Below are positions 1 through 40,084 of a DNA stretch of 40,084 nucleotides, piece by piece; within the stretch, counting starts at the first letter, position 1, and each line of letters opens with the position of its first letter. This DNA comes from Gammaproteobacteria bacterium. GTDB lineage: Bacteria; Pseudomonadota; Gammaproteobacteria; Magnimaribacterales; AG-339-G14. The notes below the pieces were generated by a model that had not been told where the DNA came from, ran no database searches, and was given only the letters and a program-made list of their open reading frames with translations. The position numbers were made by a program, and so were the translations under genes. The DNA lies in the NCBI GenBank assembly GCA_004213955.1, contig SGZL01000009.1, positions 1 through 40,084 of the forward strand. Direction: 5' to 3'.

Positions 1-566
1 TATTGCCTGGACATGGATTTCCCATTTATGGAAAAGAAAGGATTCAAGAAGCTCTGTCTACAACCTCTATGTTTTTAAAAACTATTGAAACCCAGACAGT
101 TGAATTAATGAATAAAGGCAAAAGACTTAATGAAATAATCCATACGGTAAAAATTCCTGATGAATTAATAAAATTGCCTTGGTTGAGACCTGTATATGAT
201 GATCCCGAATTCCTTATTCGTATGATTTGGCGGCGTTATGGAGGATGGTGGGACGGCGAATACGATCGCTTGCTACCAGCTAAAAGAAATGAAGAATCAA
301 AGGTTTGGATAGAATTAGTTGGCGGGATAGAACTAGTAATCGATAAAGCATTAGAAATGAGCTCTCAAGGTAAAGATAAAATTGCTGCTCACCTCATTGA
401 GACAGCCTTTTACGCTGACGAGACAAATGAAAGTGTGCACAAAGCTAGGAAAGCTATTTATGGAAATTTTTCAATAAAGCAAGATTCCTCTATGGCTAGA
501 AATATTCTTAATCATGCTAGTTTAGCCAGCGGTCAAAACAAACGAGATCTAGCTGAAAAGAACTAA
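1..566 (+). CDS. Alkyl-sulfatase-like metallo-beta-lactamase-fold hydrolase, C-terminal part
   Basis: The frame is open to the left edge, so only the C-terminal 187 or so residues are visible; the metal-binding domain lies outside. The visible part matches the dimerisation domain of linear primary alkyl sulfatases: a KLPWLRPVYDDPEF segment, then IWRRYGGWWDG and a following LLPA, the hallmark of that domain, then helical repeats (IELVIDKALEM, HLIETAFYADET). Family members hydrolyse alkyl sulfate esters or related substrates. Classical members carry an SCP2-like domain after the dimerisation domain; this protein stops soon after it, so it is a shorter variant whose substrate is uncertain. Its stop overlaps the convergent Trm112-like gene by 4 bp. 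Confidence 0.75.
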   Translation, partial: LPGHGFPIYGKERIQEALSTTSMFLKTIETQTVELMNKGKRLNEIIHTVKIPDELIKLPWLRPVYDDPEFLIRMIWRRYGGWWDGEYDRLLPAKRNEESKVWIELVGGIELVIDKALEMSSQGKDKIAAHLIETAFYADETNESVHKARKAIYGNFSIKQDSSMARNILNHASLASGQNKRDLAEKN

Positions 567-748
567 GAGTTCTCGGCTAATTCTTCAGGAGTTAAATCCC
601 TTGCTTCTTTTACTAAAAGAATTGGAATGCCATCATTGATTGGATAGGCTAATTTACTGTCAAAACAGAATAACTCTTCACCAACTAAAGTTAATTTTGC
701 TTTAGATTGAGGGCATACTAGTACTTCTAGTAATTTTTTATCTATCAT
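563..748 (-). CDS. Trm112-like (UPF0434 / YcaR) small protein
   Basis: 61 residues. The start (MIDKKLLEVLVCPQSKAKL) and the later segment AYPINDGIPILLVKEAR match the UPF0434/YcaR family, the bacterial Trm112-like zinc-ribbon-like proteins; in eukaryotes and archaea Trm112 activates methyltransferases, while the bacterial role is poorly defined. Where the family usually has a CPxC pair this protein reads CPQS, so the second cysteine is missing and zinc binding may be lost. It is the last gene of the minus-strand operon rnhA-dnaQ-gltX-hydrolase-trm112, and its start overlaps the hydrolase stop by 4 bp, which indicates translational coupling. Confidence 0.85.
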   Translation of the reverse strand: MIDKKLLEVLVCPQSKAKLTLVGEELFCFDSKLAYPINDGIPILLVKEARDLTPEELAENS

Positions 749-2088
749 TGATTGTACAAAAATCTTGTCATTGCAAAGGGACTGAAAGTTTGACCTACTC
801 TAGTTCCTCGAGTAGTTATGATCATTGGGGAGGTGACTGTAAAATTGCTTGTTCCTAAAGATCCAACTGTCATTTTTCTTTCAGTTGTGAGATCAAAAGC
901 TGGGTAGTATAAACTGTTTCTAGCCATTAATATTTTATTTTCAAAATCGATAAAAACATATTGTCCATCAAAACCTGCTAAATAGATAAATTTATTTACA
1001 AGAGGATCGGGAGAATTAATTCCAGCATTTCCACTTTGGATGTACCAGAATTTCAATCCATAACTTTGAAGGTCTTTTATTTGATTAATATAAGAAGAAG
1101 ACAAGATTCTTTCACTATTCCAAACCCCATCGTTAAGAAGTAACTGACCTATCTTTATAAAGTCTCTTGCTGTCATATCAATACAGCAATAGGTCAAGTA
1201 ATTACCATTATCTTGTCCGCCACTGGACGCATCCCTCCACCAATAAGCAGTAATATCTAATTTCGAAAAAAGATTCTTTTGAGCAAAATCTTCTATGTCT
1301 TGACCAGTAACCCGGTAAAATATTTCACCCAGAAGCATAGAGTCGCAATTTGAATAAAGATAATAAGCGTCTTGACTCTGGTAATTATAACTACCGTGTA
1401 ACTCCGTATTGAAATTTTGATTTATGCAACCAGTAAGTTGATTTGAAGCTACTGCGATATCTCCGCCACCGACGGATTGAGAAGCCGGTAAATCAAAACA
1501 ATTTCCAACTTCATCTGCCTCAGTAATATCGTAACATCCTTGATTAAGACCAGATCTCATATCCAATAGATTTTTAATTGTAATATTCCTTCTCTCGTCT
1601 GTAGTCCATTCATTTAAATAGTCAGAAGCTCTTGAATTAATTGACAGAAGTCCTTGCGTTTCAGCTATGCCAAATATTATGCTGGTAAAAGATTTACCCA
1701 TTGACCAACTAGTTACTAAAGAACCGGAATCTACTGCTCCCATTTTTTCTTCCAAGAAGGAATCTGTAAGTACCGGGCTTGCATTAATTAAGTTAGCTTT
1801 TTCTTCATCTGAAATAGATCGATACACTTCCCCGACAATTTTTTCATCTTTAACGATTATCGCCGATTGTGAATAATTGCCATTAAACATTGCATAATCT
1901 AATGCGTCTTGCACCGCAGATGAACGTAATCCAACACTTTCAGGTGAAGCTGTTTCCCAAGTATATGTATAGGCTGAAGTAGTTGGTTGAGAGATTTCTA
2001 AGTTAACTCCTCCTCCCCCACAACTAATAAAAGTAATGGCTGATAAAACAATTAAATTTTTAAAAACTTTTCTATTCGTTCTAAACAA
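745..2088 (-). CDS. Serine hydrolase lipoprotein, class C beta-lactamase / 6-aminohexanoate-dimer hydrolase type
   Basis: 447 residues. The start is TTG, supported by AGGA about 8 nt upstream; no better start lies nearby. The N-terminus is a basic stretch, a hydrophobic core (NLIVLSAITFIS) and a cysteine followed by glycines, which reads as a lipoprotein signal, so the protein probably sits in the periplasm or outer membrane. The penicillin-binding-protein fold motifs are present: SxxK as SMGK within TSWSMGKSFTS, YxN as YSN in LYSNCDSMLLG, and a late glycine-rich FDGQ segment in place of HxG/KTG. Such enzymes are esterases, amidases or peptidases; the substrate cannot be read here. The gene begins inside gltX (37-bp overlap) and overlaps the next gene by 4 bp. 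Confidence 0.8.
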   Translation of the reverse strand: MFRTNRKVFKNLIVLSAITFISCGGGGVNLEISQPTTSAYTYTWETASPESVGLRSSAVQDALDYAMFNGNYSQSAIIVKDEKIVGEVYRSISDEEKANLINASPVLTDSFLEEKMGAVDSGSLVTSWSMGKSFTSIIFGIAETQGLLSINSRASDYLNEWTTDERRNITIKNLLDMRSGLNQGCYDITEADEVGNCFDLPASQSVGGGDIAVASNQLTGCINQNFNTELHGSYNYQSQDAYYLYSNCDSMLLGEIFYRVTGQDIEDFAQKNLFSKLDITAYWWRDASSGGQDNGNYLTYCCIDMTARDFIKIGQLLLNDGVWNSERILSSSYINQIKDLQSYGLKFWYIQSGNAGINSPDPLVNKFIYLAGFDGQYVFIDFENKILMARNSLYYPAFDLTTERKMTVGSLGTSNFTVTSPMIITTRGTRVGQTFSPFAMTRFLYNQ

Positions 2089-3419
2089 TTCTCTTTTCCT
2101 AAAAGAAATATCAAGTCGGTTATGGATGGAGCTTTTGATTTTCCAGTTAATATCAATCTTAAAGGTTTCCCCAAAATAGGAAATTTTAGATTATTTTTTG
2201 ACAAAAAGTTATCTAAAAAAACTCCGATTAATAGTTTGTCATTAAAGTCTACTTCTTCAAGTTCTACTTTAAACTTTTCTAGTAAATCTTTGTCAATTTG
2301 TATTGATGTCAATAATTCTTCAGTTAATTTAGGGTCCTTATGAAAAAAAGTTAATTCATCAATAATTTGAATTATATTGTTTGAACTTTCACGAAGTAAA
2401 TCAATGATTTCTATCTTTTTTGGATTTTGATTAAATTTATCTGACAAAGAAAAATTCTTTTCTATGTAAGCATAGAGTGAATTTATGTCAGTTTCTTTTA
2501 AATAATGATTATTGTAAAAATCTAATAACTTTTGCGAAAATTTTGCGGCTGACGAATTTACGTTTTGAATATCAAAATACTTTATTAACTCTTCTTCTGA
2601 AAAAATCTCTTGTTCTTTATAGGTCCATCCAAGTTTAATTAAATAGTTCAACATAGCTTCCTTTAAATAACCCATTTTTTTGTATTCATTTATATCTAGG
2701 GCACCATCACGTTTCGAAAGTCTTTTTCCATCGGATGACAAAACCATCGGAAGGTGGGCGTATTCAGGAATGTCAGTCTCGAGGGCTTTTAAAATATTTA
2801 TTTGTTTAAGAGTATTAGTAATATGATCATCGCCTCTAATAACGGTAGTAATTTCCATTTCTATGTCGTCTACAGCAGCACAAAAATTATACGTTGGAGA
2901 ACCATCTGATCTGATGATTATGAAATCATCTAATTCTTTATTATTAATAGAAATTTTTTTAAGGATTTTATCCTCAAAAGAAGTTTCTCCTGCCAAGGGC
3001 ATTTTGAATCGTATGACATTTCCTTTTTCATGAGGAAGATTTAAATCTCTACTAAAACCGTCGTATCGAGGTTGTTGTTTATTTTGTTGTTGAATTTTCC
3101 TAATCTCTTCTAACCTTTCCGGCGAAACGTTACAAGAATATGCTAGACCTTTGTTCAAGAGATCAAGGGCAATTTCTTTATGCTTTGCTTGACGATTACT
3201 CTGAAATAAAGGTTCTTCATCAGCTTCTATGCCAAGCCAAGAAAGACTTGAAAGAATTGAATCCACATACTCCTGTTTGGATCTTTCTTTGTCCGTGTCT
3301 TCAAATCTTATTAAAAATTTACCATTTTGAGCTTTAGCATGAAGCCAAGCAAAGATAGCTGTTCTTGCGCCGCCTATATGTAAATGACCAGTTGGACTTG
3401 GAGCAAATCTAGTTCTCAT
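2052..3419 (-). CDS. gltX: Glutamyl-tRNA synthetase
   Basis: 455 residues, close to the usual length. It charges tRNA-Glu with glutamate in the cytoplasm. The class I HIGH motif appears as PSPTGHLHIGGAR at the N-terminus, and the KMSKS equivalent as GKRLSKRDG near residue 240. Between them are the expected FEDTDKERS and IIRSDGSPTYNF segments, and the C-terminal helical anticodon-binding part is complete. The start ATG lies inside dnaQ (11-bp overlap), and the serine hydrolase starts 37 bp before the gltX stop, so the gene is embedded in a tightly overlapping operon and is probably translated by coupling. Confidence 0.97.
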   Translation of the reverse strand: MRTRFAPSPTGHLHIGGARTAIFAWLHAKAQNGKFLIRFEDTDKERSKQEYVDSILSSLSWLGIEADEEPLFQSNRQAKHKEIALDLLNKGLAYSCNVSPERLEEIRKIQQQNKQQPRYDGFSRDLNLPHEKGNVIRFKMPLAGETSFEDKILKKISINNKELDDFIIIRSDGSPTYNFCAAVDDIEMEITTVIRGDDHITNTLKQINILKALETDIPEYAHLPMVLSSDGKRLSKRDGALDINEYKKMGYLKEAMLNYLIKLGWTYKEQEIFSEEELIKYFDIQNVNSSAAKFSQKLLDFYNNHYLKETDINSLYAYIEKNFSLSDKFNQNPKKIEIIDLLRESSNNIIQIIDELTFFHKDPKLTEELLTSIQIDKDLLEKFKVELEEVDFNDKLLIGVFLDNFLSKNNLKFPILGKPLRLILTGKSKAPSITDLIFLLGKENCLERIEKFLKI

Positions 3420-4083
3420 TTTTATTTATTGATAATAAATATTCTTGATGAAGATTATTTTCCTCTTCAGTTGCTTTAATTCTAACAAGAGGTTTTGATT
3501 CATTAGTTTTTAACGCTTGGTTATTATTATAACTTTGTTGTGAAGGTGAAAACTTTAAGTCCGTTTGACCTCCAGTCATAGATAAATAAACTTCTCCTAA
3601 AATTTTAGAATCTACTAAAGCGCCATGATAGGAACGATCGTAACCTTGAACGTTATATCTATCTGTAAGAACTTCTAGACTATTTCTTTGTCCTGGATGG
3701 ATTTGCCTTGCCATCAACAAAGTGTCTGTAATTTTCCCAGCATGGTCTTCTACTCTGTCTGGAATATCGTTAAGAGCTAATTCATTGTTTATAAAACCTA
3801 AATCAAACTCAGCATTATGTATTAACAATTCTGCGCCTTTAATAAACTTTAATAAGTCTAGATAGATATCAATAAATAAAGGTTTGTCTGAAAGAAACTC
3901 TTGAGATAATCCATGAACTTTTACTGCACCAGGATCAATATTACGATTAGGGTTTACATAAGATTGAAACTCTCTACCCGTAAACTTTCTATTCTCTATT
4001 TCTACACAAGCTATTTCTATAAGTTTATGGCCTGACTTGTAATCCAAACCAGTAGTCTCTGTATCAAGGAAAATCTGTTTCAT
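3409..4083 (-). CDS. dnaQ: DNA polymerase III epsilon subunit (3'-5' proofreading exonuclease)
   Basis: 224 residues. This is the proofreading exonuclease of the replicase. ExoI motif DTETTGLD is at residues 7-14, ExoII is in HNAEFDLGFIN, and the ExoIIIepsilon HxAxxD motif is HGALVDSKIL. The C-terminal tail is low in complexity and may carry the polymerase-contacting segment, as in other DnaQ proteins. It overlaps rnhA by 4 bp (ATGA) and gltX by 11 bp. The rnhA-dnaQ pairing is a frequent gammaproteobacterial neighbourhood, although in many relatives the two genes are divergent; here they are co-oriented. Confidence 0.95.
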   Translation of the reverse strand: MKQIFLDTETTGLDYKSGHKLIEIACVEIENRKFTGREFQSYVNPNRNIDPGAVKVHGLSQEFLSDKPLFIDIYLDLLKFIKGAELLIHNAEFDLGFINNELALNDIPDRVEDHAGKITDTLLMARQIHPGQRNSLEVLTDRYNVQGYDRSYHGALVDSKILGEVYLSMTGGQTDLKFSPSQQSYNNNQALKTNESKPLVRIKATEEENNLHQEYLLSINKNEN

Positions 4084-4517
4084 GACGATATTTTATCGAT
4101 GCCTAAATTTGCTAATGCATCAGCTTTTTCATTTCCTGGGTGACCGCTGTGTCCTTTTACCCAATTCCATTGAATGTTGTGAAAGCTATTAAGCGAGTCT
4201 AGAGATTTCCATAATTCAGAATTTTTTACTGGTTTTTTGCTTGCAGTCTTCCATCCATTAATTTTCCATCTCTTAATGTAATTGGTTATACCATCCATGA
4301 CATATTTTGAGTCGGTATATATTATTGCATCTATTTTATTGTCAAAATGTTCTAAGGACTTAATCACTGCCATTAATTCCATTTGGTTATTAGTAGTTTC
4401 TTTTTTTCCGCCGCTGAGCTCAATTTGTTCATCTTCTAATACTATCAATGCGCCCCAACCCCCGGGTCCTGGATTGCCCTTGCAAGCGCCATCTGTGTAA
4501 ATATTTATTTTTTTCAT
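4080..4517 (-). CDS. rnhA: Ribonuclease HI
   Basis: 145 residues. It degrades the RNA strand of RNA-DNA hybrids. The catalytic acidic residues are visible: D in YTDGACKGNPGPGGWG, E in NNQMELMAV, D in YTDSKYVMDGI, and the final H and D in VKGHSGHPGNEKADALA. It is the first gene of the five-gene minus-strand operon. The promoter must lie in the 45-bp gap shared with the divergent gloB. Confidence 0.97.
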   Translation of the reverse strand: MKKINIYTDGACKGNPGPGGWGALIVLEDEQIELSGGKKETTNNQMELMAVIKSLEHFDNKIDAIIYTDSKYVMDGITNYIKRWKINGWKTASKKPVKNSELWKSLDSLNSFHNIQWNWVKGHSGHPGNEKADALANLGIDKISS

Positions 4518-4562
4518 TTTATTCTGTTAACGAAATGCTCAGCCTAATGATAAAATTAGCCT

Positions 4563-5330
4563 GTGATTGAGGTAACTCCATTAAAAGCATTTACTGATAA
4601 TTATATCTGGGCTTTAGTCAGTAAAGAATCAGTTTATGTAGTTGATCCAGGTGATCCTAATCCTGTATTGGATTTTCTGAGTGAAAATAATTTCATTTTA
4701 GAGGGAATACTTATCACTCATCATCATTACGATCATACCGGTGGAATAAAAACTTTAGCTGACAGATACGATGTTCCGGTTTATGGTCCCGTTAACGACA
4801 GTATAGAAGGCATTACTCATGAACTTCGAGAGAATGATTGCATATCAATATTCAATCAAGATTTTAAAATTTTTGAAGTTCCAGGACATACTTTAGATCA
4901 CATAGCTTATTACTCGGATGCTGATCAGAAGTTATTGTTTTGTGGCGATACTCTTTTTTCTGGAGGTTGTGGCAGACTCTTTGAGGGAACTCCTGCACAA
5001 ATGCATGATTCTCTTCAAAAGCTAAAATCTCTGTCTCCTGAAACATTAGTTTATTGTACTCATGAATACACCGAAAATAATTTGAATTTTGCAGTTGTTG
5101 TTAATAATGAAAATGAATATTTAAAAAATTATTATTCAGAGGTAAAAATTAAAAGAAAAAATGATGAAATTACCTTGCCATCGTCTATTCAAAAAGAACT
5201 TAAAATCAACCCTTTCCTAAGACTTACAGATGAAAACATTATTTCAAACGCAAGCGACTTCTCTTCTATTGATATCAATAAGGAAGTAGATACTCTTACC
5301 GCAATAAGAGAATGGAAAGACAATTTCTAA
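4563..5330 (+). CDS. gloB: Hydroxyacylglutathione hydrolase (glyoxalase II)
   Basis: 255 residues with a GTG start. It hydrolyses S-lactoylglutathione to lactate and glutathione, the second step of methylglyoxal detoxification. The dinuclear metal site motif THHHYDHTGG is at residues 52-61. Further ligands are in the PGHTLDHIAYY segment, the FCGDTLFSGGCGRLFEGT segment (bridging Asp) and YCTHEYTENN. The C-terminal glutathione-binding helices are retained. It is divergent from rnhA, and its TAA stop overlaps the mltD start as TAATG. Confidence 0.95.
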   Translation: MIEVTPLKAFTDNYIWALVSKESVYVVDPGDPNPVLDFLSENNFILEGILITHHHYDHTGGIKTLADRYDVPVYGPVNDSIEGITHELRENDCISIFNQDFKIFEVPGHTLDHIAYYSDADQKLLFCGDTLFSGGCGRLFEGTPAQMHDSLQKLKSLSPETLVYCTHEYTENNLNFAVVVNNENEYLKNYYSEVKIKRKNDEITLPSSIQKELKINPFLRLTDENIISNASDFSSIDINKEVDTLTAIREWKDNF

Positions 5331-6736
5331 TGAAATTTTACTTACTTTTTTTAATAATCGCTTCATATCAATTATTTGGCCAAACTGTCAGATCAAGTGA
5401 ATCATTGTGGGATCAAATTCGTTTAAATAGTAATCTCCAATATGATTCAGATAGATTGGAAATAAAAAAAGCTGCTGATAAATACATAAGTAACCAATAT
5501 CTAATTAATAGACTTTCAAAAAATGGCCAAAGATATCTTTATTACACAGTCAAAGAAGGATTAAGAAAAAATCTGCCTGTAGAGTTAAGTTTAATTCCGT
5601 TTGTCGAAAGTCAATTTGATCCTTATGCAAGATCTGCCACAGGAGCTTCTGGGATATGGCAATTCATTCCAAGTACTGCTAAAGAAAATGGCCTAAAGAA
5701 GAATTGGTGGTATGACGGCCGAAGAGATATAGTTGCCTCTACGGAAGCGGCCTATGGATTTTTAACTAAACTCTATGAAAGATACGGAGATTGGTTAATA
5801 GCTATCGCTGCATACAATGCCGGTCCTTCCAGAATAAGAAAAGAAATTGAAAAGAATAAGAAGAAAGGCTTGCCCACAGATTTTTGGTCTCTAAATCTTC
5901 CAAGAGAAACAAGAGCCTATGTACCAAAGATACTAGCGATAGTTGAAGTAATTAGAAATCCCGATAAATTTAATATTAAGCTTCCCTTTTTGCCAAATCG
6001 TCCTTACTTCAGGATTATTGAGCTACCCTCTCAAGTTGATTTAATGCAGGTATCAAATTTATCGGGAGTAAATCTTGAGCTAATTTACGAATTAAATCCT
6101 GGCTTTAATCAATGGGCAACTGATCCTAACGGCCCATTTCATGTTTTACTTCCAGTAGGTATTGCAGATAGATTTCAAATAATCTTAGAAGATATTGACC
6201 CTAACGAATTAGTTCAATGGGATAAATATTTGGTTAGACGTGGGGATACGTTAACCTCTATTGCAGAAAAATATCTTATTGATTTTGAACTTTTGAAAGA
6301 GATAAATGGCCTTAAAGACAATACGATCTATGAATCAGAAGAATTAATTGTTCCAAGAGGTCCGAGTTGGATTAAAGACTATTTAAATAGACCCGATGTT
6401 TATTATGTTCAAAGTGGAGATAGTTTATGGTCAATTTCAAAAAAGTTTGAGGTTACAATTAGAGATCTTTCTATATGGAATGATTTAAATCCTTCAAACT
6501 TTTTGCTTACTGGATCAAAAATACTAATTTATCCTAAGTATTTAAAACCTAGACCCTTACCTAAAGTTAATCGAAATGATATTGCTTATCCAGTCAAGAC
6601 TGGAGACACCATAAATAAAATATCTCTTAAATTTGGTATCACTAAAGATTGGATTTTGAAATGGAATAATATTGAGGACGAAAGCTTAATATATCCTGGT
6701 GAAATTCTTAATTTAAATCTTTCTGAGTTGAATTAA
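5330..6736 (+). CDS. mltD: Membrane-bound lytic murein transglycosylase D with three LysM domains
   Basis: I choose the ATG at 5330, six codons inside the longest frame, because it begins directly with a signal peptide (MKFYLLFLIIASYQLFGQ) and has GGAAAG upstream; this gives 468 residues. The protein cleaves peptidoglycan glycan strands with formation of 1,6-anhydro-muramic ends. The SLT domain has the catalytic Glu at about residue 93 (FVESQFDPYA), ASGIWQFIPSTA and AAYNAGPSRI. Three LysM peptidoglycan-binding repeats follow, at about 300-345, 358-403 and 416-462 (VRRGDTLTSIAEK, VQSGDSLWSISKK, VKTGDTINKISLK). No lipobox cysteine follows the signal, so it is probably periplasmic. Its 3' end overlaps convergent glk by 29 bp. 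Confidence 0.92.
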   Translation: MKFYLLFLIIASYQLFGQTVRSSESLWDQIRLNSNLQYDSDRLEIKKAADKYISNQYLINRLSKNGQRYLYYTVKEGLRKNLPVELSLIPFVESQFDPYARSATGASGIWQFIPSTAKENGLKKNWWYDGRRDIVASTEAAYGFLTKLYERYGDWLIAIAAYNAGPSRIRKEIEKNKKKGLPTDFWSLNLPRETRAYVPKILAIVEVIRNPDKFNIKLPFLPNRPYFRIIELPSQVDLMQVSNLSGVNLELIYELNPGFNQWATDPNGPFHVLLPVGIADRFQIILEDIDPNELVQWDKYLVRRGDTLTSIAEKYLIDFELLKEINGLKDNTIYESEELIVPRGPSWIKDYLNRPDVYYVQSGDSLWSISKKFEVTIRDLSIWNDLNPSNFLLTGSKILIYPKYLKPRPLPKVNRNDIAYPVKTGDTINKISLKFGITKDWILKWNNIEDESLIYPGEILNLNLSELN

Positions 6737-7637
6737 AATAGTTTAAACAACCATAAAGCGCTAAATTCTTCTTGGTTACAATATTTATTGGAGTGGATTT
6801 TAATATCTCTAATTGAGGGTTTTTTATATTGGATAGATATTGTTTTTTAAATTTTTCTTTGTCAATAAAATTAATCAGTGTTCTCATGATACTACCCGCC
6901 AGAAAGATTCCTTTTCCCGGCTGGAATGTAAGCGTTAGTTGAGACAATAATATAGCGAGCCGGTTAATAAGATCTTCGATGATTTCTATAGAAATTAAGT
7001 CTCCATTATCTGCTAACTTAAAAATTTCTTCTGAACTTAATTTTTTATTTTGTTTTATTTCGTAAATCTTTGAAATTCCTGGTCCAGATACAACGTCTTC
7101 AATTTTAGTGAATTGATTTGTTGAAAATAACTCATCTCCGATTAATTCTTTTACTCCAAGACTTAAATTTCCAACCTCTGTAGATTGGGCAAATTTATTA
7201 TCAATTAAAAAAGAAACTCCAAGACCTGTTCCAGGCCCAAAAAATAACACATTATTATTATAAGAATTATTTTCTAAATTAATTAGATTAACGAAATCGT
7301 CGTTCTTTAAACTTGGATAACTATACGCAACAGCTTCCCAATCGTTTAAAATTAGACAATTTTTTAAATTAAATTTTTGTTTAAGCTTTTCTGTATCAAT
7401 TTTTAAAGTTCTATTGGTCATTCCTATCGACCCATATAATTTCGGACCAGCAATTGAAAATACTAAATTATTTATCTGATTTTTATTATCAGCTAAGACA
7501 TCTTTAAAAAAATGATCCAATTCTTCGTCATTATTAAGCTTTTTTTTGGTTACTAAATCAATTTCGTTATTTTCATTACTTAGAACTGTAAAACGTAAAT
7601 GAGTACCGCCAAGATCGATTAGAAGAATTTTTTCCAT
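6708..7637 (-). CDS. glk: Glucokinase
   Basis: 309 residues. It phosphorylates glucose with ATP. The N-terminal phosphate-binding segment LLIDLGGTHLRFTV, the sugar-binding LNDWEAVAYS, the GPGTGLGVSF loop, a Glu-containing STEVGNLSLG segment (EGGH region of E. coli Glk) and the GIFLAGSIMRTL adenosine motif all fit the proteobacterial Glk family. It starts 17 bp after the stop of the upstream TonB-dependent receptor in the same orientation, so the two are probably co-transcribed. This hints that the receptor imports a glucose-containing compound (inference). The 3' end overlaps mltD by 29 bp. Confidence 0.88.
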   Translation of the reverse strand: MEKILLIDLGGTHLRFTVLSNENNEIDLVTKKKLNNDEELDHFFKDVLADNKNQINNLVFSIAGPKLYGSIGMTNRTLKIDTEKLKQKFNLKNCLILNDWEAVAYSYPSLKNDDFVNLINLENNSYNNNVLFFGPGTGLGVSFLIDNKFAQSTEVGNLSLGVKELIGDELFSTNQFTKIEDVVSGPGISKIYEIKQNKKLSSEEIFKLADNGDLISIEIIEDLINRLAILLSQLTLTFQPGKGIFLAGSIMRTLINFIDKEKFKKQYLSNIKNPQLEILKSTPINIVTKKNLALYGCLNYFNSTQKDLN

Positions 7638-7654
7638 TTAATCTTCTGAACTAA

Positions 7655-10474
7655 TTACATCTGAGCAGATAACCTAAGAAACACAAACCTGCCAAGTGAA
7701 TCATAAAAGGATGGATAAAAATTTCCATTTCCTGGAACGTAACCTATTTGACCGTTTACTGGAGGATCCTGATCGAATAAATTATTAATGCCAAGTCTCA
7801 AATCAAATGAATCGAAGGAAAATTTCACAGAAGGATCAATATAAGTAAAACTTTTAAAAGGGATATTTTCATTGTAAGAAGTACTGGTCTTATCTGTATT
7901 TGTATCTTCTACTGCGTCGATGTGCCTAATTCTCAAGCTAATATTCATTGGGACATCCATAACAGCTGTTAGCAGATCAATTGATAATACGTTTTGAAAT
8001 TTTGGAGAAGGTAAGCCACAAGTATTTTCATATTTACCTCGACAATCTGTAGCGATATTAGAAGATGCTTGTTGAATTTCTCTTCTAATTAAAAAATTAG
8101 AAAAATTACTTAAGTTTAATATTCCAAATTTAGTTTCAAAAGATTTTTTGTAGAGAATGTCAAAGCCAGTTATTTTATTGCTAACAAAATTTAATAAAGG
8201 GGTATTTATTTTTCCCTCCCCTTCATGGAAAGTTCCTGTAAGTGGATTTCTATTGATTAAACTACACCATTTATTAAGTCCAGTATCTAAACATTTTGTT
8301 AAAACAGTATCTGCGTCTGACGTTCCTATTTGGTCTTCAAGATCAATATTGTAAATATCAAGTTCTAAGTAATTTTCTGCGTTGCTGAATATAAATCCTA
8401 AGCTGGAAGTTATTGCTCTTTCAGGTAATAAATTTAGATTGCCTCCAGTTGTTGTTGCGATTGAACTTGCAGGAGTTTCAATCGAACCGTATAGAGAAGG
8501 TGTAACACCTGTTCTTTCACAATCTGCCAAAGTTCGGACTGGAGATGAACCAGAACACGGATCTGCACTTAAGGCAACGAATTCTGCGTGCGTTTCTTCG
8601 AATAGTTCATGAATATCTGGAACTCTAATTGCCTTTTGAGCCGAGGCTTTCAGCACAAATTCGTCAGTGAATGGATATGTAATGCCTAGATCAAAAGTAT
8701 CTGACTTTTGTGATAATGAATAATCTGAAAATCTATAACTAGTAGAAACATCAATTGAATTTTTAAAAGGTAAAAAAACTTCGAGAAATAATTCATTAAC
8801 TTTTATTTCTCCTGAAAGCGCATGTTGTTCAACTTGTTGACCGGCCCCATCGTTACTTTCAAAATTTTGATCAGGGGTCTTTACCAATGCAGTTTTTCTT
8901 CTTTCTAATCCAAATGCAATTGACGGATCGAAGAATAAATTACTATCGACCGATAGATCTCTAGAAATACTTAAGAATTGATGAGATTCGTTACTTGATC
9001 CATCTATTCTTAAATTTAAATTTATATAATCTAAAGCTTCTTGGGTTACTCCCAAAGCAGGATTTGAAACTACTTGATTTCCATTATTGATGAATATATT
9101 CCATGGCGCACATCCATTATCAGCGCTAACGCAGCTAGGATTTGCACTTGTGCCAGAGATGTTTAAAGCATTAGCGGTTTTGGATTTAGAAATATCATTG
9201 AAATAGATATAGGTTAAATCAGTGATAGATCTTTGATGAAAAAAATTATAATTCCAACCTTCATTAAATTTTCCTTCTAATTCAATAACAAATCGATTAT
9301 TAGTTAAATCAAAATCTTGTTGTCTAGGTAAGCCTTCAAAGTTTCTTCTACTGAGAGTCACAGATTGTGAGTCGTTGGAAGTCAAACCGAAATCGGTACA
9401 TAATTTCTCAACTTGTTGGGCTGATAAAAATGGGTTGTTGCAAGGAATTGAAACACCCTGTCTAAACAAGAGAGAATAATCAATTTGCGCAATTGTTTCA
9501 TCGTGCATATGGAAATAACTCGTTTTTAGCTGATGATTATTATCAAACTTGAAGTCAAATAACAAACCAGTGCTAATTTTTTCATCAGGACGTTGAAGAA
9601 AATTATAAGAAGCGAAATTATAGGTTGTACTTCCTGAAATAAAATCCGTATCTTCTACATGATAAAATGTATCTACTCCAATTTTAAATTGGCCCTCTTT
9701 AGAAGCACTAGAACCTCTACAAACTGCATTTGCGGACAAGGCACAATTACTAATGTCCCTTTCAGACCACCTCACTGAATCTACTTTTCTAAAATTAAGA
9801 TAAGTTGTGAAGTGAGCTCTTTTAGAAAATTTATGACCAACAACGATAGATATACTTTCCTGATTTCCATCGCTTACCGAATTTGGCGCTAATGCATAAG
9901 GTTTCGATAAGTGAATCTCCCTTAAATAGTTGTTGTTATTACTATGATTGTAAAACCCCCCTTGAAAATCTATTTTTACTCCTTCAAAAGATCTATCCAG
10001 AATAAAATTAATTACTCCACCAATAGCATCCGAACCGTAAATGGTTGATTTCCCTCCTGTTACTACATCAATCCGTTTAACAAGTGCATCGGGAATCTGA
10101 TTTATATCTGCCTCAGCATGACCATCAAAAGGTGTTCCTGGAGAAAGTCGTTTGCCATCAATCAATAATAAGGTTCTATCACCGCCTAGAGATCTTAAAC
10201 TCACAGAAGCTGTGCCAGTTGAAAAGCCTGATTGTAAAGCTGAATTACTTGGAGTTATTTGAGGTAACGAAGAAAGATAATCTTCTAATCTAAAGGTACC
10301 AGTTTTATCCAAATCTTCTTTAGAGATTCTAAAAAAAGGATTTACTACTCTAGAGCTGTCTGATTTTATTAAAGTCCCAGTGACTCTTAATTCTTCAGTA
10401 GGTTGTTCAATCTGAGAAAAAATAAACGTTGAAAAAAATATTAATGATAAATATAAAATATTTATTTTAAACAT
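7655..10474 (-). CDS. TonB-dependent outer-membrane receptor (large, cysteine-paired type)
   Basis: 939 residues. A signal peptide (roughly residues 1-20, ending FIFSQ) is followed by a TonB-box-like segment (EELRVTGTLI) and a plug domain at about 30-165 with SLRSLGGDRTLLLIDGKRL, VKRIDVVTGG and SDAIGGVINFIL. The rest is a 22-strand barrel ending in FVFLRLSAQM. Several close cysteine pairs in presumed extracellular loops (for example SNCALSANAVC, KCLDTGLNKWC, TDCRGKYENTC) suggest disulfide-stabilised loops. The receptor takes up a large substrate across the outer membrane with TonB-ExbBD energy. Substrate unknown; glucokinase directly downstream favours a carbohydrate (inference). A strong hairpin lies 2 nt before its start codon. 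Confidence 0.9.
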   Translation of the reverse strand: MFKINILYLSLIFFSTFIFSQIEQPTEELRVTGTLIKSDSSRVVNPFFRISKEDLDKTGTFRLEDYLSSLPQITPSNSALQSGFSTGTASVSLRSLGGDRTLLLIDGKRLSPGTPFDGHAEADINQIPDALVKRIDVVTGGKSTIYGSDAIGGVINFILDRSFEGVKIDFQGGFYNHSNNNNYLREIHLSKPYALAPNSVSDGNQESISIVVGHKFSKRAHFTTYLNFRKVDSVRWSERDISNCALSANAVCRGSSASKEGQFKIGVDTFYHVEDTDFISGSTTYNFASYNFLQRPDEKISTGLLFDFKFDNNHQLKTSYFHMHDETIAQIDYSLLFRQGVSIPCNNPFLSAQQVEKLCTDFGLTSNDSQSVTLSRRNFEGLPRQQDFDLTNNRFVIELEGKFNEGWNYNFFHQRSITDLTYIYFNDISKSKTANALNISGTSANPSCVSADNGCAPWNIFINNGNQVVSNPALGVTQEALDYINLNLRIDGSSNESHQFLSISRDLSVDSNLFFDPSIAFGLERRKTALVKTPDQNFESNDGAGQQVEQHALSGEIKVNELFLEVFLPFKNSIDVSTSYRFSDYSLSQKSDTFDLGITYPFTDEFVLKASAQKAIRVPDIHELFEETHAEFVALSADPCSGSSPVRTLADCERTGVTPSLYGSIETPASSIATTTGGNLNLLPERAITSSLGFIFSNAENYLELDIYNIDLEDQIGTSDADTVLTKCLDTGLNKWCSLINRNPLTGTFHEGEGKINTPLLNFVSNKITGFDILYKKSFETKFGILNLSNFSNFLIRREIQQASSNIATDCRGKYENTCGLPSPKFQNVLSIDLLTAVMDVPMNISLRIRHIDAVEDTNTDKTSTSYNENIPFKSFTYIDPSVKFSFDSFDLRLGINNLFDQDPPVNGQIGYVPGNGNFYPSFYDSLGRFVFLRLSAQM

Positions 10475-10476
10475 AT

Positions 10477-10506
10477 GAATGAAGGACTAGTTAAAGTCCC
10501 TCATTC
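10477..10506. promoter_or_regulatory. Inverted repeat next to the receptor start codon
   Basis: The arms GAATGA-A-GGACT (10477-10488) and AGTCC-C-TCATTC (10495-10506) pair as 6 + 5 bp with one mismatch and a 6-nt loop. In the minus-strand mRNA the hairpin ends 2 nt before the ATG of the 939-aa receptor, and no Shine-Dalgarno sequence lies outside it. It could be a translational control hairpin or a DNA operator. It is a poor terminator for the upstream ZnuD-like gene because no U-tract follows. Confidence 0.5.
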
Positions 10507-10540
10507 TATATGTTTTATGGAGTATATTCGATATGAAAAT

Positions 10541-12610
10541 TTACAAACTCAAATTAAATCTAAAACCTAAATTTCGTCCAGCCAAAGGCACTTCATTTTT
10601 AACATACGAAGCATGATTTCTTGCGATTTCATTGAATAAATTTGTTCCAAAGAGACTTAAGGTCAAATCGTCATCTGAATAAATGCTATAAGATTTTGAC
10701 ACCATCAAATCTAATAACTCAAATCCAGCAGTAGCTTCTTCTCCAGCAGCAGTATCGTTCTGAGATTTTACTTCTTTTAAAGAAAGATCAACTGATAGAT
10801 CATCCTGAGTATAAACAAACGAATAAATATTTCTGGAAGGTGTAATTCTAGGAATATTTGTTCCATCCGTGAATTTACCGTCTACAGAATCAGTTCCAAT
10901 CATTACAGTTAAATTACCATCGTAAAGATCAAAATCTGAACTAACACTAAACTCATATCCATCAAATTCAGCATCTTTTTGCGAATGATTGGCAATTACA
11001 ACACCTTCAAGTTTTGCTCCATTTGCATTGTCTTGTAGATAAATATAATTATCTATGTCGTTTTGAAAATACAATAAGTTAAATTTAATGTCGTTTAGTT
11101 CATAAGATAACTCTAAATCAATATTGCTAGCTTCTTCTGAATCTAGATCGACACTTCCAAGTTCGAATCTTTGAATAGCCATATGTTTTCCATTCATCAA
11201 CAATTCAGTAGATGATGGAGCCCTTTCTACATTTGAAATACCTAAAGTCGCTTCAAAATTATCGCTTATGGCTCTATTGAAAGATGCTGAAAAGCTTAAG
11301 TTATCAAAGTCAAGATCATAGTTTGTAATGCTATTACCGTTGTTAATTGTTTGTTTCGAACCCTTCACATTTATTTGGTCATATCTAATTCCAAGATCCA
11401 TATGAAGCTCATTGAAATTTGTACCTAAAAAATATCCAATTGTTGATTCGCTTGTTTCTGCAGGTCTCATTGAGGGAGTACCAACTTCTTTAACTACTGA
11501 AGCATCTGAATTAGCTAAGTTAAATGCTAATTTTTGCTCGTTATTAGCATTAGAAATATCTAGGATAACCTGAGCTTCCTCAGAGTTATTAGTAAATGTT
11601 GTAGCTCCGTGTTCTTCTGGCTCATTAGGATCATGAACTTCATTCGGATCTTCATAGTGTTGTTCAGTTAGTGAGGAATCTGTTTCTCTCAATGAATAAG
11701 CTATTGAATTAATAGCTCCATTTAGAAGATATTCACCCTCAATATTTACAACGCTACTGTCAGTTACTGCAAAGATTCTTTCGTCTTCGTGCGGTTCAGG
11801 TTCTCCGTTTGTTGCTTCTTCTTCTTCGCCGTGAAAAGGAACTCCATTAAGTTGATCGATGATTACAGATGAAATTCCATAATAACCCCAATCTCCAGTC
11901 TTTGATATTCCTAGTCTAGTTGCAGCCAATTTTGAATCTGAATTAGGTAAATATGAAAATTCTTCATGTATTTCACCTGGCTCATGAATTACTGCTTCAT
12001 CAGGAATATCAAAATTATCTAAATTTTTGGAACTGTGAGAAAAGAAAAGATTAAAACCTTCAACAGCTCCTGAATAATCGATATTATAATTATCACCATC
12101 ATTAACTGATTGTGATTCAAAACCAAGGTTAAAGACGTTTTCTAAAACGTCTTCTTTTGAGATCGTATTGTCTACAATATTAACGATTCCACCAATGGCG
12201 CCATTGGAATAAAGAATAGATGATGGTCCTTTAACAATCTCAATCTGTTGAATACCGCCAATATCAACTTCAATTGGATGATCGGCTCCCATGAAGGCTA
12301 CGTCTCTAACAACTAAACCATTGTTTAAAACTTTCACCCTATTACCAGACAACCCTCTAATTATTGGCTGTCCGACTGATGCGCCATAATCTTGATTAGA
12401 GATACCAAGCAAAGTGTCAATTGATTCAGCGAGTGTCGAGACTCCTTTTCTTGAGAAATCCGAGTAATGGATGACGTGAATTGGATTATTGATGCTACTC
12501 ACATCACCGTCCAAGAATGCAGAAGAAACAGTAATTTCTTCTATGTCTTGTGCCAGCAGCACAGCTGGAACTGCAAAAAGCGCAGTTAAATAAATATAAA
12601 ATGTTTTCAT
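10541..12610 (-). CDS. TonB-dependent receptor, ZnuD-like (probable zinc or other metal uptake)
   Basis: 689 residues. The signal peptide is MKTFYIYLTALFAVPAVLLAQ. The plug domain reads GQPIIRGLSGNRVKVLNNG, then DVAFMGADHPIEVDIGG and IVKGPSSILYSNGAIGGIVN; the DHPxEVD segment is typical of the ZnuD group of zinc receptors. The barrel contains loops rich in Glu, Asp and His (HEPGEIHEEF at about 200, GEEEEATNGEPEPHEDER at about 265, EQHYEDPNEVHDPNEPEEHG at about 315), which could capture divalent metals. It ends in GFRFNLSL. It has a clear AAAGGAG Shine-Dalgarno and lies 44 bp after a small His/Cys-rich exported protein in the same direction. Metal specificity is inferred; copper or another metal remains possible. 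Confidence 0.85.
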   Translation of the reverse strand: MKTFYIYLTALFAVPAVLLAQDIEEITVSSAFLDGDVSSINNPIHVIHYSDFSRKGVSTLAESIDTLLGISNQDYGASVGQPIIRGLSGNRVKVLNNGLVVRDVAFMGADHPIEVDIGGIQQIEIVKGPSSILYSNGAIGGIVNIVDNTISKEDVLENVFNLGFESQSVNDGDNYNIDYSGAVEGFNLFFSHSSKNLDNFDIPDEAVIHEPGEIHEEFSYLPNSDSKLAATRLGISKTGDWGYYGISSVIIDQLNGVPFHGEEEEATNGEPEPHEDERIFAVTDSSVVNIEGEYLLNGAINSIAYSLRETDSSLTEQHYEDPNEVHDPNEPEEHGATTFTNNSEEAQVILDISNANNEQKLAFNLANSDASVVKEVGTPSMRPAETSESTIGYFLGTNFNELHMDLGIRYDQINVKGSKQTINNGNSITNYDLDFDNLSFSASFNRAISDNFEATLGISNVERAPSSTELLMNGKHMAIQRFELGSVDLDSEEASNIDLELSYELNDIKFNLLYFQNDIDNYIYLQDNANGAKLEGVVIANHSQKDAEFDGYEFSVSSDFDLYDGNLTVMIGTDSVDGKFTDGTNIPRITPSRNIYSFVYTQDDLSVDLSLKEVKSQNDTAAGEEATAGFELLDLMVSKSYSIYSDDDLTLSLFGTNLFNEIARNHASYVKNEVPLAGRNLGFRFNLSL

Positions 12611-12654
12611 AAAAACTCCTTTTTATGTAATTAGTTAAAAAAAATTAGAAATAT

Positions 12655-12936
12655 TTAACTAACTGGTGGAGCTCTTATAGAAAGATAGTGATTGAAAAGA
12701 TTTGTTAAATTTGATTGATAAGAGAAAAAATAATTTTCTAAATTTAAATTTTCATTAATGAAATTTTGGTCAATGAAAAAAGAAATTTCAGCAACTCTGC
12801 AATGATCACATATCTCTTCTTCATGTTCGTGCTCGAGTGCGTGTTCTGTATCAAAATCTGAAACGTGAAAATAAGAATGACTTGATATGGAGAATAGAGC
12901 TAAAAAAGCTAGAATTAAATAAGTCTTATTTTTCAC
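12655..12936 (-). CDS. Small exported His/Cys-rich protein, putative metal binder
   Basis: I choose the GTG at 12936 (93 residues) over the TTG at 12954, because it gives a standard signal peptide, MKNKTYLILAFLALFSISSHS. After it comes ALEHEHEEEICDHCRVAE, a His/Glu cluster with a CxxC pair that could bind zinc or copper. The C-terminus is SIRAPPVS; an RAPP-type ending is common in small metal-associated proteins encoded beside metal receptors (DUF2946-like), but I cannot assign a family firmly. It precedes the ZnuD-like receptor by 44 bp, so the pair probably forms a metal-uptake operon. It diverges from fabI. Confidence 0.65.
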   Translation of the reverse strand: MKNKTYLILAFLALFSISSHSYFHVSDFDTEHALEHEHEEEICDHCRVAEISFFIDQNFINENLNLENYFFSYQSNLTNLFNHYLSIRAPPVS

Positions 12937-12943
12937 GACGAAG

Positions 12944-12951
12944 ATTATACT
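12944..12951. promoter_or_regulatory. Overlapping divergent -10 elements (metal operon / fabI)
   Basis: The 8-bp sequence ATTATACT reads TATAAT on the minus strand (12949-12944) and TATACT on the plus strand (12946-12951). It lies between the GTG at 12936 and the fabI ATG at 12972, the only space available. Predicted transcription starts give an almost leaderless mRNA for the metal operon and a leader of about 14 nt for fabI. The -35 matches are weak on both sides. Confidence 0.4.
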
Positions 12952-12971
12952 CAACGTGATAAAATTTAGAT

Positions 12972-13766
12972 ATGGCTTTTTTAAAAGGAAAAAAAATCTT
13001 AATCGTTGGTGTTGCCAATAAATTTTCTATCGCTGCGGGCATTGCTGAAGCTATGCATGCTCAAGGAGCTGAAATAATTCTTTCTTATCAGTCTGAACGA
13101 CTCAAAAATAAAGTAATGCAAGTTGGAGAAAAATTGAATTGTGTTGATTACATTGAATGCGATGTAGGAGATGATGACTCTATTAAAAAACTAGTAGCTG
13201 CAATTGAAAGTAAATGGGGCTATTTAGATAGCTTAGTGCATGCAGTTGGGTTTGCTCCTGCCAATGAATTGGAAGGTGATTTTACTGAAGTCGCTACTAG
13301 AGAAGGTTTTAAAATAGCTCATGACATAAGCGTGTATAGTTTTACCGCTTTAGCGCAGGCTACTAAACAATTAATGATCGGTCGTAACGCAGCTCTTTTA
13401 ACTCTTTCTTATCTTGGAGCAGTCAGAACCTTACCAAATTATAACGTGATGGGAGTGGCAAAAGCTGGCTTGGAATCTACAACTAGATATTTAGCTAACA
13501 GCTTGGGTAAAGACGATATCAGGGTGAATGCGATATCTGCTGGCCCAGTTAAAACTCTTGCTGCATCAGGTATTAAAAGTTTTAGAAAGATGCTCTCTTA
13601 CAATGCTTCTAGAGCTCCTCTTGGCAGAAATATTACTACTGAAGAAGTCGGGAATGCTGGAGCTTTTCTATGTTCAGATTTAGCTAGCGGCATTACAGGA
13701 GAAATATTGTATGTTGACGCCGGTTTTAATATTACTGCGATGGGTGACTTAACAGAAGTAGACTAA
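12972..13766 (+). CDS. fabI: Enoyl-[acyl-carrier-protein] reductase (NADH), FabI type
   Basis: 264 residues, the standard FabI length. It carries out the last reduction of each fatty-acid elongation cycle. The modified Rossmann motif [16 protein letters not shown] is at the N-terminus. The active site reads [20 protein letters not shown], with the FabI Tyr-x6-Lys pair and the additional upstream Tyr. [13 protein letters not shown] and a C-terminal [11 protein letters not shown] also match. The stop overlaps the convergent ppiD by 4 bp. The fabI-ppiD neighbourhood matches that of Pseudomonas. Confidence 0.96.
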
Positions 13767-15574
13767 TTAATATTAGCTGTGTCTCTTAGCGCTTGATAAA
13801 GATTATCTCTCTGAATTTCTCCCATTGCTTGGCTAATTCCAATCTTAGTGGCTTCAATTTCTTCTAAAGTGATTATTCCGTTGAAATCATCAACTCCTAA
13901 AATTTCAATAACGTAAGCGTCATCGAGATAAAAAGTAGAAGCGATTGAATCAGGCCCTGTCATGCTTGGTATTGAAAAAATTGTTCTAGACACTTCCTCT
14001 GGGAATAAACTTGTTTCTCTATCTATTTCTGAATAAATAACGAAGTTTTCTAAATTTTCTTGTTTTTGAAGATCAGTTAGATAGTTTTCTACAATTGATG
14101 GCAAAAGTGTCTTCGCAGCTGAAAGCTTTAATTCTTGTTCAATTTCTCCTTTCACTTCATCAATAGGTTTTAAAACACTCGGTGATAATTCAGTTGGCTC
14201 AATGATTAAATATCCTTGATCAATTTCATATGGCCCATAAACTTCATTTAAAAAGATATTGTTCCTTTCAAAATCATCTACAAAATCCAGGTTTCCATAA
14301 GTTATCAATAAATCTGTTACGGATAAATCTTTTTCAATATCATAAGAAATATCATAAATTTCAGAGATATCGGATACAGTTAAATTGGATAAATTTTCAT
14401 CTATTTCATTTAAAATATTTTGCATTTCTTCTTCAGTTTTTATTGAAGTAAGACGGCTAATAATGTCGTCATCAGTTACAGTAAATTCATTGCGCTCGGT
14501 AACTTTTAATAGATGAAAAGACGATCCCAAATCAATAATTTTTGAAATTCCATCTAATTCAATATTTGATAATTCGTTTTCAAATTCATCAGGAAATATT
14601 GTGCCATCAGTAAATCCTAAATCTCCTTCATTGTCTTTTGAACCAAAGTCATCTGAATACCTTAAGACCAATTCTTCAAAACTTAGTGATCCACTATCTA
14701 GTTCAGCAATTAAAGTCTCAGCTATTCCAAATTGCTTCGATTTTGTCGTCTCATCATATGACAATTGAATATGACTGATTCTTGTCTGTGATGAATTTCC
14801 ATTAAGTTCTATCAATGCTTCTCTTTCTTCTAAAATCTCATCAGCTGAAATGATGACATCGTTTTTAAAGTCATCCTTTGAAATTAAGATTGAATTTACA
14901 TTGATTTTTTTAAGTGTATAAAAATTGTTTTGATAATTGTTATAAAAATCTAATATTTCATTAGATGAGACTATTTGGTCATCGGCAACTTCTTTCAAGC
15001 TTATTTTTTTAAATCTAATGTCTCTTTTTTGTTTTGAGGTAGTAATAAAATTTTTTGCATCTTCATTGGTTACAAATGAAGTGGAATTAAAAAAATTAAT
15101 TAATGCTGATGCATTGTAATTAGATTCAGTAAGAATTCTGAATTCGTCTGTTGTCATTCCTAGCCTACTTAAGAGCCCTCTAAAAATATTTACATCGAAT
15201 TTACCATCTGAATAAAAATTTAAATCTTGTTTAATGAGATCGTTAATACGTTCTTCAGAGACTCCGAACCCTATTTCTTCAGCTTTTTGTGAAAAGAGTT
15301 TTTTAAAAATTATTGAGCTTCTCGTAAAGTTGTCTAATTCTTCTTCAGATATATCATTTAGTTCATCAAAATTTGAAGCAATTCTATTGGCCTCCAAACT
15401 GTATTCTCCAGCGTGAACATCCTCTCCATTAACTGAGAAAATTATGTTGCCCCCTAAGTTATTATTTCCAATAAAACCTCCAAATGTTGCAACTAATACA
15501 AAAACAATAAACCCAACAACAATCGTCGAACCCGTTGAATTAAGATTTTTTCTTATGTTTGAAATTGCTGACAT
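13763..15574 (-). CDS. ppiD: PpiD-like periplasmic folding chaperone (SurA-N / rotamase domains)
   Basis: 603 residues. One membrane anchor at about residues 15-36 ([19 protein letters not shown]) places the bulk in the periplasm. A SurA-N-like chaperone region follows, then a parvulin (PpiC) domain at about 265-365 ([43 protein letters not shown]). PpiD acts at the Sec translocon on emerging outer-membrane and periplasmic proteins. The position downstream of hupB is the conserved one. A strong hupB terminator ends only a few bases before this ATG, so expression needs readthrough or a promoter inside the terminator region. Confidence 0.9.
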
Positions 15575-15580
15575 CTTTCC

Positions 15581-15611
15581 AAAAAAAAACGCGCCATTAC
15601 GACGCGTTTTT
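15581..15611 (-). terminator. Rho-independent terminator of hupB
   Basis: Read on the minus strand, a 9-bp stem AAAAACGCG / CGCGTTTTT (15611-15603 with 15593-15585) with a 9-nt loop is followed by an unbroken T run to 15581. It starts 14 bp after the hupB stop and ends 7 bp before the ppiD ATG. Confidence 0.85.
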
Positions 15612-15624
15612 AATTATATATTTT

Positions 15625-15894
15625 TTATAAACTATCTTTAAGCGCTTTTCCTGGTTTGAAGCCTACCCCTTTAGAAGCAGCTATTTGAATAGTCTCACCA
15701 GTTTGAGGATTCCTCCCCATTCTCGCAGCTCTTTCTCTTACTAAAAAGGTACCAAAGCCGACTAAGGCTACTTGGTCACCACTACTTAATGCTCCAGCTA
15801 TTCCATCAAGAACAGCATCCAGAGCTCTCCCCGCCTCAGCTTTAGACATGTCTGTTGCTGATGCTACTGAATCAATTAATTCTGCTTTATTCAT
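15625..15894 (-). CDS. hupB: DNA-binding protein HU-beta
   Basis: 89 residues. It is a histone-like nucleoid protein that bends DNA non-specifically as a dimer. [11 protein letters not shown], the [21 protein letters not shown] arm segment and the C-terminal [14 protein letters not shown] are near-consensus HU. A GAGAG Shine-Dalgarno precedes the ATG. The gene has its own promoter in the 136-bp gap after lon and its own terminator, as expected for a highly expressed gene in the conserved lon-hupB-ppiD order. Confidence 0.97.
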
Positions 15895-15959
15895 AACTCT
15901 CTCTGTTTAAATTTAAAAAATTTTTTTTATTAACCTTTATTTTTTAAAGATAACTGCTA

Positions 15960-16000
15960 ATAACTTAGATCATTTAATTCCTAAGTTATATAGATGTCAA
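15960..16000 (-). promoter_or_regulatory. hupB promoter with a 9-bp palindrome around the -10
   Basis: On the minus strand a perfect TTGACA (16000-15995) is followed, after a 17-bp spacer, by TTAAAT (15977-15972, 4 of 6). The perfect inverted repeat ATAACTTAG / CTAAGTTAT (15960-15968 and 15981-15989) brackets the -10 in its 12-nt loop, so it may be an operator. The transcript leader would be about 70 nt. The rest of 15895-16030 shows nothing else clear. Confidence 0.55.
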
Positions 16001-16030
16001 GCACATATAGATTTATGTCTAAATAAAATT

Positions 16031-18415
16031 TTAGTGAGTTTCAAGCTTATTTTTCTTATTTTTTTGATTTTTCTGCGATTTAGGCTCTACTGATTTTTCT
16101 TCAACCCATGGTTTAGGTTCTTCAGTAAAAACTACCTTGAAGACTTCATCAATCCACTTGACTGGTTTGATTTGTAAATCTTTAGTTATCTTTTCAGGTA
16201 TCTCCTTCAAATCTCCAATATTTCCATCTGGTATTAAGACAGTTTTAATACCTCCTCTTCTGGCAGCTAAAAGTTTTTCTTTCAATCCACCAATTTTTAA
16301 AACTTCACCTCTTAAGGTAATTTCGCCAGTCATTGCAACATCTGCTCGAACGGGAAGATTTGCTAAAACTGAAGTGACAGCTGTAACCATTGCAATACCT
16401 GCGCTGGGTCCGTCTTTAGGTGTAGCACCTTCAGGCACGTGAATGTGAATGTCGTTTAGTTCATGAAAATCAGGATTTATTCCAAGCCCCTCTGATCTAG
16501 ACCTAACTACGGAAATTGCCGCTTGAATTGATTCCTGCATAACGTCACCAAGCTTTCCGGTTTTAATAATTTTGCCTTTACCCTTGAAAGCTGATGCTTC
16601 AATAGTCAGTAACTCTCCACCAACTTGAGTCCATGCTAAACCAGTGACCTGACCAATTTTGTCTTTTTCTTTAGCTTCGCCAAAATCAAATTTCTTAACA
16701 CCAAGAAAATCTTCAATATTTTTCGATGATATTTTTTGTTTAGTTTTTCTTTTTAGGTCAGCGATTTTCTTGATAGTCTTTCGACATATTTTCGCTATCT
16801 CTCTTTCTAAAGCTCTAACACCTGCTTCTCTAGTAAAGTATCTAATTGCATCCAAAATACCAGAATCCTCAATTACAATTTCATTCTCTTTTAGGCCATT
16901 GTTCTTTAATTGCTTTGGTACAAGATAATTCTTTGCAATGCTTAATTTCTCGTCTTCTGTATAGCCTGGAAGTCTAATAATCTCCATTCTATCTAGTAAT
17001 GGTCCAGGGATATTGAGAGAATTTGCCGTGCAAACGAACATTACATCGGAAAGATCATAATCAACTTCTAAATAATGATCATTAAAAGTATGATTTTGCT
17101 CTGGATCCAGAACTTCAAGTAAGGCTGAAGAAGGATCGCCTCTATAGTCCGCGCCAATTTTATCTATCTCATCTAATAAAAATAAAGGATTTTTTACACC
17201 CACTTTAGACATTTTTTGTAAAATTTTTCCAGGCATAGAACCGATATAGGTTCTTCTATGCCCTCTTATCTCTGCTTCATCTCTAACACCGCCTAAAGCT
17301 ACTCTAATAAATTCCCTACCGGTTGCACGTGCAATAGATTCACCCAAAGAGGTTTTACCAACACCTGGAGGACCCACCAAACAAAGCACTGGACCTTTTA
17401 TTTTACTAACTCTTTTTTGGACAGATAAAAATTCTAGAATTCTTTCTTTTACTTCTTCAAGACCGTGATGATCACTTTCGAGAATGTCTGAAGCCTTGGA
17501 TATATTTTTTTGTATTTTAGATTTCTTCTTCCAAGGAATACTTATCATCCAATCTATATAGCCTCTGACTACCGAAGCTTCTGCAGACATTGGTGGCATC
17601 AATTTAAATTTATTTAATTCAGTATTAACTTTTTCAGTTGCCTCTTTTGGCATACCTGACTCTTTAATTTTCTTTTCAATTGACTCGATTTCATCGTCAA
17701 TATCTTCTCCTTCTCCCATTTCTTTTTTTAGAGCTTTCATTTGTTCACTCAAATAATATTCTTTTTGACTTTTTTCCATCTGTTTTTTTACGCGATCACG
17801 TATCTTTTTTTCCATTTGGGTTAAATCAAGTTGATTTTCAAGAAGTGATACTAAGTTCTTTGATCTTTCTTCTAGGTCAATTTCTTCTAAAAGGACCTGA
17901 CGATCTTCTAATGATAAAGACAAGTGACCTACAAGTGTATCGATGAGCTTATCTAGTCTTTCTATCGATCTTGCTTGACTTATTATTTCCGGTCTTATTT
18001 TTGAAGAAGATTTAGACAAATCTTTAAACTGAGATTTCAAAGTATTTATATAACTTTGTTGAAGATCATCATCCATAGAAGTTGAATTTAATATTTCTAC
18101 TTCAGATTCAAGAAACTCTTTTTTGTCTTTTATCTTTTTAAGAGTTGCTCTTTTAATTCCTTCAACTAATACTTTGAAAGTACCATCAGGAAGCTTTATT
18201 AATTGTAAAATTGTAGAAACTGTACCAATGTTGTATAGGTCTTCTTTTTTAGGATCTTCATCATCAGCATTTCTTTGAGCAATAAGCATAACCGATTTAT
18301 CGTCTGCCATAGCTTTTTGAAGAGCGTTAATAGATTTGTCTCTACCAACAAACAAAGGTGTAACAACGCCAGGAAAAATAACTACATCTCTTAATGGAAC
18401 TAAAGGTAATAACAT
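16031..18415 (-). CDS. lon: ATP-dependent protease Lon
   Basis: 794 residues. This cytoplasmic AAA+ serine protease degrades misfolded and regulatory proteins. The N-terminal LON domain starts LLPLVPLRDVVIFPG. Walker A is GPPGVGKTS (about residue 350), and Walker B is followed by LLDEIDKIG. The Ser-Lys dyad is S671 (PKDGPSAG) and K714 (GGLKEK). The protein ends in a Lys/Gln/Asn-rich tail that is longer and more basic than usual. It lies between clpX and hupB. A weak TTGAGT / TATATA pair in the 57-bp gap after clpX could be its own promoter; I saw no clear heat-shock sigma site. Confidence 0.98.
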   Translation of the reverse strand: MLLPLVPLRDVVIFPGVVTPLFVGRDKSINALQKAMADDKSVMLIAQRNADDEDPKKEDLYNIGTVSTILQLIKLPDGTFKVLVEGIKRATLKKIKDKKEFLESEVEILNSTSMDDDLQQSYINTLKSQFKDLSKSSSKIRPEIISQARSIERLDKLIDTLVGHLSLSLEDRQVLLEEIDLEERSKNLVSLLENQLDLTQMEKKIRDRVKKQMEKSQKEYYLSEQMKALKKEMGEGEDIDDEIESIEKKIKESGMPKEATEKVNTELNKFKLMPPMSAEASVVRGYIDWMISIPWKKKSKIQKNISKASDILESDHHGLEEVKERILEFLSVQKRVSKIKGPVLCLVGPPGVGKTSLGESIARATGREFIRVALGGVRDEAEIRGHRRTYIGSMPGKILQKMSKVGVKNPLFLLDEIDKIGADYRGDPSSALLEVLDPEQNHTFNDHYLEVDYDLSDVMFVCTANSLNIPGPLLDRMEIIRLPGYTEDEKLSIAKNYLVPKQLKNNGLKENEIVIEDSGILDAIRYFTREAGVRALEREIAKICRKTIKKIADLKRKTKQKISSKNIEDFLGVKKFDFGEAKEKDKIGQVTGLAWTQVGGELLTIEASAFKGKGKIIKTGKLGDVMQESIQAAISVVRSRSEGLGINPDFHELNDIHIHVPEGATPKDGPSAGIAMVTAVTSVLANLPVRADVAMTGEITLRGEVLKIGGLKEKLLAARRGGIKTVLIPDGNIGDLKEIPEKITKDLQIKPVKWIDEVFKVVFTEEPKPWVEEKSVEPKSQKNQKNKKNKLETH

Positions 18416-18472
18416 AAATATCTCTTATATATAAAATTAGTAAGGGCTAACTCAAAAAAATCAAATTTTTTT

Positions 18473-19738
18473 TTAACTATTTTCTTCTTGCGTTTTATTA
18501 TCAGTTCGATAAACATAAAATGGTTTAGATTCACCTTTTACAGACGCGGAATCTACAACTACTTTCTCTAATTCTGTTTCTGAGGGTACTTGATACATTG
18601 TATCAAGTAGAATATTTTCAATAATAGATCTTAAACCACGCGCCCCTGTCTTCATACTAATGGCTTTCTTAGCAATTTCATTCAGAGCATCGTCACGAAT
18701 ATCTAACTCGACTTCTTCCATCTCAAAAAGTTTCTTAAATTGTTTGGTTAAAGAATTTTTCGGTTCAGTCAAAATGGTAATTAAAGCATCTTCATCTAAT
18801 TCTTCAAGTGAAGCAATGACAGGAAGTCTTCCAATAAATTCAGGAATTAAACCGTATTTTATTAAGTCTTCTGGCTTAACTTTTCTAATTGTTTCAGCGA
18901 TAGTTTTTGACTCTACATTTTTAGTAACTGAAGCCTCAAAACCAATTCCTTTTTCTTCAGATCTACTTCTTATAATTTCATCTAAACCTGAAAAAGCACC
19001 TCCACAGATAAATAAAATATTAGATGTATCAACTTGAAGAAACTCTTGTTGAGGATGCTTTCGACCACCTTGAGGAGGTACAGAAGCGGTTGTTCCTTCT
19101 ATAAGTTTGAGTAATGCCTGCTGGACACCTTCTCCAGAAACGTCTCTTGTAATAGATGGATTGTCTGATTTTCTCGCAATCTTATCAATTTCATCTATGT
19201 AAACTATTCCAAGTTGAGCTTTTTCAACGTCATAATCACATTTTTGTAATAACTTCTGGATAATATTCTCAACATCTTCACCAACGTAGCCGGCTTCTGT
19301 GAGAGTTGTTGCGTCTGCAATGGTAAATGGAACATCAAGAAGTCTTGCTAATGTCTGAGCTAATAAAGTTTTTCCACTTCCTGTAGGACCAAGTAAAAGA
19401 ATATTACTTTTACCTAACTCTACATCGTCAGCAAGGTTTGAGTTTTTAAGCCTTTTATAGTGGTTGTAGACTGCAACCGAGAGAATTTTTTTTGCATCAT
19501 TTTGACCAATAACATACTGATCAAGAATTTCATTTATTTCCGCAGGAATTGGTAAGTTGTCTTTACTATTTTCATTTACTTCCTCTGAAGTATCTTCTTT
19601 GATTATATCGTTACATAACGCAACACACTCGTCGCAAATATATACAGAAGGGCCAGCAATAAGTTTTTTAACTTCGCTCTGGTTTTTTCCACAAAAAGAG
19701 CAAAATAGTTGTTTTTCTTTGGTATCTTTATCTGTCAT
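18473..19738 (-). CDS. clpX: ATP-dependent Clp protease ATP-binding subunit ClpX
   Basis: 421 residues. This hexameric AAA+ unfoldase delivers substrates to ClpP. The N-terminal zinc domain has four cysteines (FCSFCGKNQ and [10 protein letters not shown]). Walker A is [12 protein letters not shown], Walker B is in [12 protein letters not shown], and the pore loop is [10 protein letters not shown]. An IGF-type loop (KGIGFEAS) contacts ClpP. It starts 2 bp after the clpP stop, so clpP-clpX form one operon. Confidence 0.98.
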
Positions 19739-19740
19739 TT

Positions 19741-20337
19741 TTAAGTTCTTTCAGTTAAAACTTTATCTATTAAACCGTATTCGCAAGCTTCTTCTCCAGA
19801 CATAAAATTGTCTCTTTCTGTGTCTTGAGAAATTTTCTTAAGAGATTGTTCACAATGTTTAGACAATATCTCATTAAGCTTAGTTCTAATTTTAAGCATT
19901 TCCTTAGCTTGAATTTCAATATCAGTTGCCTGACCTTGAAAACCACCCATGGGCTGATGAATCATTATTCTGGAATTGGGAAGAGCAAACCTTTTTTCTT
20001 TTGTGCCTCCTGCTAGGAGCACCGCTCCCATACTACATGCCTGACCAATACAAAGCGTACTAATGTCAGGTTTTATATAAGTCATAGTGTCATAAATCGA
20101 AAGACCAGCGGTGACTGATCCACCGGGAGAATTTATATATAAGTTAATGTCTTTTTCTGGATTTTCTGCTTCAAGAAACAGTAGTTGCGCTACGATAAGG
20201 TTTGCCATTTGATCCTCTACCGTTCCAGTAATAAAAATAACTCTTTCTTTGAGTAGTCTAGAGTAAATGTCAAAAGCCCTTTCGCCTCTTGGTGTTTGTT
20301 CCACCACCATTGGTACGAGTTGATTTATGTAATCCAT
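19741..20337 (-). CDS. clpP: ATP-dependent Clp protease proteolytic subunit
   Basis: 198 residues. It is the tetradecameric serine peptidase of ClpXP. The catalytic triad is S102 (GQACSMGA), H127 (MIHQPMGG) and D172 (QDTERD). The oxyanion segment [10 protein letters not shown] is present. The annotated start gives a short N-terminus ([15 protein letters not shown]). It follows tig by 9 bp and precedes clpX by 2 bp. Confidence 0.98.
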
Positions 20338-20346
20338 ATAAATAAT

Positions 20347-21642
20347 TTAACTCATTGCCATGATTTCTTCAAAACTTAGTTTTTCAGTTTCACATTTTGC
20401 CTCGGAAGATATAAGTTCGGTAACCTGTTCTTCCAAAGCAATCGACTCAATATTTTTTAGTTGATCTTCGTTTCCAAATATCCATTGTTTATATTGTTCA
20501 GGATCTTTAAAACCACTTGCTCTTTCTTCAATCAATTCTTTTATAACTTCATCATTTTTTTCTATTTTCCGTTCTTCAATAATTTTATTAAGAATCACTC
20601 CAAGTTTTACCCTTTTCGTAGCATTTTCTTCAAATGTGTTCAAAGGAAGCTCTTCGTCTTTTAGTTTTGTTGGATCCATTCCCATTTGTTGAGCTGAGGA
20701 ATTTCGTAAGTTTTGGGCTTCAGCCAAAACCATTGCTGAAGGGATTTCAAGAGTATTTTGCTCTTCTATTGCATCAAATATTCTTTCTTTTAATTTTCTT
20801 TTTTGAGTAATCTTTAAATCCTTTTCTAATTGGGTTTTAAGATTATCTCTAAATTCCTTTTCAGAATTAGAGGGAATACCAGCCTGAATATAAAACTCTT
20901 CATTTAATTCTGCAGGCTGAGTATTCAAAACTTCATTTACTTCTATTTTAAATAAAGTTTCTTTTCCCTTAAGATTTTCTGCATGATAATCGTCTGGAAA
21001 ATTTAAATTTAAATCTTTTTTGTCTCCTGCTTTTAAACCAATCAAACCTTCTTCGAAGCCTGGAATCATATTCTTAGAACCAATTTCTATAAGATAATCC
21101 TTAGCTTCACCACCTTCAAATTTTTCATTATCTAGAAAGCCTTCAAAATTTATTTTTGCAAAATCTCCATCAGAAATTTCTTTTTGAACAGATTCTAATT
21201 TTCCAAATCTTTTTTGCATTTTTTCTATTGTACTGTTGACGTCTTCTTCTTTTAAATCACATTCGGGTTTTTTTATTTTTAGAGAAGAAAATTTCTTTAG
21301 ATCAAATTCTGGATATACTTCATACGAAGCCTCAACATTTATGTCTTTATTAATATCCATAGAAAGTGGGTTTAAAGCTGGCTGCCCTACTACAGAGATC
21401 TTTTTTTCCGTGATAATCTTATAAAAATCATTTGTCATTAACTCGTATATCACTCTAGCTTTTAGCTGTTCTCCATAAATATTTTCAATGACATCTAAAG
21501 GCGCTTTCCCTTTTCTGTATCCTTTTAAATCTGAGGTAGATTGTTCTTTTAATAATTTCTTTTGAAAATCTTCCAACATATTGCTAGAAAGAATCTTAAA
21601 TTTAAGTTTTTTTACTTTTTCTTTTTTTCCAAATCCAAACAT
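20347..21642 (-). CDS. tig: Trigger factor
   Basis: I place the start at the ATG at 21642 (431 residues), with GGAG 5-6 nt upstream; a longer frame to 21699 would run through tRNA-His and is rejected. This ribosome-bound chaperone has a prolyl isomerase activity. The ribosome-binding signature GFRKGKxP appears as GYRKGKAP near residue 41. The FKBP-like domain is at about 140-230 (DGDFAKINFEGFLDNEKFEGG, LIEIGSKNMIPGFEEGLIG), and a long C-terminal helical arm follows. The first residues (MFGFGKKEKVKK) are unusually basic. The 3' end of tRNA-His is only 12 nt upstream, so tRNAs and tig may share a transcript. Confidence 0.95.
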   Translation of the reverse strand: MFGFGKKEKVKKLKFKILSSNMLEDFQKKLLKEQSTSDLKGYRKGKAPLDVIENIYGEQLKARVIYELMTNDFYKIITEKKISVVGQPALNPLSMDINKDINVEASYEVYPEFDLKKFSSLKIKKPECDLKEEDVNSTIEKMQKRFGKLESVQKEISDGDFAKINFEGFLDNEKFEGGEAKDYLIEIGSKNMIPGFEEGLIGLKAGDKKDLNLNFPDDYHAENLKGKETLFKIEVNEVLNTQPAELNEEFYIQAGIPSNSEKEFRDNLKTQLEKDLKITQKRKLKERIFDAIEEQNTLEIPSAMVLAEAQNLRNSSAQQMGMDPTKLKDEELPLNTFEENATKRVKLGVILNKIIEERKIEKNDEVIKELIEERASGFKDPEQYKQWIFGNEDQLKNIESIALEEQVTELISSEAKCETEKLSFEEIMAMS

Positions 21643-21654
21643 ATTTACTCCAAA

Positions 21655-21731
21655 TGGGGTGGACGATGGGACTTGAACCCACGACAACCGGTACCACAAA
21701 CCAGCGCTCTACCAACTGAGCTACGCCCACC
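21655..21731 (-). tRNA. tRNA-His (GTG)
   Basis: Cloverleaf with acceptor GTGGGCG / CGTCCAC, an extra G at -1 (21731) opposite a C at position 73, which is the tRNA-His identity feature, anticodon loop TTGTGGT and T-loop TTCAAGT. CCA is encoded (21657-21655). Confidence 0.97.
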
Positions 21732-21737
21732 ATATCA

Positions 21738-21814
21738 TGGCCTCCCGGGCAGGATTCGAACCTGCGACCCTCTGCTTAGAAGGCAGATGCTCTATCCAGC
21801 TGAGCTACCGAGAG
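21738..21814 (-). tRNA. tRNA-Arg (TCT)
   Basis: Acceptor CTCTCGG / CCGGGAG, anticodon stem TCTGC / GCAGA with loop CTTCTAA, T-arm GCAGG / CCTGC, discriminator G and encoded CCA. It lies 6 bp from tRNA-His in the same transcript. Confidence 0.97.
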
Positions 21815-21871
21815 AATTATTGCTTATTCTATATAAAAGGTTTTGATTAGTCTTGTATGAGTTAGTTCAAG

Positions 21872-21955
21872 GCTCCCGGTCAGGAGTTGAACCTGTAACT
21901 TATTATATTGCTTCCATGCAGTTAAATAAGAATTCTACCGTTTAGAAACCGGGAG
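21872..21955 (-). ncRNA. tRNA-like element without a normal anticodon arm
   Basis: Read on the minus strand it has a perfect 7-bp acceptor-like stem CTCCCGG / CCGGGAG, and a D-arm-like hairpin TTCT-AAACGGT-AGAA. It also has a T-arm with exact consensus GGTTCAACTCC in a 4-bp stem (CAGG / CCTG). Between them is a 32-nt arm closed by CTTATT / AATAAG instead of a 5-bp stem with a 7-nt loop; no anticodon can be assigned. No CCA is encoded (CCTT follows), unlike the neighbouring tRNAs. The 3' half closely resembles tRNA-Arg(TCT) next door. It is either a degenerate duplicate or a tRNA-derived structured RNA. Confidence 0.5.
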
Positions 21956-22029
21956 TTCTTATCTTCTCTTCCCTGAGAACCATATTGATGTCTCTTTATA
22001 AATCTAACACAAATAAATATCTAATCAAA

Positions 22030-22106
22030 TGGTCGGGGTGGAGGGATTTGAACCCCCGACATCCTGCTCCCAAAGCAGGCGCGCTACCAGACTGCGCTAC
22101 ACCCCG
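22030..22106 (-). tRNA. tRNA-Pro (TGG)
   Basis: Acceptor CGGGGTG / CACCCCG, anticodon stem CCTGC / GCAGG with loop TTTGGGA, T-arm CGGGG-TTCAAAT-CCCTC-type, discriminator A and encoded CCA. First gene of the tRNA cluster, divergent from folD. Confidence 0.97.
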
Positions 22107-22129
22107 TTAAATAAAAAATTGAAGAATGC

Positions 22130-22136
22130 TATCATA
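22130..22136. promoter_or_regulatory. Overlapping divergent -10 elements (folD / tRNA cluster)
   Basis: TATCATA reads TATCAT on plus (22130-22135) and TATGAT on minus (22136-22131). The minus element would start the tRNA transcript about 18 nt before tRNA-Pro; the plus element would give folD a leader of only about 5 nt. No good -35 was seen. Confidence 0.3.
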
Positions 22137-22146
22137 TCAAATAACC

Positions 22147-22986
22147 ATGACTATAGTATTAGACGGAAAAAAATTATCGGAAAAATCCGAAGAGGGTTTC
22201 AAAGAAAGAGTATCTAAAATAAAAGAAACCACTGGTTCTTCACCAATATTAGCAACTATTTTAGTAGGTGATAATCCTGCTTCGGCTACTTATGTAAATA
22301 TGAAAGGAAATGCATGTAAACGTATTGGAATGAAGTCGCTAAAAGTTGAACTGTCCGAAAAAACTACAACAGAAGAATTAATAAATGAAATAAATGTCTT
22401 AAATAAAAATAAAGATGTTCATGGAATTCTTCTTCAACATCCTGTTCCAAATCAAATTGACGAAAGAAAATGTTTTGATGCAATTAAAATTGAGAAAGAT
22501 GTCGATGGTGTAACTAGTTTAGGTTTTGGAAAAATGAGTATGCAAGAAAGAGCTTTTGGTTCTTGTACGCCTTATGGAATTATGAGGTTATTAGATGAAT
22601 ACGAAATAGAATTAGAGGGAAAATCAGCAGTGGTTGTAGGCAGAAGTCCTATACTGGGAAAACCAATGGCTATGATGTTGTTAAACAGAAATAGTACAGT
22701 GACCATTTGTCATTCAAAGACAAAAAATCTTGAAAGCAAAATAAATGATGCTGACATCATAGTAGGTGCAGTAGGTATCCCTAAATTTATCAAAGGAAAT
22801 TGGATTAAGAACAAAGCTGTAGTAATCGATGCTGGCTATCATCCTGAAAAATGTGGAGACATTGAATTAGAATCAGTAATAGATAGATGTCATGCTTACA
22901 CACCTGTGCCAGGTGGTGTCGGACCCATGACGATTAATACTTTAATTATGCAGACCCTTGAAAGCTGCGAAGAAAGTTTAAAATAA
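22147..22986 (+). CDS. folD: Methylenetetrahydrofolate dehydrogenase / cyclohydrolase
   Basis: I prefer the ATG at 22147 (279 residues, [13 protein letters not shown]), which matches the family start; an upstream in-frame ATG at 22126 would add seven residues. It interconverts 5,10-methylene- and 10-formyl-tetrahydrofolate. The catalytic Lys is in [14 protein letters not shown]. The substrate loop reads GILLQHPVP where most enzymes have QLPLP. The NADP-binding region is [18 protein letters not shown], and the C-terminal [11 protein letters not shown] is canonical. It is convergent with the acyl-CoA synthetase (2-bp gap). Confidence 0.95.
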
Positions 22987-22988
22987 AA

Positions 22989-24530
22989 TTATTTCTCCCA
23001 GTATTCATTTTTTAAAAGTCTTTTATATAATTTACCAGTAGGATGACGTGGTAACTCGGGTCTGAAATCTATCGATTTAGGGCATTTAACATGAGAGATT
23101 TTTTCTCGACAATAAGACATTAATTCTTGTTCTAAATTATTATCGATTTCACTCATATTTACTGGTTGAACAACAGCCTTAACTTCTTCACCCATTTCTT
23201 CATTAGGAACTCCAAAAACAGCTACATCAGCAACTTTAGGATGCATAACCAAAACATCTTCTGTTTCCTTAGGATAAATATTCACGCCGCCAGATATAAT
23301 CATAAAAGCTTTTCGATCGGTTAAATACAGATAATCATCGTCATCTAAATAACCAACGTCTCCTAAAGTCGAGTATCCTTGTTTTGATCTTGAACTTTTA
23401 GTTTTTTCTGGATCGTTATGATATTCAAATGTTTGTGAAGTAGGCCCTTCAAAATAAATAGTACCCTCTTCTCCTTTTGCAACATCATTTCCATCATCAT
23501 CTAAAATGTGAATTGGGCCTAACAGAGATTTACCAACTGTCCCTTTATGTTGTAACCACTCTTCAGAATTACAAGCAACAAAACCATTGAATTCTGTTCC
23601 AGCATAATATTCATGAAGAATCGGCCCCCACCAATCAATCATCTTTTCTTTTACTTCTGCTGGACAAGGTGCTGCTGCATGTATGGCAACTTTATGAGAA
23701 CTTAAATCATATTTATTAAAAATTGATGGATCACTTTTTAGAAACCTAACAAACATTGTTGGAACCCATTGGGAATGAGTAATTTTATATTCTTCTATTA
23801 ATTTTAGAGCGACTTCAGGATCAAATTTTTCCATCACAATGGAAGTGGCTCCCAATGCTTGAAATCCAGTATTAAATCCTAGTGGAGCTGAATGATAAAG
23901 AGGAGCTGGAGATAAATATATTGAATCTGAATTTGCACCATACATTCCTTCAACTACCCTAGTTAATCCTAAATCTTCCTCTTCGGCAGTGTAAGGAAGA
24001 GGATTAAGAGTAATTTCTCTGCTTACCCCTTTTGGCTTTCCTGTTGTGCCAGAAGAATACAACATTGTAGAACCTTGACATTCATTATCAATTGGATGAT
24101 TTGGGAATTTAGAAATAGCTTCTTCTAAAGACTTGTAATCTTCATTACCTCCATCAACCATAAATTTATGGACGCCTTTTAACAAAGGCGTTAATAAAGA
24201 TGCATTTTCTTCCAAAAAATTTGAGGTAATAAAAACTTTTGCTCCACAATCTTTAACAATATATTCAACTTCTTCTGGTTGTAATCTCCAACTTATGGCG
24301 GTGTATCGTAATCCACTCCTGTAAGCTGCGGCAGCTATTGGAAAAAAATATTTATGGTTTTCCATCATAAAAGCCATACTATCTCCAGGATTTAAATCTA
24401 AAGACCTAAATAAATGAGCCATTTGATTAGAAATTTCATTTAGATCTTGATGAGTTATTATTTCTCCACTTCCAGCCATAATAATTGCTGGTTTGTCTTT
24501 AAACTTAGGTCCATTTACTCCCGGGTGCAT
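22989..24530 (-). CDS. Acyl-CoA synthetase (AMP-dependent, FadD-like)
   Basis: 513 residues. It activates a carboxylic acid through an acyl-AMP to the CoA thioester. The phosphate-binding motif STMLYSSGTTGKPKG is at about residues 160-174. YAGTEFNGF and GDVGYLDDDDYLYLTDR follow, then the hinge KAFMIISGGVNIYPKE, and the catalytic Lys is in HPTGKLYKRLLK near the end. The shape fits medium- or long-chain fatty acid CoA ligases, but the exact acid is not readable. An AAGGAG Shine-Dalgarno precedes the ATG. It diverges from the FabY-like gene across 52 bp. Confidence 0.88.
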   Translation of the reverse strand: MHPGVNGPKFKDKPAIIMAGSGEIITHQDLNEISNQMAHLFRSLDLNPGDSMAFMMENHKYFFPIAAAAYRSGLRYTAISWRLQPEEVEYIVKDCGAKVFITSNFLEENASLLTPLLKGVHKFMVDGGNEDYKSLEEAISKFPNHPIDNECQGSTMLYSSGTTGKPKGVSREITLNPLPYTAEEEDLGLTRVVEGMYGANSDSIYLSPAPLYHSAPLGFNTGFQALGATSIVMEKFDPEVALKLIEEYKITHSQWVPTMFVRFLKSDPSIFNKYDLSSHKVAIHAAAPCPAEVKEKMIDWWGPILHEYYAGTEFNGFVACNSEEWLQHKGTVGKSLLGPIHILDDDGNDVAKGEEGTIYFEGPTSQTFEYHNDPEKTKSSRSKQGYSTLGDVGYLDDDDYLYLTDRKAFMIISGGVNIYPKETEDVLVMHPKVADVAVFGVPNEEMGEEVKAVVQPVNMSEIDNNLEQELMSYCREKISHVKCPKSIDFRPELPRHPTGKLYKRLLKNEYWEK

Positions 24531-24582
24531 TTTTTCTCCTTAATTGATATAAAATATTAATACTATCTGATCAAAATTAACA

Positions 24583-26238
24583 ATGAAAAATCTAAAAAAA
24601 CTTCCGGTAATTTGTTCAATGGGAGGATTGAATTCGGCTGGACGTACCTCAGGTCATATTGGTTACAAAAGATTAATTTACCAAAGCTTAGTTGATTCTG
24701 AAAAAAATGAAGTTTTGAAAGATTTAATGTCTCTATCAAAAGAAACTAAATCTGAGAAAGAAATACTTGCTGGCAGTTTAATAAGACAAATTGATAAAAC
24801 ACTTGATCCATCCGGTCTGATGACCGAAGAGATTGGAGTCAATGCAGGAGCACAATTACCAGATTTTTACGAAATAGATAATCTATACAACTCTAGACAA
24901 CATCCTAGAGGAATCAAGATGACTGTTTTTGGAGTAAACGATGCTTTAAACAACTTAGGTATTGACTGGCAAAAAGAAATACAACCTTTACTTGATCCAA
25001 ATAGAGTGGCTGTTTTTGCTGGGCCAGCAATCGGTCAATTAGACGAAAAAGGACTTGGTGGATTGATGCAATCAAGATTACAAAAGAAAAGAGCCAGTTC
25101 TAAACATCTATCAATGTCATTAATAGAAATGTCAGCTGACTTTATTAACGCTTACATATTGGGTTCTGTTGGGAAAAGTGGTCAGGTTGCTGGTGCCTGC
25201 GCAACTTTTTTTTACAATTTAAATGCAGCAACAAATTTAATTAAATCTGATGATATTGACTTTGCAGTTATAGGTTCAGCAGAAGCGCCAATTAACCCAG
25301 AAGTAACAGATGGTTTTTTTGCTACAACCGGCATTGCTGATGATAAGAAAATCATTGCCATGCAGGAGAGACATGGAGAGGCAACTGATTCAATTAATTT
25401 TTCAAATGCTTGTCGACCTTTTGGAGATAATTGCGGTTTAGTGTTAGGAGAATCTTCTCAATTTGCAATTGTTACCTCTTTAGAATTTGCAGTAAAAATT
25501 GGTGCTGATATCTTATGTGCAGTTCCCAATGTCTTCATAAATTCTGATGGGATAAAAAAATCAATTAGTTCTCCAGGAATTGGAAATTACATAACTATGG
25601 CTCAAGCATTTTCAAAATATAAGAAAGACCATACTGATACAAAACAAACTTGTGTTATTGCCCATGGAACGGGAACCTTTCAAAACAGGAGCACAGAATC
25701 TGACGTTTTAAGCAAATGCGCAACTTCATTAAATATGAACGATCTAAAAGTTACTGGTTTAAAAGGTTATCTCGGTCATACTATGGGTCCTGCAGGTGGA
25801 GATCAATTGGCATGCGCTTTAGGGATATTTAGTCATGGCATTATTCCTGGTCTTAATTCAACACCTAAACTTGCGGACGACGTAGTAACTGAAAATTTAA
25901 ATTTTTGCATGCAGAATGAGGAAATTAATATTCAGGATTTAGATGCTTTTTTCCTCAATGCAAAGGGCTTTGGTGGAAACAATGCAACTGCAAGTATTTA
26001 TAACTCAAATTTTGTCACTTCTTTATTACCTCAAATATTCACTAAAAATGAGATTAATTCTTATGCGAAATCTTTAGAAGCTGTTAAAAATAATAGATTA
26101 AGCTATCAAAATAAATGTCTTTCAGGAAATTTTGATCTTTTGTACAGAGCTAACGAAGATCTTTTGGACCCTGCAAGTGATATAGAAATTTCAGAGAATT
26201 CAATCAGATTAAAAGATTATCCTGAAATTAAAATCTAA
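24583..26238 (+). CDS. Beta-ketoacyl-ACP synthase, FabY-like
   Basis: 551 residues, clearly longer than FabB or FabF. The N-terminus LPVICSMGGLNSAGRTSGH matches the start of FabY-type synthases, which in Pseudomonas perform the first condensation of fatty-acid synthesis in place of FabH. The thiolase-fold triad is C206 (GACATFF), H361 (AHGTGTF) and H399 (GYLGHTMGPAGG), with K394 nearby, so it is a Cys-His-His condensing enzyme. A glycine-rich AFFLNAKGFGGNNAT segment near residue 465 is the usual KAS C-terminal motif. The FabY assignment rests on memory of the family and needs a search; a generic KAS II-like enzyme is the alternative. It ends 0 bp from the convergent SDR stop. Confidence 0.75.
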   Translation: MKNLKKLPVICSMGGLNSAGRTSGHIGYKRLIYQSLVDSEKNEVLKDLMSLSKETKSEKEILAGSLIRQIDKTLDPSGLMTEEIGVNAGAQLPDFYEIDNLYNSRQHPRGIKMTVFGVNDALNNLGIDWQKEIQPLLDPNRVAVFAGPAIGQLDEKGLGGLMQSRLQKKRASSKHLSMSLIEMSADFINAYILGSVGKSGQVAGACATFFYNLNAATNLIKSDDIDFAVIGSAEAPINPEVTDGFFATTGIADDKKIIAMQERHGEATDSINFSNACRPFGDNCGLVLGESSQFAIVTSLEFAVKIGADILCAVPNVFINSDGIKKSISSPGIGNYITMAQAFSKYKKDHTDTKQTCVIAHGTGTFQNRSTESDVLSKCATSLNMNDLKVTGLKGYLGHTMGPAGGDQLACALGIFSHGIIPGLNSTPKLADDVVTENLNFCMQNEEINIQDLDAFFLNAKGFGGNNATASIYNSNFVTSLLPQIFTKNEINSYAKSLEAVKNNRLSYQNKCLSGNFDLLYRANEDLLDPASDIEISENSIRLKDYPEIKI

Positions 26239-27141
26239 CTATCTGTCTAAAGGCTTATCCATTGGAAATAATCTTCGAATGAGGAACACTAAGGGCAATA
26301 AGTAGATATACCATTTTGGGAAAAGCCTTTGAATTAAATCATAAGCATGAGCATCAGCGCCGACGAGAATCCTTTTATTCTTTTTCTTGATATTTCTTAA
26401 AATAATTTTTGCCGCAGTGCTAGCATTAATCGGTGCTTTTTCTTTAAATAATTGACCAGCTTCCTCAACAGTATTTGCTTTAGTTCCAAATATATTTGGT
26501 CCTTCTTCTTGAGAATTGGAGTCAAACTCGAATTTCCCATTTTTCGCTCCAATGTTGGCAATGTTCGTGCCAATATGCCCCGGATGAACCGAATAAACTT
26601 CTACATTAGATTTTTCCATTTTCATTTCTAATGCCAGACTTTCAGTAAACCCTCTTACTCCATATTTTCCTACATGATAAATTGATTGATTGGGTACACT
26701 AAGCAATCCAAATATTGAAGAAGTATTTACAATAGCTGCTTCAGGTCTATTTTTAAGATGAGGCAAGAACGCCCTTGTGCCATTAATAACTCCATGTAAC
26801 AGAATTCCCAATCCCCATTCCCAATCTTCATCGCTAGATTCTTCAACTGTAGAAGATAAAGCTACTCCAGCATTATTAAAAACCATATCAACCGACCCAT
26901 GCTCCTCTATAACTTTTTCAGGAAGGTTAAATACGGCTTGTTTGTCGCTTACATCGACGATATGTTTTGACACGCCTACATTATATTTTTTTAATAATTC
27001 TGCAGTTTCGTTAAGCGTTTCCTCGTTAACTTCTACTAAGGCTATACTCGCACCAGATGATGCTAGCTCAATTGCAAGTTCTCTGCCCATTCCAGAACCT
27101 GCTCCGGTAATTACTGCAACTTTATTTTTAAAATCTTTCAT
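26239..27141 (-). CDS. Short-chain dehydrogenase/reductase with C-terminal hydrophobic segment
   Basis: 300 residues. The NAD(P) motif TGAGSGMGRELA is at about 12-23, then FNNAGVA, and the active site Ser in NTSSIFGLL with YHVGKYGVRG as YxxxK. The C-terminus WYIYLLPLVFLIRRLF looks membrane-associated, as in several SDRs acting on lipids. Substrate unknown. The ATG overlaps the Maf-like stop by one base (TAATG), so it is the last gene of the gpsA-DUF4389-folE-maf-SDR run. Confidence 0.85.
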   Translation of the reverse strand: MKDFKNKVAVITGAGSGMGRELAIELASSGASIALVEVNEETLNETAELLKKYNVGVSKHIVDVSDKQAVFNLPEKVIEEHGSVDMVFNNAGVALSSTVEESSDEDWEWGLGILLHGVINGTRAFLPHLKNRPEAAIVNTSSIFGLLSVPNQSIYHVGKYGVRGFTESLALEMKMEKSNVEVYSVHPGHIGTNIANIGAKNGKFEFDSNSQEEGPNIFGTKANTVEEAGQLFKEKAPINASTAAKIILRNIKKKNKRILVGADAHAYDLIQRLFPKWYIYLLPLVFLIRRLFPMDKPLDR

Positions 27142-27746
27142 TAATTAATGATGCCTTCTTTAATAAATATTTCTAGCAACTGTTCTATATCTAAACCTTG
27201 AATAGTATATTCAGATCCTTTAACTTTTGAAAACAAATCTTTTCCATAAGATTCGAATTTATAACTACCGCTACAACTAAAAGGCTTATCCAGATCAACA
27301 TAATTTTCAATTTGTTCCATTGATAATGTTTTCATAGTTAATTCTGCGATAGCAGATGATTGCCAAACTATTTTGCCATTTAAACAAATAGCCATACCAC
27401 AGTTTTGATAGTGAACATTTCCGGAAAGCTTTTTCAAAGAGTTAATTGCATTTTCTTTATTGCCAGGTTTATTTAATATCTCATCACCTATACTACAAAC
27501 CTGATCCACACCGACAACATAGTAATCTTTAAATCGATCGCTAATAGTCAAAGATTTTTCTGTTGCAAGCTGAATAGCCAATTCATAAAAATCATTTCCT
27601 TGAAAATTTAACTTTATTAATTCTTCGTCTACTTCAGATTTAATAAACTCACAATCTATTCCAAAAGCACAAACAATTTCCTTCCTAATAGAAGAACCGG
27701 TTGCAAAAATTAATGGCTTAATTAGTGTTTTGTTTTCTAATGACAA
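27141..27746 (-). CDS. Maf/Ham1-superfamily nucleotide pyrophosphatase (divergent Maf)
   Basis: 201 residues. Maf proteins hydrolyse modified or canonical nucleoside triphosphates and are linked to cell division. Here the usual SxSPRR start is altered to ATGSSIRKEIV, keeping one Arg; SEVDE, the GVDQVCSIGDEILNKP metal segment, and the C-terminal CSGSYKFESYG ... SEYTIQGLDIEQLL match the family. It is placed 1 bp after folE and overlaps the SDR by 1 bp. Confidence 0.82.
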   Translation of the reverse strand: MSLENKTLIKPLIFATGSSIRKEIVCAFGIDCEFIKSEVDEELIKLNFQGNDFYELAIQLATEKSLTISDRFKDYYVVGVDQVCSIGDEILNKPGNKENAINSLKKLSGNVHYQNCGMAICLNGKIVWQSSAIAELTMKTLSMEQIENYVDLDKPFSCSGSYKFESYGKDLFSKVKGSEYTIQGLDIEQLLEIFIKEGIIN

Positions 27747-27747
27747 A

Positions 27748-28347
27748 TTAGTTATCTGAACTGATCAAGTTCATAAACTCTGATCGAGTGTTGGCATTTT
27801 TTCTAAAAGTACCAAGCATCCTGCTAGTGACAGTGCTAGTTTCGGTTTTATGTATACCACGAGTTGTCATACACATATGAGCAGCATCGATAACTACTGC
27901 TACACCTTTAGGATTTAAAACTTTTTCTATAGTATCTGCTATTTGGGCAGTCATAGTTTCTTGTGTCTGAAGTCTTTTACCAAATAAATCTACCATTCTT
28001 GCTAGCTTGCTAATACCAACAACTTTCTTGTTTGGTATGTAACCTACGTGTGCGACTCCAATAATTGGAACCATGTGATGTTCACAGTGAGATTCTACTC
28101 TAATGCCTTTAACAATAACCATCTCATCATAACCTTCAACTTGTTCAAAGGTTCTAGATAAAACCTCAACAGGATCCTCTTTGTAACCAGCAAAAAACTC
28201 ATCATATGCTTTTATGACTCTTTTAGGCGTATCAACTAATCCTTCTCTTGATGGATCATCTCCAGTGTAGGCTAGAAGAGTTTTAACAGCCTCCATAGCT
28301 TGTTCTCTTGAGGGTCTGAAATTTATAATTTTTTCACTTTTTTTCAT
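27748..28347 (-). CDS. folE: GTP cyclohydrolase I
   Basis: 199 residues. It makes dihydroneopterin triphosphate from GTP, the first step of folate synthesis. The zinc ligands are in [10 protein letters not shown] (Cys and His) and HMCMTTRGI (Cys). [21 protein letters not shown] and [13 protein letters not shown] are family signatures. The 78-bp gap upstream (28348-28425) holds possible weak promoter boxes (TATAAC) and nothing else clear. Confidence 0.97.
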
Positions 28348-28425
28348 AATAAGGATTGTAATTTAACAGATTGTTATAGGTTTTTCTAAATTTTGCTAAT
28401 TTTCTTATTAGGGTATAAATATTTA

Positions 28426-28749
28426 TCAGTCTGGAAATGGGCTAAAGGGAAAGGGTTTTAAGTCAGAACTATAAGTCACGAAATCAATTATTTGACTTAA
28501 ATAATTTCTAATCTTTATCGATAAGCTCAGTAAATTTTCGTTAGGTTTTTTTGTAAAAATCGTAAATAAAAATTGAACACCAGCTATTAACCATAAAATT
28601 ATATCGGTAAAAGTAAAAACAAATAAAAAAATTATAACTAAAACTAACCTCAGCCATATAGAAGTCTCTTTAATATTTTCAACAACAATCTCGGGGTTTA
28701 CCGAGACAACTTGCTCAGATTTATTTTCTTTATTTTCAGTATCGGACAT
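28426..28749 (-). CDS. DUF4389 membrane protein
   Basis: I use the ATG at 28749 (107 residues) rather than the TTG at 28755. After an acidic, Lys-rich head comes a hydrophobic region at about 35-65 (LRLVLVIIFLFVFTFTDIILWLI) that can form two membrane passes, then FTKKPNENLLSLSIKI, and the ending DLKPFPFSPFPD, characteristic of DUF4389. Function unknown. It starts 2 bp after the gpsA stop. Confidence 0.8.
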   Translation of the reverse strand: MSDTENKENKSEQVVSVNPEIVVENIKETSIWLRLVLVIIFLFVFTFTDIILWLIAGVQFLFTIFTKKPNENLLSLSIKIRNYLSQIIDFVTYSSDLKPFPFSPFPD

Positions 28750-28751
28750 AG

Positions 28752-29753
28752 TCAACTATCTTTATTATCCCCCTCAATAAGAATATCTGCAAAACAATCT
28801 TGTGCTTTTTCATTGTTAAATATGATTCTATGTAAAATATCAATTATTGGCATAGTAAGATTAAATTCATTTTTTTTCTTAAAAACCATCTCTAAAGTAT
28901 TGATCCCTTCAACTACTTGATTTACCTTTTTTAATGAAGCCTTAACATCATCTCCTTTTCCTAAATTAAAACCAAACGAGTAATTTCTGCTATCTGATGA
29001 GCTAGAAGTTGCAATTAAATCACCTACACCTGACAATCCAAGAAGTGTTTCTGGATTCGCATCCAGTGATTTGAATAGTTCAGACATCTCATGAAGACTT
29101 CTGGTTAAAATCATAGCCTTGGTATTAAATTTACTTCCCATTCCATCAGCTAGTCCCGCAGAAATAGCATAAATATTTTTTAAGGATCCAGATAACTCAA
29201 CTCCTTTTTTATCTTGAGAAATAAAAACTTTAAAAGAGGAGTTGTTAAAAAATTTTGATAATTCTTCTGTCCTTTTTAAACTATCGCCAGCCAGAACAGA
29301 TGCTGAAGTTTGTCCTTCTAGCACTTCTTTTGCTAGATTTGGACCTGACAGGACATAAGTATCATTACTTTTTATATTGAACTCTTTTTTTAGGACCTCA
29401 GAAATCGTAGAAAAAGATTTTTTATCTATTCCTTTGGAAGCAATAATATATTCTTTATTAAGTAAAACTTGTGAATCTATTCCTTCCATTATCAATGGTA
29501 TTTCTTTTGAAGGTATTGCAATAATCCATAAATCTGAAAAACAACTAAATTCTTTCAAATTTTTAGTAATTTTCACATTTTCATGAATCTTAAATTCAGG
29601 GTGATAAACTTCATTAATCCTTTTTGAGTTAATTGAATCGTAGACTTTTTTATTTCTAGTATGCATTAAACATTCGTGTCCATTGTTAGCTAACAAATTA
29701 GCCAAAACCGTTCCCCACGAGCCAGCCCCCAATATAGAAAACTTTGATTTCAT
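28752..29753 (-). CDS. gpsA: Glycerol-3-phosphate dehydrogenase [NAD(P)+]
   Basis: I take the ATG at 29753 (333 residues, MKSKFSILGAGSWGT) rather than the upstream TTG at 29774. It makes sn-glycerol-3-phosphate for phospholipids. Seen are the Rossmann motif GAGSWGTVLA, IAIPSKEIP, SGPNLAKEV, the catalytic Lys region ELSGSLKNIYAISAG, LSGVGDLIATSSSSDSRN, and a C-terminal MPIIDILHRI. It is first in the run gpsA-DUF4389-folE-maf-SDR and divergent from the carboxylate transporter. Confidence 0.95.
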   Translation of the reverse strand: MKSKFSILGAGSWGTVLANLLANNGHECLMHTRNKKVYDSINSKRINEVYHPEFKIHENVKITKNLKEFSCFSDLWIIAIPSKEIPLIMEGIDSQVLLNKEYIIASKGIDKKSFSTISEVLKKEFNIKSNDTYVLSGPNLAKEVLEGQTSASVLAGDSLKRTEELSKFFNNSSFKVFISQDKKGVELSGSLKNIYAISAGLADGMGSKFNTKAMILTRSLHEMSELFKSLDANPETLLGLSGVGDLIATSSSSDSRNYSFGFNLGKGDDVKASLKKVNQVVEGINTLEMVFKKKNEFNLTMPIIDILHRIIFNNEKAQDCFADILIEGDNKDS

Positions 29754-29781
29754 AAAATATGTGTTTTTTATCAAAAAAAAA

Positions 29782-29789
29782 ATTATAGT
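29782..29789. promoter_or_regulatory. Overlapping divergent -10 elements (gpsA / transporter)
   Basis: ATTATAGT reads TATAAT on minus (29787-29782) and TATAGT on plus (29784-29789), between gpsA (ATG 29753) and the transporter (ATG 29807). The layout matches the 12944-12951 site, which differs by one base. -35 boxes are weak. Confidence 0.4.
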
Positions 29790-29806
29790 TTATCTTAATA
29801 TTTATT

Positions 29807-31246
29807 ATGAATTCTTTGAACATAAAATCTATTGGCTTTTGGATAGGCTTATCACTTTTTCTTTTAGTCATTTTTATCCCTAATCCAGAAGGTTTGTCTA
29901 ATGAAGGCAGGCTCACTCTTGCAGTATTTTCTCTAATGGGTGTTTGGTGGGCATTTGAAGCTTTACCCTTACAAGTTACTGCGTTGATGCCCCTCGTTTT
30001 ATTTCCACTATTGGGTGTAATAGAAATAGGAATTATCAGTAAGGAATATATGAATAAGGTTCAGTTCTTATTTGCCGGAGGATTTATTATTGCTATAGCA
30101 ATACAAAAATGGGGTCTCCACAAAAGAGTAGCTTTAAATATTTTAAGATTAAGTGGTCTAAATGCCAATGGCATTATTGCTTCATTCATGTTGGCTAGTG
30201 CTTTATTGAGTATGTGGGTTATGAACACCTCTACTGCGATTATGCTTTTACCGGTAGCAATTTCGGTAATCAAAGTAATTACTGACACAGTAAAAGAGAT
30301 CAATGATGAACAATCTTATAATTTTCAACTCTGTTTATTGCTTGGTATTGCATACAGCGCTTCTCTTGGGGGTATTGCCACTCCTATCGGCACATCCCCT
30401 AATGGAGTACTTATTCAATTTGCTAGCGATAACTTTGATAAAGACATTGGATTTGTAAATTGGATTTCTTTTGGTTTGCCAGTGACCTTAATTTTGGGGC
30501 CATTAGTATGGTTTTTACTTACTAAGTTTATTTATCCAGTAAATTTTAAAGCATCTCCAGCAGCTAAAAATAAATTGGACTCAATGCTCAATGAGCTTGG
30601 ATCGATGTCAAATGAAGAAAAAAAAGTAGTTTTAGTTTTTTCTTTCACAGCCTTCTGTTGGATTTTTAGACAACTCTTAGATGATTTACCAGGATTGTCA
30701 TTACTTGATGATTCTGTCATTGCAATGATAGGAGGAATTTCCCTGTTCTTTGTAAATCAAAAAAACAAACAAGAAAAACTTTTAAATTGGGATGATGCTC
30801 AGAATGGTTTTCCATGGGGTTTGATTTTTCTTTTTGGAGGAGGAATGGCTCTTGCTTACGTTGTAAACGATTCGGGATTGGCACTTTGGATAGCATCTTT
30901 AATTCCTTCTGAAACTTATTTTTTTATTGTTTTATTGATTGTAATTACTATGGTTATTCTTTTAACAGAATTGACTAGCAATCTCACCACCACAGTTACT
31001 TTTTTACCAGTAGTTGCTAGTGTTGGAATCAATTTGGGTATCGATCCTATGTTATTAATTCTCCCCTTAACTTTATCGGCTAGTTGTGCGTTTATGCTTC
31101 CTGTAGCAACGCCTCCTAATTCTATTATTTATGCATCGGGGCTTATACCAATTCAAAAAATGGTTAGAGCTGGAATATTTATTAACTTGATAAGTATTTT
31201 ATTTCTTTTTCTTTTAGCTTATTTCTTTATTCCGTCTTTAATTTGA
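29807..31246 (+). CDS. Sodium:carboxylate symporter, DASS (SLC13) family
   Basis: 479 residues with about a dozen hydrophobic segments. DASS transporters bring in C4-dicarboxylates, citrate or sulfate with sodium ions. The two repeated Ser-Asn/Asn-Thr hairpin motifs appear as MWVMNTSTAIMLLPVA (about residue 142) and LTSNLTTTVTFLPV (about 392). GGIATPIGTSPNGV and MLPVATPPNSIIYASG form the substrate-binding loops. The first site has MNT rather than the common SNT. Substrate not readable. It is a single gene followed directly by the structured RNA region. Confidence 0.9.
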   Translation: MNSLNIKSIGFWIGLSLFLLVIFIPNPEGLSNEGRLTLAVFSLMGVWWAFEALPLQVTALMPLVLFPLLGVIEIGIISKEYMNKVQFLFAGGFIIAIAIQKWGLHKRVALNILRLSGLNANGIIASFMLASALLSMWVMNTSTAIMLLPVAISVIKVITDTVKEINDEQSYNFQLCLLLGIAYSASLGGIATPIGTSPNGVLIQFASDNFDKDIGFVNWISFGLPVTLILGPLVWFLLTKFIYPVNFKASPAAKNKLDSMLNELGSMSNEEKKVVLVFSFTAFCWIFRQLLDDLPGLSLLDDSVIAMIGGISLFFVNQKNKQEKLLNWDDAQNGFPWGLIFLFGGGMALAYVVNDSGLALWIASLIPSETYFFIVLLIVITMVILLTELTSNLTTTVTFLPVVASVGINLGIDPMLLILPLTLSASCAFMLPVATPPNSIIYASGLIPIQKMVRAGIFINLISILFLFLLAYFFIPSLI

Positions 31247-31249
31247 TAA

Positions 31250-31277
31250 TTGAAAGCAAGCTAAAATCTAGTAAAAT
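31250..31277 (+). promoter_or_regulatory. Promoter-like boxes for the structured RNA
   Basis: TTGAAA (31250-31255, 5 of 6), a 16-bp spacer and TAAAAT (31272-31277, 5 of 6) lie just after the transporter stop. A second TAAAAT lies at 31262-31267. Predicted starts fall at about 31274-31284, at the foot of the closing stem. Confidence 0.45.
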
Positions 31278-31279
31278 CT

Positions 31280-31515
31280 TTCCAAGAGTCGCAATTGATA
31301 GAATTAAAACAGGGTCTCTATTTTTGCTAATTTAAACAATCCCTGACAGGAGGTGATCCAAATTAATACAAACAATTTAACAGGAATATCAGGGGGGACT
31401 GCCTGACTAGGGTTTTCCCTATTCCGACTAAAGGACGCTTCGGCCGCCTTTAGAAAGATTTAAGTTGAGATACTTTATCTTGGAATCCTGCCTCAACAGA
31501 GGCAGGATTTTTTTT
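31280..31515 (+). ncRNA. Structured non-coding RNA with 16S 3'-end complementarity (candidate new family)
   Basis: A gene-free stretch of 267 bp holds, in order: closing stem TTCCAAGA (31280-31287) with TCTTGGAA (31478-31485); stem CAGGG / CCCTG (31310-31314, 31341-31345); an unpaired-looking AGGAGGTGATCCAA (31348-31361), complementary to the 16S rRNA 3' end; a small three-way domain (GGAA / TTCC at 31383-31386 and 31422-31425, enclosing TCAGG / CCTGA and TAGGG-TTTT-CCCTA); a hairpin CTAAAGG / CCTTTAG (31428-31453) with a GC-TTCG-GC tip; and a terminator. There is no ATG, and no start codon lies 5-13 nt after the AGGAGG. It lacks the signatures of RNase P RNA, tmRNA and SRP RNA, and I see no 6S match. 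It could belong to a marine RNA family known only from environmental sequence. Confidence 0.7.
31484..31515 (+). terminator. Strong rho-independent terminator of the structured RNA
   Basis: Perfect 11-bp stem AATCCTGCCTC / GAGGCAGGATT (31484-31494, 31499-31509), AACA tetraloop, and eight T residues to 31515. The T-run exists only in the plus direction, so it terminates plus-strand transcripts. Confidence 0.92.
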
Positions 31516-32314
31516 AAACTGACAAGTTATGTCCTGAACAAGCTGTTAATCCACCATCGCAAGTAATCGTTTCTCCAATTGTGAAGTTTCCAGCTCGAGA
31601 ACATAAATAAATAGCTAAACCTCCAATATCCTCCATAGTACCAATCCTTTTCACAGGGCTCCTTTCTTCAAGAGGGCTAAAATCATGAGCAACCGCAGAA
31701 CCTAACATTCGACTTGGAAATGGTCCTGGTGCAATTGCATTAACAAGAATATTCTCGCGAACTAATTTTGATGCTAAGTGACGAGTTAATTGATGAACTG
31801 CTGCCTTTGATGCGCTGTAAACATAATTTTCAAAAGCTGGAGTATTTATTCCGTCAATTGAACCAATATTTATTACTTTTGATGGTAGCTCAAGAGTTCC
31901 GGCTTTTCTCAATAATGGTAAAAGTTTCTGAGTAGTAAAAAACATTCCTTTCACATTAAGATCCATTACTTTATCCCAACCTGTTTCAGAAAAATCATCT
32001 ATCTTTTCGCCCCAAGCAGCTCCTGCGTTGTTTATGAGAAAGTCTAATTTGTCCTCTCTAGCTTTAATTTCTTCAGTCAATTTAAGTATTCCTTCCATAG
32101 AACCTACATCAGCAGGTATTGAAATACATTCTGAACCAAATTTTTCAGATAACTCTATTGCTTTTTGGTCGCACGGATCTGCTTTTCTCGCTGAAATATA
32201 AACTTTTACTCCATTCGATAAAAAAGCTGCCGCAATCATTTCTCCAATACCTCTGGAGCCTCCGGTTACTAAAGCCACTTTCCCCTTAACATCAAATAAT
32301 TTGTCTATTTTCAT
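31514..32314 (-). CDS. SDR oxidoreductase, RhlG-like 3-oxoacyl reductase
   Basis: 266 residues. The NADP motif TGGSRGIGEMIAAAF, LINNAGAAWGEK, INIGSIDGI with YSASKAAVHQL (YxxxK), and IAPGPFPSRMLGS closely follow RhlG-type reductases, which act on beta-ketoacyl substrates. It lies 16 bp after the OYE-family gene in the operon panD-OYE-SDR. Its stop abuts the terminator of the convergent structured RNA. Confidence 0.85.
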   Translation of the reverse strand: MKIDKLFDVKGKVALVTGGSRGIGEMIAAAFLSNGVKVYISARKADPCDQKAIELSEKFGSECISIPADVGSMEGILKLTEEIKAREDKLDFLINNAGAAWGEKIDDFSETGWDKVMDLNVKGMFFTTQKLLPLLRKAGTLELPSKVINIGSIDGINTPAFENYVYSASKAAVHQLTRHLASKLVRENILVNAIAPGPFPSRMLGSAVAHDFSPLEERSPVKRIGTMEDIGGLAIYLCSRAGNFTIGETITCDGGLTACSGHNLSV

Positions 32315-32330
32315 TGTATTTCTCCAATAA

Positions 32331-33626
32331 TTAACTATTTAAATTCTTAAAAGCCTGTTTATCTTCGCTTGCATCTTTTCTGAAAGCGGAAAAAAGCCCC
32401 AATGATAAATCCGGTAATTTATTATCACCCATTCTTTTAATTTGTTGATAAAACCATGCCTGAGCTCCAAATGCATTTAACGCCTGAATTAGTCTAAAAG
32501 GACTTGATGGAGATAATATCCAAGGTCCTAAGGATAAAGTTTTCTCATATATAGGAAGATGATCTGTTTTCCCTTCAAACATCTCTTTGATCGCGTAAGG
32601 ATTCGCACATAACGGTCTTCCGACGCCAACGATTTCACACGCACCACTTTTGATAGCATCTTCCATTCCTTGTTTGGTCCTAAATCCTCCAGTCACCATC
32701 AAGGGTATTTGAATATTTTTTTTAATTTTGTCTGCATACTCTAAAAAGTATGCTTCTCTTGCAATTGTGCTCTCTTTTCGAGTTTCGCTTCGATCTGGAT
32801 TTATACTCACGTTATCAAGTCCTAGTAAACGAGGTTGTTCATAAGTTCCACCAGAGATTTCGATATTGTCTACCCCAGCTGACTCAACAATTTTTGCAAC
32901 TTGGATGGAATCCTTTGGAGAAAAACCTCCTTTTTGGAAATCTGCAGAGTTCATTTTTACTGATATAGGAAAATCTTCACCAACTTCTTGTCTAATACTT
33001 TTTATTATTTCAACATGAATTCTAGATCTATTTTCTACTGTTCCGCCCCACTCATCTTCTCTTAAATTAATATCAGGAGATAAAAACTCGGAGAGAAGAT
33101 AACCATGAGCAGAATGAATTTGAATTCCAGAAAACCCAGTTTCCCTTGCGATTTTGGCAACAAAAGTAAACTTTTTAATAATTTCCTGTATTTCTTCTGT
33201 TGTTAGGACAGAGGGAATTCCATAATTTCTTCCAGGTATCTTTAATTGAACAGATGAAGGTGCTTTTGGGGATTGGTTAATTTCTCCAGGAGTTTGTCTA
33301 CCCGCGTGAGAAATCTGCATCCATAAATGCGTATTGTTTCGAGTGCCCTCTTCAGCCCATTTTCTCAAAAGCGGCAGTTGCTCAGAATATGACTTTTCTT
33401 CTATACAAACATTAGCAGGTCCTTCTAGATGATCTTTATCAACCTGAACATTTCCAGTAAGTAAAATTCCTATGTCGCCATCAGCCCATTTTTTGTAAAG
33501 ATTTAGGTGTCTCTGATTAGTAAAATTATTGGAAAAAGCTATTCTTTCTGTCATTGCAGCTTTACAAATTCTATTTTTAATTTTTGCTCCGCAGGGCAGT
33601 GTTATTTGTTCTTTTAAAATTGTCAT
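32331..33626 (-). CDS. NADH:flavin oxidoreductase, old yellow enzyme family
   Basis: 431 residues. The (beta/alpha)8 FMN enzyme signature is present: NRICKAAMTERIA at the N-terminus, HLWMQISHAGRQTPG, FSGIQIHSAHGYLLSEFLSPDINLR (split over the HSAHGYL catalytic stretch), DEWGGTVENRSR, VKMNSADFQKGG and the phosphate-binding MVTGGFRTKQGMEDAI with VGVGRPLCANP. Such enzymes reduce activated alkenes or enoyl substrates. No 4Fe-4S C-terminal domain of the dienoyl-CoA reductase type is present. It follows panD by 2 bp. Confidence 0.88.
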   Translation of the reverse strand: MTILKEQITLPCGAKIKNRICKAAMTERIAFSNNFTNQRHLNLYKKWADGDIGILLTGNVQVDKDHLEGPANVCIEEKSYSEQLPLLRKWAEEGTRNNTHLWMQISHAGRQTPGEINQSPKAPSSVQLKIPGRNYGIPSVLTTEEIQEIIKKFTFVAKIARETGFSGIQIHSAHGYLLSEFLSPDINLREDEWGGTVENRSRIHVEIIKSIRQEVGEDFPISVKMNSADFQKGGFSPKDSIQVAKIVESAGVDNIEISGGTYEQPRLLGLDNVSINPDRSETRKESTIAREAYFLEYADKIKKNIQIPLMVTGGFRTKQGMEDAIKSGACEIVGVGRPLCANPYAIKEMFEGKTDHLPIYEKTLSLGPWILSPSSPFRLIQALNAFGAQAWFYQQIKRMGDNKLPDLSLGLFSAFRKDASEDKQAFKNLNS

Positions 33627-33628
33627 CT

Positions 33629-33955
33629 TTATAATCTCAATATTTTAGGTTTAAATTCTGCAATTTCACTTTCTTCAAAATTTCCATATGCTGCTATGAT
33701 AATTAGATCCCCTACATTAGCTTTATGAGCCGCTGCTCCCATCATGGAAATAGTTTTTGATCCAGCTTCAGCTTCAATTGCATATGTTATTAATCTTTCT
33801 CCATTTGTTAAATTGTAAATATGAATTTGCTCAAAAGGCTTTATACCAACTTCTTTCATATAATCGGAATCTATGCCACAAGATCCGTCGTAATCTAACT
33901 GAGTATGAGTAACGACCGCTCTATGAATTTTTGATTTAAGAATGATAGTTTTCAT
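33629..33955 (-). CDS. panD: Aspartate 1-decarboxylase
   Basis: 108 residues, shorter at the C-terminus than the 126-residue E. coli enzyme. It makes beta-alanine for pantothenate and CoA. The self-cleavage site Gly24-Ser25 is exact (YDGSCGID); Ser25 becomes the pyruvoyl cofactor. Lys9, the Tyr in ITYAIEAEAGS and the NGAAAH equivalent MMGAAAH are conserved. It is the first gene of an operon with the OYE and SDR genes; tRNA-Asp lies 117 bp upstream. A TATAAT lies in the intervening AT-rich gap. Confidence 0.95.
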   Translation of the reverse strand: MKTIILKSKIHRAVVTHTQLDYDGSCGIDSDYMKEVGIKPFEQIHIYNLTNGERLITYAIEAEAGSKTISMMGAAAHKANVGDLIIIAAYGNFEESEIAEFKPKILRL

Positions 33956-34072
33956 AAAAAATTTTTAAAAATCAATTATATAGATTATAAGAATTTTATA
34001 AATTTATTATTTTTTCTATTGAATTAGAGGACCCCTTTCCTAGATGGGTCTGAAATAAAATTTAAGATGTTA

Positions 34073-34151
34073 TGGCGGACCGGACGGGGCTCGAACCCGC
34101 GACCTCCGCCGTGACAGGGCGGCGTTCTAACCAGAACTGAACTACCGGTCC
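34073..34151 (-). tRNA. tRNA-Asp (GTC)
   Basis: Acceptor GGACCGG / CCGGTCC, anticodon stem CCGCC / GGCGG with loop CTGTCAC, T-loop TTCGAGC, discriminator G, encoded CCA. The D-loop is 11 nt (AGTTCTGGTTA), two more than in E. coli tRNA-Asp, so the gene is 79 nt long. Downstream, GACCC / GGGTC at about 34030-34050 can form a short hairpin without a U-tract. Confidence 0.96.
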
Positions 34152-34165
34152 ATTTAAAAAAACCA

Positions 34166-34171
34166 ATTATA
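34166..34171 (-). promoter_or_regulatory. -10 element of tRNA-Asp
   Basis: A perfect TATAAT on the minus strand, 14 bp before the tRNA 5' end; the predicted start gives an 8-nt leader. The -35 is weak. Confidence 0.5.
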
Positions 34172-34221
34172 CATAGTATGAATTAAAAGTAATCCAATTG
34201 TAGATCTTATAAAATATTGCT

Positions 34222-35823
34222 TTATGCCAAAGGTTGGGCATGATTTACTCTGAATGACTTAGTTTGGAGTTTCTCATAACTTTTAGATTTAACTGTTGAA
34301 ACATAATGAAAATGAACATCAACAAAATTAAGAGAAACTTCTAATTCAACATACCCCTTGTTTATTCCATTCGTCCAAACTAGGTCTTGATTAGATTCAA
34401 TAAAAGATTTATCAATTTCGGTAGTCATTTCTCCGAAAATATCAACAAAGTTTGGAGAAGAAATAGAAGGCGCGCCTATTTCTATTCCAATAAACTTATC
34501 GTTGTTATCTCTTAAATTAGAAATCCAAGAATTATGAGAATCACCAGCCAAGATCAAGTTTGACTGAGAATTTTTTATGATTTCAAAAAACTTTTCTCTT
34601 TCTTTAGGATACCCGTCCCACTGATCGGTATTGTAAGGAATTTTTTTTCCAGCAAGCATTACGTATTTATGTACATATGAGGGTAAGTTTTCGAGTTCTA
34701 TAAATTTTAGAATTGTAGGAAGATATTTAGGACCAATTAAAATCTGTTGCCCAAATATAGACCATTTGTATTTAGTGTTGGTGTTGATTTTAGATTTAAT
34801 CCATTTAAGTTGAGTTTTACCTAATAAATTTCTTGGTTTTTTGAGGTCATTCTTGTATTTTTTTTCTTTGAAACTATCGATTTCAAAATATTTTTCAATA
34901 TCAAGTTGTTTGTCTCTATTGAAGTGTCTTGTATCAAGCATCAATAAATTTATTAAATTTCCAACTGTAAAATTTCTCCAGATTTGTTTTTTATTCTTAT
35001 TCTCTCTTATCGGCATCCATTCAAAATATGCTTGAGTCGCAAAATCTTTCCTTTTATTGAAAGACCCTTCATCTGAAGAGTGGTTTTGTGCGCCTTCCTT
35101 CCAAGTATCATTAGTTATTTCATGATCATCCCAAACTACAATCATGGGTTTATTTGCATGAAGTGTTTTAAGATCTATATCTTTTCTATATGTCGCATGT
35201 CGTCTTCGATAATCATCAAGAGACAATATCTCATGATTAGGATCTACGACTCTATCCATATGGATTGCATTTTCTGAAGCATATCCATCCCAAGCGTATT
35301 CGTATAAATAATCCCCAAGATGTAAAACTAAATCTATATCTTCATTTTTGGCCATTTCTCCATAAGCATTAAAATATCCCGCTGGATAATTGGAACAACT
35401 ACAAAAAGCAATATTAAATTTTTCAGGGTTTTCTTTTGGTAAAGTTGAAGTTATCCCAATATCAGAAATTGAGTTTCCAACTTTAAATCTATAATAGACT
35501 TTCTTTCCATTAAATCTGGTAGGAATTTTTGCATCAACCTTTACTGTATAATCACTTTTATAGTCAGTAACACTTATTCCAAAAGCTATAAGGCTCTTAA
35601 AACTTCTATCATTAGAAATTTCCCATTCAACCTTGATGCTTGTTTCGATATCTAACATTAATTTTGTCCATAGAATCACATGAGTATTTGTGGGATCTCC
35701 ACTCGCAACTCCGTATTTAAATTTAACTTTGTTACCATTTAAAACTTGAGGATAAACCTTAAAAGAAAGTGCAAAAGAAAATAACAATAAAAATTTAAGA
35801 AATTGTCTTCTATATTTATTCAT
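34222..35823 (-). CDS. PhoD-family alkaline phosphatase / phosphodiesterase, Tat-exported
   Basis: 533 residues. The N-terminus MNKYRRQFLKFLLLFSFALS has a twin-arginine RRQFLK motif and a hydrophobic core, so it is probably exported folded by Tat. An N-terminal Ig-like domain (YGVASGDPTNTHVILWTK) is followed by the metallophosphatase domain with FCSCSNYP, LHLGDYLYEYAWDG, VVWDDHEITNDTW and ILAGDSHNSW, which carry the Fe/Ca ligands of PhoD. PhoD hydrolyses phosphate mono- and diesters to supply phosphate. No Pho box was recognised in the gap upstream. Confidence 0.92.
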   Translation of the reverse strand: MNKYRRQFLKFLLLFSFALSFKVYPQVLNGNKVKFKYGVASGDPTNTHVILWTKLMLDIETSIKVEWEISNDRSFKSLIAFGISVTDYKSDYTVKVDAKIPTRFNGKKVYYRFKVGNSISDIGITSTLPKENPEKFNIAFCSCSNYPAGYFNAYGEMAKNEDIDLVLHLGDYLYEYAWDGYASENAIHMDRVVDPNHEILSLDDYRRRHATYRKDIDLKTLHANKPMIVVWDDHEITNDTWKEGAQNHSSDEGSFNKRKDFATQAYFEWMPIRENKNKKQIWRNFTVGNLINLLMLDTRHFNRDKQLDIEKYFEIDSFKEKKYKNDLKKPRNLLGKTQLKWIKSKINTNTKYKWSIFGQQILIGPKYLPTILKFIELENLPSYVHKYVMLAGKKIPYNTDQWDGYPKEREKFFEIIKNSQSNLILAGDSHNSWISNLRDNNDKFIGIEIGAPSISSPNFVDIFGEMTTEIDKSFIESNQDLVWTNGINKGYVELEVSLNFVDVHFHYVSTVKSKSYEKLQTKSFRVNHAQPLA

Positions 35824-35892
35824 TTTAAAAATCTAACCTTTGAATGTGAAAAATATTTGAAACATAAGAAAATTAAAGGAAAAATTTTAAAT

Positions 35893-35967
35893 GGTGGGCG
35901 ATACAGGACTTGAACCTGTAACTTCCACCTTGTAAGGGTGGCACTCTACCAATTGAGTTAATCGCCC
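35893..35967 (-). tRNA. tRNA-Val (TAC)
   Basis: Acceptor GGGCGAT / ATCGCCC, anticodon stem CCACC / GGTGG with loop CTTACAA, T-arm ACAGG-TTCAAGT-CCTGT, discriminator A, encoded CCA. Confidence 0.97.
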
Positions 35968-35979
35968 AGAGAGGTTCGT

Positions 35980-35985
35980 ATTATA
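35980..35985 (-). promoter_or_regulatory. -10 element of tRNA-Val
   Basis: Perfect TATAAT on the minus strand, 12 bp before the tRNA 5' end. A poor TTTAGA lies about 16 bp upstream. The rest of the gap to 36058 (start of the carboxylase operon) shows no clear plus-strand promoter. Confidence 0.5.
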
Positions 35986-36057
35986 CCCAGACTTACTAAA
36001 ATCTAAATGGACATAAATAGTTTTTTCAGGCATATTTTTGAATCAATTTAACAAAAG

Positions 36058-37689
36058 ATGCCTAAACTAGAATCACAACCATTTGAATCAAAATTAGATA
36101 CTTCTGGCGAACAATTTAATAAAAATAAAATTTCTATGCTCTCAATGCTAGAAGAAATTGATGTTCTTTTAGATGAAGCTGAACTTGGAGGCGGAGAACA
36201 TCACAAAGAAAGATTATCTAAAAGAGGAAAACTCCCAGTAAGAGAGCGAGTATTTCATTTTTTAGACCCTGATAGTCCATTTCTTGAAATAAGTGGTCTC
36301 GCCGCTTATAAATCCGACTACCCAGTGGGTGGAGGAGCAATTGCAGGAATTGGTGTTAGTGCTGGTATTGAATGCATAATTTTTGCAAATGATCCGACTG
36401 TCCTTGCAGGTGCAATGCATTTCTATTCAGTAAAAAAATGGATGCGAGCCATGCAAATTGCACGTGATAGTAGATTACCATTTATTCAATTCGTTGAATC
36501 TGCAGGTGGAGACCTCAGACCAAGAAGTAATGCAGTAGTTGGAGGAACCACCCACTTTGCCGAATCTGGAAGACAATTTTATGAAATTACAGAATTATCT
36601 AAACTTAATATTCCTACAGTAACCGTTACCTTTGGAACAGCTACAGCTGGTGGAGCTTATCAACCCGGCATGTCTGATTATAATATTTTTGTCAAAGATC
36701 AAGCTGATGTCGCACTTGCCGGCCCTCCACTAGTTCAAATGGCTACTGGTGAAATCTCTTCAAGAGAAGATATTGGAGGAGCGAAGATGCATGCAGAAAA
36801 ATCAGGACTTGCAGAGTATCTTGCTGATAATGATTTAGATGGAATAAGAATTGCTCGAGAAGTTATGTCTCACTTAAACTGGGAAAAAGAAGGAACAAAG
36901 CCAAGATTTTCAATTGAGGAGCCGCTTCATAACCAAGACGACCTTCTAGGTTTAATTGAACCAAGCTTAAAAACTCCTTTTGACATAAGAGAAATCATTG
37001 GAAGAATTGCGGATGGATCAAAATTTGAGGAATTTAAGCCGCTCTTTGGTCCAACAATTATTTGCGGCTTTATATCAATACATGGATATCCAGTTGGAGT
37101 ATTGGGTAATAATGGCATGCTATTTCCAAATGCTTCTCAGAAAGCTGCTCATTTTATTCAATTATGTAATAAGAGAAATCTACCTTTAGTTTTTTTACAA
37201 AATATTACTGGATTTATGGTTGGAAAAGATTATGAACAAGACGGTTCTATAAAAAAAGGCGCCCAAATGTTAAATGCAGTATCTAATTCGGAAGTTCCTC
37301 ATCTTACAATAATTGTTGGAAATTCTTACGGAGCTGGAACTTATGCGATGTCTGGAAGAGAATTTGGCAACTCATTTACCTTTTTATGGCCAACGGCCAA
37401 AATCGCTGTCATGGGAGGAGAAGTTATTGCCGGTGTTATGTCTATAGTTAGAAGAGGCCAAGCTATAAGAAAAGGTATTAAATTTGATGAAAAAAAAGAT
37501 ACAGAAATAGTAAAAGATCAACAAATAGGTCATGACAAAGCATCAGTAGCATTAAAAGCAACAAGCGTGCTTAGTGATGATGGCATTATCGATCCCAGAG
37601 ATACTAGAGATGTGCTTGGTATCTGCTTATCAGTTGTGAACAACAAAAAAGTACAAGGCTCAAAAAGTTTTGGCGTATTTAGGCTATGA
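36058..37689 (+). CDS. Acyl-CoA carboxylase, carboxyltransferase (beta) subunit
   Basis: 543 residues, a fused N- and C-lobe carboxyltransferase of the propionyl-/methylcrotonyl-/geranyl-CoA carboxylase type. GGGEHHKERLSKRGKLPVRER opens the first lobe. The glycine-rich oxyanion segments are VESAGGDLRP and GTATAGGAYQPGMSDY in the first lobe, and QNITGFMVGKDYE and GNSYGAGTYAMSGREF in the second. It transfers carboxylate from carboxybiotin to an acyl-CoA. The closest type appears to be MCC-beta-like, but the acyl-CoA cannot be decided by eye. It overlaps the alpha subunit by ATGA. Confidence 0.9.
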   Translation: MPKLESQPFESKLDTSGEQFNKNKISMLSMLEEIDVLLDEAELGGGEHHKERLSKRGKLPVRERVFHFLDPDSPFLEISGLAAYKSDYPVGGGAIAGIGVSAGIECIIFANDPTVLAGAMHFYSVKKWMRAMQIARDSRLPFIQFVESAGGDLRPRSNAVVGGTTHFAESGRQFYEITELSKLNIPTVTVTFGTATAGGAYQPGMSDYNIFVKDQADVALAGPPLVQMATGEISSREDIGGAKMHAEKSGLAEYLADNDLDGIRIAREVMSHLNWEKEGTKPRFSIEEPLHNQDDLLGLIEPSLKTPFDIREIIGRIADGSKFEEFKPLFGPTIICGFISIHGYPVGVLGNNGMLFPNASQKAAHFIQLCNKRNLPLVFLQNITGFMVGKDYEQDGSIKKGAQMLNAVSNSEVPHLTIIVGNSYGAGTYAMSGREFGNSFTFLWPTAKIAVMGGEVIAGVMSIVRRGQAIRKGIKFDEKKDTEIVKDQQIGHDKASVALKATSVLSDDGIIDPRDTRDVLGICLSVVNNKKVQGSKSFGVFRL

Positions 37690-39605
37690 CAATAAAGAAA
37701 TTGTTGATTGCTAATAGAGGAGAAATTGCCTCTAGAATTATTAAATCTGCTCATCAAATGGGTATTGGCACCGTGGCAATTTATACTGATCCAGATGCAA
37801 ATTCACCCTATGTCAGAGAAGCAAAAGAAGCGTTTAAACTTGATTCATCTTACCTAGACGCAAAAAAAATAATTGAGATTGCATCTAATGCAAATGTTGA
37901 TGCAATTCACCCAGGTTATGGATTTTTATCCGAAAACTCTAATTTTGCGAATTTGGTGTCTAAATCAAATATTAAGTGGGTGGGTCCTTCGGCGAATGCT
38001 ATAAAAAAAATGGGTGATAAGTTAACAGCAAAAAAATTATCCGAAAAAGCTAGCGTTCCAACTTTGCCTATGACTAGTGATCCTAAAGAAGCAAAAAAAA
38101 TTGGATACCCTCTTTTAATTAAAGCTGCTGCTGGAGGTGGTGGTAAAGGCATGAGAATTGTTAAAAGCCAGAAAGATTTAAAAGAATCTATTGCCTCTGC
38201 TCAAAGAGAAGCTGAAGGAGGATTTGGAGATAAAAGAGTATTTATTGAAAGATATATTGCTAAATCTAGACATATAGAAATCCAGATTTTAGGAGATTCA
38301 TATGGGAATATTGTTCATTTAGGAGAGAGGGAATGTTCCATCCAACGACGACATCAAAAAGTTGTTGAAGAATCTCCTTCCCCAGTTGTGGATGAAGAAC
38401 TTAGAAACGAAATGGGAGCAGCTGCAATTAAGATTGCATCTTTGTTGAAATATGAATCTGCAGGAACAGTTGAATTTTTATTTGACGAAAAAACTAAGGA
38501 GTTTTGGTTCCTTGAAGTGAACACAAGATTGCAAGTCGAACACCCAGTTACAGAAGAAGTAACCGGTATAGATCTTGTAAGAGAACAATTAAAGATTGCA
38601 AATGGAGATCCATTGGATTTTTCTCAAGAAGAGATTGAATGGTTTGGATCTTCAATTGAAGTAAGACTTTATTCAGAAGACCCTGGAAATAATTTTTTAC
38701 CTGTAACTGGAAAACTTATTGCTTTTGAGCCAACAGAAAATCCGCTTGTTAGATGGGATACTGGTGTAGAAACTGGTTCTGAAATTACTCCAAATTTTGA
38801 TCCAATGTTGGCGAAGGTTATTTCATATGGAGAAAATAGAGTTGAAGCAGCGAATAAATTAGCTTTAGCTTTGGAAAATAGCCATTTTGGAGGTCTTAAA
38901 ACTAATAGAGATTACTTAATTTCAATACTCAGATCAGATGAATTTCTCCAAGGCAATACTACTACTGATTTCCTGGAAAAAGCTAAAATCAAAGACGAAA
39001 TAAATTTAAGTGAAAAAGAAATATACTTTTTAGCAATTGCCGCTTCAATGTGGATTCAGGGAAAAAATAGATTCGAATCGGAAGTTTTATCTAATTTATC
39101 ATCAGGTTGGAATAACGCAAGACTTCCTATGCAAGAAGTTAAATTGCAATATAAAGATAAGCCGCTAACTGTTAAATATAATAATAATAGAGAAGAAATT
39201 TTTACAACTGATAACAATAACTTGGCAAAAATAAATTCATGGGATAAGAATTTTATTGATATTGAAATTGATAACGTACGAATAAGAAGCAAAATTACTT
39301 GTGAAGATGATTTGTTGCTTATTCAGTCTAAAAGCGGAGATGTGCTCTTTAAAATTCTTCCTAAGTTTGAGACAGTAAAAAAAGTATCTATCGATGGAGG
39401 GTTAAATGCTCCAATGCCAGGTAAAGTTGTTGAAGTAAAAATAAAAAAAGGAGCAAAGATTAAAAAAGGAGACACTTTAGTAATCCTTGAGGCAATGAAA
39501 ATGGAACACAAAGTATTGGCTCCAAGTGATGGAAAAGTTAAAGAAATATTAATTCATAAAGATGAGCAAGTAGAGAATGGAGCAACTTTAGTTGTTCTAG
39601 ATTAA
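37686..39605 (+). CDS. Acyl-CoA carboxylase, biotin carboxylase plus biotin carrier (alpha) subunit
   Basis: 639 residues. The biotin carboxylase part is at about 1-445: LLIANRGEIASRI, GYGFLSEN, the ATP loop AAAGGGGKGMRIV, and ECSIQRRHQKVVEESP. FLEVNTRLQVEHPVTE follows. A linker then leads to a biotinyl domain with EAMKM; the biotinylated Lys is K605. It is encoded directly after the beta subunit (4-bp overlap), so the two form one holoenzyme. No enoyl-CoA hydratase or acyl-CoA dehydrogenase gene of leucine breakdown is adjacent, so the MCC role is not confirmed by context. Confidence 0.93.
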   Translation: MTIKKLLIANRGEIASRIIKSAHQMGIGTVAIYTDPDANSPYVREAKEAFKLDSSYLDAKKIIEIASNANVDAIHPGYGFLSENSNFANLVSKSNIKWVGPSANAIKKMGDKLTAKKLSEKASVPTLPMTSDPKEAKKIGYPLLIKAAAGGGGKGMRIVKSQKDLKESIASAQREAEGGFGDKRVFIERYIAKSRHIEIQILGDSYGNIVHLGERECSIQRRHQKVVEESPSPVVDEELRNEMGAAAIKIASLLKYESAGTVEFLFDEKTKEFWFLEVNTRLQVEHPVTEEVTGIDLVREQLKIANGDPLDFSQEEIEWFGSSIEVRLYSEDPGNNFLPVTGKLIAFEPTENPLVRWDTGVETGSEITPNFDPMLAKVISYGENRVEAANKLALALENSHFGGLKTNRDYLISILRSDEFLQGNTTTDFLEKAKIKDEINLSEKEIYFLAIAASMWIQGKNRFESEVLSNLSSGWNNARLPMQEVKLQYKDKPLTVKYNNNREEIFTTDNNNLAKINSWDKNFIDIEIDNVRIRSKITCEDDLLLIQSKSGDVLFKILPKFETVKKVSIDGGLNAPMPGKVVEVKIKKGAKIKKGDTLVILEAMKMEHKVLAPSDGKVKEILIHKDEQVENGATLVVLD

Positions 39606-40084
39606 TGCTCCCACGATCTAGATATTTCGAGTGGGTAATCAGTTAATAGAGAAAAAAATTCATCAGGATCTATAGCTCCTTCTGGCGCTAAAACACCCTT
39701 TTGATTAATTTTGTTCTCTAAGAATAGCTCTAACCCAAAAGCAAGAGGAAAACCCGTTATCGCTCCCATTCCCCAGGGATTAACTAATTCTTCTTTAGAT
39801 AAAGTAACAGCTACAGTTGCAGCTTTTTGGTTTTTAGTGCCTTGCGCTAGTCCATAAATTGCTGGCAATCCTTTAGTTTGTTCCTCAATTGATGATGTTG
39901 TTCCAAAATTTCTCTCCAACCATTCTAAAAAAAGTGCTCCGGATTTAAAACTAATAATATTTCTATCTACTAACCACCTTAAGATTTTTATAATGTTAAT
40001 GTTACTCTCTTTAGCACCATGGCAGACATTAAATGAATCTTTTATATTTTTATAATGATGAGGGAAAGAAATAGCTTCTGGGTG
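39602..40084 (-). CDS. Saccharopine-dehydrogenase-family protein, C-terminal part
   Basis: The frame is open to the right edge, so the N-terminal Rossmann part is outside; about 160 residues are visible. NVCHGAKESNINIIKILRWL, WGMGAITGFPLAFGLELFL, KGVLAPEGAIDPDEFFSLL and the nearby tail match the C-terminal domain of saccharopine dehydrogenase and carboxynorspermidine-synthase-type proteins. The internal TTG at 39919 is not a likely start. It is convergent with the carboxylase operon (4-bp overlap). Reaction undecided without the N-terminus. Confidence 0.75.
   Translation of the reverse strand, partial: HPEAISFPHHYKNIKDSFNVCHGAKESNINIIKILRWLVDRNIISFKSGALFLEWLERNFGTTSSIEEQTKGLPAIYGLAQGTKNQKAATVAVTLSKEELVNPWGMGAITGFPLAFGLELFLENKINQKGVLAPEGAIDPDEFFSLLTDYPLEISRSWEH

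Follow-up and report, generated by a model that had tools for sequence, protein, structure and literature searches.

A conserved tRNA-like element lacking an anticodon arm between tRNA-Pro and tRNA-Arg in two SAR86 genera

In mascRNA and menRNA, a crystal study found a smaller D arm, a longer stem replacing the anticodon stem and the lack of eight linker residues (PMC11693755). mascRNA is recognised by RNase P and RNase Z through its elbow and is not aminoacylated (PMC11693755, PMC4919922). The t-elements of plant mitochondria are tRNA homologues that RNase P and RNase Z cleave; they receive a CCA tail and are not charged (PMC11658184). Among bacteria, the Y RNA YrlA (RF02553) is a non-coding RNA with a tRNA-like domain (PMC7790460).

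We compared with these RNAs an element from a SAR86 genome, found in a window of 40,084 nucleotides (the whole stretch of DNA analysed). It lies on the minus strand at 21873–21955 (83 nt), where the first-pass annotation had noticed something cloverleaf-like, and it is a cloverleaf of the t-element or mascRNA type, with an acceptor and a T arm and without a decoding arm. Upstream of tig-clpP-clpX-lon, the minus-strand order is tRNA-Pro(TGG) (22030–22106), element, tRNA-Arg(TCT) (21738–21814) and tRNA-His(GTG) (21655–21730), the three tRNAs as called by ARAGORN. Spacers of 74 nt and 58 nt separate the element from tRNA-Pro and tRNA-Arg, respectively.

The order along the element is CTCCCGGT-TTCTA-AACGG-TAGAA-TT-CTTATT-(20 nt)-AATAAG-TTA-CAGG-TTCAACT-CCTG-ACCGGGAG. 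Its ends, CTCCCGGT (21948–21955), with U8 paired, and ACCGGGAG (21873–21880), form an acceptor helix whose pairing is as perfect as had been claimed, over 8 bp, one more than the 7 bp first counted. The D arm (21933–21947) pairs TTCTA with TAGAA around a 5-nt loop, AACGG, that keeps GG. In place of the anticodon arm, folding and dissection give a 6-bp hairpin (21899–21930) in which CTTATT and AATAAG close a 20-nt loop; TGC/GCA pairing is possible inside this loop. In the T arm (21881–21895) CAGG and CCTG close TTCAACT, fitting the consensus GTTCRANYC, and the stem has 4 bp only because an A-A stands where a fifth pair is normally counted. After the acceptor helix come a flanking base and then CTT, so that CCA is not encoded, unlike in tRNA-Pro, tRNA-Arg and tRNA-His. 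The D-arm-like hairpin, the exact T-arm consensus, the middle hairpin and the missing CCA had all been described in the first-pass annotation and were confirmed. ViennaRNA folds the element at −25.2 kcal/mol (z = −3.6), and none of 200 shuffled sequences is equally stable. ARAGORN makes no call for this copy and the Rfam tRNA model (RF00005) finds no match to it at E ≤ 10.

The element is preceded by a purine-rich leader (21956–21977, minus strand) that is conserved at 87–95% within each close pair of copies, against 67–86% for the spacer further upstream. A GTTCT/AGAAC hairpin noticed earlier just 5′ of the element does occur in the window, but the closest relative (L003) has lost the 5′ arm of this hairpin, which is therefore not among the conserved features of the locus. 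Scans of the copies identified neither promoter nor terminator for the element, and nothing conserved of either kind; in the spacers of L004 and L005, TATAAT can be read a few bases before the leader. A block CAAGACTAATC..CTTTTATATAGAATA before tRNA-Arg (21825–21855, minus strand), missed by the consensus scan, is conserved in all relatives, with or without the element, and is probably the promoter of tRNA-Arg.

Relatives were found by a search with the tRNA cluster, and the spacers between tRNA-Pro and tRNA-Arg were then aligned. Of 12 assessable genomes, 9 have the element in this slot, and they belong to two sister SAR86 genera: G000, G004, G005 and G006 in genus g1, and G009, G012, G015, G021 and G024 in genus g4. 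G001, G002 and G018 were left out as not assessable because their assemblies hold no recognisable tig copy. The nine copies are that of the window (L002) and L003–L008, L014 and L031; in G003, G027 and G030 the locus is present and the element absent. In a Tig tree g1 and g4 are sister genera, whose Tig proteins share 61–65% identity; one gain and two losses of the element would fit. No relative has a normal tRNA in the slot, and the homologous elements found there carry no stem-breaking changes in the acceptor, D or T helices.

A covariance model built from the same nine sequences scores them at 66–82 bits (68.1 bits for the window copy), while ordinary tRNAs reach at most 50 bits. It detected no further copy in 203 genomes of the order, and a class-wide search of a 369-genome sample returned nothing beyond the known genus. 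Pattern scans of IMG/VR with both versions of the element gave no match, and a literature search did not find SAR86 and tRNA-like together. In genera g2 and g3 the slot is filled by a protein gene, which, judged by reading translations, is short-chain dehydrogenase-like (L012, L018) or thioesterase-like (L022, L025, L030); the slot of L011 holds a small unknown ORF with repeats. With contents that differ between genera, the slot resembles a hot spot for insertions. The gap between tRNA-Pro and tRNA-Arg is about 8 nt in members of families f3 and f4.

Copy-by-copy dissection gave an acceptor helix of 8 bp, a D stem of 5 bp and a T stem of 4 bp in all nine copies, with no non-standard pairs. No copy breaks any of these 17 pairs, so that 100% of the alignment cells in the three helices are paired. 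In a stems-only alignment, which is a manual dissection by the author and leans towards the assumed structure, 7 of the 17 pairs (4 of them in the D arm) have changed on both sides, a number reached in none of 500 shuffles; with partner columns slid by 1–3, only 0–1 pairs show such changes. This alignment was used instead of the automatic one (5 pairs changed on both sides, 90.6% pairing) because MAFFT put the D arm out of register and so understated the covariation. The surroundings behave differently from the helices. Between L002 and L003 the flanking spacer is 72% identical, compared with 100% in the acceptor; between L002 and L004 the spacer is at chance (44%, against 46% for shuffles) and the acceptor 88% identical, its two differences amounting to one compensated pair.

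Every copy has the 12-bp stack of acceptor and T arm (8+4) expected of a tRNA. GG is found in the D loop of all nine and T54-T55-Y-R-A58 in eight, with C56 replaced by U in two of those eight. The T loop of L014 (CAGGATG) is without the motif, and its T stem is kept via G-U pairs; this is the weakest copy and may be on its way to loss or to a change of function. The nine copies also share traits that tRNAs do not have: position 8 is paired, within the acceptor helix, and position 9 is paired with 26. Only 1–5 linker bases are left per copy, against the usual eight in tRNA. The middle arm is a 6–8-bp hairpin with a loop of about 18–20 nt in g1, containing an ordered inner mini-hairpin with the loop AUGGAA, AUGGAU or AAGGAA, and in most g4 copies a 3-bp stub with a loop of mostly 4 nt; no anticodon is common to the copies.

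Scoring of 5′ and 3′ parts against tRNAs bears out the earlier suggestions that the element is tRNA-derived and that its 3′ half resembles tRNA-Arg(TCT). This downstream neighbour is the top-scoring tRNA for five of the six copies compared, the exception being L004, which scores slightly higher with tRNA-Arg(CCT). Element and tRNA-Arg(TCT) have the acceptor start CTCYCGG and the T-arm sequence in common; the element differs in having no anticodon arm, no CCA and derived pairing at 8, 9 and 26. At the position of a U4-G69 wobble in the neighbouring tRNA-Arg of g1, the element has C-G (L002 and L003) or U-A (the other copies). CTCTCGG has persisted in the g4 element although tRNA-Arg there has become CTCCTGG, so that the resemblance does not stem from gene conversion, which we reject in this genus.

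Since the decoding arm has been lost and the rest of the fold kept by paired mutations, this conserved non-decoding tRNA-like RNA is, on comparative evidence, probably functional and not a dead gene. The kept stack and elbow, together with the likeness to mascRNA, menRNA and t-elements, lead us to prefer a processing element and to place a tRNA-mimicking small RNA second. To the proposal that a tandem duplicate of tRNA-Arg(TCT) turned into a tRNA-like element cut by RNase P and the 3′ tRNA-processing enzymes we assign a probability of roughly 0.45. The duplication would have occurred in the common ancestor of the two sister SAR86 genera, and the duplicate would have become non-decoding by losing the features read by the ribosome and ArgRS. 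It would have been kept for the tRNA-processing enzymes, with its 12-bp acceptor/T stack and, in eight of nine copies, a D-loop GG and T-loop motif able to form the elbow. Enzymes that work through stack and elbow (RNase P, 3′ processing, CCA addition) should still be able to read such an RNA, whereas it should be of no use in decoding. Transcription would come from tRNA-Pro or a promoter of the element's own, and the element would be cut at its 5′ end by RNase P and at its 3′ end by tRNA 3′-processing enzymes. These cuts would divide tRNA-Pro from the tRNA-Arg-His-tig transcript and free a short, stable RNA, as for mascRNA and t-elements. The comparison establishes position, ancestry and a conserved, covarying structure, while transcription, processing and cleavage itself as the function are inferred. 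Several features count against the processing reading, namely the failure of the scans to find a promoter or terminator for the element, the lack of an encoded CCA, the varying bases that follow the element (ACC, TCC, CCT or CCA), the loss of the T-loop motif in L014 and the minimum free energy folds, which depart from the cloverleaf in several copies when the leader is included. A processing signal also seems unnecessary because relatives without the element (L009, with a 56-nt spacer, and g2 and g3) keep the same tRNAs.

A less probable alternative is a free, trans-acting tRNA mimic. Once released, such a small RNA would bind one of the proteins that handle tRNA, such as EF-Tu, RNase P, a modification enzyme or a tRNA nuclease, or would pair with other RNAs via the variable middle arm and the purine-rich leader. 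The kept elbow and acceptor would suit it, as would the conservation of the leader within subgroups and the ordered mini-hairpin in the middle arm of g1. However, the middle arm is wholly different between the genera and their leaders cannot be aligned, so that no common target-binding part is seen.

That the element is a decaying, functionless duplicate of tRNA-Arg, its tRNA look a leftover of ancestry, we consider doubtful. It has neither anticodon nor CCA, it has been lost in three genomes of the two genera (L009 is among such loci), and L014 looks degraded in its T loop, all as decay would have it. Yet nine copies spread across Tig identities of 61–65% keep every acceptor, D and T pair intact, seven of these pairs being compensated, in genomes of roughly 1.1–1.2 Mb whose nearby spacer is saturated, and conversion by tRNA-Arg is excluded in g4 as a source of the likeness. 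The stem-breaking changes expected of a pseudogene were not found, which largely refutes decay. Compensated homologues strongly support the first-pass argument that retained pairing speaks against simple decay. Together with the absence of a normal tRNA from the slot in relatives they disfavour a recently dead duplicate, one of the three options first left open beside a regulatory RNA and a processing spacer.

Slightly less probable still is a cis-acting switch, in which the leader would compete with the tRNA-like fold by pairing with the 5′ strand of the acceptor, and so control read-through into tRNA-Arg-His-tig. Leader:acceptor hairpins of 5–8 bp can be drawn in L004–L008, L014 and L031, and that of L005 (1614–1645) is terminator-like, being followed by CGGTGTTTTA. 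This tail is not conserved, a scan having found no counterpart in the window or in L007, and the hairpin is weak in the window copy. Because the pairing in most copies is no better than with shuffled leaders (21 to 353 of 500 as good), we make no claim for a switch.

That the element works as an unusual tRNA is very improbable. ARAGORN does report tRNA-Arg(acg) for L005, and L004 (37.8 bits) and L005 (39.8 bits) exceed the Rfam tRNA cut-off, but they are the only copies to pass the RF00005 gathering threshold. Positions 8, 9 and 26 are paired, the middle stems (3, 6 or 8 bp) and their loops (4–20 nt) never combine into the 5-bp stem and 7-nt loop of an anticodon arm, and the same genome has a nearly complete normal tRNA set including a proper tRNA-Arg(ACG).

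With one class II tRNA (636815–636896) left out of the anticodon tally, G005 appears to lack no tRNA other than a CCG reader. A pattern search allowing at most 2 mismatches found no tRNA-Arg(CCG) in G000, G003–G007, G009, G011 or G015. Since it is missing from genomes with and without the element, its absence is not linked to the element, and we reject the idea that the element rescues a missing tRNA. CGG is used a single time among the 3194 codons of seven window genes and may be close to unassigned. The element is annotated by ARAGORN as tRNA-Arg(acg) at L005 1630–1712 and as tRNA-??? at L004 1718–1800. In public genomes, copies of this type may carry a mistaken tRNA annotation, and annotators should be cautious, as some copies also lie above the Rfam tRNA cut-off.

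Two bacterial RNAs offer only a partial comparison. tmRNA (RF00023) likewise has a tRNA-like domain without an anticodon arm, but the SAR86 element is too small for a tag reading frame; RF00023 does not match it, and the real tmRNA gene lies elsewhere (G000:C1:21079–21429). In the YrlA model the T arm precedes the D arm and the RNA is encoded with a Ro protein, whereas the element keeps the normal tRNA order. A search of five genomes found no Ro/TROVE protein, and sub-threshold RF02553 matches fall on tRNA-Arg and tRNA-His only.

The closer parallels lie outside bacteria. Like the element, mascRNA and menRNA keep the acceptor and T arm with a small D arm, no real anticodon and few junction linkers. 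They are, however, the 3′ ends of human long non-coding RNAs (MALAT1 and MEN-beta) with no common ancestry, whereas the element is bacterial, derives from a neighbouring tRNA, lies within a tRNA cluster and would be processed only by prediction. Plant t-elements are likewise homologous to tRNAs, do not encode CCA, are altered in the anticodon region and adjoin other genes, but they are organellar and define the ends of mRNAs and rRNAs. The likeness to both may indicate how the element works; it does not imply membership by descent. If the analogy is true, this is a clear case of a tRNA gene that lost decoding and was kept for its shape alone in a highly streamlined genome, and convergence on the linker-less junction of mascRNA makes recognition of tRNA shape testable with bacterial RNase P. 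At slightly better than even odds, we regard the element as an anticodon-less tRNA-like RNA with a four-way junction of the mascRNA type, evolved from the bacterium's own tRNA gene and kept across genera as a processing signal or a tRNA-mimicking small RNA, convergent with mascRNA and the t-elements.
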